DNA of 39,605 nucleotides from the NCBI GenBank assembly GCA_934202525.1, contig CAKPYB010000029.1, positions 1 to 39,605 on the forward strand. The letters run 5' to 3'. Made by a program: the position numbers and the translations under genes. The DNA comes from an uncultured Prevotella sp. (GTDB taxonomy: Bacteria > Bacteroidota > Bacteroidia > Bacteroidales > Bacteroidaceae). A model generated the notes under the pieces. The model saw only the letters and a list, made by a program, of their open reading frames with translations. It did not search any database and was not told the DNA's origin. This document shows, one piece after another, positions 1 to 39,605 of this stretch. How positions within the stretch are numbered: position 1 is the first letter of the stretch; every line of letters begins with the position of its first letter.

Positions 1-492
1 GTATTTTGTGATTATGGAAAAGGACGCAATTCTTTCCAAGCTGCTCGTGGCAAATTTTTTGGAGCGGGCTATGAAATTTTCATTATTGCATTCTTTATAG
101 GGCTATACTTTGATCAAACTAAACCTTTGGTCGATGATAAGGCTAAGGTTAAACATTTTGGATGGCCAATTCAGAAGTGGGGAAATATAGAATTTCGTTT
201 AGGTAGAACGCCTTATGATAAAATTCAGAAATTCATATTTGCAGCATTAATTGCTCGTACTGATGTAGATTTGATAGCTTTGGATAAAGGTGAGATTTCA
301 TCAAGAAAAGTTGTGGACCAACTAATGGAAAAGATGGAGCAGTATGCTAATTTTGGCTTCTCATATATATCAGAAAAAATGGAGGATGATCCTAATTATT
401 TCTTTAAGGAGACAGCCTTTCTTCATTTATTCCTTTCTTTTTTGAAAAAGGAAGATGAGTCGAGTGAAGATAATGAACTGGAAGAATTGTAA
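1..492 (+). CDS. C-terminal part of an unrecognised protein (cut by window edge)
   Basis: The reading frame is open from base 1 to the TAA at 490-492, so this is the last 163 residues of a gene that starts before the window. The first 42 codons have no stop and read naturally into the rest, so the TTG at 127 is not the real start. The visible part is soluble, has an aromatic/glycine stretch near its beginning (FFGAGYEIF), a conserved-looking ALIARTDVD-ALDKG segment, and a very acidic tail (EDESSEDNELEEL). From memory only, similar small Bacteroidota proteins (sometimes mislabelled glycoside hydrolase family 15) sit next to HerA-type ATPases in defence-like loci; this cannot be tested here. 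No function is assigned. Confidence 0.75.
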   Translation, partial: VFCDYGKGRNSFQAARGKFFGAGYEIFIIAFFIGLYFDQTKPLVDDKAKVKHFGWPIQKWGNIEFRLGRTPYDKIQKFIFAALIARTDVDLIALDKGEISSRKVVDQLMEKMEQYANFGFSYISEKMEDDPNYFFKETAFLHLFLSFLKKEDESSEDNELEEL

Positions 493-523
493 GCTATCGA
501 ATATCCCCGTCTTGCATATTCTC

Positions 524-565
524 CGAAAATCTTGTAGAAATCTTCAAAATTCTACAAGATTTTCG
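524..565 (+). terminator. Perfect 16-bp inverted repeat after the first gene
   Basis: Arms 524-539 and 550-565 are perfectly complementary around a 10-base loop. It lies 32 bases after the stop codon of the first gene and is A/T-rich with no clean U-run, so it is a probable 3' stem-loop or terminator rather than a textbook intrinsic terminator. Confidence 0.6.
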
Positions 566-669
566 AAGATATTCAAAGAAATTTAGAAGAACTTACGAGG
601 CTTTCTGAGGAACGTTACAAAATACCCTTTTCCTTTAGGCATAGTGGCAGAAAGTCTTTCAAATTGACG

Positions 670-719
670 ATAGCGCTGTGTCGGTACCAAGCGTAGCGAT
701 GTAATCGGTACTGCGCTAT
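670..719. repeat. Imperfect two-part stem-loop
   Basis: ATAGCGC (670-676) pairs with GCGCTAT (713-719), and GTACC (684-688) pairs with GGTAC (707-711), leaving a bulge on one side. It sits just past the 3' end of the small minus-strand gene 727-858 and may terminate it or be remnant repeat DNA. Confidence 0.4.
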
Positions 720-726
720 CGCCACG

Positions 727-858
727 TCATAAGGATTCCATCCACGCAATTGCATCTTGTGCAGTGTTGAAGCATAGTGTTTCACCACTTTTATGTTCTT
801 CTCTCGCCTTGTCTAGCTTAGCCTGCAAGTCGGGAGTTATCTTATTTGTTGTATTCAT
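727..858 (-). CDS. Small protein, 43 aa, N-terminus shared with gene 2303-2437
   Basis: ATG at 858 and TGA at 727-729 give 43 residues. Residues 5-21 (NKITPDLQAKLDKAREE) are identical to residues 6-22 of the gene at 2303-2437, and the DNA is identical over 52 bp (796-847 and 2372-2423). After that the two diverge but keep the same remaining length, a shared Ser-Gly, and an aromatic-rich end (AWMESL here, NYFARL there). The pattern of a charged helix plus short aromatic tail is reminiscent of type II antitoxins, but no family is recognised. No clear -7 box is seen upstream, unlike the second copy. It could be a degenerate partial duplicate rather than an expressed gene. Confidence 0.5.
   Translation of the reverse strand: MNTTNKITPDLQAKLDKAREEHKSGETLCFNTAQDAIAWMESL
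796..847. repeat. 52-bp direct repeat, copy 1
   Basis: Identical base for base to 2372-2423 in the same orientation. It covers the 5' coding part of the small gene 727-858. The two copies are 1576 bp apart (start to start) and bracket rpn and the truncated HTH gene. Confidence 0.9.
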
Positions 859-907
859 CTATTTTTTTTTAATTCCCCACCTATCATTCTGTATACGAAT
901 AGCTAAT

Positions 908-950
908 TTTGGAACAGCAAATGAACTTTACCTTCATTTGCTGTTCCAAA
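908..950. terminator. 18-bp perfect hairpin
   Basis: Arms 908-925 and 933-950 are perfectly complementary around a 7-base loop. It separates the small gene 727-858 from the rpn gene, both on the minus strand, and lies past the rpn stop codon, so it most likely ends the rpn transcript. There is no strong U-run on either strand. Confidence 0.55.
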
Positions 951-1013
951 TTTGACGGTTTAACCTATATGATTGTGGAAGGTGGTTAAATTATCACTTG
1001 ATTTGTATATTCT

Positions 1014-1913
1014 TTAATCGATATTACTGATCTGCTCAAGTGAAAGACCTGTATATTTCATTACAAGCTCTTTCGACATACCATCAGCAAGCATACGCTG
1101 CGCAGCATTTATATTAGCCTGATTAGAGCCTTCAGCTCTTCCTTCAGCTCTTCCTTCAGCTCTTCCTTCAGCTCTTCCTTCAGCTCTGGCTTCTGATTCT
1201 GCGGCAGCCATGCATGCCAAATTATCACGAGCAATCCAAAGACTGTTCTCGTAGGCTTCCCATTCTTTTTTCGAGAGTCTATGGCTGTCGGCATATTCCT
1301 CAAGCTTCTCGAAAATCTTCTTTTGTGCCGTCCAAGGCATTCTTGTTAATGCTTCCATATGAGTCAATACATAAATCCATTTATCAAAATCACTCTCACA
1401 TTCCGCTGGCTCTTTTTTGAAAAGAGGCAGGGCCAAGTAGATGAAGCGAAGCTTGTTGGAAGCTTGCTCCTTGCTCTCCTTATCTGCCAATATGATGTCT
1501 GTTCTGAACTTGTTTACTTCGCCAGCCTTTGGCATATAGTTCATGAAGCAAACTGTGTATATCGGCAGAAACTTATAGGCATCCTGATTCTCTGTCTTGC
1601 CCTTATCTACCTGTTCCAGAATACTTCTACAGGCATAGCAGATAGAGCGATCCAGAAAATTGGGTTGCCACTTGTTCTGCATTTCCAGGATGAATCGCTC
1701 GCCTGTGTCGGTTTCACAGAAAACATCGTAGATAATGCCTCGTTGATCTTTGGTCTGGGGCAATTGCTCCTTGTCTTTGAATACTACGTCCTTGACGTGG
1801 AGCTCGCCCTCCAACAGATCGTTGAGAAAGCTAATCAGCAAATCCTTGCTGAATTCTTGACCGAAGAGGCGCTTGAAGCCCCAATCGGTAAAGGGGTTGA
1901 TGTACTTTGCCAT
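1014..1913 (-). CDS. Rpn family PD-(D/E)XK nuclease / putative transposase
   Basis: 299 aa. It starts with the family-typical INPFTDWGFKRLFG motif and has nuclease core residues D63 (IYDVF) and E77-x-Q79 (ILEMQ), as expected for PDDEXK_2 / recombination-promoting nuclease proteins (PF12784). In E. coli the family has DNA endonuclease activity and promotes RecA-independent recombination. Near the C-terminus (about residues 240-263) lies an (EGRA)n repeat encoded by 12-bp tandem units, probably a charged helix or linker, followed by a short helical tail. A -7 box TATCTTTG lies at 1955-1948, 35 bases before the start. The gene sits between two 52-bp direct repeats. Family identification is confident; the biological role here is unknown. 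Confidence 0.85.
   Translation of the reverse strand: MAKYINPFTDWGFKRLFGQEFSKDLLISFLNDLLEGELHVKDVVFKDKEQLPQTKDQRGIIYDVFCETDTGERFILEMQNKWQPNFLDRSICYACRSILEQVDKGKTENQDAYKFLPIYTVCFMNYMPKAGEVNKFRTDIILADKESKEQASNKLRFIYLALPLFKKEPAECESDFDKWIYVLTHMEALTRMPWTAQKKIFEKLEEYADSHRLSKKEWEAYENSLWIARDNLACMAAAESEARAEGRAEGRAEGRAEGRAEGSNQANINAAQRMLADGMSKELVMKYTGLSLEQISNID
1131..1186. repeat. 12-bp tandem repeat inside rpn
   Basis: Four perfect copies of TTCAGCTCTTCC (1131-1178) are followed by a partial copy. Read on the minus strand they encode repeated EGRA. The unit is a multiple of three, so slippage changes protein length without breaking the frame. Confidence 0.9.
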
Positions 1914-1947
1914 CTTGTTAGATTTTAATTGTTCTTAAATCTGATGA

Positions 1948-1955
1948 CAAAGATA
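1948..1955 (-). promoter_or_regulatory. Promoter -7 box of rpn
   Basis: TATCTTTG on the minus strand matches TAnnTTTG and lies 35 bases upstream of the rpn start codon. Confidence 0.6.
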
Positions 1956-2016
1956 CGTTGTTTTTTTGTAAACTCCAAATATTTAATCGATTTTAGCATA
2001 AAGATTCGAAAAATAA

Positions 2017-2232
2017 TTAATATGCTATTGGAAGACAACTAGTGCCGTTCATCCATTGACTTACTTCTTCTTCTGTCTTGCCAAGAGCCTTTGCCAAATC
2101 ACACAGTTGCATATTTCGTTCCTGTAATAGTTCAAAGACTCTGTTGGCAATAGCAACGCATAAGTCAACTTGTTTGTTTGTGTCCGCAGGAGTTGACTTG
2201 CGGATTTCATCCATCAGTTTATTTGTTTTCAT
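2017..2232 (-). pseudogene. Truncated XRE-type HTH antitoxin-like gene
   Basis: 71 aa. Residues 35-60 form a helix-turn-helix (LLQERNMQLCDLAKALGKT, then EEEVSQWMNGT), as in HigA-type antitoxins. In such proteins the WMxGT stretch is normally followed by about 20-40 more residues; here the sequence switches to an unrelated SCLPIAY tail and stops, so the C-terminal part of the fold is missing. It has the clearest Shine-Dalgarno in the region (AGGAGG, 2241-2246), suggesting it was the downstream gene of a toxin-antitoxin operon. No toxin gene is present; the gene upstream is the 44-aa ORF 2303-2437, 70 bases away. Either a decayed antitoxin or an unusually short regulator. Confidence 0.65.
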
Positions 2233-2302
2233 ATAAAATCCTCCTTATTATTTTCCTTTTGGAAATATCTTCTGCACTATAAAGAAGTTATGATTGCTAG
2301 AA

Positions 2303-2437
2303 TCATAATCTCGCAAAGTAATTGTCAATATCGTCATGCGACTTCAAAGTGGTACGTAGCCCGCTATGAATTTCTTCTCTCGCCTTGTCTAGCTTAGCCT
2401 GCAAGTCGGGAGTTATCTTATTTACAGATGTGCTCAT
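2303..2437 (-). CDS. Small protein, 44 aa, with its own promoter
   Basis: ATG at 2437 (preceded by AAAGGAT) and TGA at 2303-2305 give 44 residues. A good -7 box (TATCTTTG, 2473-2466) lies 28 bases upstream, so expression is plausible. It shares 17 residues and 52 identical bases with the gene at 727-858, then diverges to a tail ending DDIDNYFARL. It is followed on the same strand by the truncated HTH gene (70-base gap), so the two may be co-transcribed, in the position where a toxin-antitoxin pair would be. No family is recognised; antitoxin-like is only a suggestion from size, charge and aromatic C-terminus. Confidence 0.6.
   Translation of the reverse strand: MSTSVNKITPDLQAKLDKAREEIHSGLRTTLKSHDDIDNYFARL
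2372..2423. repeat. 52-bp direct repeat, copy 2
   Basis: Identical to 796-847. It lies within the 5' coding part of the small gene 2303-2437. Confidence 0.9.
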
Positions 2438-2465
2438 ATCCTTTATTTTAAATTGTTATTTGGGG

Positions 2466-2526
2466 CAAAGATAATAAAAAATAATGAGAAACAAGATGAT
2501 TCTTATGATTTTTAACACTGATAATC
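2466..2526 (-). promoter_or_regulatory. Promoter and conserved upstream element of small gene (copy A)
   Basis: The -7 box is TATCTTTG (2473-2466). The stretch from here to 2526 is closely similar to the promoter of bcp at 4048-4107. A 22-bp block is identical: 2497-2518 here, 4078-4099 there. The block lies about 24 bp upstream of the -7 box, a position suited to a shared regulator. Confidence 0.6.
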
Positions 2527-2565
2527 AAAAATATAGTGACTCCGCAAAAGATTCCTTCACAAAAA

Positions 2566-2596
2566 TTGTGAATATCGAATTAAAATATTATCTTTG
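2566..2596 (+). promoter_or_regulatory. Promoter of gene 2620-2994
   Basis: TTG (2566-2568) and TATCTTTG (2589-2596) are 20 bp apart. The -7 box ends just before an upstream ATG at 2599, which would be at or before the transcription start; this moves the likely start codon to 2620. Confidence 0.65.
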
Positions 2597-2619
2597 CCAT
2601 GTGTTTTAAAGACTGGATT

Positions 2620-2994
2620 ATGAATAAGAAACAATCCATACTAAAAATAGATAGCATACTGGAGTACTACGACAATCCTCAATTGCTAACCGCAAGGGAT
2701 TGTTTTGATACGTTGTATTTGTGTTTACTGTATGAAGATACTCCTGAATGCAAATATACGGCGATTCGTATTTCTAGTAAAAGACTGCAGGATTTCTGCA
2801 TGGGAAAGAAGGACCTGCGCTCCTTGTTCTTGTCTCCAGAAGGAGATAAAGAGTACTTCAATGTGAAGGGGGCTGATAACAGCCTTGTGCTGGATTCGAA
2901 AATCAGTAATTCTATATCTGAAGATCGTTTGCCAGATAAAGGCTATTATCTGGAAACATCTGGTAAAGAAAGCATCGTGGCTGCAGCCTTGTAA
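2620..2994 (+). CDS. Hypothetical protein, 124 aa
   Basis: I do not recognise a function. The start at 2620 is preferred over 2599 because the promoter -7 box ends at 2596. The protein is soluble, with an N-terminal ILEYYDNPQLLTARD block followed by a beta-rich YLCLLYEDTP segment; Bacteroidota families of unknown function with a similar YYDxPxLLxA opening exist (DUF6575-like, from memory, unverified). There is no signal peptide or membrane segment. It stands alone with its own promoter and a strong terminator overlapping its stop codon. Confidence 0.7.
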   Translation: MNKKQSILKIDSILEYYDNPQLLTARDCFDTLYLCLLYEDTPECKYTAIRISSKRLQDFCMGKKDLRSLFLSPEGDKEYFNVKGADNSLVLDSKISNSISEDRLPDKGYYLETSGKESIVAAAL

Positions 2995-3014
2995 AACAAG
3001 GCTGCGGATTTTTT
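2983..3014 (+). terminator. Intrinsic terminator
   Basis: GCAGCCTTG (2983-2991) pairs with CAAGGCTGC (2997-3005) around a 5-base loop, followed by a T-rich run. The stem begins inside the last codons of the upstream gene and also faces the convergent HD gene. Confidence 0.85.
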
Positions 3015-3525
3015 ATTCCAGTCCCCACATATCATTCAGCATTCTGATGGCTGACTCCGAGCGGAAAACATGGTTGCGGAAGGTGATGATGCCTTCGGGG
3101 GCAAGATGGTCTTCGAAGGAATTGACCAGGAAATCTGCTTCGAGCAGAATGCGATGGTCGAGGCTGGTTACATCCTTATAAGTATGGTGATGGGCAATGA
3201 GCCAGCAGATTCTTTCTGTCTGTGCGGCTGTGAATCCATCAACTTCTGACAGTACTTTTCTTGCCTCGTCAGGACCCAGTTCTTCCTGGTGCTTGCCATC
3301 GCAGTTGCCGTATCTGGCTTCTGAAACGTGAATGCCTACATCGTGAAGAATGGCTGCTGCTTCGAGAACGAAGAGGTCTTCTCCGGTCATTCCCTCTGCT
3401 ATCGCAATCATACGGGCAAAGTCGTGTACCTTTACGAAATGCTGGATGCGAGGCGCATCGCCACCATCGTACTTAATCATCGCCCTCATCAGTTGGGCGA
3501 GTATCAATTCATTGTTTGTCATCAT
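3013..3525 (-). CDS. HD domain phosphohydrolase
   Basis: 170 aa from the ATG at 3525; the longer frame would begin with a TTG at 3543 and has no advantage. HD-superfamily metal ligands are visible: H34 (KVHDFA), H61-D62 (ILHDVGIH), a histidine cluster at 112-114 (AHHHTY) and D131 (LEADFLVNS). The family hydrolyses phosphomonoesters or nucleotides; this short single-domain version (as in YedJ/YpgQ-like proteins) has no assignable substrate. It follows bcp by 27 bases on the same strand and is probably co-transcribed with it. Confidence 0.85.
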   Translation of the reverse strand: MMTNNELILAQLMRAMIKYDGGDAPRIQHFVKVHDFARMIAIAEGMTGEDLFVLEAAAILHDVGIHVSEARYGNCDGKHQEELGPDEARKVLSEVDGFTAAQTERICWLIAHHHTYKDVTSLDHRILLEADFLVNSFEDHLAPEGIITFRNHVFRSESAIRMLNDMWGLE

Positions 3526-3552
3526 TTTATCTGATTCTGTCAATATTGTTTT

Positions 3553-4014
3553 TTATTGATGGATATAATCCAAAATCTGCTCGGCATGAATCTTGGTCTT
3601 GATTTCCTTTGGAGTGAAGATCTTTTCGATGACGCCTTCTTCGTTGACAAGATAGGTAGTGCGGAGAATGCCGATGGTCTTTCTGCCGCAGGTTACCTTC
3701 TCGCCCCAGCAGCCGAGTTCCTGCAGTAGGGTGGTTTCGGTATCTGCGATAAGAGGGAACTGCAAACCCTTGGTTTCGGCAAACTTCTTCTGCAGCGCCT
3801 GCTTGTCCTTGCTCACGCCGATAATCTCGTAACCGGCTGCTGCCAGCTCCTCCTTATGTGCTTGCAGGGAGCAAGCCTCGGCAGTGCATCCGCTGGTGTT
3901 AGCCTTCGGATAACTGTAGAGCACAATCTTGCGACCACGGTAGTCGCTTGCCTTTATCTCACGTCCGTCCTGGTCAATGCCAAGAATCTCTGGTATTTTA
4001 TCTCCTATATTCAT
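3553..4014 (-). CDS. bcp: Thiol peroxidase Bcp (peroxiredoxin)
   Basis: 153 aa from the ATG at 4014. A longer frame begins at a TTG lying within the promoter -7 box, so it is rejected. The thioredoxin-fold Prx motif P36-xxx-T40-xx-C43 is present with a resolving cysteine five residues on (GCTAEAC, C43 and C48), typical of atypical 2-Cys BCP/PrxQ enzymes that reduce hydroperoxides using thioredoxin in the cytoplasm. Length matches the family. The usual TPGCT is TSGCT here. First gene of a likely two-gene operon with the HD hydrolase. Confidence 0.92.
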   Translation of the reverse strand: MNIGDKIPEILGIDQDGREIKASDYRGRKIVLYSYPKANTSGCTAEACSLQAHKEELAAAGYEIIGVSKDKQALQKKFAETKGLQFPLIADTETTLLQELGCWGEKVTCGRKTIGILRTTYLVNEEGVIEKIFTPKEIKTKIHAEQILDYIHQ

Positions 4015-4047
4015 AATTCTATATTTATTATATGTCTTGTTATGATG

Positions 4048-4107
4048 CAAAGATAATAAAAATAATGCGAACCGATGTGATTCTTATGATTTTTAACACA
4101 AATAATC
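4048..4107 (-). promoter_or_regulatory. bcp promoter with conserved 22-bp upstream element (copy B)
   Basis: The -7 box TATCTTTG lies at 4055-4048. The block 4078-4099 is identical to 2497-2518 upstream of the small gene, and the flanks are closely similar too. No good TTG is seen at the -33 position. Confidence 0.6.
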
Positions 4108-4182
4108 GTTGTTTATCTTTCTACCTGGAAGTTTAAACGAATCTTTCTTTTGGATAAAAAAAAGAAAAATATAGGGAGGATA

Positions 4183-4230
4183 TTTGGTAATATGCTGATA
4201 TTTACTTACTTTTGTGTGATGAACGTTCAT
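4183..4230 (+). promoter_or_regulatory. Promoter of esterase gene with palindromic operator candidate
   Basis: TTTG (4183-4186) and TACTTTTG (4207-4214) are 20 bp apart. A perfect 12-bp palindrome, ATGAACGTTCAT (4219-4230), lies at the expected transcription start, where a bound repressor would block initiation. Confidence 0.55.
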
Positions 4231-4277
4231 GGTATGAAACAGGGAGCGTGATACTAAACAGGTAAAAAAGGAAGAAA

Positions 4278-5117
4278 ATGAAGAAGATATTTTTGTTTAT
4301 ATTATTCTGTCTTTCCGTATGCAGCATGTCGGCTTACGACTTTCTGCGAGCTGTGAAAGATGAGATTCCGGGAGGTTACAACTTCTGGGTTTATACGCCG
4401 GTAGATTATTTTTATTCGCAAGAGCAGACACCGGTCATCATCTTTCTGCATGGTGCCAGTCTTTGCGGCAAGAATCTGAATAAGGTGAGAAGATACGGAC
4501 CGCTTGATGCCATCGTCAAGGGGCGCGATATCGATGCGCTGACCATCGTTCCGCAGAATCCGGGAGGAGCCTGGAACCCGAAGAAAATCATGGATATGCT
4601 AGACTGGGTGAAAAAGAATTACCCATGCGATTCTAATAGGGTTTATGTCTTGGGCATGAGTTTGGGTGGTTATGGTACCATGGATGTCTGCGCCACTTAT
4701 CCTGACAGAATAGCTGCCGGCATGGCGCTGTGTGGCGGCTGTTCGTATAAGGATGTGAGTGGATTGGGCGATTTGCCTTTCTGGATTATCCATGGCACAG
4801 CAGATAGGGCAGTACCGGTCAAGCAATCGAAGGTGGTGGTAGATAAACTTGAAAAGGATGGCAAGGATACCCGATTGATATACGACTGGTGGAAGGGTGC
4901 CAATCACGGTACCCCTGCCCGTGTGTTTTATCTGAAGAAAACCTATCAGTGGCTCTTCTCTCACAGCCTTTCAGATAAGGACAGACCCGTGAACCGCAAC
5001 ATCAGTATTACGATGAGTGATCTGGGCAGAGCATATGGTGATGTGAACAGAAATGCCCCTCAGCCTGAACTCATCGATGGTCCGAGTGTGATCAAGCAAG
5101 AGGGAAATGAATATTAA
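4278..5117 (+). CDS. Secreted alpha/beta-hydrolase (esterase / dienelactone hydrolase-like)
   Basis: 279 aa with a signal peptide (about residues 1-19, ending SMSA). The alpha/beta-hydrolase fold is clear: oxyanion-hole FLHGAS (56-61), nucleophile elbow GMSLGG with S128, acid D176 in HGTADRAVPV, and H210 in GANHG. This arrangement is shared by feruloyl-esterase, PHB-depolymerase-like and phospholipase/carboxylesterase enzymes, so it probably cleaves an ester in the periplasm or outside the cell. A C-terminal extension of about 50 residues follows the last catalytic residue. Single gene with its own promoter; substrate unknown. Confidence 0.85.
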   Translation: MKKIFLFILFCLSVCSMSAYDFLRAVKDEIPGGYNFWVYTPVDYFYSQEQTPVIIFLHGASLCGKNLNKVRRYGPLDAIVKGRDIDALTIVPQNPGGAWNPKKIMDMLDWVKKNYPCDSNRVYVLGMSLGGYGTMDVCATYPDRIAAGMALCGGCSYKDVSGLGDLPFWIIHGTADRAVPVKQSKVVVDKLEKDGKDTRLIYDWWKGANHGTPARVFYLKKTYQWLFSHSLSDKDRPVNRNISITMSDLGRAYGDVNRNAPQPELIDGPSVIKQEGNEY

Positions 5118-5121
5118 GGAA

Positions 5122-5592
5122 TCAGGTGAACAGTTCTGCTACCTTCTCCAGCCAATTCTTATCAATATCATCGAAGGTGCTGAGGTGTTCGCTGTCGATA
5201 TCCAGTACGGCGATAACCTCACCATTCTTGATGACAGGCACTACAATCTCTGAACGTGAGGCGCTGCTGCATGCGATGTGACCTGGAAATTTCTCAACAT
5301 CTTCTACCACGATGGTTTCCGCCTTGTCCCAAGCCGTGCCGCAAACTCCATTACCCCTTTTGATGCGGGTGCAGGCCAGCGGTCCCTGGAAAGGACCCAG
5401 CACAAGAGTTCCATCGATGACCCGGTAGAAGCCCACCCACCAGAAGTGGAAGGTGTCCATGATGCATGCTGAAATATTCGCCATATTGGCGATGATGTCG
5501 CTTTCGCCCTCTACGAGCGACTTAAGCTGAGGGAGGAGGGTAGCGTAAAGTTCCTCCTTCGTTTCTCCTTTTATAATAAGATGTTCTGCCAT
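5122..5592 (-). CDS. msrC: Free methionine-(R)-sulfoxide reductase (GAF domain)
   Basis: 156 aa from the ATG at 5592; an upstream extension would run into the promoter -7 box. It is a single GAF domain with the three cysteines typical of fRMsr: C74 (PLACTRIKRG), C84 (GVCGTAW) and C108 (GHIACSSASRSE). The enzyme reduces free methionine-R-sulfoxide with thioredoxin in the cytoplasm and, like bcp nearby, serves oxidative-damage repair. It converges with the esterase gene, leaving only 4 bases between the stop codons. Confidence 0.9.
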   Translation of the reverse strand: MAEHLIIKGETKEELYATLLPQLKSLVEGESDIIANMANISACIMDTFHFWWVGFYRVIDGTLVLGPFQGPLACTRIKRGNGVCGTAWDKAETIVVEDVEKFPGHIACSSASRSEIVVPVIKNGEVIAVLDIDSEHLSTFDDIDKNWLEKVAELFT

Positions 5593-5646
5593 GATGTCTT
5601 TATATTTGATTAATTTCTCTTTATGTGAATGATTTTTTATACCTTG

Positions 5647-5654
5647 CAAAGGTA
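5647..5654 (-). promoter_or_regulatory. Promoter -7 box of msrC
   Basis: TACCTTTG on the minus strand, 54 bases before the ATG at 5592. It lies directly next to the triple 33-bp repeat. Confidence 0.6.
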
Positions 5655-5661
5655 CAGGTTT

Positions 5662-5759
5662 TTCTAAAATTAGGGGCTAAGAATAGGTTAAATCTTCTAA
5701 AATTAGGGGCTAAGAATAAATCAAACCTTCTAAAATTAGGGGCTAAAAATAGATTAGCC
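5662..5759. repeat. Three 33-bp direct repeats between divergent genes
   Basis: Units begin at 5662, 5695 and 5728 and share the core TTCTAAAATTAGGGGCTAA. The unit length equals about three helical turns, so all copies face the same side of the DNA. They lie between the msrC and GH28 promoters, as expected of a regulator array, though a simple tandem duplication is also possible. Confidence 0.85.
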
Positions 5760-5815
5760 TGACTTAAACAAGATATTTTTCAGGTCTTTTTCTATGTTAT
5801 CTGGCGTTTTTTTAT

Positions 5816-5823
5816 TAATTTTG
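5816..5823 (+). promoter_or_regulatory. Promoter -7 box of GH28 gene
   Basis: TAATTTTG matches TAnnTTTG and is 28 bases before the ATG at 5851. Confidence 0.5.
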
Positions 5824-5850
5824 CAATCGAAATCATAAAAACAAACTATA

Positions 5851-7284
5851 ATGAATACAAAAACTATTTTAATGGCTATGACTTGCCTTTGTGCATTCAA
5901 CAGCCTTCAGGGAAATGCTCAGGTAGCAGGAGGAAATACTTTGGTTGCTACTGCGATTGAGCAGCGAAGAGTCACTCTTCGTGACAGTATATTGAACCAT
6001 ATTTCCGGTGCAAAGATTGCTGAGAAATCATTGCAGATCAAGAATTTCGGAGCCAGGAACGATGGAAAGACCGATTGCCGTGCAGCCTTTGCCAAAGCCA
6101 TCAAGAAGGCTTCGGTGATGAAGGGTGCCAAGATTGTGGTGCCTGCGGGTACCTATTATATTAAGGGACCTATCGTACTGGCAAGCAATATCTGTCTGGA
6201 ACTGCAGAAGGGAGCTACCCTGAAGTTTGCGCCAGAAGAGAAGTACTATCCTATCGTTAATACCAGTTGGGAGGGAACTTTCCTCTACAACTATTCTCCT
6301 CTCATCTATGCCTATGGCTGTAAGAATGTTTCTATCATTGGCGAGGGAACCATCGACGGCAACGCTATGACTACCTTTGCCAAGTGGAAGCCTAATCAGA
6401 AGAAAGCGCAGCAGTTGAGCCGCAAGATGAATCACGAGGAAGTGCCTGTAAGTGAGCGCAAGTTTGGAGAAGGCTACTGGCTTCGTCCTCAGCTCGTTCA
6501 GCTCTACAACTGCCAGGGCATTACCCTGGAAGGCGTAAAGATTATCAATTCTCCTTTCTGGTGCATTCATCTCCTAAAGAGTGAGAATATCATCTGTCGT
6601 AATTTGCGATATGATGCCAAGCTTATCAATAACGACGGTCTTGATCCAGAGTGTTCCCGAAACATCCTGATAGAGGGCATTGCTTTTAATAATGGTGACG
6701 ACAACGTGGCCATCAAGAGCGGACGTGACAATGATGGCTGGAATGCCAAGATGCCATCAGAGAACATCATCATCCGCAACTGTCATTTCAAGGGCTTGCA
6801 TGCGGTGGTTATCGGCAGCGAAATGTCTTCGGGAGTAAGAAACGTCATCGTAGAGAACTGCGATTATGCTGGTTATTGCAAGCGTGGCATCTTTATCAAG
6901 ACCAATCCTGATCGTGGCGGTTTTGTGGAGAATGTTTTCGTAAAGAACTGCAGTTTTGGTGATGTGGAAGACCTCTTCTATGTAACCAGCCGTTATGCTG
7001 GCGAGGGGTTGACCAATCATCATTTCTCTACCGTGAAGAATATCTTTGTGGATGGTTTGAAGTGTAACAACGTGAGCGCTGCAGCCTTGGTTTTGCAGGG
7101 TACAGAGGCTAAGCCTGTTACTAATGTTTCTTTCGATAATATTGAGGTGAAGAATGCCAAGACTGGCATCAGCTTCGAGAATGTAATGGGGGTAAACATG
7201 GGTGAATGCAGCATTGGCGGCAAGGTGGGAACTCCTACCCAGGTTACATCAAAGGATAAAGTTTTCGAAAGAAATAACAAGTAA
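5851..7284 (+). CDS. Secreted glycoside hydrolase family 28 (polygalacturonase-like)
   Basis: 477 aa. It has a signal peptide (about 1-24, ending GNAQ), then the beta-helix opening typical of pectinases (FGARNDGKTD, 66-75), then the GH28 active-site region: N261-D262-G263, D283-D284 (GDDNVAIKSG), H317 in LHAVVIGSE, and K350 in IFIKT. These correspond to the family NTD, DD, GHG and RIK motifs, with changes (NND, HAVVIG, FIK) common in bacterial exo-acting or rhamnogalacturonan members. It probably hydrolyses galacturonide linkages of pectin in the periplasm. No SusC/SusD pair or other pectin genes are adjacent. Confidence 0.9.
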   Translation: MNTKTILMAMTCLCAFNSLQGNAQVAGGNTLVATAIEQRRVTLRDSILNHISGAKIAEKSLQIKNFGARNDGKTDCRAAFAKAIKKASVMKGAKIVVPAGTYYIKGPIVLASNICLELQKGATLKFAPEEKYYPIVNTSWEGTFLYNYSPLIYAYGCKNVSIIGEGTIDGNAMTTFAKWKPNQKKAQQLSRKMNHEEVPVSERKFGEGYWLRPQLVQLYNCQGITLEGVKIINSPFWCIHLLKSENIICRNLRYDAKLINNDGLDPECSRNILIEGIAFNNGDDNVAIKSGRDNDGWNAKMPSENIIIRNCHFKGLHAVVIGSEMSSGVRNVIVENCDYAGYCKRGIFIKTNPDRGGFVENVFVKNCSFGDVEDLFYVTSRYAGEGLTNHHFSTVKNIFVDGLKCNNVSAAALVLQGTEAKPVTNVSFDNIEVKNAKTGISFENVMGVNMGECSIGGKVGTPTQVTSKDKVFERNNK

Positions 7285-7288
7285 GTTA

Positions 7289-7318
7289 TTTGTTTTTCAA
7301 TCTTTTTTCGTACTTTTG
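7289..7318 (+). promoter_or_regulatory. Promoter of Nudix-cupin operon
   Basis: TTTG (7289-7292) and TACTTTTG (7311-7318) are 18 bp apart, with the ATG 50 bases downstream. Confidence 0.55.
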
Positions 7319-7368
7319 CACCATCAATTAAAATAAAGAAAATCCAGTTTTTTTAATGAAGTAAGAAA

Positions 7369-7917
7369 ATGGCTGATAAAGATATGAAATGGAAGACGCT
7401 CTCGCAGAAGTATCTGATAGAGAAGCCATGGCTCACGGCACGAGTGGATAAGGTGGAATTGCCTACGGGAGCCATCATCGATGAGTATTACGTGCTGGAA
7501 TATCCCGATTGGGTGAACACCATCGCCATCACGAAGGAGGGAGAGTTTGTCTTCATTCGCCAGTATCGCTATGCGATAGGTAAGACGGTGAATGAACTCT
7601 GCGCAGGAGTGATAGAGAAGGGCGAGGACCCGATGGCGGCTGCCAAGCGAGAGCTGATGGAAGAGACTGGATTCGGAGGCGGAAACTGGCAGAAGTGGAT
7701 GACGATTTCTGCCAACCCTAGCACGCATACCAATCTTACCCATTGCTATCTGGCTACGGATGTGGAGCGCATGGATGTTCAGCATCTTGACCAGGCAGAG
7801 GATATCGAGGTTCGCCTCTTCTCCAGGGAAGAAGTGATGGAAATGCTGGAGAAGGGTGAAATCTGGCAGAGCCTGATGGCAGCTCCGCTCTGGAAATATT
7901 TTGCGAAGGAAAAGTAG
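7369..7917 (+). CDS. Nudix hydrolase (ADP-ribose pyrophosphatase-like)
   Basis: 182 aa with a complete Nudix box, G80-x5-E-x7-REL-x-EE-x-GF (ending about residue 102), which binds the catalytic divalent metal. The preceding beta-strand region (VFIRQYRYAIG, then NELCAGVIEKG) and overall length fit the ADP-ribose/nucleoside-diphosphate-sugar pyrophosphatase branch (NudF-like). Cytoplasmic; exact substrate uncertain. The cupin gene follows after 56 bases and is probably co-transcribed. Confidence 0.87.
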   Translation: MADKDMKWKTLSQKYLIEKPWLTARVDKVELPTGAIIDEYYVLEYPDWVNTIAITKEGEFVFIRQYRYAIGKTVNELCAGVIEKGEDPMAAAKRELMEETGFGGGNWQKWMTISANPSTHTNLTHCYLATDVERMDVQHLDQAEDIEVRLFSREEVMEMLEKGEIWQSLMAAPLWKYFAKEK

Positions 7918-7973
7918 TAGCAGAACTTCATTTGCAAAAGCAAAGTAAACATTAAACAATAAACATTATAAAG

Positions 7974-8306
7974 ATGGTAATAGATTTCGAAAAGATTGCT
8001 GAGGCTCATTTGGAGGGCTTCAAGGGTGGACAGGGAAAACTCGATACTCGTAACTATGTGGATGACAAGGTGAAGATTATGTATTCTACCTTGCGTCCGG
8101 GTGCTTCAACTGGTCTTCATACCCATGAGGGCAACTGCGAGATTATCTATGTGGTAAGCGGCACAGCTACTTTCCATTATGATGATACCATAGAGGAGGT
8201 TCGTCAGGGACAGGTGCATTATTGTCCTATGAACCATGCTCATTACATGGAGAATCTCACCGACCATGATTTGGTGTATCTCGCCATTGTGCCAGAGCAT
8301 CATTAA
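7974..8306 (+). CDS. Cupin domain protein
   Basis: 110 aa, a single small beta-barrel cupin. Motif 1 is present with metal ligands H49, H51 and E56 (GLHTHEGNCEIIYVVSG), and motif 2 has H90-xxx-N94. No catalytic role can be assigned; such proteins range from sugar isomerases to regulators. Likely second gene of the Nudix operon, followed by terminator hairpins. Confidence 0.8.
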   Translation: MVIDFEKIAEAHLEGFKGGQGKLDTRNYVDDKVKIMYSTLRPGASTGLHTHEGNCEIIYVVSGTATFHYDDTIEEVRQGQVHYCPMNHAHYMENLTDHDLVYLAIVPEHH

Positions 8307-8347
8307 TATCCTTGAAGCATCAGGAAAATCCTTTTGTATTCCTCTTA

Positions 8348-8424
8348 TATTCCTCAAGAGGAATAGAGAAAATTGAAAGTCCAGCTCGGAAACCTTCGAA
8401 AAGGCTCCAAGCTGGACTTTTCTT
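8348..8424 (+). terminator. Two stem-loops ending the Nudix-cupin operon
   Basis: TATTCCTC/GAGGAATA form a small hairpin (8348-8365). Further on, AAAGTCCAGCT (8376-8386) pairs with AGCTGGACTTT (8410-8420), followed by TTCTTT. The second is a bidirectional terminator between the cupin and the convergent VOC gene. Confidence 0.75.
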
Positions 8425-8480
8425 TATATCTATCTCTCTCGTATTTTATATACAGTTTTTATCTAAAAGCCTTTTGCGGG

Positions 8481-8870
8481 TTAGAGTTTCTCGCAGAACT
8501 CGATTTTCTCCTTGTTAGGACCTTCGATGGTGAAGAATTTTACGCCGTTTTCCCAGAATGGGAGACCATTAACCTGCTGATCCAGCATCTTGAAGATTCC
8601 GGCTTCCTTTACAACCTGGAAGAGATTCTCGATGTTCTTTACATCGATGGCGATGTGGTCGATGGCTCCATATTCCATCTTTGCCTGATGGTTCTGATAG
8701 GTCTCGATGATGAGATTGTGGAGCTGGAGGAAGGCTACTTCCTCGGTGCCGTTTACTGTGCGGAGGGCTGTCTCGAAGCCCAGGGCATGATAAAACTCAA
8801 TGGTCTTGTTGATGTCGTTGGTAGGAATGCCGATGTGCTGCACACCTGTTGTAAAATCTTTAATCTTCAT
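8481..8870 (-). CDS. VOC (glyoxalase/dioxygenase superfamily) protein
   Basis: 129 aa made of two beta-alpha-beta-beta-beta modules. Putative metal ligands fall where expected: H12 (VQHIGIP), E56 (LIIETYQ), H72 (IDHIAID) and E124 (KIEFCEKL). This resembles glyoxalase I/methylmalonyl-CoA-epimerase-type proteins, but the substrate cannot be told from sequence. Single gene, cytoplasmic. Confidence 0.82.
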   Translation of the reverse strand: MKIKDFTTGVQHIGIPTNDINKTIEFYHALGFETALRTVNGTEEVAFLQLHNLIIETYQNHQAKMEYGAIDHIAIDVKNIENLFQVVKEAGIFKMLDQQVNGLPFWENGVKFFTIEGPNKEKIEFCEKL

Positions 8871-8927
8871 AATGAATTTGTGTTTAGATGATTGTTATGA
8901 TAAAACTTTCTGTGTTTTTTTGAAGAT

Positions 8928-9662
8928 TTAGAAGCGGATGATTTCTGCTCCAATCTGGAAATAACTCTGGTTGCTCTGCGGATTCCACATGCCCTTGGCA
9001 TAAACCGGAACGGTGTAGTTGCCGAGCTTGAGGTCGTGGGATGCCTGTAGTGAAACATGCACGATGCCTGCCGTGGTTCCGAAGAAGTGGGCATCCTCGC
9101 CAGCTCTGTTTAGGGCGAAGGCTCCACCTACTCCTGCATCTACCTTCCAGCCATCCTTCTGGTAGATAGGGTATTCCGCATAGGCGAAGGTGGAATATTT
9201 CTGCTTCGTATTGTCGCTGTTGCGGTCGCGTCCGAAGACTACCGTTGACCAGCTCAGGAGCAGCGGAAACTTCTCATCCTGGAATCGGTAGCTCAATGTT
9301 GCATCGAGGAATCGGCCCGTAGTATGAGCAGAGTAGTTCCAATATTCCTTATTATTATAGGTGGCGCCAGGGGAGAAGTTGTAGGTATCCCACAGGGCGA
9401 ATCCCCAACCGCCAGCCTTCAGATTCAGATAATGATTAAACTCCTTGTAGGAGCCTTCCGAGTTGCAGCCACCCCAAAGTCCCACGGTAACGTGGTCGTT
9501 GGCCATCGTATAGCTCAGGTCGGTGAGGAGGACGATGCCGTCGGAAACTTCCATGCCACGCCACAGATGATTGTTCTGCACGTTGGCTTTCAGATGGAGC
9601 TGTGCCTGGGCATTTCCCAGACACGCTGCCATCATCAAAACAATAACTACAATTCTTTTCAT
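8928..9662 (-). CDS. Outer-membrane beta-barrel protein (TorF/porin-like)
   Basis: 244 aa with a signal peptide (1-20, ending AQAQ), alternating aromatic beta-strands throughout, and a C-terminal phenylalanine typical of BAM-inserted barrels. The opening after the signal (NNHLWRGMEVSDG) resembles the start of TorF-type putative porins. Probably a small outer-membrane channel of unknown substrate. It lies downstream of the fructokinase gene on the same strand, 123 bases away with no clear -7 box, so read-through from the sugar operon is possible but not shown. Confidence 0.75.
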   Translation of the reverse strand: MKRIVVIVLMMAACLGNAQAQLHLKANVQNNHLWRGMEVSDGIVLLTDLSYTMANDHVTVGLWGGCNSEGSYKEFNHYLNLKAGGWGFALWDTYNFSPGATYNNKEYWNYSAHTTGRFLDATLSYRFQDEKFPLLLSWSTVVFGRDRNSDNTKQKYSTFAYAEYPIYQKDGWKVDAGVGGAFALNRAGEDAHFFGTTAGIVHVSLQASHDLKLGNYTVPVYAKGMWNPQSNQSYFQIGAEIIRF

Positions 9663-9785
9663 GGTTTTACTACAAAATAAACTTAAACCTAATTAACTAT
9701 GAACTTTAAAATTGCTAACTAACAACTTAAACCATATATATTATTGATAATTATAATTCGCAAATATCTTTGGGCAAATGAGGCT

Positions 9786-10670
9786 TTATTTGGTAAATTC
9801 ATCAGGTAAAACCGGCATGGCTCCATTCTGTGTACAGACGAATGCCGAAACCTTTACTGCCAATTCATGAGCTTCCTTTACGCTCTTACCCTTCAGAATG
9901 CTTGCCACGAAAGCGCCTGTGAAGGAATCGCCAGCGCCCACGGTATCAGCCACTTCCACCTTCGGTGTCTCGATAAACGAGACCTCGCCAGGGGTGAACA
10001 CGTAGCTGCCGTTTACGCCGCAGGTAAGGATGAGCATCTTCAGATTATACTTGCCCAAGAGGAGCCAGCATTTATTCTCCAGATCGATGCCCGGATAACC
10101 GAAGATGCGGCTTACGGTAATCAGTTCTTCATCGTTGATCTTGAGGATGTTGCATCGCTTGATGCTCTCGGTGATAATCTCCTTGGTATAGAATCCCTGA
10201 CGGAGATTGATGTCGAAAATCTTGAGGATTCCTTCTCCCTCAGGCATGTGGTCGAGGAAGTGATAGATGGTGTTGCGGGAAACCTCGTTGCGCTGAGCCA
10301 GCGATCCGAAGCAGGCTGCGGTGCAATTCTTAGCCAATTCTTCCAGGGCAGGGGTGTAAGGGATGTTGTCCCAGGCAGCTCCTTCCTTGATGTCGTAGCA
10401 AGGAATGCCGTTGGCGTCGAGCGAAACCTGGACGGTGCCTGTAGGGTAGGCTACCTTATCTATCTGATAGTTGAGATGGTGATCGTTGAGTTCTTTCTCC
10501 AGCTCCTTGCCCAGCTCATCATCACCCATTGCACTAACTGCACAGCTGTCGAGTCCGAACTGTGAAACATGGTAAGCAAAGTTGGCAGGAGCGCCACCGA
10601 GCTTCTTTCCTTCTGGAAGCACATCGAAGAGTGCCTCGCCGATACCTATAACTGATTGTTTCTTTTCCAT
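9786..10670 (-). CDS. Fructokinase (PfkB family)
   Basis: 294 aa from the ATG at 10670 (an ATG two codons upstream at 10676 is equally possible); a longer frame crosses the promoter and is rejected. The PfkB/ribokinase fold shows the substrate-side GGAPANFAYH (25-34) and the C-terminal signature DTVGAGDSFTGAF with catalytic D248. The sequence best fits bacterial fructokinase, giving fructose-6-phosphate. It is the sink for fructose made by the two polyol dehydrogenases of this island, and its promoter carries the same triple LacI operator array as the GPH symporter and mannitol dehydrogenase. Confidence 0.88.
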   Translation of the reverse strand: MEKKQSVIGIGEALFDVLPEGKKLGGAPANFAYHVSQFGLDSCAVSAMGDDELGKELEKELNDHHLNYQIDKVAYPTGTVQVSLDANGIPCYDIKEGAAWDNIPYTPALEELAKNCTAACFGSLAQRNEVSRNTIYHFLDHMPEGEGILKIFDINLRQGFYTKEIITESIKRCNILKINDEELITVSRIFGYPGIDLENKCWLLLGKYNLKMLILTCGVNGSYVFTPGEVSFIETPKVEVADTVGAGDSFTGAFVASILKGKSVKEAHELAVKVSAFVCTQNGAMPVLPDEFTK

Positions 10671-10718
10671 TGTCATTTTTACTTTAAGAATGTTAGAGAT
10701 GTTACTTGATTTCTGTTG

Positions 10719-10749
10719 CAAAGGTAGCATTTTTCTGCTACCTTCGCAA
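10719..10749 (-). promoter_or_regulatory. Fructokinase promoter, overlapped by an inverted repeat
   Basis: TTG (10749-10747) and TACCTTTG (10726-10719) are 20 bp apart. A perfect inverted repeat (AAGGTAGCA 10721-10729, TGCTACCTT 10736-10744) covers the -7 box and the spacer. It could be an extra operator or simply a DNA hairpin. Confidence 0.7.
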
Positions 10750-10771
10750 AGAAAAATCATCTAAACTTTCT

Positions 10772-10814
10772 GCAAACGTTCCCGCAATCGTTTCCAATTT
10801 CTGCAATCGTTTGC
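10772..10814 (-). promoter_or_regulatory. Triple LacI-type operator array A
   Basis: Three 12-bp sites, at 10772-10783, 10784-10795 and 10803-10814, have the pattern GCAAnCGTTnnC with a central CG. They start 12 and 19 bp apart. Exactly 45 bp separate the array from the fructokinase -7 box. Confidence 0.75.
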
Positions 10815-10838
10815 AGTCTGTATCTTCTCTTCTATCCT

Positions 10839-11888
10839 TTACTTCTTTTCTTCTGGTTTCTGCTCGAAATCGATGAGGACCTTCATGCTGGTTTCGCGAT
10901 GAGCATCGATGAACTTGTAGGCGTCATCGTATTCCTCGAAGGCGAAGCGGTTGCTTACCAGTGGCTTGAGGTTGACGATGCCCTGGCTTACATAATCGAT
11001 GGCTGTGAGATAATCCTCATGGCGATACATCATCGAACCGATGAGTCGCAACTCGTGCTCTCCCAGATAGAACATGCTAAGGGCAGGATCCTTGGCAAAG
11101 ACTGCCACAACCACGATGTCGCTACCTTTCTCGATGGTCTCCATCAGCGAGCGGATGGAAACTTCTACACCAGCTACCTCGAAACCTACCTGGTAGCCTT
11201 CCTCGCCGAAGAGATCATTTGCAGCCTCCTTCAAGGTCTTCTTGGTAATGTTGAGGGTGTGCTTGATGCCGCACTCACGAGCCTTTGCCAGACGGAGATC
11301 GCTTACATCGGTAATGAGTACGTTCTTGGCGCCACGTGCAATGCAGAACTGAGCAATGAGGTTGCCGATGGTTCCAGCACCGCTGACTACCACATTCTTG
11401 CCTTTTACATCGGTGCGGTTGCTGGCATGGGCACCAACGGCTGCAGGCTCAATCATTGCACCGTAGTCGAGGCTCATGCCTTCTGGCAACTTAGCCACGC
11501 GGTCGTCATCTACTACGAAGAAGTCCTGTGCTGCTCCGTCAGCCTGGAATGCCTGAACACGCAGGTGCTCACAGACATTATACTGTCCTCTCTTGCAAGG
11601 GTTACACTTGCCGCAAACCAACTGTGGGCGAGCGGTGATGTGGTCGCCAGGCTTGCAGACGGTAACTTCGCTGCCTACTGCCATAACCACTCCTGAGTAC
11701 TCATGTCCCTGTACCACTGGGTAGAAGGTGGCTGGGTGAAGACCGTGGTAAGAGTGAATCTCGCTACCGCAGATGCCGATGCGCTTGATGTTGACGAGAA
11801 CCTGATGAGCAGTTAAGTCTGCTGCCTTTGGTTCTGCTACTTCCTTGAACTCGATATGCTTTGGTTCTACCAATATTGCCTGTCTCAT
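10839..11888 (-). CDS. Zinc-dependent polyol dehydrogenase (sorbitol dehydrogenase-like)
   Basis: 349 aa medium-chain dehydrogenase. Catalytic zinc ligands C40 and H62-E63 (GHEYSG) are present, as is the four-cysteine structural zinc loop (C92, C95, C98, C106) and the Rossmann GAGTIGNLIAQ motif. The subgroup includes sorbitol, L-idonate and related polyol dehydrogenases. In this context it probably oxidises a hexitol to a ketohexose with NAD+, for example sorbitol to fructose. It follows the GPH symporter by 61 bases on the same strand and is co-transcribed with it; the fructokinase downstream has its own promoter. Confidence 0.85.
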   Translation of the reverse strand: MRQAILVEPKHIEFKEVAEPKAADLTAHQVLVNIKRIGICGSEIHSYHGLHPATFYPVVQGHEYSGVVMAVGSEVTVCKPGDHITARPQLVCGKCNPCKRGQYNVCEHLRVQAFQADGAAQDFFVVDDDRVAKLPEGMSLDYGAMIEPAAVGAHASNRTDVKGKNVVVSGAGTIGNLIAQFCIARGAKNVLITDVSDLRLAKARECGIKHTLNITKKTLKEAANDLFGEEGYQVGFEVAGVEVSIRSLMETIEKGSDIVVVAVFAKDPALSMFYLGEHELRLIGSMMYRHEDYLTAIDYVSQGIVNLKPLVSNRFAFEEYDDAYKFIDAHRETSMKVLIDFEQKPEEKK

Positions 11889-11949
11889 AATTATTATGTT
11901 TTTAAAATGTTATTGTTATGTTGGTGGGATAAAAGATCCCGTTTTATCT

Positions 11950-13344
11950 TTATTTCTTTTTGTTTTCCAAATCAGCCATAATCTGCTTGTATTGCTTCTT
12001 GTTGAGCTTATAGAAGCAGAGACATCCTGCGGTGAGAATCCACAATACTCCAGGAATGGTGCTGAAGGCGTGGTGCATGATGCTCAATACTTCCGGATTC
12101 TGCATGGCGTTGCTTACGTATCCTGCACTGCCCAAGGCAATGGCGAGGAGCGATGTGCCGAGTGCCATTCCAATTTTGTTGCCCAGCGAAATGAAGGCGT
12201 ATTGGAAACCGTCGTTTCTGATGCCCGTCTTCCACTCGCCATACTCCACACAGTCGGGGATGATGGCATAGATGGCTGTGTTGAAGCCTGAGAAGAAGAA
12301 CCACGACAAAGCCGAGAACAGATAGAACATGATGGCGCTGCCGTTAGGGCTGAAGAAGTACAGACCTATCATCGTAATACCGGTGAGGAAGGCGAAGATG
12401 GCTGCCGTAAAACCCTTGTTGCCCGTTTTTTTGAATACCAGCGGGAAGCAGGCTGCACCTATGATGCTTGGCACGATGATGGCCATGGAATAGTAAGAGA
12501 AGAGCGTTGCTGAACCTTCCACATAAGTGAAATAGTAGAGCATGTCGGCGTTGCGACCGTAGTGGATGAAGCCGAAGAGCAACTGTCCCAGAAGGGCGAG
12601 CAGATAAGGCTTGTTCTTCATCACGGAACGAAGCTGTACCTTCAAAGGAAGCTTCTGTCCCACAGGAACTTCTACTACCTCTTTGGTCTTGTGGAAGCAG
12701 AAAAGATGGCAGGCGGCGAAGATAACGCCGTAGAGTACTGCCACTGCCAGATATCCATATTTTGTATCGCCTGCGCCGAACCAACTGATGAGCGGCACGG
12801 TTACGATGTTGATCACTCCGATGGCCATCATGGCGCTTACCGAACGGCTGGTGTTGAGCTTGGCTCTCTCGTCAATGTCTTGTGTCATGGCTCCGCAGAG
12901 TGTACCGTAAGGCAGGTTGACGCAAGTATATCCCAGCACGAGGATGCAGTAGGTTACTGCCATATAGATAATCTTGGCGGTCTGGCTCCATTCCGGATGT
13001 GCCCAGAAAGTGAGAATCAGTATCAGAGCCGTGATAGGAGCTCCGAAGAGCAGCCAAGGGCGGAATCGTCCCCATCGGGTATGGGTCTTATCTGTCAGTG
13101 CACCGATGATAGGGTCGTTGATGGCGTCCCAGAATCGGGAAACAAGCATCAGTGTAGCTACGGCACTCATACTGATTCCGAACACATCGGTATAGAATAT
13201 CATGAGAAAGTTGCCCACGAACATCCAACTGAAGTTGCAGCCTACATCGCCCATGCCATAGGCGAGCTTGCTGATGAAGGGAACCTTTCCCTGTGAATTG
13301 TTCTCTAGCGAAGTTTTCGCTTGAATTTTAGAATCCTGTTCCAT
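11950..13344 (-). CDS. GPH-family (MelB-like) sugar/polyol:cation symporter
   Basis: 464 aa, about 12 membrane segments. The glycoside-pentoside-hexuronide family signature is visible: KLAYGMGDVG (26-35) in the first helix, DAINDPIIGALTDKTHTRWGRFRPW between helices 2 and 3, and PDCVEYGEWKTG in the C-terminal half. Inner-membrane uptake of a sugar or, by context, a hexitol. First gene of a two-gene operon with the polyol dehydrogenase, driven by a promoter with the triple operator array and divergent from lacI 1. Confidence 0.88.
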   Translation of the reverse strand: MEQDSKIQAKTSLENNSQGKVPFISKLAYGMGDVGCNFSWMFVGNFLMIFYTDVFGISMSAVATLMLVSRFWDAINDPIIGALTDKTHTRWGRFRPWLLFGAPITALILILTFWAHPEWSQTAKIIYMAVTYCILVLGYTCVNLPYGTLCGAMTQDIDERAKLNTSRSVSAMMAIGVINIVTVPLISWFGAGDTKYGYLAVAVLYGVIFAACHLFCFHKTKEVVEVPVGQKLPLKVQLRSVMKNKPYLLALLGQLLFGFIHYGRNADMLYYFTYVEGSATLFSYYSMAIIVPSIIGAACFPLVFKKTGNKGFTAAIFAFLTGITMIGLYFFSPNGSAIMFYLFSALSWFFFSGFNTAIYAIIPDCVEYGEWKTGIRNDGFQYAFISLGNKIGMALGTSLLAIALGSAGYVSNAMQNPEVLSIMHHAFSTIPGVLWILTAGCLCFYKLNKKQYKQIMADLENKKK

Positions 13345-13445
13345 ATTCTTTTTCTTAGGTTTGATTGTGATACTTAATGTTGTTTATTCTTTGTTTTGTG
13401 AAGGAATAGAGCGATTTGAGAAATCGTTTTTTCCTTTTCACGCTG

Positions 13446-13476
13446 CAAAGATAGAACGATTTTGCTGGAAAAGCAA
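13446..13476 (-). promoter_or_regulatory. Promoter of symporter-dehydrogenase operon
   Basis: TTG (13476-13474) and TATCTTTG (13453-13446) are 20 bp apart on the minus strand; the leader to the ATG is about 100 bases. Confidence 0.7.
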
Positions 13477-13498
13477 GAAAAAAATCGACTGTTTTTTC

Positions 13499-13541
13499 GC
13501 AACCGTTCCCGCAACCGTTCCCATTTTTCGCAACCGTTCCC
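13499..13541. promoter_or_regulatory. Triple LacI-type operator array B (shared by divergent promoters)
   Basis: Three copies of GCAACCGTTCCC at 13499-13510, 13511-13522 and 13530-13541, with starts 12 and 19 bp apart. The array lies exactly 45 bp from the -7 box of the symporter operon on one side and exactly 45 bp from the -7 box of lacI 1 on the other. Confidence 0.8.
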
Positions 13542-13563
13542 AAAAAGATTTCTCTGTTTTTTG

Positions 13564-13594
13564 TTGTTGCTTTCGTGGAAAATAAGTATCTTTG
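13564..13594 (+). promoter_or_regulatory. Promoter of lacI 1
   Basis: TTG (13564-13566) and TATCTTTG (13587-13594) are 20 bp apart; the ATG is 32 bases downstream. Confidence 0.7.
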
Positions 13595-13625
13595 CAATCA
13601 CATTTAACAAGAAAGAAAAAGAGAT

Positions 13626-14633
13626 ATGGCAAAATATGTAACCATCATGGATATTGCAAGGGAACTGGGGATTTCCAAGTCCACCGTTTCGCGTGCTCTT
13701 TCGGGAGATACGGGTAATGTGAAGGCAGAAACCTTGCAGAAGATATTGGAAACTGCCGAGCGGATGGGCTATCACCGCAACGAACTGGCAGTGAACTTTC
13801 GCCAGCAGAGTACTCACAACATCGGCATCATCATTCCCGAAATCGTCACCACTTTCTATATGACTTTCATCAATGAAGCACAAACCATCTTGCGCAAGCA
13901 GGGGTATAAGGTGATGATTGCCATCTCGAACGAGAATCCTGAGCAGGAGAGGGAGAACATTCTGATGATGGAGCAGCTGCGTGTGGACGGTATTCTGATG
14001 AGTGCCTGCGATAAGGAGCATAATGTGGACCTATATAATAAGGTGATAGGAAGGGGCATTCCCATCGTGTTTTTCGATAGAACGGTGGAGAAGGTAAAGG
14101 CTTCACAGGTGCACATGGATGATTACATCATGTCGTTTTTCATGGTTGAGGCTTTGTTGCGCAAGGGGTATAAGCATATTGTTCATATCCCGGGACCTGC
14201 TTATATCCGAAACAGCTATGAACGATTGAGGGGCTATCGGGATGCACTGGAAAAGTTTCATATAGAGTATCAGGCGCAAGATGTCTTGTCGCCAGCTTTG
14301 TCGGCTGAAGAGGGAAGTTGGGTAATGGAGCGGTTCTTGGAGAAGAATGTGCCATTTGATGCGGTATTTGGTTTTACGGAGACTGCTGTGTTGGGGGCCA
14401 AAAGTGCTATACAGAAGCGTGGCTTGCGTATTCCGGAGGATGTGGCACTATGCTGCATGTCGGGCACTGCTCTGGCTACTCTGGTTCATCCTCAGTTGAC
14501 GGCAGTGGAGCAACCTGTTGAGAAAATGGCGATGGAGAGTTGCCGACTGCTGTTGGAACATCTTGCAGATGGTAATAAGAAGGTTGAGGAAATCGCATTG
14601 AGAGGCGAAACCGTGATAAGGGAATCTACATAA
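13626..14633 (+). CDS. LacI-family transcriptional regulator 1
   Basis: 335 aa. The N-terminal helix-turn-helix is canonical (IMDIARELGISKSTVSRAL), followed by the hinge and a periplasmic-binding-protein-like effector domain. The hinge helix reads NELAVNF, so the usual leucine that wedges into the operator CpG is phenylalanine here. It is divergent from the symporter-dehydrogenase operon, and both share operator array B, which suggests it controls the hexitol genes and itself. A bidirectional terminator follows. A 13-bp piece of the gene end including the stop codon is duplicated at 14651-14663. Confidence 0.9.
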   Translation: MAKYVTIMDIARELGISKSTVSRALSGDTGNVKAETLQKILETAERMGYHRNELAVNFRQQSTHNIGIIIPEIVTTFYMTFINEAQTILRKQGYKVMIAISNENPEQERENILMMEQLRVDGILMSACDKEHNVDLYNKVIGRGIPIVFFDRTVEKVKASQVHMDDYIMSFFMVEALLRKGYKHIVHIPGPAYIRNSYERLRGYRDALEKFHIEYQAQDVLSPALSAEEGSWVMERFLEKNVPFDAVFGFTETAVLGAKSAIQKRGLRIPEDVALCCMSGTALATLVHPQLTAVEQPVEKMAMESCRLLLEHLADGNKKVEEIALRGETVIREST

Positions 14634-14663
14634 AGGAAATGGTTCCAAAAGAATCTACATAAA

Positions 14664-14702
14664 AAGCGGGTGTGTCATTGTATTTGGATGACACACCCGC
14701 TT
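14664..14702. terminator. Strong bidirectional terminator
   Basis: Arms 14664-14678 and 14688-14702 are perfectly complementary (15 bp) around a 9-base loop. It separates lacI 1 from the convergent NDH-2 gene. Confidence 0.85.
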
Positions 14703-14751
14703 CTATTATCTTTTATTTCTTTTTTTACTCTCTTCTCTAAGGATTAAGAGT

Positions 14752-16113
14752 TTAATCTTCTTCATTCTCCAGCAAGTCGGTGCCGAGGTGAGTGGTCTGC
14801 TCACGCTTCAAGCGGTCGCGCACCTCCTTTGGCTTGGTGGCGTAGGTAATCATTCGGATGGAATCGTTGTAGCTTACGTACTTCCAAAGCCAGTTGAGCA
14901 ATACCATCATCTTGTTCTTTACACCGAGGATGGAGCGGAGGTGAACCACCAGCCACAATACCCAGGCAAAGAAGCCCTGACTGTGGAACTTGCCAAGCTC
15001 TACCACTGCCTTGTTTCTACCCACGGTAGCCATTGAACCCAGGTTCTTGTAGCGGAAAGGCTTGAGCTGGGAATCAGTGGCTCCCTCGGCAATCTTCTGG
15101 ATATTCTTAGCCAGGAGTGCTGCCTGCTGAATGGCTACCTGCGCCAACTGTGGATGACCGCCAGGATAAGCTGGGTCTGTGGTCTGGATACACTGGTCGC
15201 CGATAGCGAAGAGACCGTCCATGCCAGGGATGCGGTTGAATTCATCTACTACGATTCGGAAACCACGGCCCAGATGGTCGCCATCGATACCTGTGATAGG
15301 CTGTGCCTTTACACCGGATACCCAGAGGAAGGTGCGGGTAGGAATCTCCTGACCATCCTTCATCAGAACCTTGTGGTCCTTGTAGTCGGTTACCATTTTG
15401 CCAAACTGTACATCCACACCCATACTGGTAAGGAATTCGTATGCTTTCTTAGAAGAGTCCTGTGACATTCCGGCGAGCAGTCTGTCGCCCGCTTCCAGGA
15501 GATAGATGTGCATCAGAGATGAGTCCATATCAGGATAATCATAAGGAATCACGTAGCGCTTCATTTCAGAGAGGGCTCCGGCAATCTCTACACCTGTGGC
15601 ACCACCGCCCACAATGACCACGTTCAGGAGTTCCTGTCGCTCCTCTTCTGTGGCACAGGTCAATGCACGCTCCAGGTTACTTAGCACAGCGTTGCGCAAT
15701 CCCATTGCTTCAGAAACGGTCTTCATCGGAATAGCCCACTTCTCGATGTTGGCATTGCCATAGAAATTGGTAGTGGTTCCTGCTGCGAACACCAAGTAAT
15801 CGTATTCAATCTTACCGATGGAAGTCTGCAGAATCTTCTTGTCTGGGAATACGGCTCTCGCTTCTGCCATGCGGAAGTAGAAGTTCTTGCGCTTACGGAA
15901 AATCTGGCGGAATGGGAAGGAGATGGAACTTGGATCAATACCTGCCGAGGCTATCTGATAGATAAGCGGAGGAAACTGATGGAAGTTGTTCTTGTCGATT
16001 AACACTACCTGAAGGTTTGCCTTGCTGAGGTCTTCTGCCAAGCGAAGACCACCGAGTCCGCCACCTACAATCACGACTCTCTTCAACTGATTTCTCTTGA
16101 TATTAATGCTCAT
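14752..16113 (-). CDS. ndh: Type II NADH:quinone oxidoreductase (NDH-2)
   Basis: 453 aa. Two dinucleotide-binding motifs are present: VVIVGGGLGGL near residue 13 for FAD and VVIVGGGATGVEIAGAL in the middle for NADH, plus the FAD-binding LFAIGDQ motif. The C-terminal part has amphipathic and hydrophobic segments (FFAWVLWLVVHL) that attach NDH-2 to the inner membrane. It oxidises NADH and reduces quinone without pumping protons. It lies between the two lacI genes; a lone LacI-type operator (16250-16261) lies upstream. Co-regulation with NADH-producing polyol dehydrogenases is inferred only. Confidence 0.9.
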   Translation of the reverse strand: MSINIKRNQLKRVVIVGGGLGGLRLAEDLSKANLQVVLIDKNNFHQFPPLIYQIASAGIDPSSISFPFRQIFRKRKNFYFRMAEARAVFPDKKILQTSIGKIEYDYLVFAAGTTTNFYGNANIEKWAIPMKTVSEAMGLRNAVLSNLERALTCATEEERQELLNVVIVGGGATGVEIAGALSEMKRYVIPYDYPDMDSSLMHIYLLEAGDRLLAGMSQDSSKKAYEFLTSMGVDVQFGKMVTDYKDHKVLMKDGQEIPTRTFLWVSGVKAQPITGIDGDHLGRGFRIVVDEFNRIPGMDGLFAIGDQCIQTTDPAYPGGHPQLAQVAIQQAALLAKNIQKIAEGATDSQLKPFRYKNLGSMATVGRNKAVVELGKFHSQGFFAWVLWLVVHLRSILGVKNKMMVLLNWLWKYVSYNDSIRMITYATKPKEVRDRLKREQTTHLGTDLLENEED

Positions 16114-16182
16114 AACTACTGCTATTTAAAAAACACATATATTTGAAGGCTTTTATGCCTGGTTCTCGCTGAAATTCGACTG

Positions 16183-16212
16183 CAAAGGTACAACTTTTTG
16201 ATGAAGTGGCAA
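16183..16212 (-). promoter_or_regulatory. Promoter of ndh
   Basis: TTG (16212-16210) and TACCTTTG (16190-16183) are 19 bp apart on the minus strand. Confidence 0.65.
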
Positions 16213-16249
16213 AGGAAGACGAGAAGAAATGTCGGGATAATAGGCTGAT

Positions 16250-16261
16250 GCAATCGTTTCC
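16250..16261. promoter_or_regulatory. Single LacI-type operator between ndh and lacI 2
   Basis: GCAATCGTTTCC is identical to the middle site of array A. There is no second or third site at the 12/19-bp spacing. It lies 59 bp beyond the ndh -7 box, so it is weaker evidence than the arrays. The rest of the 312-bp gap (16114-16425) holds only the two divergent promoters. Confidence 0.45.
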
Positions 16262-16345
16262 ATTTTGGGTTCGGGAAAACGAAGTGGTAAAATGTAATAT
16301 TTAGATAGCATTTTTAAGAGTATCCTTATCTTTTTTCGAGAAAAG

Positions 16346-16377
16346 TTGTCGATTTTAAAGGAAAAGTTGTATTTTTG
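16346..16377 (+). promoter_or_regulatory. Promoter of lacI 2
   Basis: TTG (16346-16348) and TATTTTTG (16370-16377) are 21 bp apart; the ATG is 48 bases downstream. Confidence 0.65.
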
Positions 16378-16425
16378 CATCGACAACTTCAATATTCGAA
16401 CATTTATCTGATAAAAACATAATAA

Positions 16426-17430
16426 ATGAAACATGTAACTATCAAGGATATAGCCCGTTCACTCTGCATCTCGGTCTCCACTGTTTCCAGAGCGTTGACG
16501 GATGACAAGAACATTCGCAAGGAGACGCGCGAGATGGTGGTGGAAGAGGCAAAGCGACTCGGATACAAGCGCAATCCGGTGGCGATGAACCTGAAGATGG
16601 GGCGCACGAACACCATTGGTGTCATCGTGCCGGAGATGCACACCCCTTATGCTTCGCAGGTGATTAACGGCATTCAGGACGTGCTCTACAAGAAGAACCA
16701 GAAGGTGATGATTGCCGAGAGCGATGAGAATCCGGAGCGTGAATTGGAGAACCTGAAGATGATGGAGCAGTTTATGGTAGATGGACTGATTGTGAGCCTC
16801 TGCAGCTACCGCAAGAACATAGAAATGTATCAGCAGTTGGCAGCAGATGGTATGGCAATCGTCTTCTACGACCGCATTCCATACGGATTGAAAATGCCGC
16901 AGGTGCTGGTGGATGATAATGTAGATTCATATTTCATGGTGGAGCATCTGATCCGTCTGGGCAGGAAGCGCATCGCTTATCTGCAGGGGCCCGACGACAT
17001 TTACAATGCCTATCAGCGAGGATTGGGTTATCGCCAGGCGATGGAGAAATTCCATCTCTTCGACCCTGAACTGATTGTAAAGACGGGAATGACCTTCAAG
17101 GATGGAGCTGATGCCATCGACCGCCTTATATATAATAAGGTAGAATTTGATGCAGTCTTCGCCTTTACCGACACTTTGGCGATAGGTGCGCAGAATCGAC
17201 TTCGTGCTTTGGGCAGACGGGTGCCGGAAGAGATTTTTGTGGCTGGATTTTCGGGCACCGAACTATCTACCATCGTTTCTCCGCAGATTACTACCATGGA
17301 ACCTCCGCTGGAAGAGATGGGCAGAAAGGCGGCTGAACTGGTGATGGAGAAGATTAACAATCCGGAGATGGAAGACAGGCAAGTGGTGCTGAAGACTACG
17401 ATGCGATGCAGGGAATCTACGGGAGAATGA
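16426..17430 (+). CDS. LacI-family transcriptional regulator 2
   Basis: 334 aa with HTH TIKDIARSLCISVSTVSRAL, hinge NPVAMNLKMG (with the usual hinge leucine, unlike lacI 1) and a sugar-binding effector domain. It is a clear paralogue of lacI 1, with many shared blocks such as ENLKMMEQ and the C-terminal TTMEPPLEEM region. It lies directly upstream of the mannitol dehydrogenase gene, whose promoter carries operator array C, so it probably takes part in the same regulon. Its own promoter has no triple array. The gene end is duplicated just after the stop codon (17413-17429 and 17435-17451). Confidence 0.9.
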   Translation: MKHVTIKDIARSLCISVSTVSRALTDDKNIRKETREMVVEEAKRLGYKRNPVAMNLKMGRTNTIGVIVPEMHTPYASQVINGIQDVLYKKNQKVMIAESDENPERELENLKMMEQFMVDGLIVSLCSYRKNIEMYQQLAADGMAIVFYDRIPYGLKMPQVLVDDNVDSYFMVEHLIRLGRKRIAYLQGPDDIYNAYQRGLGYRQAMEKFHLFDPELIVKTGMTFKDGADAIDRLIYNKVEFDAVFAFTDTLAIGAQNRLRALGRRVPEEIFVAGFSGTELSTIVSPQITTMEPPLEEMGRKAAELVMEKINNPEMEDRQVVLKTTMRCRESTGE

Positions 17431-17492
17431 TAATGAATCTACGGCAGAATGTTGTTATCTCCATATCAGCTGAAAATCGCCTGAAAAAAATT

Positions 17493-17535
17493 TAAAACGT
17501 TTGCAGAAATTGGAAACGTTTGCGGGAACGTTTGC
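17493..17535 (+). promoter_or_regulatory. Triple LacI-type operator array C
   Basis: Sites at 17493-17504, 17512-17523 and 17524-17535 share nnnAACGTTTGC (starts 19 and 12 bp apart). This is the same layout as arrays A and B when read relative to the controlled gene, and exactly 45 bp separate it from the -7 box at 17581. Confidence 0.8.
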
Positions 17536-17580
17536 AAGTTTTTTTCGAAAAAAATATCTTTTTATCTCGAAAAAACGCAA

Positions 17581-17588
17581 TATCTTTG
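17581..17588 (+). promoter_or_regulatory. Promoter -7 box of mannitol dehydrogenase gene
   Basis: TATCTTTG. The -33 region is only T-rich (no TTG), consistent with a promoter that needs an activator. Confidence 0.65.
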
Positions 17589-17599
17589 CCATCGGAAAC

Positions 17600-17646
17600 G
17601 GGAGATAAGCTCGCTGAGGAAATCCTCGGTTACTTGCTTCCCCTCC
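17600..17646 (+). other. Structured leader of mannitol dehydrogenase mRNA
   Basis: The leader of about 95 bases contains CTGAGG (17614-17619) pairing with CCTCGG (17624-17629) around AAAT. Flanking AAGC/GCTT and GGAG/CTCC can extend the stem. It may only be a stabilising 5' hairpin. Confidence 0.4.
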
Positions 17647-17691
17647 AAAAAGAATAAACAAATAATATTTACAGCTAACAATAAAAGAATT

Positions 17692-19188
17692 ATGGCAAAT
17701 TTAGTGAATGCAAACGCAGCAAATGCAGCTCAGGTAGTGAATGGTTATGCTTATAACCGCAGTTTGGTAAAGGCAGGTATCCTGCACTTCGGAGTAGGTA
17801 ACTTCCACCGTGCTCACTTGGAGTTTATGACCAATAAGCTTCTCGAGAACAATACCCAGCAGAACTGGGGTATCTGTGGAGCAATGATTCTCCCAGGCGA
17901 TGAGCGTCTCTACCACGCCCTGAAGAAGCAGGACGGTGAATACACCCTTACCGTATGTGGACGCGATGACAGCATCCAGGTTTATCAATTGGGTGCACTC
18001 GTTGAACTCTATTGGGGTATTGAGGAGCAAGAGCAGATTCTGAACAAGATTGCGTCTAAGGATATTAAGATTATCACCCTCACCATCACCGAGGGCGGAT
18101 ACAACATCTCTCGTCAGAGCGGCGAATTCATGCTCGACAATGCACAGGTGGCTCACGATATTCAGAACCCAGCCAAGCCGGTTACAGCCTTCGGATATGT
18201 TGCTGAGGGATTGCGCCGCCGCAAGGCAGCAGGCAATGGTCCTATCACTATCCTCTCCTGCGATAATCTGCAGCATAATGGCAATACAGCCCGCAAGGCG
18301 TTTATGACTTTCATCGAGGCTCAGGACAAGGAACTCGCTGCCTGGATGGAAGAGAACGTTACCTTCCCTAACTCAATGGTTGACCGCATTACTCCTGCCA
18401 CCCGTCCTGCCGACATCGAGCGACTGAATGCTCAGAACGGCACTTGCGATGAGGCTCCTGTATATTGCGAGGATTTCATCCAGTGGGTAGTAGAGGATAA
18501 CTTTGCAGCCGGTCGTCCAGCATGGGAAACCGTGGGTGCTCAGATGACTGATGATGTTACAGCCTTCGAGAATATGAAGCTTTCTCTTCTGAATGCTTCT
18601 CATACATTACTCTCTTATCCATCTTTCCTCGGTGGTTACCGCAAGGTAGATGCAGCCATGCACGATGAGAGAATCCGTAAGTTTGTTCGTGCCTTCATGG
18701 ACGAAGACATCACTCCTTACGTGCCAGCTCCAAAGGATACAGATCTTGAGGAATACAAGCAGTGCCTGGTAGAGCGTTTCGGCAACCGTATGGTCAGCGA
18801 CCAGGTGGCTCGTCTCTGCTTCGATGGTGCCAGCAAGTTCCCTGTTTACGTGATGCCGAACCTGGAGAAGATGATAGCAGATGATGCTTCAGGCAAGTGT
18901 CAGGATGTAGAGTTCAAGCGTGTGGCTTATCTCTTTGCTGCTTACCGTCATTATCTGAAGTATCAGGTAGATGACAACGGTGATGCTTTCGAGGTAGCTG
19001 ATCCATGGCTCACCGTAGATGACCGTAAGGCTATCGAAAGCGATAATGCACTCGAATTCCTCGGCATTTCAGCCTTCACAAGCACCAATCTCAAGGCAGC
19101 TGCTCATTTCGTAGAGCTCTATCTGAAGATGGTGGAAGACATCAAGGCAAAGGGTGCCATGAAGGTTTTGGAAGAAGAAATCCTGTAA
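17692..19188 (+). CDS. Mannitol 2-dehydrogenase family enzyme
   Basis: 498 aa, the usual length for polyol-specific long-chain dehydrogenases. It has the N-terminal nucleotide-binding region (LHFGVGNFHRAHLEF), the DNLQHNG motif and the catalytic signature K296-xxxx-N301-xx-H304 (KLSLLNASH). Family members include mannitol 2-dehydrogenase, fructuronate reductase and altronate oxidoreductase. The fructokinase, polyol dehydrogenase and shared operator arrays favour mannitol (to fructose) over uronate substrates, since no uronate isomerase or KDG kinase is nearby. NAD-linked, cytoplasmic. The FHS importer gene follows in the same direction. Confidence 0.85.
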   Translation: MANLVNANAANAAQVVNGYAYNRSLVKAGILHFGVGNFHRAHLEFMTNKLLENNTQQNWGICGAMILPGDERLYHALKKQDGEYTLTVCGRDDSIQVYQLGALVELYWGIEEQEQILNKIASKDIKIITLTITEGGYNISRQSGEFMLDNAQVAHDIQNPAKPVTAFGYVAEGLRRRKAAGNGPITILSCDNLQHNGNTARKAFMTFIEAQDKELAAWMEENVTFPNSMVDRITPATRPADIERLNAQNGTCDEAPVYCEDFIQWVVEDNFAAGRPAWETVGAQMTDDVTAFENMKLSLLNASHTLLSYPSFLGGYRKVDAAMHDERIRKFVRAFMDEDITPYVPAPKDTDLEEYKQCLVERFGNRMVSDQVARLCFDGASKFPVYVMPNLEKMIADDASGKCQDVEFKRVAYLFAAYRHYLKYQVDDNGDAFEVADPWLTVDDRKAIESDNALEFLGISAFTSTNLKAAAHFVELYLKMVEDIKAKGAMKVLEEEIL

Positions 19189-19215
19189 TATAGAGAATAG
19201 TTTTTGGGAATAAAA

Positions 19216-19259
19216 GTCAGGTGTTTTAATGGATTGTATAATTCGTCGGAACACCTGAC
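19216..19259 (+). terminator. Stem-loop between mannitol dehydrogenase and FHS transporter genes
   Basis: GTCAGGTGTT (19216-19225) pairs with AACACCTGAC (19250-19259) across a 24-base loop. There is no U-run, so it may set relative expression or protect the mRNA rather than terminate fully. Confidence 0.55.
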
Positions 19260-19296
19260 GATAGCTTAACTTTCTCTAATTTAAACCTAGATAAAC

Positions 19297-20604
19297 ATGA
19301 AACAATCGATAACACTCAGGAGTGCGGGACCTTTTCTCCTCCTGACATTCATATATTTTATAGTGGGCTTCCTCACCACCGTCAATGGTCAGTGTCAGGG
19401 TCCTTTGAAGATAGCCTTCCTCTCGGAGGTTACCACTACCAAGAACTCCCTGGCTACGCTCATCTCCTTCGCCTTCTTCCTGGGTTATCTGCTCAATAGT
19501 GCGAAGACGGGACGCTTGCTCAATAAGGTGGGCTATAAGAAGACACTTATCCGTTCGATGCTGGTAATGGTGCTGGGACTTGCCTTCTATCTTGCTTCGG
19601 CGCTGATTGCTGAATATTGGGGTGGGGCAGGTGTGCATCTCTCTCAGGATTTCGTACCATTCGGATATTTCGTTTTCCTTTTCGGTTCTTATCTGATGGG
19701 TACGGCTGCGGCAATGCTTCAGGTGGTTATCAATCCTTACATTGCTGCCTATCCTTTGCCGGGAACCCAACCTGTGCAGCGTATGAACTTTACCTGTGCC
19801 GTGAATTCATTCGGTACTACCATTGCTCCTTTCTTCGTAACGGGCGTGATGTTTGAAGGTGTGTCTCTGGATAGTGTTTCTGCCGATCAGCTCACCATTC
19901 CTTTCCTGGTGATGATGCTCATCATCGCCTTTACCACATGGAGTACTTCCAGAGCGAATCTTCCTGATATTGAGGGTACAAGAGAGAATTCTCAGGAGGC
20001 GGAATCTGAAGGCAAGACCACCACTGCAGTTGATGGCATGAATGCAAAGAAGCGCAGCATCTGGTCATTCCGTCATCTGAAATACGGAGTGATTACCATC
20101 TTCTTCTATGTAGGAACCGAGGTGGGAATCGGCAACAATATGAATCTCCATGCGATGGATCTGATGGGGCATGGTTACGATCTTTCGCCAGCCCTTCTTG
20201 CCACACTCTATTGGGGAGGATTCATGATAGGTAGAATGGTTTCTGCCGGTTTGAAGAATGTGGCGCCTCGCCCTATGCTCCTCACCGTTACGGTGGCTGC
20301 CATTGCATTGATGTCTGTTTCCATGTTTACCGAGAATCTCTGGTTGATGGCGGCTGTGGGATTGTTCCATAGTGTGATGTGGAGTTGCATCTTCACCTTG
20401 GCAGTTGATGGCTTGAAGGAGTATACTTCCAAGGCCTCAGGCGTGTTTATGATGGGTGTTTTCGGCGGTGCAGTCTTCCCTGTGCTTCAGGGTTTGCTTG
20501 CCGATTATATCGGTTCATGGCAGTTCACCTGGCTCGTTCCTCTCATCTGCGAGTTCGTCATCCTCTGGTACGGACTTGTGGGTTATAAGAAGCAGGAAGC
20601 ATAA
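19297..20604 (+). CDS. FHS-family sugar MFS transporter (FucP/GluP-like)
   Basis: 435 aa, about 12 membrane helices with a hydrophilic central loop (about residues 225-250, Glu/Thr-rich). The family-typical features of FucP-like H+ symporters are visible: an N-terminal helix ending FLTTVNGQCQGPLK, then GYLLNSAKTGRLLNKVGYKK, and QVVINPYIAAYPLPG. It imports a monosaccharide or, by context, the hexitol or fructose used by the adjacent dehydrogenase. Probably co-transcribed with it, since no -7 box is seen in the 108-bp gap. Confidence 0.87.
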   Translation: MKQSITLRSAGPFLLLTFIYFIVGFLTTVNGQCQGPLKIAFLSEVTTTKNSLATLISFAFFLGYLLNSAKTGRLLNKVGYKKTLIRSMLVMVLGLAFYLASALIAEYWGGAGVHLSQDFVPFGYFVFLFGSYLMGTAAAMLQVVINPYIAAYPLPGTQPVQRMNFTCAVNSFGTTIAPFFVTGVMFEGVSLDSVSADQLTIPFLVMMLIIAFTTWSTSRANLPDIEGTRENSQEAESEGKTTTAVDGMNAKKRSIWSFRHLKYGVITIFFYVGTEVGIGNNMNLHAMDLMGHGYDLSPALLATLYWGGFMIGRMVSAGLKNVAPRPMLLTVTVAAIALMSVSMFTENLWLMAAVGLFHSVMWSCIFTLAVDGLKEYTSKASGVFMMGVFGGAVFPVLQGLLADYIGSWQFTWLVPLICEFVILWYGLVGYKKQEA

Positions 20605-20640
20605 AAGATATCAGTAAGACATAAATAAGAAGGATATAAA

Positions 20641-20682
20641 AACTCGGGATGTTTCTCAATTAGAAGCATCCCGAGTTTTTTA
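20641..20682 (+). terminator. Strong intrinsic terminator
   Basis: Arms 20641-20656 and 20662-20677 form a 16-bp stem with one G-T pair and a 5-base loop, followed by a T-run. It ends the mannitol dehydrogenase-FHS operon and faces the convergent barrel gene. Confidence 0.88.
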
Positions 20683-20709
20683 TGAGCGTGTTTGTCTGAA
20701 TCTATCAGT

Positions 20710-23190
20710 TTAATACCAATGCTTGCCAGGCTTGTATTTCTTGGTGGTGTGGTTCAGGCGATAAACCACGCACGCCATCATATAGGATGGAATCACGTTG
20801 GTACTCTTGCTGCTGATGTAACTGCTGCTCTGCGTATATTCCACATGCTTCAGCTGCTTGAGAATATCAAAGCCTTCCAGCACTACCATCAGCTTATCGT
20901 TCAGGAATGTGCGAACTAGACGGGCATCCCATACGAAGTCGTTGGTATTCAACTCCTTGGTGGTATATTTTCTGCGTGTATAGAGATTGAAGTTGTTCGC
21001 CAGATCCAAATTCCATGGCAGATGGAGATGAGACAGCAGACCGAACTCCCAGTCGATAGGATGAGAGATGGTTCCATTGCTGTTGGTATAGGACTGGCGG
21101 AATCGGGAGCGGAGGGTGAATACCTGTTCGCCCGTCTTCCATTTCAATCTCAGGTCGTCGTCGATGCTGCGCACGGTGGCCTTCTTCTTCAGAGTCGAGA
21201 GGATATCTTCGTTCTTGGTCTCCTCCAGACTCACCTTCTGCTGGATTCCATACGTTACGTCGTTGTGCAGGAAGAGATTAGAGCCTGAAGTAAGCGGCAT
21301 TCCGAGAATCCATCTCATCTTCGTACTGTTGTTGCCGTTGGCGTTATCGTAGGTATAAAGCTTTCTACCCGACGGACGGTCGTAAGAGAGCTTGTTTACG
21401 ATGGCGTTGTAGGTGTTTTCTCTGATTACCTGCATCTTCAGCTCGTAGCGCATGTCCTTGCTCAGATAGGAGTAAGTAAGTCTTCTGTTCAGCAGCCATT
21501 GTGCCTTCAGGTTGCTATTACCGCGATAGTAATTCTGTGCATCGGTGGTGATGGTTACCTCCTCCGTCTGCTCAATCTCCGGTCTTGTGGATGTACTCTG
21601 GAAAAGGAGCGTCAGCTTGTGGCGCAAATTGTTGCTGCGCCATTGCAGATAGGTATTCTTCATGTCAAACGCCCAATAACGGTCGGTATGGGTGCGGTCG
21701 AAATCGCTCCTCGTATAGGTGCGGTTGATGCTGTGAAGTCCTATCGGCAGGAAGAGATTCGCATTCCATACACCCAGCGAATTGATGTATCCCCATTGCA
21801 GCTTGTAGGTGAACTCATGATAGTTGTCGTTCTCCCGTTGCTGGTAACTGTTGTTGCCATTCTGGGTTCCTGTTTCTGCCATTTCCTCGTGCTGACTGCT
21901 GTGCTTATACTGATATTGCACGGTAGAGAGGGTGCGGGGAGTGAGCCAGAGATAGCTGAACTTGGCGTAATACTCGGTGTAGTCGATAGGGCGGGTGAAG
22001 AGACGCTGACTATTATAATAGGTGTAGTCGATGGAAACATCGTAGTAATTTACGGTCTGCTCCGTGCGCTTGTCTTCCCTTCCGCCTTTGTTGGTGCCGC
22101 CGATATCTGCTTTCAGCTGCTTGCGCTTGTTGTCAAACTTGATGCTGGCGGAGGCAGAAATGCCTGCCGTATAGCTGTGGCTTTGGGTGGAAGCTATGTT
22201 CCGGCTGTCATTGATGAGTAATGCTGCCGATGTATCAGACTTCGAATCTTCTGATTTTCCATACTCCGAACCTTCTGATTTCCCTGTTTCCGAAGCATCC
22301 GGTAATCTCGATTCCGAAGCATCTGTCGTGGTGACATTATCGCCGGAATTATACTGGAATTTCGGCTTGACATGCACATCTACAGCCCCCAGCATGGTAT
22401 GAAAATCGTGATAGGTATCGATTTTCATCTTCTTGTTCTCGCCATAGGCGTGAGAGGTCTGTGCCGTATTTCCCGATTCTATGAAGTTGATCTTGTTGAT
22501 GTCGGTCACGCTTTCCGTGTTGGTACGGCTGAATGTCAGGTAACCGGTAGCATCCCATTTCTTCTCTTTCTTTCGGTAGTCGAAGCCTCCGGTCTGCGTG
22601 GTACGCTGGTTCTTTGCAGCTTCTGCAGGTGTCCATTCTGTCTCTTGTCCCGGCTGGCGTGAGTCGTTGATGTCGTTCACGTTTCCATATACGGTCATTC
22701 GGAGTTTCTTGTCATCTATCATCGCAAATACCTTTTCCGAATATCGGTTGTCCGGACCGAGTGCAGCCGAGAATTCAGCCCACCATTTCTTCTTGTATTC
22801 CTTTTTCAGTTTGATAGACATACGCTTACCCTGATCGTAGTCGTAGAACTTGATGTATTGGATGGCGTAAGCCGGAATACGTGAAGTGATGCTTGAGATG
22901 GAGTTCTTGAAGAAAGACTTGGTTTCCACCGTCATTTCCTTGATGGTGATTCCATCAATCTCCACATTTCCACTGCTGTAGTAGGTTACTCCTGGGAGTT
23001 TGCGCAAGAGACGGTCGATGTTGGCGCCCTCTGGGAGTACGAAGTCGTTGGCATAGAATGTCAATGTATCGCCCTTGGCATTGTTCTTCTTGATCTCATC
23101 CTCATCCTGTGCACGGGCTGGGAGAGAGAATGTAAGAGCGGCTATTGCTGCGAATGCTATGAGTCCTTGTTTCTTAATTTTCTGATGCAT
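20710..23190 (-). CDS. TonB-dependent-receptor-like outer-membrane barrel
   Basis: 826 aa from the ATG at 23190. The upstream extension in frame runs through the promoter and a low-complexity GC-rich region, so it is rejected. A signal peptide (about 1-26, ending PARA) is followed by a short plug-like part (NIDRLLRKLPGVTYYSSGNV) and a long barrel of alternating aromatic strands; the protein ends KPGKHWY. It lacks an obvious TonB box and the N-terminal carboxypeptidase-like domain usual in SusC. About residue 310-345 is a Ser/Glu/Asp-rich insertion (DASES, DASET, KSEGS, KSEDS) that looks like an external loop. No SusD partner is nearby; substrate unknown. Confidence 0.8.
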   Translation of the reverse strand: MHQKIKKQGLIAFAAIAALTFSLPARAQDEDEIKKNNAKGDTLTFYANDFVLPEGANIDRLLRKLPGVTYYSSGNVEIDGITIKEMTVETKSFFKNSISSITSRIPAYAIQYIKFYDYDQGKRMSIKLKKEYKKKWWAEFSAALGPDNRYSEKVFAMIDDKKLRMTVYGNVNDINDSRQPGQETEWTPAEAAKNQRTTQTGGFDYRKKEKKWDATGYLTFSRTNTESVTDINKINFIESGNTAQTSHAYGENKKMKIDTYHDFHTMLGAVDVHVKPKFQYNSGDNVTTTDASESRLPDASETGKSEGSEYGKSEDSKSDTSAALLINDSRNIASTQSHSYTAGISASASIKFDNKRKQLKADIGGTNKGGREDKRTEQTVNYYDVSIDYTYYNSQRLFTRPIDYTEYYAKFSYLWLTPRTLSTVQYQYKHSSQHEEMAETGTQNGNNSYQQRENDNYHEFTYKLQWGYINSLGVWNANLFLPIGLHSINRTYTRSDFDRTHTDRYWAFDMKNTYLQWRSNNLRHKLTLLFQSTSTRPEIEQTEEVTITTDAQNYYRGNSNLKAQWLLNRRLTYSYLSKDMRYELKMQVIRENTYNAIVNKLSYDRPSGRKLYTYDNANGNNSTKMRWILGMPLTSGSNLFLHNDVTYGIQQKVSLEETKNEDILSTLKKKATVRSIDDDLRLKWKTGEQVFTLRSRFRQSYTNSNGTISHPIDWEFGLLSHLHLPWNLDLANNFNLYTRRKYTTKELNTNDFVWDARLVRTFLNDKLMVVLEGFDILKQLKHVEYTQSSSYISSKSTNVIPSYMMACVVYRLNHTTKKYKPGKHWY

Positions 23191-23277
23191 CTGTTTTTTT
23201 CTTTGACTAGTCTTGCTGTTTGCTGATATGTTACTTTCTGGATACGTCGCTTTCAGGCTCTCGCCTTTATCTGGTTG

Positions 23278-23285
23278 CAAAGGTA
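23278..23285 (-). promoter_or_regulatory. Promoter -7 box of barrel gene
   Basis: TACCTTTG on the minus strand, 88 bases before the ATG at 23190. Confidence 0.6.
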
Positions 23286-23386
23286 AGCATATTTTTTGTA
23301 ACCACCAAATTTTTGGGTGTAGATAATGAGGTTTTTCAGCAAAAGGCTGAATGGGTCTTTCTGAGAGACGGAAGGGAAGGAGGGGA

Positions 23387-23446
23387 CCTGCGATGGAATC
23401 GCAGGGAACGGGGGCGGACGGGGGGCGGACGGGGGCGAACGGGGCT
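23387..23446. repeat. Hairpin and G-rich repeat block
   Basis: CCTGCGAT/ATCGCAGG (23387-23405) forms an 8-bp hairpin. It is followed by four runs of 4-6 G spaced by CGGAC/CGAAC (about 23410-23444), a possible G-quadruplex on the plus strand. It is strikingly GC-rich against its AT-rich surroundings and lies upstream of the barrel-gene promoter. Confidence 0.7.
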
Positions 23447-23468
23447 TTTCTTAATGAACCAAAAAACA

Positions 23469-23534
23469 TAGATTTACGGCTCGCTACTTATAGATTTATG
23501 GCTCGCTACTCGTAGATTTACGGCTCGCTACTTA
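23469..23534. repeat. Three 22-bp tandem repeats
   Basis: Units start at 23469, 23491 and 23513 (core TAGATTTACGGCTCGCTACT), with a partial fourth at 23535. The unit equals about two helical turns. Confidence 0.85.
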
Positions 23535-23538
23535 TAGG

Positions 23539-23696
23539 TTTGCTGACACTGACAGTTTTATTTTCCGCTAGTGATACCTATGGGGTGAAAGAATGTTAAG
23601 ATTATATTTTATATTTATATATATATAAATATAACTTCTATTCTTACTCTTTTACTACCCTCGGAAAAAATAACTGTCAGTGTCAGTGTCAGCAAA
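23539..23696. repeat. 158-bp imperfect inverted repeat with AT palindrome at its centre
   Basis: The left arm (23539-23557) carries TGACACTGACAG. The right arm (23672-23696) is complementary but has one extra TGTCAG unit. Between them, 23609-23634 is a perfect 26-bp A/T palindrome. It lies past the umuD stop codon. It could be a MITE-like remnant or a terminator/cruciform. Confidence 0.75.
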
Positions 23697-23737
23697 ACAT
23701 GACAAAACGCAGATGCTTCAGATGCTTTGGAGGGGGC

Positions 23738-24193
23738 TTATGTAACTGAGTGGATGACGTAGGTTACTACACCCCAAATCATGAACCGGTTGTTTTCATC
23801 TACACGGATAGGCGAGAAACTCTTGTTCCATGGGATGAGCCAGCCGAAGCTGCCGCTTTCATCTATCTTGAACTGTTTGATAGTGAATTCGCCATCCACA
23901 AAGGCTATTACGAAATTGCCGTTAGAGGGTTCTATCTGTCGGTCTACTACAGCGAGATCGCCGTCCAGGATGCCAGCATCCTGCATGCTGTCGCCAGATA
24001 TGCGCACATAGAAGGTTGCCTCTCGATGGTGAATCAAGATATCGTTGAGGTCGATTTCCCCCTCCATATAGTCTTGTGCAGGCGAAGGGAAACCTGCTTT
24101 TACGCTTTGCTCAGCCAGCGGAATCGGCATCTTTACTCCGAATTCCGCAGGGTGAAATGTCAGTTTTATTTTATTATCGTTGTTATGATTCAT
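23738..24193 (-). CDS. umuD: UmuD-like autoproteolytic S24 peptidase subunit
   Basis: 151 aa. A UmuD/LexA-type fold with a self-cleavage site at A33-G34 (VKAGFPSP), catalytic S69 (ISGDSMQDAG) and K106 (DGEFTIKQF). In the known system RecA-stimulated self-cleavage yields UmuD', which joins UmuC to form the error-prone polymerase V. It has no N-terminal DNA-binding domain, so it is not a LexA repressor. It follows umuC by 54 bases on the same strand, the reverse of the usual umuD-umuC order. Confidence 0.9.
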   Translation of the reverse strand: MNHNNDNKIKLTFHPAEFGVKMPIPLAEQSVKAGFPSPAQDYMEGEIDLNDILIHHREATFYVRISGDSMQDAGILDGDLAVVDRQIEPSNGNFVIAFVDGEFTIKQFKIDESGSFGWLIPWNKSFSPIRVDENNRFMIWGVVTYVIHSVT

Positions 24194-24247
24194 CTTGTTT
24201 TCCTTATTTTATGGAGCCCATTTTTAGAAAGGGGCTTATTTAGACGC

Positions 24248-25633
24248 TCACTGAGTTTTTACTTTCAGAATATCATGGATGTTCGTGGTAAACTGCTTCG
24301 ACATGTACTCGCGTTTCAGGTCGAATCGGCAGTCTGTGCCTTGTATGGCCTGGCGTATGGTGCCATAACCATTCTTCCGGTTGATGGCGTCGATAGCCTC
24401 CATCAGCTTTTTTTGCTTGCTTCGGTCGATGGGGTCGAAGAGGTCTTGCTGGCGAGGATGGTCGGGTGAGATTTGCCACAGGATAACGCCAGCTTTCTTG
24501 AAGTGAAACGACATGTCGGGGCAATCGGGCCTGCTGTCTGCCATCGGTTTCGGGTATTTAGCCCGGAGAATGGTGAGGGCAGCACCTACAATCTCGTCCT
24601 GTGCGTTCGTGGCGATGGGCAGGATGAGGGAATCATGAATGGTGTATTCAGGCACATGCTCGTTAAAACGGGAAGTCCATGCGAACACTGTGATGCCCTG
24701 ACATACGCTACCTTGTCTCCTTAATTTTTCTGTACAACGTACAGCGAAATTAGCCACGGCTTCTTCTATCACATTTTTGTCGGTAATGCCCTCGTCGGCA
24801 AAACTCCTGCTGGTGCAGATACTCTTCTTCTGCGGCAATTCCTCGATGCTGATGCAGCTTTCGCCATTCAGTTCTTTCCATGTTCTTAGGGTGGTGATAT
24901 TGAAATGGCTGCGGACCCAACTTTCTTTCTTGTCGGCAAACTGAGCGGTGGTCCTGATGCCCATATAATCGAGCTTTCGGGCTATCTGTCTGCCTATTCC
25001 CCATACATCTTCTACGGGGAAGAGAGACAGCGCCTTGTGTCTCCGTTCATCCGTGTCGATGAGGCAGCAGCCTTGGAAACCCTTGTATTTCTTGGCGAAT
25101 TTAGAGCCGATTTTCGCCAATGTCTTCGTTTCTGCAATGCCTACGGATATCGGGATTCCAACAGCCCGAAGTACATCTGCCGATATTTTGGAGCCATAGC
25201 GATGGAGCAGGCTATCGGGCTTTTCTGACAGCTCGTCTATTGTCATTTTATTGAACAAAGTAGGATGGCCTTCCGCATGCTCCCGAAAGAAAACTTTCGC
25301 CATTGATTCGTCTGCCTCGAAGAAACTCTCATCGATAGAGTATTGGTCGATGCGTGGGGAATAATGGGATAGCATCGACATCACGCGGTTGGAGAGCGAA
25401 CCATAGAGCGTATAGTTGCTCGAAAAGATAGCCACTCCTTCAGCCTCCAGTTTTTCCTTCACCTGATAGAACGGGTCGCCCATCTTATAGCCCAATGCCT
25501 TGGCTTCTTCAGAGCGTGCGATGACGCACCCGTCGTTGTTGCTCAATACAACCACGGGCTTTCCTATCAGGTCGGGGCGAAACACTCGCTCGCACGAACA
25601 GTAGAAGTTGTTGCAGTCTGCCAGTCCTATCAT
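24248..25633 (-). CDS. umuC: Y-family DNA polymerase UmuC
   Basis: 461 aa. Catalytic residues are in place: D6 in [11 protein letters not shown] and D101-E102 in YSIDESF. The [11 protein letters not shown] motif, the VWGIGR helix-hairpin-helix region and a little-finger/C-terminal domain ([10 protein letters not shown]) follow. The protein is about 40 residues longer than E. coli UmuC; much of this is an insertion of about 25 residues straight after the SIDE motif (about residues 105-145), within the palm. First gene of the umuC-umuD operon, with a candidate operator just downstream of the -7 box. Confidence 0.92.
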
Positions 25634-25660
25634 ATCTTATCATTAACACCTCTTATTATC

Positions 25661-25675
25661 ACCAGAAATCCTGGT
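25661..25675 (-). promoter_or_regulatory. Candidate SOS-type operator of umuCD
   Basis: ACCAG-N5-CTGGT is a perfect inverted repeat placed at the expected transcription start, about 8 bp past the -7 box. It could bind LexA or another repressor; the Bacteroidota LexA box is not known to me well enough to match it. Confidence 0.5.
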
Positions 25676-25683
25676 ACGATGTG

Positions 25684-25691
25684 CAAAAATA
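25684..25691 (-). promoter_or_regulatory. Promoter -7 box of umuCD
   Basis: TATTTTTG on the minus strand, 50 bases before the umuC ATG. Confidence 0.55.
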
Positions 25692-25733
25692 CAAAAAATA
25701 ATCCGAAAACGATAGTTTTTCATCCAAGTTTTT

Positions 25734-25763
25734 TTGTCGTTTCATGATTTATTCTTACCTTTG
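25734..25763 (+). promoter_or_regulatory. Promoter of nitroreductase gene
   Basis: TTG (25734-25736) and TACCTTTG (25756-25763) are 19 bp apart. Confidence 0.65.
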
Positions 25764-25804
25764 TGGTCATAAGCTAGTATTGAAATATCATAAAACTGAA
25801 CGAT

Positions 25805-26326
25805 ATGAATGATAAGAATAACATGTTGGCATTGAGCCAGGAGCGTTTTTCGGCTCGCAAGTTTACCTCGGAGGCGGTGAGCCAGGAGGATTTGGACTAT
25901 ATCATGGAGTGTGTGCGTCTGGCACCATCGGCTGTGAACCGTCAGCCTTGGCGCTGGCTCATCGTGCGCTCGGAAGAGGCGAAGAAGAAGCTGCAGGAGT
26001 GCTACGACCGCGAATGGTTCAAGACGGCTCCTATGTATATTATAGGTATGAAAAACGTGAATGAGAACTGGGTGCGCAGATATGATGAGAAACCGCATGG
26101 CGATATTGATGTGGCGATAGCGGCAGAGCATCTCTGTCTGGCTGCCACCGAAAAGGGACTGGGCACCTGCTGGGTCTGCAATTACGATACGGCGAAGATG
26201 CAGCAGTTCTTTGCTCGCGAGGGCTATGAGGCGGTGGTCGTCATTCCTGTAGGTCATATTGCCGAAGACTGTCCACGCGCTGAGAAGAAGCGTAAGGAGA
26301 TGAGCGAAATCACGGAAGAAATCTAG
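25805..26326 (+). CDS. Nitroreductase family flavoprotein
   Basis: 173 aa. The nitroreductase fold is visible: FMN-binding RFSARKFTSE near the start, APSAVNRQPWRW (40-51), and a C-terminal LGTCWVCNYD/VIPVGHIAED region. These FMN enzymes reduce nitro compounds, quinones or other electron acceptors with NAD(P)H; the short length fits the smaller Bacteroidota subgroup. The physiological substrate is unknown. The helicase gene follows after 58 bases. A 17-bp piece spanning the stop codon is duplicated at 26339-26355. Confidence 0.87.
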   Translation: MNDKNNMLALSQERFSARKFTSEAVSQEDLDYIMECVRLAPSAVNRQPWRWLIVRSEEAKKKLQECYDREWFKTAPMYIIGMKNVNENWVRRYDEKPHGDIDVAIAAEHLCLAATEKGLGTCWVCNYDTAKMQQFFAREGYEAVVVIPVGHIAEDCPRAEKKRKEMSEITEEI

Positions 26327-26384
26327 TTCTGAATATAAGAAGAAATCTAGTTCTGGTATAAAAACTGGTATAAAACGAAGCTGT

Positions 26385-28580
26385 ATGGAAATGAACGAAG
26401 AATCCATCCTGGCATGGAATATCATAGAAAAGACAAGTGCCAACCTCTTCCTTACCGGAAAGGCGGGCACAGGTAAGACGACCTTCCTCAAGCGATTGAA
26501 AGAACTGTCGCCAAAACGAATGATTGTGCTTGCTCCTACGGGCATTGCAGCCATCAACGCCGGAGGAATGACCATCCATTCGTTCTTCCAGCTTCCCTTC
26601 TCGCCATACGTGCCGGGCACGACCTTTGGCAGCGGCGAACAGAAACGCTATCAGTTCAGCAAGCTCAAGCGCAATATCATCCGAAGCATCGACCTGCTGG
26701 TTATCGACGAAATCAGTATGGTGCGCAGCGATCTGCTCGATGCTATTGACTCCGTACTGCGCCAGTATCGCAAGCGCCATGATTTGCCTTTCGGGGGCGT
26801 GCAGCTCCTGATGATAGGCGATTTGCAGCAGTTGGCACCCGTGGTTACGCCACAGGAAGAGCATCTTCTGGGGCAGCATTACGATACGCCTTTCTTCTTC
26901 AGCAGCAACGCTCTGAAGCAGGTTGGCTATCTTACTATCGAACTTAAAAAGGTGTACAGACAGCAGGATGAGCAGTTTATCTCGCTGCTCAACCAGATTA
27001 GGGAAAACAAGGCTTCGGAAGAAACATTACAGGCTCTGAACCAGCGCTATATTCCAAATTTTGTACCACCGAAGGAGAGCAATTATATCCGGCTTACCAC
27101 CCATAATGCGCCTGCCCAGTATATCAACGAACAGCAGCTTGCCGCCTTGCCTTCGCAGTCATTTTCTTTTACGGCAGATATAGAAGGAGACTTCCCGGAA
27201 ACATCTTATCCAGCCGATTTTAAGCTCACATTGAAGTCTGGCGCACAGGTGATGTTCATCAAGAACGACCCGCAGCACCGCTTCTATAATGGTATGATAG
27301 GCGAGGTGATAGGGGTTAGGACCGATGAAGACGGCAGCAAGATTATCGTGCGCAGCAAGGATTCGGACGAGGAGTTTGACCTGGAGAAAATGGAGTGGAC
27401 TAATGCGAAATATACGCTGAACGAGAAAACCAAGGAGATAGAGGAGACGGTGGAAGGAAAATTCATGCAGTATCCTCTGCGGCTGGCGTGGGCGATAACT
27501 ATCCACAAGAGTCAGGGACTTACTTTCGAACACGCCATCATCGATGCTTCTCATTCTTTTACACATGGTCAGACCTACGTGGCTCTGAGCCGCTGCAAGA
27601 CTTTGGAAGGAATGGTGCTCAGTCAACCGCTTTCTCGCGGAGCCATTATCAGCAGTCAGACGGTGGATGCATTCACCAGCCAGCTTGCTGCGCCTAGTCA
27701 GGAGCAAATCAGCAGTCTGGAGCTGCAATACATCATTTATTGCATCAGCGAACTCTTCGATTTTTATTCCATCAGAGCCAGTTATGAGCATCTGATGCGC
27801 TGCCTGGTAGAGTTTTTTAATGGTAAATATCCGCGCGTGGTAAGCGAGTATCAGAAGCTGCAGGTGGTGCTGAAGAGTCTGATAGCCGTATCGGATAAAT
27901 TCCGTGTGCAGTATACGGGTATGCTTGCCCGGAATCCTGATGTAAGACAGGCTGAACTGCAAGACCGCATTCATAAGGGAGCTATGTATTTTCTTGACAA
28001 AATCGGTATTCTGAGTGATTTAATCAGAAAGTCGAATCTTGATACTGACAACAAAGTGGCAAGGAAACAGTTTGAAGACCGCTTCTCTGTATTCTCAGAG
28101 GATGTAAAATTAAAAGAACGGCTTTTGAAGTATGAATGTAGTGCCGAATTCACGGTAACAGATTATCTGAAAAAGAAGGCGCAGTTCTTGCTGTTGGATG
28201 CAGATGCCTCATCAGATAGCGGTTCGGGCAGAAAGTCAAGGAGACAGAAGAAACCGAATGAACCGAAGGAGCCGAAGGTGCCGAAAGTCGCTTCGAAGGA
28301 GATAAGTTATGATTTCTATATGCAGGGAATGACGATAGATCAGATTGCTGCTAAGCGGGGTTATACCAAAGGCACCATTATAGGTCATCTTACCCCTTAT
28401 GTGAAAGAGGGGAAAATTGGATTGCGGGCGCTGATTTCAAGTGCCCATGAAAAGAAAATCCGTGATTTCATGAAGGCTCATCCTGAATTGGAGCATTTTG
28501 GCGAAATAAAGGAAGCTTTGGGAGCTGGTATTGATTATTACGAAATCAAACTGGTTCATGATTTGATGGAGGGGGAATAA
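26385..28580 (+). CDS. Pif1-like SF1B helicase with C-terminal HTH domain
   Basis: 731 aa. Helicase motifs in order: Walker A GKAGTGKT (25-32), APTGIAAINAGG, Walker B LLVIDEISMV, MIGDLQQLAPV, and the later WAITIHKSQGLTFEHAII and TYVALSRC motifs, all diagnostic of Pif1/RecD-type helicases. A linker rich in Lys/Pro/Glu (about 610-640) leads to a C-terminal helix-turn-helix (YMQGMTIDQIAAKRGYTKG), a helicase-associated HTH often found in Bacteroidota. Likely acts on G-quadruplexes, R-loops or recombination intermediates. May be co-transcribed with the nitroreductase gene. Confidence 0.92.
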   Translation: MEMNEESILAWNIIEKTSANLFLTGKAGTGKTTFLKRLKELSPKRMIVLAPTGIAAINAGGMTIHSFFQLPFSPYVPGTTFGSGEQKRYQFSKLKRNIIRSIDLLVIDEISMVRSDLLDAIDSVLRQYRKRHDLPFGGVQLLMIGDLQQLAPVVTPQEEHLLGQHYDTPFFFSSNALKQVGYLTIELKKVYRQQDEQFISLLNQIRENKASEETLQALNQRYIPNFVPPKESNYIRLTTHNAPAQYINEQQLAALPSQSFSFTADIEGDFPETSYPADFKLTLKSGAQVMFIKNDPQHRFYNGMIGEVIGVRTDEDGSKIIVRSKDSDEEFDLEKMEWTNAKYTLNEKTKEIEETVEGKFMQYPLRLAWAITIHKSQGLTFEHAIIDASHSFTHGQTYVALSRCKTLEGMVLSQPLSRGAIISSQTVDAFTSQLAAPSQEQISSLELQYIIYCISELFDFYSIRASYEHLMRCLVEFFNGKYPRVVSEYQKLQVVLKSLIAVSDKFRVQYTGMLARNPDVRQAELQDRIHKGAMYFLDKIGILSDLIRKSNLDTDNKVARKQFEDRFSVFSEDVKLKERLLKYECSAEFTVTDYLKKKAQFLLLDADASSDSGSGRKSRRQKKPNEPKEPKVPKVASKEISYDFYMQGMTIDQIAAKRGYTKGTIIGHLTPYVKEGKIGLRALISSAHEKKIRDFMKAHPELEHFGEIKEALGAGIDYYEIKLVHDLMEGE

Positions 28581-28604
28581 AGCATTCTTCCACCATATTA
28601 TAAT

Positions 28605-28649
28605 AATAGCCGTAACTATATTTGCAGTAGTTACGGCTATTTTTTTTAT
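28605..28649 (+). terminator. Strong intrinsic terminator
   Basis: AATAGCCGTAACTA (28605-28618) pairs with 28628-28641, followed by eight T. It ends the helicase gene and faces the convergent aminotransferase gene. Confidence 0.88.
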
Positions 28650-28652
28650 TAT

Positions 28653-29825
28653 CTAGAGTTGACTCACAGCCTCTTCCAGCTGCTGCAAAGCCTGTTTGAT
28701 AACACTTCTTGGTGCAGCTACATTCAATCGCATGAATCCTTCTCCGCCAGGACCGAACATCTCTCCATCATTCAATGCCAGATGTGCCTTGTCGATGAAT
28801 AGGTCGAGAAGTGCATCGTGAGAAAGATGCAGATCACGGCAGTTGAGCCATACGAGGAAGGAAGCCTGTGGACGCAACGGACGAATGCCCGGAATATGCT
28901 CGCGGCAGTAATCCTCTACGAATCGGATGTTTTCCTCTATATAGGCAAGCATCTTCTTTCTCCATTCCTCACCCTTGCGGAAAGCGGCGATGGTGGCGAT
29001 TGGAGCGAAGAGGGTTGGCTCATCCAGTTCGTTGGCACTCAGCCAAGGATAGAATTTCCTGCGAATTTCTTCGTTTGGAATAATGGCGTAGCTGCTCACG
29101 ATTCCTGCAATATTAAAGGTCTTGGAAGGAGCCTGGAAGGTGATGCTGATGTTGCGTGCCTTGTCTGAAACCGAAGCAAACGGGATGTGCTTGTGGCCGA
29201 AGAGCGCCATATCCGCGTGAATCTCATCGCTGATAACGAGCAGATGGTGCTCATAGCAGAAGTCGGCAAGCTGCTGCAGGGTTTCCTTGCTCCAGGTAAT
29301 ACCGCCCGGATTATGAGGATTGCAGAGAATGAGAATCTTGCATTTCTCATCGCAAACCTTCTCGAGATTTTCGAAGTCCATCTCGTAATATCCGTCTTCC
29401 CTCATCTTCAGCGGATTGAAGACCACCTCTCTGCCATTACCCTCTGGGGTGAGGCGGAATGGGTGATAAACGGGAGGCTGGATGATGACTTTTTCGTCAG
29501 GCTGGGTAAAGACATTCACCACGAGTCCGATGCCTTTAACAATACCAGGAATGAATCTTATCCACTCTCGCTTCACATCCCACTGGTGGTGGTCGCGAAC
29601 CCAGTCGATGATGCTAGGACGGTAATCTTCCGGTTCCATCGTGTAGCCGAAAAGAGAGTGTTCCAGACGTGCCTTGAGGGCATCTGTAATGAAAGATGGG
29701 GTCTCGAAATCCATATCAGCTACCCAGAGTGGCAGCAAATCATCTCGCCCCCAACGAGGCAACAGGGCGCCATGCTTCAGGTCGTCGCTGCCCGAACGGT
29801 CTATGACTTTATCGAAATTGTACAT
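28653..29825 (-). CDS. PatB/MalY-type PLP C-S lyase (cystathionine beta-lyase-like)
   Basis: 390 aa fold-type I aminotransferase. The MalY/PatB subgroup signatures are present: WVADMDFETP (34-43), NPHNPGG (169-175), the ISDEIHADM block (198-206) and the PLP lysine K235 in APSKTFNIAG. Such enzymes cleave cystathionine or cysteine to pyruvate, ammonia and a thiol. It follows the Cys/Met PLP gene by 33 bases on the same strand, supporting a joint role in sulfur amino-acid interconversion. Confidence 0.9.
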   Translation of the reverse strand: MYNFDKVIDRSGSDDLKHGALLPRWGRDDLLPLWVADMDFETPSFITDALKARLEHSLFGYTMEPEDYRPSIIDWVRDHHQWDVKREWIRFIPGIVKGIGLVVNVFTQPDEKVIIQPPVYHPFRLTPEGNGREVVFNPLKMREDGYYEMDFENLEKVCDEKCKILILCNPHNPGGITWSKETLQQLADFCYEHHLLVISDEIHADMALFGHKHIPFASVSDKARNISITFQAPSKTFNIAGIVSSYAIIPNEEIRRKFYPWLSANELDEPTLFAPIATIAAFRKGEEWRKKMLAYIEENIRFVEDYCREHIPGIRPLRPQASFLVWLNCRDLHLSHDALLDLFIDKAHLALNDGEMFGPGGEGFMRLNVAAPRSVIKQALQQLEEAVSQL

Positions 29826-29858
29826 TTTACTTTGAGTCTATTAACTATAAACTATCAA

Positions 29859-31043
29859 TTATAAACTATCAACCGCCTGCTTGATGTCTTCGAAGAGATC
29901 ATCCACATCTTCCAAGCCGATGCTCAATCGGATTGTGGTGTCTTTCACGTCCATCGACTTGCGCATGCTCTCAGAGAAAGCACCGAAGATGGTGCTTGCC
30001 GGATGAATGGCGAGCGAACGGTTGTCGAAGAGGTTGGTGGCGCGATGGATGAGCTTCAGATTGTTCAGAAAACTGAAGCAGGCTTCCTTGCTCTCCAGGT
30101 CGATACAGATCATGGCTCCCGCAGTTTTTCCAAACTGGCGCTGTGCCAACTCGTGATAAGGATTATCCTCCAGACCAACATAGTTTACATATTTTATCTG
30201 AGGCAGAGAGCGCAGCTTCTTGGCAAGCTCCAGGGCATTGCTGCTCTGCACACGATAGCGAGCATCGAGCGTTTCAAGTCCGATGGTTTGCATATAAGCT
30301 ACCTGTGGGGTCATATAGGCTCCGAAATTGAAGAGCATTTCTCCATAAAGACGCTTGGCGAAATCGCCGTTGTAAGGAGTACCGTAGTCGATAACCAGAC
30401 CGCCGAGCGAAGTAGCACCGCCACTTACATATTTAGAGCTGGAAACCACCTCAATATCTACTCCCAGACTCTTAGCCGAGAATTGTGTGAAAGGAATCAC
30501 GGTAGAATCCACCACCAAAGGTACATTTTTTTCATGTGCCACTTCCGAGATGGCTTTCAGGTCAGCAACCTCCAGCTGTGGGTTGGTCAGGATTTCGAGA
30601 AATACGCAGCAGGTGTCATCATCAATGGCTTCGCGCACGGCTTCGATATTGGTCAAATCGCGCAAACGCACCTTTACACCAAAACGGCGCAGAGTGGCAA
30701 CGAGCAGGGCGTAAGTATTGCCGAAGAGATGCTTTGAGGTAACGATGTTCTTGCCTTGTGCAGCCAGCGCCATGAGGGTGTTGCTGATGGCCGCCATTCC
30801 TGAGTTGAAGGCGGTGGCGTGAGCAGCATCGGTGAGGGCTGCTACTCGGCGCTCCAGGTTGGTTACCGTAGGGTTCTCTACGCGCGAATAATCTGGAGCC
30901 TTGATCTTGTCGGTGAATGCTTCTGCCATGACGGCAGCATTGTCGAATTCGTAGGCAAGGGTGTTATATACTGGCACGCTCAGCGAATCGTAAGCATCGC
31001 GGCGCTCATATTCCAAATGAATGGCTTGGGTCTGTTTCTTCAT
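29859..31043 (-). CDS. Cys/Met metabolism PLP enzyme (O-acetylhomoserine sulfhydrylase / cystathionine gamma-synthase type)
   Basis: 394 aa. Fold-type I PLP enzyme with the family opening (SLSVPVYNTLAYEF, YSRVENPTV), the VVDSTVIPFTQ block and the PLP lysine in SSSKYVSGG. The NP-x-E/YSR features and the conserved C-terminal ATIFGAFSES-type region fit methionine gamma-lyase / O-acetylhomoserine sulfhydrylase / cystathionine gamma-synthase, which cannot be separated by eye. First gene of a two-gene operon with the PatB-type lyase; no SAM riboswitch is seen in the short leader. Confidence 0.85.
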   Translation of the reverse strand: MKKQTQAIHLEYERRDAYDSLSVPVYNTLAYEFDNAAVMAEAFTDKIKAPDYSRVENPTVTNLERRVAALTDAAHATAFNSGMAAISNTLMALAAQGKNIVTSKHLFGNTYALLVATLRRFGVKVRLRDLTNIEAVREAIDDDTCCVFLEILTNPQLEVADLKAISEVAHEKNVPLVVDSTVIPFTQFSAKSLGVDIEVVSSSKYVSGGATSLGGLVIDYGTPYNGDFAKRLYGEMLFNFGAYMTPQVAYMQTIGLETLDARYRVQSSNALELAKKLRSLPQIKYVNYVGLEDNPYHELAQRQFGKTAGAMICIDLESKEACFSFLNNLKLIHRATNLFDNRSLAIHPASTIFGAFSESMRKSMDVKDTTIRLSIGLEDVDDLFEDIKQAVDSL

Positions 31044-31075
31044 TATTCTGTTATTTTATGTGATATTTTTGCGTG

Positions 31076-31083
31076 CAAAAGTA
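31076..31083 (-). promoter_or_regulatory. Promoter -7 box of the sulfur amino-acid operon
   Basis: TACTTTTG on the minus strand, 32 bases before the ATG at 31043. Confidence 0.6.
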
Positions 31084-31117
31084 CAAAAAAGAAATTAAAT
31101 AGACAATAAATCGCATA

Positions 31118-31205
31118 AAAAAAAACGAGTTGCGAATGCTTTTTATGCATTGCAACTCGTTGGAGAGGGGTTTAACCCAACAATAACCTACTGGCTCATC
31201 CGATT
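31118..31205 (-). ncRNA. Candidate small RNA ending in an orphan terminator
   Basis: On the minus strand a strong hairpin (31161-31152 pairing with 31133-31124, extended by GCATT/AATGC) is followed by a run of nine or more T, yet no gene ends here; the next gene only starts downstream. Upstream, TATCTTTA (31217-31210) is one base off the -7 consensus. A further stem, GTTGG/CCAAC (31181-31163), overlaps the terminator arm by three bases, so alternative folds are possible. This would give an RNA of about 85 nt. Expression is not proven. Confidence 0.45.
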
Positions 31206-31291
31206 AACTTAAAGATAACATTTGTATGGTAAAAATGCAGCAAAAAGAGCAATTTGTAACAGAAACATTCGTTTATCTCGAATTTTATTTG

Positions 31292-31299
31292 TAATTTCG
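31292..31299 (+). promoter_or_regulatory. Promoter -7 box of S9 peptidase gene
   Basis: TAATTTCG, one base from consensus, 25 bases before the ATG. Confidence 0.4.
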
Positions 31300-31324
31300 C
31301 ACCAAAATCAAAATAAGGATATTT

Positions 31325-33874
31325 ATGAATAAACTGATTCTGAAAACAACAAAAAGCGGACTGCTGGCAGCTGCCCTGATGGCTTCAATCTCTGCCAGTG
31401 CCGAAACCATAGAGGTGAAAACGCTGAAATATGCAGGCCCCTATGCCGTAGCACAGCCTTGGATGGCTGACAGTGTGAACATCAAGGGCGAAGCGTTCGA
31501 CCTTAAGCAGCTGCTCGATTCGCCGCTGTCTTTCACCTTATTAAATAAGGGTAAGGAGGTGAGTGCAGCCCAACTCCTTGCCGGCAAGCAGGATGCGCTC
31601 CATCTGGCTTCTTTCTGCGTTTCTAACACCCAGCGCACCAAAGCAACCATCGCGGTAGAAGGATTGGAGCAATACCGCCTGTTTGTAGACGGCGAACAGG
31701 TAAAGGTGAACGGCGATAAGGCTGAAACCATCCTGACTCCTTCGCAGCATACGGTTGTCATCAAATATCTTACCCGGAAGAATGCATCTTCTGATAAGAA
31801 ATCTATCAAGTTGACCGTAACCGCAGCCAACGGTGCTCCGCTTTCTGTAGGCGATGCGGCAGCCAAGCGCGCCTATAATATCTATGATGTGATTTGTGCG
31901 CCCAACTATCCGAGTGTTTCTATCTCACCAAACGGAAAGTTTATCGTTGTTCGGAAAACCTGGGTAGATAGAAAAGGTAATAACCATAGCATTAGTGAAT
32001 TGCGCAACTCTCAGACTAACAGAGTGATGGCTACATTTGAGGAGAACGTAAAATGGATGCCTTCAAGCAATAAACTGTATTTCACCCAGAAGGCGAGCGA
32101 CAGCAGTATTGCCGGAGAAGAAAAGCAGGATGGCACATTGCAGCTCATCACCATCAATCCGCTGACGATGGAGCGCGAAGTGCTGACAAGCCATCTTCCT
32201 GAAGGCTGGTTCCAGTTTACTCCCGATGAGAAGACGCTTATCTATACGCTCACTACTGAAGGCAGAAAAAAGGATCCGCAAGTTTATGATGTAAAAGAAC
32301 CGGAAGACCGACAGCCGGGCTGGCGCGAGCGCAGCAATCTCGCCAAATACGACCTTGCATCGGGCATTCTTCAGCCGCTCACCTTCGGTTACCACAACAT
32401 CTATCTGATGGATATTTCTGCCGATTCGCGTTATCTGCTGATTGGCAAGGGAGAGGAGCGACTCACCAAGCGTCCTACAACCCTGACATCATTCTACCGC
32501 CTGGATTTAGGCAACATGAATGCATCTGCAGCCACAACGCCAAAGGTAGAAACCCTGATAGAAAAGGGCGAATTTCTGAACAGCGCCCAGTTCTCGCCAG
32601 ATGGCAAGAGCATTCTCGTGAGTGCTTCGCCAGAGGCTTTCAATGGCATTGGAAAGAATGTGGAAGAAGGGCAGACGCCTAGCATGATCGACACCCAGCT
32701 CTATCTGATGACCTTGGCAGATAAGAAGGTTCGTCCGCTGACCAGGGATTTCAATCCGAATGTGCTGAGCACGGAATGGAGCAAGGCTGATGGAAACATC
32801 TATTTTACAGCTGAAGATAAAGACTGCGTGCACCTCTTCCAGCTCAATCCGAAATCGGGCAAGTTTACGCTTCTCAAGACTCCTGAAGAGTACATCAAGA
32901 GTTTCTCGCTTGCATCTTCTGCAGCAGAAATGGCTTTCTCCGGTCAGAGTGCATCCAATGCCGACCGACTCTATAAGATGAATACAAAAGCGCTGAAATC
33001 GCAATTGGTTGACGATTTGAGTGCGCGCGAACTGAAGGATGTTGAACTGGGCGAATGCAAGGCTTGGAATTTTGTCAATTCAAGGGGCGATACGCTTTGC
33101 TGCCGCTACTATCTGCCACCTCATTTTGATGCAGCCAAGAAGTATCCGATGGTAGTAAACTATTATGGTGGTTGCAGTCCTACGAGCCGCATGTTCCAGA
33201 GCCGTTATCCTCATCATGTTTATGCGGCGATGGGTTATGTAGTGCTGGTTGTGAATCCTAGTGGAGCCACCGGATTCGGTCAGAAATTCTCAGCCCGCCA
33301 TGTAGATACGGCAGGCGAGGGAGTGGCTGAAGACATCATCTCCAGCACCCAGGCTTTCTGCGATGAGCATGCTTTCGTGAACCGCAAGAAGATTGGATGC
33401 ATCGGCGCAAGCTACGGCGGATTCATGACCCAGTATCTTCAGACCAAGACCGACCTCTTTGCTGCTGCCATCTCGCATGCAGGCATTAGCGACCACACCA
33501 GCTATTGGGGTGAGGGCTATTGGGGCTACAGCTACAGCGAAGTTTCTATGGCGAACGAATATCCTTGGACCAACAAGCATCTCTTTGTAGATCAGAGTCC
33601 ACTCTATAATGCCGACAAGATTCATACTCCGCTACTGTTTGTTCACGGTACGGCAGATAATAATGTGCCTGTGGGCGAGAGTATCCAGCTCTATACGGCT
33701 TTGAAACTCCTTGGCCGTCCTACGGCGATGGTATTGGTAGATGGTCAGGATCATCACATCATCGACTACGAGAAGCGACTGAAATGGCAGAACACCATCT
33801 TTGCCTGGTTTGCCAAGTGGTTGCAGGATGATGCTTCCTGGTGGACGGAAATGTATGGAGATGAAAAGATGTAG
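31325..33874 (+). CDS. Secreted S9 family prolyl oligopeptidase (DPP-like)
   Basis: 849 aa. A signal peptide (about 1-26, ending SASA) is followed by a beta-propeller-type region with repeated SPDGK-like strands, then a C-terminal alpha/beta-hydrolase with S696 (IGASYGGFM), D778 (HGTADNNVP) and H810/H811 (GQDHHIID), the S9 catalytic triad. An extra N-terminal beta-rich domain (about 30-170) precedes the propeller. Periplasmic exo- or endopeptidase acting on short, probably proline-containing peptides. Single gene with a bidirectional terminator. Confidence 0.9.
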   Translation: MNKLILKTTKSGLLAAALMASISASAETIEVKTLKYAGPYAVAQPWMADSVNIKGEAFDLKQLLDSPLSFTLLNKGKEVSAAQLLAGKQDALHLASFCVSNTQRTKATIAVEGLEQYRLFVDGEQVKVNGDKAETILTPSQHTVVIKYLTRKNASSDKKSIKLTVTAANGAPLSVGDAAAKRAYNIYDVICAPNYPSVSISPNGKFIVVRKTWVDRKGNNHSISELRNSQTNRVMATFEENVKWMPSSNKLYFTQKASDSSIAGEEKQDGTLQLITINPLTMEREVLTSHLPEGWFQFTPDEKTLIYTLTTEGRKKDPQVYDVKEPEDRQPGWRERSNLAKYDLASGILQPLTFGYHNIYLMDISADSRYLLIGKGEERLTKRPTTLTSFYRLDLGNMNASAATTPKVETLIEKGEFLNSAQFSPDGKSILVSASPEAFNGIGKNVEEGQTPSMIDTQLYLMTLADKKVRPLTRDFNPNVLSTEWSKADGNIYFTAEDKDCVHLFQLNPKSGKFTLLKTPEEYIKSFSLASSAAEMAFSGQSASNADRLYKMNTKALKSQLVDDLSARELKDVELGECKAWNFVNSRGDTLCCRYYLPPHFDAAKKYPMVVNYYGGCSPTSRMFQSRYPHHVYAAMGYVVLVVNPSGATGFGQKFSARHVDTAGEGVAEDIISSTQAFCDEHAFVNRKKIGCIGASYGGFMTQYLQTKTDLFAAAISHAGISDHTSYWGEGYWGYSYSEVSMANEYPWTNKHLFVDQSPLYNADKIHTPLLFVHGTADNNVPVGESIQLYTALKLLGRPTAMVLVDGQDHHIIDYEKRLKWQNTIFAWFAKWLQDDASWWTEMYGDEKM

Positions 33875-33916
33875 TTGAAGCCTCGGCAGAAATGCCGGCT
33901 TTAGTCTCTATCAAAT

Positions 33917-33968
33917 AAGAAAAGAGATTATGTTCCTGTAAGTCGGGAATATAATCTCTTTTCTTTTA
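33917..33968. terminator. Bidirectional terminator
   Basis: Arms 33917-33931 and 33951-33965 pair over 15 bp, with TTCC/GGAA extending the stem inward, flanked by A and T runs on either side. Shared by the S9 peptidase gene and the convergent MFS gene. Confidence 0.85.
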
Positions 33969-33973
33969 TATGT

Positions 33974-35146
33974 TTATTTCTTGCTGTTTAGCGTGATAAG
34001 CAGAGAAATCATGGCGAAGGCGATTCCTACGATGCAGACACCGAGCCAGTCGGCTTGCGTCCAGACGTAACCGGCACAGAAAGTGCCTAGCGAACCACCG
34101 ATGAAATAGCTGGTCATGAAGATGGTGTTGGCGCGGTTGGAAGCCTGCGGAACCTCCTGCAGACAACCACTCTGATTGCTGAGCTGCTGACATTGCAGAC
34201 CGATGTCAACCAGAATGATGGCTGCGATGAGTCCGGCGTAAGTGTCGCCGAAAAGCAAGGCTATTGCCCAGGCGATGATCTGCATTCCTGCGCCGAACAG
34301 ATTGAATTTTCGAATGCCGAACCTAGGAACCAGTTTTCCCACACCACTGGCAGCAACGGCTCCCATGATTCCGCAAAGTCCGAGCATTCCTACCATATCA
34401 CTTCCTGCGCTGAAAGGTGGCTGCGCCAGATGGAACGCCAGACAAGACCATATTGCCATCATACTGCCGAACCCGAAGGCTGCACGGGTGGAATAGATGC
34501 GGATAGAAGAATGGAAAAAGAAAATTTCTGCTATGGTGGTCATCAGTCCTCTGTAGGTTCCTACATAGTTGCGCTTCATTTCAGGCATCATCAGCAGCAT
34601 GATTCCCATGCAAACCACCATCACGAAAGCAGCTATGATAAACATCTCCCGCCATCCCAGCCATTCGCCGATGTAACCGCTGATTACTCGTGAGGCAAGA
34701 ATGCCCGTCAGCAGTCCGGAGAGTACAATGCCCATATTCCTGCTCTTGTTCTTGGGTTCAGAAAACTGTCCGGCTATCGGAATGAAGAACTGCGGAATCA
34801 CCGAACAGGCGCCAATCAGCAGTGAAGCTCCCCAGAGCATCCATACGTTTTGCGCTGCAGCCATCACGATAGCCATCAATGCCGCAATGGTCATATTGAC
34901 AAGGATGAGTTTCTTGCGCGAAAGCATATCGCCCAAGGGGATGAGGAAGAACAAGCCCAGCGCATAACCTATCTGGGTAATGACGGTGATGAGGTTAGCC
35001 TTCTGCTCGGTAATATCCAGGTCGTGGCGGATGAGTTCGAGAAGCGGCTGATTGTAGTAGCAGTTGGCTACGGTGAGTCCTGCGACGATAGCCATCATCA
35101 GAAGAATGCTGCGGGGAATGCCCTGATTTTCTTTTAGCTGTATCAT
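33974..35146 (-). CDS. MFS transporter (drug/metabolite efflux type)
   Basis: 390 aa, about 12 membrane helices. The MFS loop motif between helices 2 and 3 is present (PLGDMLSRKKLI), and the first helix has the NCYYNQPLLELI pattern common in YnfM/MFS_1 efflux proteins. Inner-membrane, proton-driven export is likely; substrate unknown. Single gene with its own promoter. Confidence 0.87.
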   Translation of the reverse strand: MIQLKENQGIPRSILLMMAIVAGLTVANCYYNQPLLELIRHDLDITEQKANLITVITQIGYALGLFFLIPLGDMLSRKKLILVNMTIAALMAIVMAAAQNVWMLWGASLLIGACSVIPQFFIPIAGQFSEPKNKSRNMGIVLSGLLTGILASRVISGYIGEWLGWREMFIIAAFVMVVCMGIMLLMMPEMKRNYVGTYRGLMTTIAEIFFFHSSIRIYSTRAAFGFGSMMAIWSCLAFHLAQPPFSAGSDMVGMLGLCGIMGAVAASGVGKLVPRFGIRKFNLFGAGMQIIAWAIALLFGDTYAGLIAAIILVDIGLQCQQLSNQSGCLQEVPQASNRANTIFMTSYFIGGSLGTFCAGYVWTQADWLGVCIVGIAFAMISLLITLNSKK

Positions 35147-35177
35147 TTTCTGTCTGTTTGTTTCTTTGTTTTGAGTG

Positions 35178-35185
35178 CAAAGTTA
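35178..35185 (-). promoter_or_regulatory. Promoter -7 box of MFS gene
   Basis: TAACTTTG on the minus strand, 31 bases before the ATG. Confidence 0.6.
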
Positions 35186-35530
35186 CGAAAAAATTCTCGG
35201 CAATCAAAGTTTTTGGGGACGATTTCTCGGGAAAAACTTCTCTCTCAGGCAGAAAATCTTCTTCCTCAGGCAGAAAAACTTTCTGTTCTTTCCCTCGCGC
35301 GCGTACCTTATTATATGTATATAGTGCTGCTCTGAAGAGGTGTTGGCGCGCACCCTTGTTACGCTAAAAAACACCGAAAAGTGTTAAAATTAGGCTGTTT
35401 CCGAGCACATCAAAAACTTTAACCTTTGTTAGCATTTCGTAAGTGGTTGATTTATAGCGATTTGTAATTTTGTTACAAAAACGCCTAAAAAAAAATCGCA
35501 AAAAAAAGAACAACGTATCAAAAAAATGCT
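35186..35530. other. Gene-free stretch between MFS and lipoprotein genes
   Basis: I see no gene here. It holds a short duplicated segment (CTCAGGCAGAAAA twice, 35245-35277), a GC-rich patch (CGCGCGCG-type) around 35296-35352, and a small AACAC/GTGTT hairpin near 35372. Confidence 0.5.
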
Positions 35531-35538
35531 TACCTTTG
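35531..35538 (+). promoter_or_regulatory. Promoter -7 box of small lipoprotein gene
   Basis: TACCTTTG. It overlaps the region of an upstream in-frame ATG (35526), which shows the true start is the ATG at 35592. Confidence 0.65.
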
Positions 35539-35591
35539 CATCGTTCAAAAGAACAAATGATTGTTTTACAGATTTTAAAAAAGCAAAGAAA

Positions 35592-35762
35592 ATGAAGAAA
35601 TTAGTTTTTATGTTCGTAGCTATCGCAGCTATCTCTTTCGCATCATGTGGTAACAAAACAGCTCAGAACACAGCTTCTGCTGATTCTGACACAGCTCAGG
35701 TTGATACAACTGCTGCTGACACTGCTGCTGCTGATACAGCTGCTGCTGATTCTGCTAAGTAA
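35592..35762 (+). CDS. Small Ala/Asp/Thr-repeat lipoprotein
   Basis: 56 aa. A signal peptide with lipobox FASC (Cys at residue 19) predicts a mature lipoprotein of about 38 residues. The mature part is almost entirely Ala, Asp, Thr and Ser, including TAADTAAADTAAADS, encoded by near-repeats of GCTGCTGCTGAT units, with no hydrophobic core, so it is probably disordered. The promoter and UUCG-loop terminator are both strong, which suggests an abundant short mRNA. Many Bacteroidota carry similar tiny lipoproteins of unknown function. Confidence 0.8.
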   Translation: MKKLVFMFVAIAAISFASCGNKTAQNTASADSDTAQVDTTAADTAAADTAAADSAK

Positions 35763-35800
35763 TTTGAAATTACTTGCGAACGAAAAAATGAGAGAAACAA

Positions 35801-35828
35801 CCGCTGGACTTCGGTCTAGCGGCTTTTT
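35801..35828 (+). terminator. Intrinsic terminator with UUCG loop
   Basis: CCGCTGGAC (35801-35809) pairs with GTCTAGCGG (35814-35822, one G-T pair) around TTCG, followed by a T-run. Confidence 0.88.
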
Positions 35829-35863
35829 CGTTTTATAGAGACTATGTTTCATTTTTTTTAGGT

Positions 35864-35871
35864 TACCTTTT
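35864..35871 (+). promoter_or_regulatory. Possible -7 box of mtaB
   Basis: TACCTTTT, one base off the consensus, 22 bases before the ATG. Confidence 0.35.
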
Positions 35872-35893
35872 AGAATTTTAGAAAAGATAATTT

Positions 35894-37234
35894 ATGATAG
35901 ATTCAAGTGCCTTCCAAGGTAAAAAGGCAGCTTACTATACGCTAGGCTGCAAACTCAACTTCTCTGAAACTTCCACTTTTGGCAAAATGCTCGAAGATAT
36001 GGGCGTCATTACTGCTAAAAAGGGGGAGAAAGCTGATATTTGTCTGATTAACACCTGCTCGGTAACAGAAGTTGCCGATCATAAATGCCGTCAGGCTATC
36101 CACCGGATGGTGAGAAACAATCCGGGCGCATTCGTTATCGTGACGGGCTGTTATGCGCAGCTCGAATCTGAGAATGTCAGCAAGATAGAGGGTGTAGACC
36201 TCGTGTTGGGTGCTAACGAGAAGGCGAACTTGATTCAATATCTCAGCGATGCATGGGCGCAGAACAGCGATGCTGCGGCTCTTCATCAGCATTATAGCGT
36301 GAAGACGAAGGAAATCAAGACCTTCCAGCCTTCATGCTCGCGTGGCAACCGTACCCGTTATTTCCTGAAGGTGCAGGACGGCTGCAATTATTATTGCACC
36401 TATTGCACCATTCCTTTTGCCCGAGGCAATTCGCGCAACCCGAGCATCCAGTCGCTTGTGGCTCAATGTGAGCAGGCAGCGGCTGAAGGCGGTAAGGAAA
36501 TCGTCATTACCGGTGTGAATATCGGTGATTTTGGTCAGACTACCCACGAGCGATTCATCGACCTTGTCAAGGCGATGGATCAGGTAGAAGGAATCAAGCG
36601 TTACCGCATCTCGAGTCTGGAGCCTGATCTCTGTGATGATGATCTCATAGAGTATTGTGCCCAGAGCCGTGCCTTTATGCCTCATTTCCACATTCCTCTG
36701 CAGAGCGGAAGCGATGAGGTGCTCAAGCTGATGCACCGCCGTTACGACAAGGCGCTCTTTGCCCACAAGGTGAATCTTATCAAGGAGAAAATGCCTGATG
36801 CGTTTATCGGTGTTGATGTAATGGTGGGCTGTCGCGGCGAAACTCCGGAGTGTTTTGAAGAATGCTATGAGTTCCTGAAGAGTCTGCCTGTTACCCAGCT
36901 TCACGTCTTCCCTTATTCTGAGCGTCCGGGTACGGCTGCCTTGAAGATTCCGTATGTGGTTGACGAGAAGGAGAAGAAGAAGCGTTCTAAGCGACTGTTG
37001 GAGTTGAGCGATCAGAAGACGCAGGAATTCTATGCCCAATACATCGGTACAGAGGCTGAGGTTCTCTTCGAAAAGGCGCCAAGAGGCAAGGCAATGCATG
37101 GATTCACCAAGAACTATATCCGCGTAGAACTTTCGCCGGCTCTCGCCAAGGAAGAATACGACAACCAGCTTATCAAGGTTCGCCTGGGTGACTTCAATCA
37201 CGATAAGACTGCGCTGAAGGGAGAGCTTCTTTAG
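35894..37234 (+). CDS. mtaB: tRNA (t6A37) methylthiotransferase MtaB
   Basis: 446 aa. The N-terminal methylthiotransferase domain carries cluster cysteines C19 (LGCKLNFSE), C55 (NTCSVTE) and C86 (TGCYAQ). The radical SAM domain has C164-xxx-C168-xx-C171 (GCNYYCTYC), and a C-terminal TRAM-like region follows. The LGCKLN opening separates MtaB from MiaB/RimO. It adds the methylthio group to t6A at position 37 of tRNAs that read ANN codons. Followed by another radical SAM gene. Confidence 0.92.
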   Translation: MIDSSAFQGKKAAYYTLGCKLNFSETSTFGKMLEDMGVITAKKGEKADICLINTCSVTEVADHKCRQAIHRMVRNNPGAFVIVTGCYAQLESENVSKIEGVDLVLGANEKANLIQYLSDAWAQNSDAAALHQHYSVKTKEIKTFQPSCSRGNRTRYFLKVQDGCNYYCTYCTIPFARGNSRNPSIQSLVAQCEQAAAEGGKEIVITGVNIGDFGQTTHERFIDLVKAMDQVEGIKRYRISSLEPDLCDDDLIEYCAQSRAFMPHFHIPLQSGSDEVLKLMHRRYDKALFAHKVNLIKEKMPDAFIGVDVMVGCRGETPECFEECYEFLKSLPVTQLHVFPYSERPGTAALKIPYVVDEKEKKKRSKRLLELSDQKTQEFYAQYIGTEAEVLFEKAPRGKAMHGFTKNYIRVELSPALAKEEYDNQLIKVRLGDFNHDKTALKGELL

Positions 37235-37267
37235 TTGATAGTTAATAGTTTAAGTTTCGCAAGTTTA

Positions 37268-37416
37268 GGAGTTAAAGGAGTTAAAGGAGTTAAAGGAGTT
37301 AAAGGAGTTATCGCTCCCTACGGTCGCTGAGGAGTTAAGACAATAGTCTTTTGGCGTATTTTTTAAGCAGCAAGACATACGTCTTAACTCCTTAACTTCC
37401 TTAACTCCTTTAACTT
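37268..37416. repeat. 9-bp tandem repeats facing an inverted copy
   Basis: GGAGTTAAA is repeated four times plus a partial unit (37268-37310), with another GGAGTTAAGAC at 37331-37341. The complementary series follows at 37381-37416. GGAGTTAAGAC and GTCTTAACTCC (37381-37391) form a perfect 11-bp stem. It fills the 215-bp gap between mtaB and the yhcC-like gene. Confidence 0.85.
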
Positions 37417-37449
37417 CCTGATATGTGAAAGTTCAAAGTTCAAAGTCCA

Positions 37450-38334
37450 ATGTATTACAACGATTTTGGAACATGGATCCGGAAGCAGTTTCCTGATTTC
37501 CGTGTTCAGAAGATTTCGATAGACGCGGGATTCTCCTGTCCTAACAGAGATGGGAGGATTTCGAGTGGCGGATGTACGTATTGCGACAACCGCACCTTCA
37601 ATCCCAGCTATTGCGACCGGAAAAAGTCGATTACTGAACAGCTGGAGGAGGGAAAGGCTTTCTTCAGCAGAAAGTATCCTGATATGAAATATCTGGCTTA
37701 TTTTCAGGCTTATACCAATACATACGCCAAGGTGGAGCAACTGAGGCAGATGTATGAAGAGGCTTTGCAGGTTGAAGATGTGGTGGGAATCGTTATCGGA
37801 ACCCGTCCGGACTGTGTGAGCGATGAATTGCTCGATTATCTGGAAGAACTGAACCGCCGAACCTTCGTGCTGGTGGAGTATGGCATTGAGAGTGCCAACG
37901 ATGAAACCTTGAAGCGCATCAACCGTGGACATGATTTTGCCTGTTGCCGCGATGCAGTAGAGCGTACTCATGCCAGGGGAATCCTTACGGGCGGCCATAT
38001 CATCATTGGTTTGCCGGGAGAAGATGCGGAAGAAAGTCTGCGTCAGGCTCCTCTCATCTCTTCCTTGCCGCTTGATATTCTCAAGATTCATCAGATGCAG
38101 ATTATCAGGGGCACCCGGTTGGCACAGGAATATGCTGAGCATCCCTTCCATGTTTACACGGTAGAGGAGTATATTGATGTCATCGTGAAATACATCCGTC
38201 TGCTCAGAAAGGATTTGGTGCTGGAGCGCTTCGTCAGTCAGTCGCCCAAAGAACTGCTGATTGCTCCCAAATGGGGACTCAAGAACTATGAGTTTACCAA
38301 TCTCCTGAATAACAGATTAAAGAGTTTACAATAA
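37450..38334 (+). CDS. YhcC-like radical SAM protein (TIGR01212 family)
   Basis: 294 aa. The radical SAM cysteines lie in an unusual spacing, C30-x11-C42-xx-C45 (FSCPNRDG, then GCTYC), typical of the YhcC/TIGR01212 family. Other family traits include YLAYFQAYTNTYA and VGIVIGTRPDCV. The reaction is not established. Its stop codon is 2 bases before the GT2 start, so the two genes are translationally close-coupled. Confidence 0.9.
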   Translation: MYYNDFGTWIRKQFPDFRVQKISIDAGFSCPNRDGRISSGGCTYCDNRTFNPSYCDRKKSITEQLEEGKAFFSRKYPDMKYLAYFQAYTNTYAKVEQLRQMYEEALQVEDVVGIVIGTRPDCVSDELLDYLEELNRRTFVLVEYGIESANDETLKRINRGHDFACCRDAVERTHARGILTGGHIIIGLPGEDAEESLRQAPLISSLPLDILKIHQMQIIRGTRLAQEYAEHPFHVYTVEEYIDVIVKYIRLLRKDLVLERFVSQSPKELLIAPKWGLKNYEFTNLLNNRLKSLQ

Positions 38335-38336
38335 AT

Positions 38337-39353
38337 ATGGCAAAAGTAGCAATCGTTATATTAAACTGGAATGGTCAGAAGATGCTGGCAAAGTATCTTC
38401 CGAATGTCATAGAATATTCCCGTCAGGATGCTGAAATCTGGGTGGTTGACAATTCTTCTTCTGATGGTTCGATGCACCTTCTGGAGACTCAGTTTCCTCA
38501 GGTGAAGACCATTGTTCTGGAGCAGAATTTCGGCTTTGCTGAAGGCTATAACCGTGCCTTGAAGCAGATAGATGCAGCGTATTTCGTGCTTCTGAATAGC
38601 GATGTGGAGGTTTCGCATCATTGGCTTACACCGCTCATCGAGTTTATGGATTCGCATCAGCAGGTGGCTGCCTGCCAGCCTAAGCTGCTTGCGGAATACG
38701 ATAAGGACAGCTTTGAGTATGCTGGTGCTTGCGGCGGATTCCTCGACAAATACGGCTATCCGTTCTGTCGTGGCCGCATCTTTGATATGGTAGAACGCGA
38801 TAATGGACAGTATGATTACCAGCAGGAAATCTTGTGGGCTACGGGTGCCTGTATGATGATCCGCTCAAAGGATTATTGGACTGCCGGCGGTTTAGACGGC
38901 CGCTTCTTTGCCCATAATGAAGAGATAGATCTTTGCTGGCGCTTGCGTCTGATGGGCAGAAAAATCTACTGCATTCCTGAGAGTGAGGTTTATCATGTGG
39001 GTGGTGGAACCCTGCCGAAAAGCAATCCGATGAAGACTTATCTGAATTTCAGAAATAATTTAACCATGCTTTATAAGAACTTGAGTGATAGTGAGATAAA
39101 TCATGTAATGCGCGTGCGTCGGTTCCTGGATTACCTTGCAGCTTTCGAGACCTTGGTTCTGAAACGCAACTGGGGTGACTTCAAGGCCATCTTCAAGGCG
39201 CGCAGGGCTTTCAAGGCATGGAAACATGAGTTTGACGAAGATCGCAGAAAGATACAGACGGGTAGGGTGAAGGAGGAGATTCCGCAGGTTTACAATCTCT
39301 CTATCATCTGGCAATATTACGCCAAGGGCAAGAAACTCTTCTCGCAGTTGTAG
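38337..39353 (+). CDS. Glycosyltransferase family 2
   Basis: 338 aa. GT-A fold: VAIVILNWNG opening, VVDNSSSDGS nucleotide-binding loop, LLNSDVEV metal/sugar region and a later GGLDGRFFAHNEEIDLCWRLR acceptor-side motif. This matches rhamnosyl/galactofuranosyl-like GT2 enzymes of surface polysaccharide assembly. No transmembrane segment. Start codon 2 bases after the radical SAM gene, so same operon. Donor and acceptor unknown. Confidence 0.9.
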   Translation: MAKVAIVILNWNGQKMLAKYLPNVIEYSRQDAEIWVVDNSSSDGSMHLLETQFPQVKTIVLEQNFGFAEGYNRALKQIDAAYFVLLNSDVEVSHHWLTPLIEFMDSHQQVAACQPKLLAEYDKDSFEYAGACGGFLDKYGYPFCRGRIFDMVERDNGQYDYQQEILWATGACMMIRSKDYWTAGGLDGRFFAHNEEIDLCWRLRLMGRKIYCIPESEVYHVGGGTLPKSNPMKTYLNFRNNLTMLYKNLSDSEINHVMRVRRFLDYLAAFETLVLKRNWGDFKAIFKARRAFKAWKHEFDEDRRKIQTGRVKEEIPQVYNLSIIWQYYAKGKKLFSQL

Positions 39354-39389
39354 ACTATAAACTGAAGTTTCGCATGTGGTTTAAGTACG

Positions 39390-39605
39390 GGCTGAAGGCC
39401 CAAAAGCTCCTAGAAGCAGCACGCCCTGAAAGGGCAGAAGCTCCTAGCCCAGGGCATCGCCCTGGGTATAATAGCAATCAGCAAGGCGCCCTGTAAGGGC
39501 AAAAGCTTTCAAATACCTGGCAATATACAAAGCTTTTGCCCTTACAGGGCGACAGGTTTGCGTCCATAAACACCCAGGGCGATGCCCTGGGCTAGGAGCT
39601 TCTGC
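39390..39605. repeat. Nested inverted-repeat (REP/BIME-like) element
   Basis: Outer arms 39434-39467 and 39572-39605 are perfectly complementary over 34 bp, and inner arms 39487-39509 and 39529-39551 over 23 bp. Small hairpins (GGGCTGAAGGCCC at 39390-39402, GCCCTGAAAGGGC at 39423-39435) precede them. The right outer arm ends exactly at the window edge, so the element may continue. Related REP-like sequences are scattered in Bacteroidota genomes. Confidence 0.85.

Follow-up and report, generated by a model that had tools for sequence, protein, structure and literature searches.

Three-site LacI-type operator arrays at a constant distance from the -7 box of fructokinase, symporter and mannitol dehydrogenase promoters in an uncultured Prevotella

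Introduction

LacI-family proteins are textbook repressors, and most characterised members of the family repress. The window analysed here, the whole 39,605-nt stretch of Prevotella DNA, raises the question of what such proteins would do at three promoters of sugar-alcohol genes in this gut bacterium, where operator-like sites lie upstream of the core promoter in one and the same arrangement. It is asked below whether this geometry is real, whether relatives keep it, which proteins it belongs to, and which mode of regulation explains it best.

Array geometry in the window

Arrays A, B and C each contain three LacI-type 12-bp sites with a central CG, whose starts lie exactly 19 and 12 bp apart. 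Exactly 45 bases separate each array from a TAnnTTTG -7 box, and the coordinates and orientations given in the first-pass annotation were confirmed for all three. The features of the locus are as follows.

9786..10670, minus strand: fructokinase-like PfkB kinase (PF00294)
10719..10726, minus strand: -7 box TACCTTTG of the fructokinase promoter, 45 bases from array A
10772..10814, minus strand: array A, fructokinase promoter, three sites
10803-10814, minus strand: array A site 1, GCAAACGATTGC
10784-10795, minus strand: array A site 2, GGAAACGATTGC
10772-10783, minus strand: array A site 3, GGGAACGTTTGC
10839..11888, minus strand: zinc-dependent polyol-type dehydrogenase (ADH_N/ADH_zinc_N), gene 2 behind promoter B
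11950..13344, minus strand: GPH-family sugar:cation symporter (TIGR00792, 388.5 bits, cut-off 231.35), gene 1 behind promoter B
13446..13453, minus strand: -7 box TATCTTTG of the symporter promoter, 45 bases from array B
13499..13541, minus strand: array B, sites 1, 2 and 3 all GGGAACGGTTGC
13530-13541, 13511-13522 and 13499-13510, minus strand: array B sites 1, 2 and 3, respectively
13587..13594, plus strand: -7 box TATCTTTG of lacI-1, 45 bases from array B
13626..14633, plus strand: LacI-1, LacI-family regulator (PF00356 above cut-off), predicted binder of array B
16250..16261, minus strand: single operator-like site GGAAACGATTGC, ndh/lacI-2 intergenic region
16426..17430, plus strand: LacI-2, MtlR-like LacI-family regulator (PF00356), predicted binder of arrays A and C
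17493..17535, plus strand: array C, mannitol dehydrogenase promoter, three sites
17493-17504, plus strand: array C site 1, TAAAACGTTTGC
17512-17523, plus strand: array C site 2, GGAAACGTTTGC
17524-17535, plus strand: array C site 3, GGGAACGTTTGC
17581..17588, plus strand: -7 box TATCTTTG of the mannitol dehydrogenase promoter, 45 bases from array C
17692..19188, plus strand: mannitol dehydrogenase family protein (PF01232/PF08125)
19297..20604, plus strand: MFS sugar transporter (PF07690), 3′ of mannitol dehydrogenase

The MFS transporter adjoins the mannitol dehydrogenase gene (mtlD) in most of the comparison loci surveyed. Within the window, no Rfam family reached its gathering score and no tRNA was found. 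Chance co-occurrence of independent sites is ruled out, as the array triples score 45.1 on the plus strand and 47.0 and 37.5 on the minus strand, against a top one-strand score of 19.6 in 200 first-order Markov sequences of window length; the scoring matrix was built from array-type sites and favours the window, yet the margin is large.

Array B belongs to a divergent promoter, a feature missed by the first-pass annotation: on the lacI-1 side, that gene's own TATCTTTG is also exactly 45 bp away. The lacI-1-side distance of 45 bp recurs in another Segatella copri (S. copri; L089) and is absent in four further loci (L082, L083, L168 and L171), so symmetry on both sides of array B was dropped as a conserved trait.

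Conservation of the layout

Whether spacing and distance persist at orthologous promoters, the check that the first-pass annotation had proposed, was answered at mtlD loci, where both do. Three-site arrays were found 5′ of 26 mannitol dehydrogenase genes (24 Bacteroidales-like, two from other Bacteroidota). An exact TAnnTTTG -7 box lies at 45 bp in 19 of these and at 44-47 bp in 24, which preserves both the upstream position and the helical phase; the exceptions are L071, with TACTTTTA at 45, and L040, which has no -7 box. Sorted by their gap sequences, the 19 loci with the box at exactly 45 yield 14 groups that resemble one another by no more than 60%, and thus the distance is kept while the sequence of the gap is not.

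Within a range of 8-45 bp, site pairs 5′ of mtlD show only the spacings 12/13, 19, 20 and 31/32 bp; 12-bp pairs occur in 25 of the 80 loci and a 13-bp pair in one. In other relatives there are two sites, spaced 19-20 bp, and 16 of 21 such cases have a -7-like box at 46-47 (a count that excludes L054). Outside the window, 9 of the 19 fructokinase genes examined are also preceded by operator sites. The lacI side of the mtlR-mtlD divergon was dropped as a fixed feature: across 22 divergent loci its distance to the -7 box is 29 bp in 11 and 25-82 bp in eight, and three have no box.

The same layout is found with other LacI groups. B-type arrays lie 5′ of the GPH symporter gene in L082, L083 and L168, with a variant in L171, and in all five loci outside the window, one of them from another S. 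copri, the LacI-1-type array has a perfect TAnnTTTG match 45 or 46 bases away. A related LacI clade with the GGAAAC-type operator GGAAACGTTTCC has 19/12 arrays 5′ of symporter, TonB-receptor and glycosidase genes. In this clade a -7-like box stands at 45 or 46 in all nine distinct arrays (one exact, eight with one mismatch), whereas the remaining distances between 15 and 81 together gave three -7-like matches; the count of nine omits a reverse-strand place in G899 that overlaps the L123 array and whose only TAnnTTT lies at 21.

Association with LacI-family regulators

LacI-1 and LacI-2 both have an N-terminal LacI helix-turn-helix domain (PF00356; 44.1 and 43.3 bits, respectively, cut-off 27) and a periplasmic-binding-protein-like effector domain (PF13377; 87.3 and 109.9 bits, cut-off 26.5). 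In the LacI family, a leucine of the hinge helix enters the central CG of the operator. The hinge motif reads NLK in LacI-2, NFR in the LacI-1 of the window, SLR in its relatives in L082 and L083, and NLR in L171.

Arrays with two or three sites accompany an adjacent LacI-2 orthologue at 46 of 47 loci, L054 being the sole exception, and are absent from all 30 loci that have no such neighbour (Fisher p 1.5e-20, a value that overstates independence because many of the loci are related). The count derives from 80 loci, from which L006, L013 and L042 were dropped for having less than 1 kb of upstream sequence, and eight of the 30 loci without LacI-2 are titled from outside Bacteroidota. The form of the sites and the adjacency of LacI-2 together tie the CG-centred palindromic operators to this regulator. 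In the LacI tree, the LacI-1 clade comprises five rows (support 100/99), and the array-associated groups share one side of a branch opposite 13 LacIs without a detected array, a division with weak SH-aLRT (96/53) under midpoint rooting. L054 is placed among the two-site MtlRs despite having no array found, and the long frames L034 and L046 were omitted from the tree.

Core promoter elements

Bacteroidota promoters, with their -33 and -7 elements, are unlike their E. coli counterparts. Across 25 aligned mtlD promoters (L017 left out of the information count), the sites hold 1.54-1.70 bits per column and the linker between them is nearly as conserved (1.45), while the -7 box holds 1.08 bits, the 45-bp gap 0.32 and the -33 zone 0.22. 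These promoters have no conserved -33 element, and neither the 45-bp gap nor the 10 bp preceding the array (0.51 bits) contains a second conserved motif. A TTG at -33 occurs in 3 of 25 array promoters, in 49 of 221 other TAnnTTTG boxes and at 7.4% of random positions, a weak contrast in which the 221-box control may still contain array promoters. In the window, promoters A and B carry TTTG or TTG 20 bp 5′ of the -7 box. Wherever a -7 box was found, the target-side arrays do not overlap the core promoter.

Proposed mechanism and alternatives

The arrays would be composite operators of a Bacteroidota LacI-family clade. LacI-2 at arrays A and C, and LacI-1 at array B, probably bind them and contact RNA polymerase at a fixed distance, most likely as class I-like activators. 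LacI-2 would control fructokinase from A, and mannitol dehydrogenase with its transporter from C; its paralogue LacI-1 would control the GPH symporter, the polyol dehydrogenase and lacI-1 itself from B. In a flavobacterium, the -7 box is placed at -12 to -5 in the available part of PMC9723704. With this placement, the site centres would fall near -63.5, -75.5 and -94.5, so the distance and helical phase of a bound protein relative to RNA polymerase would be constant, and the protein could recruit the polymerase to promoters that have a -7 box and no conserved -33 element. About three turns (31 bp) separate sites 1 and 3, which would present nearly the same DNA face, whereas sites 2 and 3, at 12 bp, seem to leave too little room for a pair of ordinary dimers and are probably either alternatives to each other or co-bound in some special way. 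The effector may be a polyol or its keto-sugar.

A stronger version, which we regard as speculative and somewhat doubtful, is that this clade consists of dedicated activators that form an obligatory multi-dimer complex on the 43 bp, with the 12-bp pair occupied through a new binding mode or serving as a ligand-controlled toggle, and with the operators changed while the machine was kept. As a toggle, occupancy of site 2 or of site 3 would decide whether RNA polymerase is engaged.

The first-pass annotation had read the arrays as activator-like from their position, and the positional part of that argument holds, the arrays lying upstream of the core promoter. Position by itself cannot fix the sign of regulation, because gal P1 is repressed by GalR bound at -60.5, and lev is repressed through a cre site that lies upstream of its promoter (PMC4693257 and PMC3463425, available parts). 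LacI-2 and LacI-1 on the arrays might lock RNA polymerase in an inactive state until released by inducer, as GalR inhibits P1 by contacting the polymerase (PMC4693257, available part). Such contact repression would need a fixed distance and phase just as activation does. It would also match the habit of most characterised family members. We nevertheless consider it unlikely: the contrast between 0.22 bits at -33 and 1.08 at -7 in mtlD promoters fits dependence on an activator better (despite the -33-like motifs of promoters A and B), and, where a -7 box was found, the sites leave the target-side core promoter free. Ravcheev et al. (2014) likewise predicted positive or negative mode from site position, in the accessible portion of that study.

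Steric or looping repression, or CytR-style anti-activation with a second DNA-bound factor, would act without fixed contact to RNA polymerase. Several sites per promoter are common among LacI members (PMC4052901) and CytR works with flanking CRP (PMC3454398), as far as the accessible parts of these papers go. Looping or occlusion does not require one exact distance to the -7 box in distant relatives, and the 45-bp gap has no conserved second motif, whereas CytR promoters keep their CRP sites in the same portion of PMC3454398. Mechanisms of this kind are thus improbable here.

Origin of the repeated geometry

That the identical geometry within the window stems from recent duplication of one promoter cassette is very improbable. 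The first-pass annotation had described the bases that separate and flank the sites as not conserved, which is correct for the surroundings and not for the interior. Arrays A and C share the linker AGAAATT and 39 of 43 bases, as a duplication would predict. Array B differs from both at 9-10 of 43 positions (34 identities with A, 33 with C), the 45-bp gaps match pairwise at 15-20 of 45 bases, and the 40 bp upstream at 12-15 of 40, so gaps and flanks are unrelated. The 19/12/45 layout also recurs in loci of other families and with three LacI subgroups whose operators differ. Together with the 14 dissimilar groups at exactly 45 bp, this bears out the earlier view that geometry, rather than recent copying, is being maintained. 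Recent duplication as a full account is contradicted by the unrelated flanks and by the layout in remote loci; an older copying event between arrays A and C may still have occurred.

Comparison with known systems

The earlier statement that no described LacI-type regulator has this architecture went too far, since its elements are present in the available parts of PMC4052901, PMC4693257 and PMC3463425. Neither the fixed 19/12/45 arrangement nor an activator of the LacI family from Bacteroidota was found in the accessible portions of the literature searched. For the LacI family, PMC4052901 gives, in its available part, intersite peaks at 13, 22 and 32 bp, 116 operons with three adjacent sites and 110 with overlapping sites about 13 bp apart; Bacteroides is one taxonomic group there, with about 1-2% of regulons. 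That set shares with the arrays the pairs at about 12-13 and 31-32 bp, the CG-centred palindromes and, in E. coli GntR, overlapping sites, but the fixed 19/12 triple with a constant 45 bp to the -7 box was not found in the same part.

In the accessible portion of PMC3463425, CcpA generally activates when its site lies upstream of -35. At ackA, pta and ilvB of B. subtilis, CcpA resembles the present case as a LacI/GalR-family protein with a site upstream of the core promoter and helix-face dependence; it differs in being global and in binding, together with HPr-Ser-P, to cre boxes at promoters of the ordinary -35 type, and no three-site array at one fixed distance was found in that portion. GalR at O_E of E. 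coli gal is likewise a family member that touches RNA polymerase from near -60, where it can inhibit P1 or activate P2. Unlike the arrays, gal has one 16-bp operator upstream and one inside galE, and the sign is set by two overlapping promoters (PMC4693257, available part). CytR-CRP promoters of gammaproteobacteria also place a LacI member in a spaced nucleoprotein complex, but they use anti-activation with flanking CRP sites, and CytR half-sites drift over larger distances (PMC3454398, available part). SusR and HTCS regulators of Bacteroides govern Bacteroidota sugar regulons from tandem sites at fixed spacing, but belong to other protein families; the LacI regulons treated in the accessible text of PMC3878776 (KdgR, UxaR, UxmR and UxuR) deal with uronates, and neither mannitol nor fructokinase is mentioned in its available main text.

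The layout in distant relatives suggests that proteins known as off-switches may here switch genes on, in a LacI clade apparently held at one fixed core-promoter distance, where the operators can vary in sequence and the geometry cannot. This amounts to a promoter grammar for Bacteroidota that can be tested directly and by which LacI regulons can be found by layout instead of sequence. It also offers a natural system in which to study the overlapping pairs of LacI sites, as yet unexplained, that were noted by Ravcheev et al. (2014; PMC4052901, available part). It could also yield compact inducible promoters for Bacteroides engineering.

Distribution across genomes

The array pattern is rare: among 395 evenly drawn genomes of the class, two (G001 and G012) have matches judged real. 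At up to two mismatches, nine genomes had a match, and the seven with two-mismatch matches were judged to be chance against 10 control matches. In the genus, eight of 120 genomes matched at the same threshold; G001, G1106 and a partial case in G1032 were judged array-like, and the other five chance or repeats. Three AACGTT cores with free spacing matched in 56 of the 395 genomes, and among the matches listed the 19/12 spacing occurs only in G001. A strict palindrome screen of LacI loci (obtained for 30 of 44 LacI matches) found clusters in at least five of the 30, a lower bound as the known arrays in L196, L203 and L208 were missed, plus one isolated 43-bp pair.

The single site at 16250-16261 may be a remnant of an ndh-facing array, judging by the full array present in L002 and L003.

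Three-site arrays in a probable polyol gene cluster

Arrays A (10772–10814), B (13499–13541) and C (17493–17535) lie in a gene cluster whose natural reading is a polyol pathway, its inferred substrates running from polyol to keto-sugar to phosphosugar:

9786–10670, minus strand, fructokinase
10839–11888, minus strand, zinc-type polyol dehydrogenase
11950–13344, minus strand, GPH symporter
13626–14633, plus strand, LacI-family regulator gene lacI-1
14752–16113, minus strand, NADH dehydrogenase-like gene (ndh)
16426–17430, plus strand, LacI-family regulator gene lacI-2
17692–19188, plus strand, mannitol dehydrogenase (mtlD)
19297–20604, plus strand, MFS transporter

The mannitol dehydrogenase shares 97% identity with its counterpart in Segatella copri strain Indica (locus L001), which places the window in S. 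copri or a close relative. Each array comprises three 12-bp sites centred on CG, whose starts fall at 0, 19 and 31 toward the controlled gene, and the -7 box (TACCTTTG or TATCTTTG) follows the last site after exactly 45 bases, just as the first-pass annotation described for all three. The site triples reach scores of 45.1, 47.0 and 37.5, whereas the best of 200 simulated sequences (one strand) scores 19.6, a margin that is still large although the matrix, built from representative array sites, favours the window. The same annotation regarded the bases between and around the sites as not conserved; the gaps and flanks of A, B and C are indeed unrelated, but A and C have the same linker and are identical at 39 of 43 bases. 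Array B is common to two divergent promoters, with a -7 box exactly 45 bp off on either side. The box of the lacI-1 promoter, in the stretch 13541–13594, renders B symmetric, a feature also seen in locus L089 and absent from L082, L083, L168 and L171.

Conservation upstream of mannitol dehydrogenase genes

The promoter architecture is real and widely conserved. The loci, many of them relatives, are the best 80 of 91 from a scan for mannitol dehydrogenase; a matrix built from the window's nine sites was applied to 76 of the 80, followed by direct reading. Among these best 80 of 91, three-site arrays occur in loci titled Segatella, Prevotella, Leyella, Bacteroides, Parabacteroides, Muribaculaceae and Odoribacter, in Proteiniphilum, Cryptobacteroides, unnamed Bacteroidales and Porphyromonadaceae loci, and in one Solitalea and one Flavobacterium locus. 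The first-pass annotation had turned on whether orthologous promoters keep spacing and distance, and they do: an exact TAnnTTTG lies at 45 in 19 of the 26 three-site loci (L017 included despite its degenerate third site), at 44 in two, at 46 in two and at 47 in one, while in L071 the sequence at 45 is TACTTTTA and L040 lacks such a box. The gaps of the 19 loci at exactly 45 form 14 groups with no more than 60% similarity between them. Two sites (GGGAACGTTCCC or variants), 19–20 bp apart, are present in other relatives from Flavobacteria, Sphingobacteria and Cytophaga, and 16 of 21 such loci have TAnnTTT at 46 or 47; the site pair was not found in L054, a 22nd locus of this kind. When site pairs 8–45 bp apart were counted across the 80 loci with no spacing imposed, the only spacings were 12 (25 loci), 13 (1), 19 (32), 20 (15), 31 (25) and 32 (1).

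In 25 aligned mtlD promoters, the three sites hold 1.66, 1.70 and 1.54 bits per column, the linker between sites 1 and 2 (consensus AGATTTT) 1.45, the -7 box 1.08, the gap 0.32 and the -33 zone 0.22. TTG occupies the -33 position in 3 of the 25 array promoters, 49 of 221 other TAnnTTTG boxes (those upstream of open frames, with array promoters still included) and 1120 of 15200 random positions. Given the 0.22 bits and the 3 of 25, a -33 element is not conserved; ordinary promoters differ only modestly from the array promoters in this respect, and TTTG or TTG is in fact present at this position in window promoters A and B. Where sites 2 and 3 meet, seven mtlD loci read TGC|GG and 18 have a CC/TC end followed by GC, with no mixed forms among the 25 (p 2e-6). 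As GTTTGC|GGGAAC is the reverse complement of GTTCCC|GCAAAC, the two forms combine one half-site of each kind in opposite orientations, a rule that GGAAAC-type arrays do not follow.

Link to the LacI-2 regulator

An array of two or three sites is present in 46 of 47 loci that have an orthologue of LacI-2 nearby (identity of 45% or more, at most 2.5 kb away) and in none of 30 without (Fisher p 1.5e-20, inflated by kinship of the loci; eight of the 30 are titled outside Bacteroidota). This count covers the 77 of 80 loci with at least 1 kb upstream, leaving out L006, L013 and L042. LacI-2 is predicted to read the array, since the joint absence of both in Alistipes and other Bacteroidales would otherwise be hard to explain. 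Of 22 divergent loci, 11 (L004, L005, L008, L011, L012, L014, L015, L018, L058, L075 and L076) have the -7 box of the lacI side at 29 bp, eight have it at 25–82 and three lack it; the fixed distance is therefore a property of the target side. The 11 boxes at 29 bp suggest that one array serves both the target and its own regulator gene; at this distance site 1 would encroach on the core promoter of lacI, a layout that would suit autorepression.

In a maximum-likelihood tree of 69 LacI proteins (midpoint rooting), the MtlR-, LacI-1- and GGAAAC-type proteins fall together, across one branch (support 96/53) from 13 others in which no array was found by a strict detection. The LacI-1 and GGAAAC groups are each supported at 100/99. 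Where LacI-2 has V in the recognition helix (VSTVSR) and K in the hinge, each of the five LacI-1 rows has K (KSTVSR) and R, respectively. Residue–base contact rules link the recognition helix and hinge of LacI proteins to operator sequence, and these differences could explain GGGAACGGTTGC versus AACGTTTGC.

Other targets and array types

Operator sites precede the fructokinase gene in 9 of 19 other loci and are absent from 10. The array is complete in L004 (genome shared with L128), where TTTCTTTG lies at 45; in L010, L011, L012, L015, L016 and L075 the middle or third site has decayed and TAnnTTTG lies at 44, 45, 46, 46, 44 and 46, respectively. The sites of L017 and L021 are less clear than those of these seven. 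A further full array faces ndh in Prevotella sp. 885 and Leyella stercorea (L002, L003), its -7 box lying at 46 and 45, respectively, with one mismatch in each case; it perhaps ties NADH oxidation to the regulon. The ndh/lacI-2 gap of the window retains one operator-like site (16250–16261). LacI-1-type arrays (AACGGTT cores) are found upstream of the GPH gene in L082, L083 and L168, each with the -7 box at 46, and as a variant in L171, at 45; LacI-1 was not found within the 3 kb examined in L168.

Scanning 393 genomes of the order for the array pattern (at most one mismatch) matched seven genomes at 15 places, with no control matches. Two genomes are mtl-type (G001, G012) and five have arrays of the GGAAACGTTTCC type at ten places; one place, the L123 array read in reverse, was dropped. 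The remaining nine (L123–L127, L130–L132 and L136), selected without using the distance to -7, all have a TAnnTTTG-like box (one exact, eight with one mismatch) at 45 (six) or 46 (three), compared with three such boxes in the rest of the range from 15 to 81; they are not wholly independent, as L125 and L126 look orthologous. These arrays precede symporter, TonB-receptor and glycosidase genes: seven of the nine targets were scanned, giving two SSF symporters, two TonB receptors, GH127 and GH43 enzymes, and one without a Pfam match, and a GH29 gene lies directly upstream of two arrays. They apparently mark a family of LacI-controlled polysaccharide regulons, of which no description was found.

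An even draw of the class yielded the pattern in 2 of 395 genomes, so it is rare in this form; among 120 genomes of the genus, arrays occur in G001, G1106 and partly G1032. A free-spacing search gave no visible 19/12 excess among the matches listed. Clusters were detected in five of 30 LacI loci (of 44 matches) by a strict palindrome search, which overlooked known arrays; they lie on the 12/19/31 lattice or its 6-bp shifts, and an isolated 43-bp pair was found in L198.

Proposed mode of action

With the -7 box taken as -12 to -5 (PMC9723704), the site centres would fall near -63.5, -75.5 and -94.5. The architecture is likely a case of LacI-family multi-site control, a known kind, with predicted direct contact between the array-bound protein and RNA polymerase, as the distance is constant over such divergence. 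The bound regulator is probably an activator: the upstream position and the lack of a conserved -33 favour activation under the CcpA rule, by which upstream sites go with activation, lev being an exception (PMC3463425). The main rival is contact repression, since GalR at -60.5 shows that a LacI-family protein placed there can either inhibit or activate through contact (PMC4693257). In the available portions of the literature, including PMC3878776, PMC12632263 and PMC3454398, neither the architecture nor a LacI-family activator in Bacteroidota was found, which is not proof of absence because subscription papers and supplements lay outside the scope; PMC3870299 and PMC10766802, in the portions available, mention LacI and Bacteroidetes but treat other regulators.

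The 12-bp site pair poses a genuine structural question. Judging from known LacI–DNA structures, two canonical dimers 12 bp apart would compete for one stretch of DNA. Ravcheev et al. raised the same puzzle for 13-bp LacI-family pairs (PMC4052901). Our preferred guess is that sites 2 and 3 would be occupied alternatively, perhaps as set by ligand.

Further features of the window

The fructokinase promoter contains an inverted repeat (10716–10749; 14-base arms, 13 of 14 paired, 6-base loop) that spans -33 to -7 and might act as a hairpin or as another operator; the S. copri relative L090 shows a similar repeat. A 299-aa frame at 1014–1913, which we take to be similar to Rpn-type nuclease/transposase proteins, has a run of RAEG repeats close to its C-terminus.
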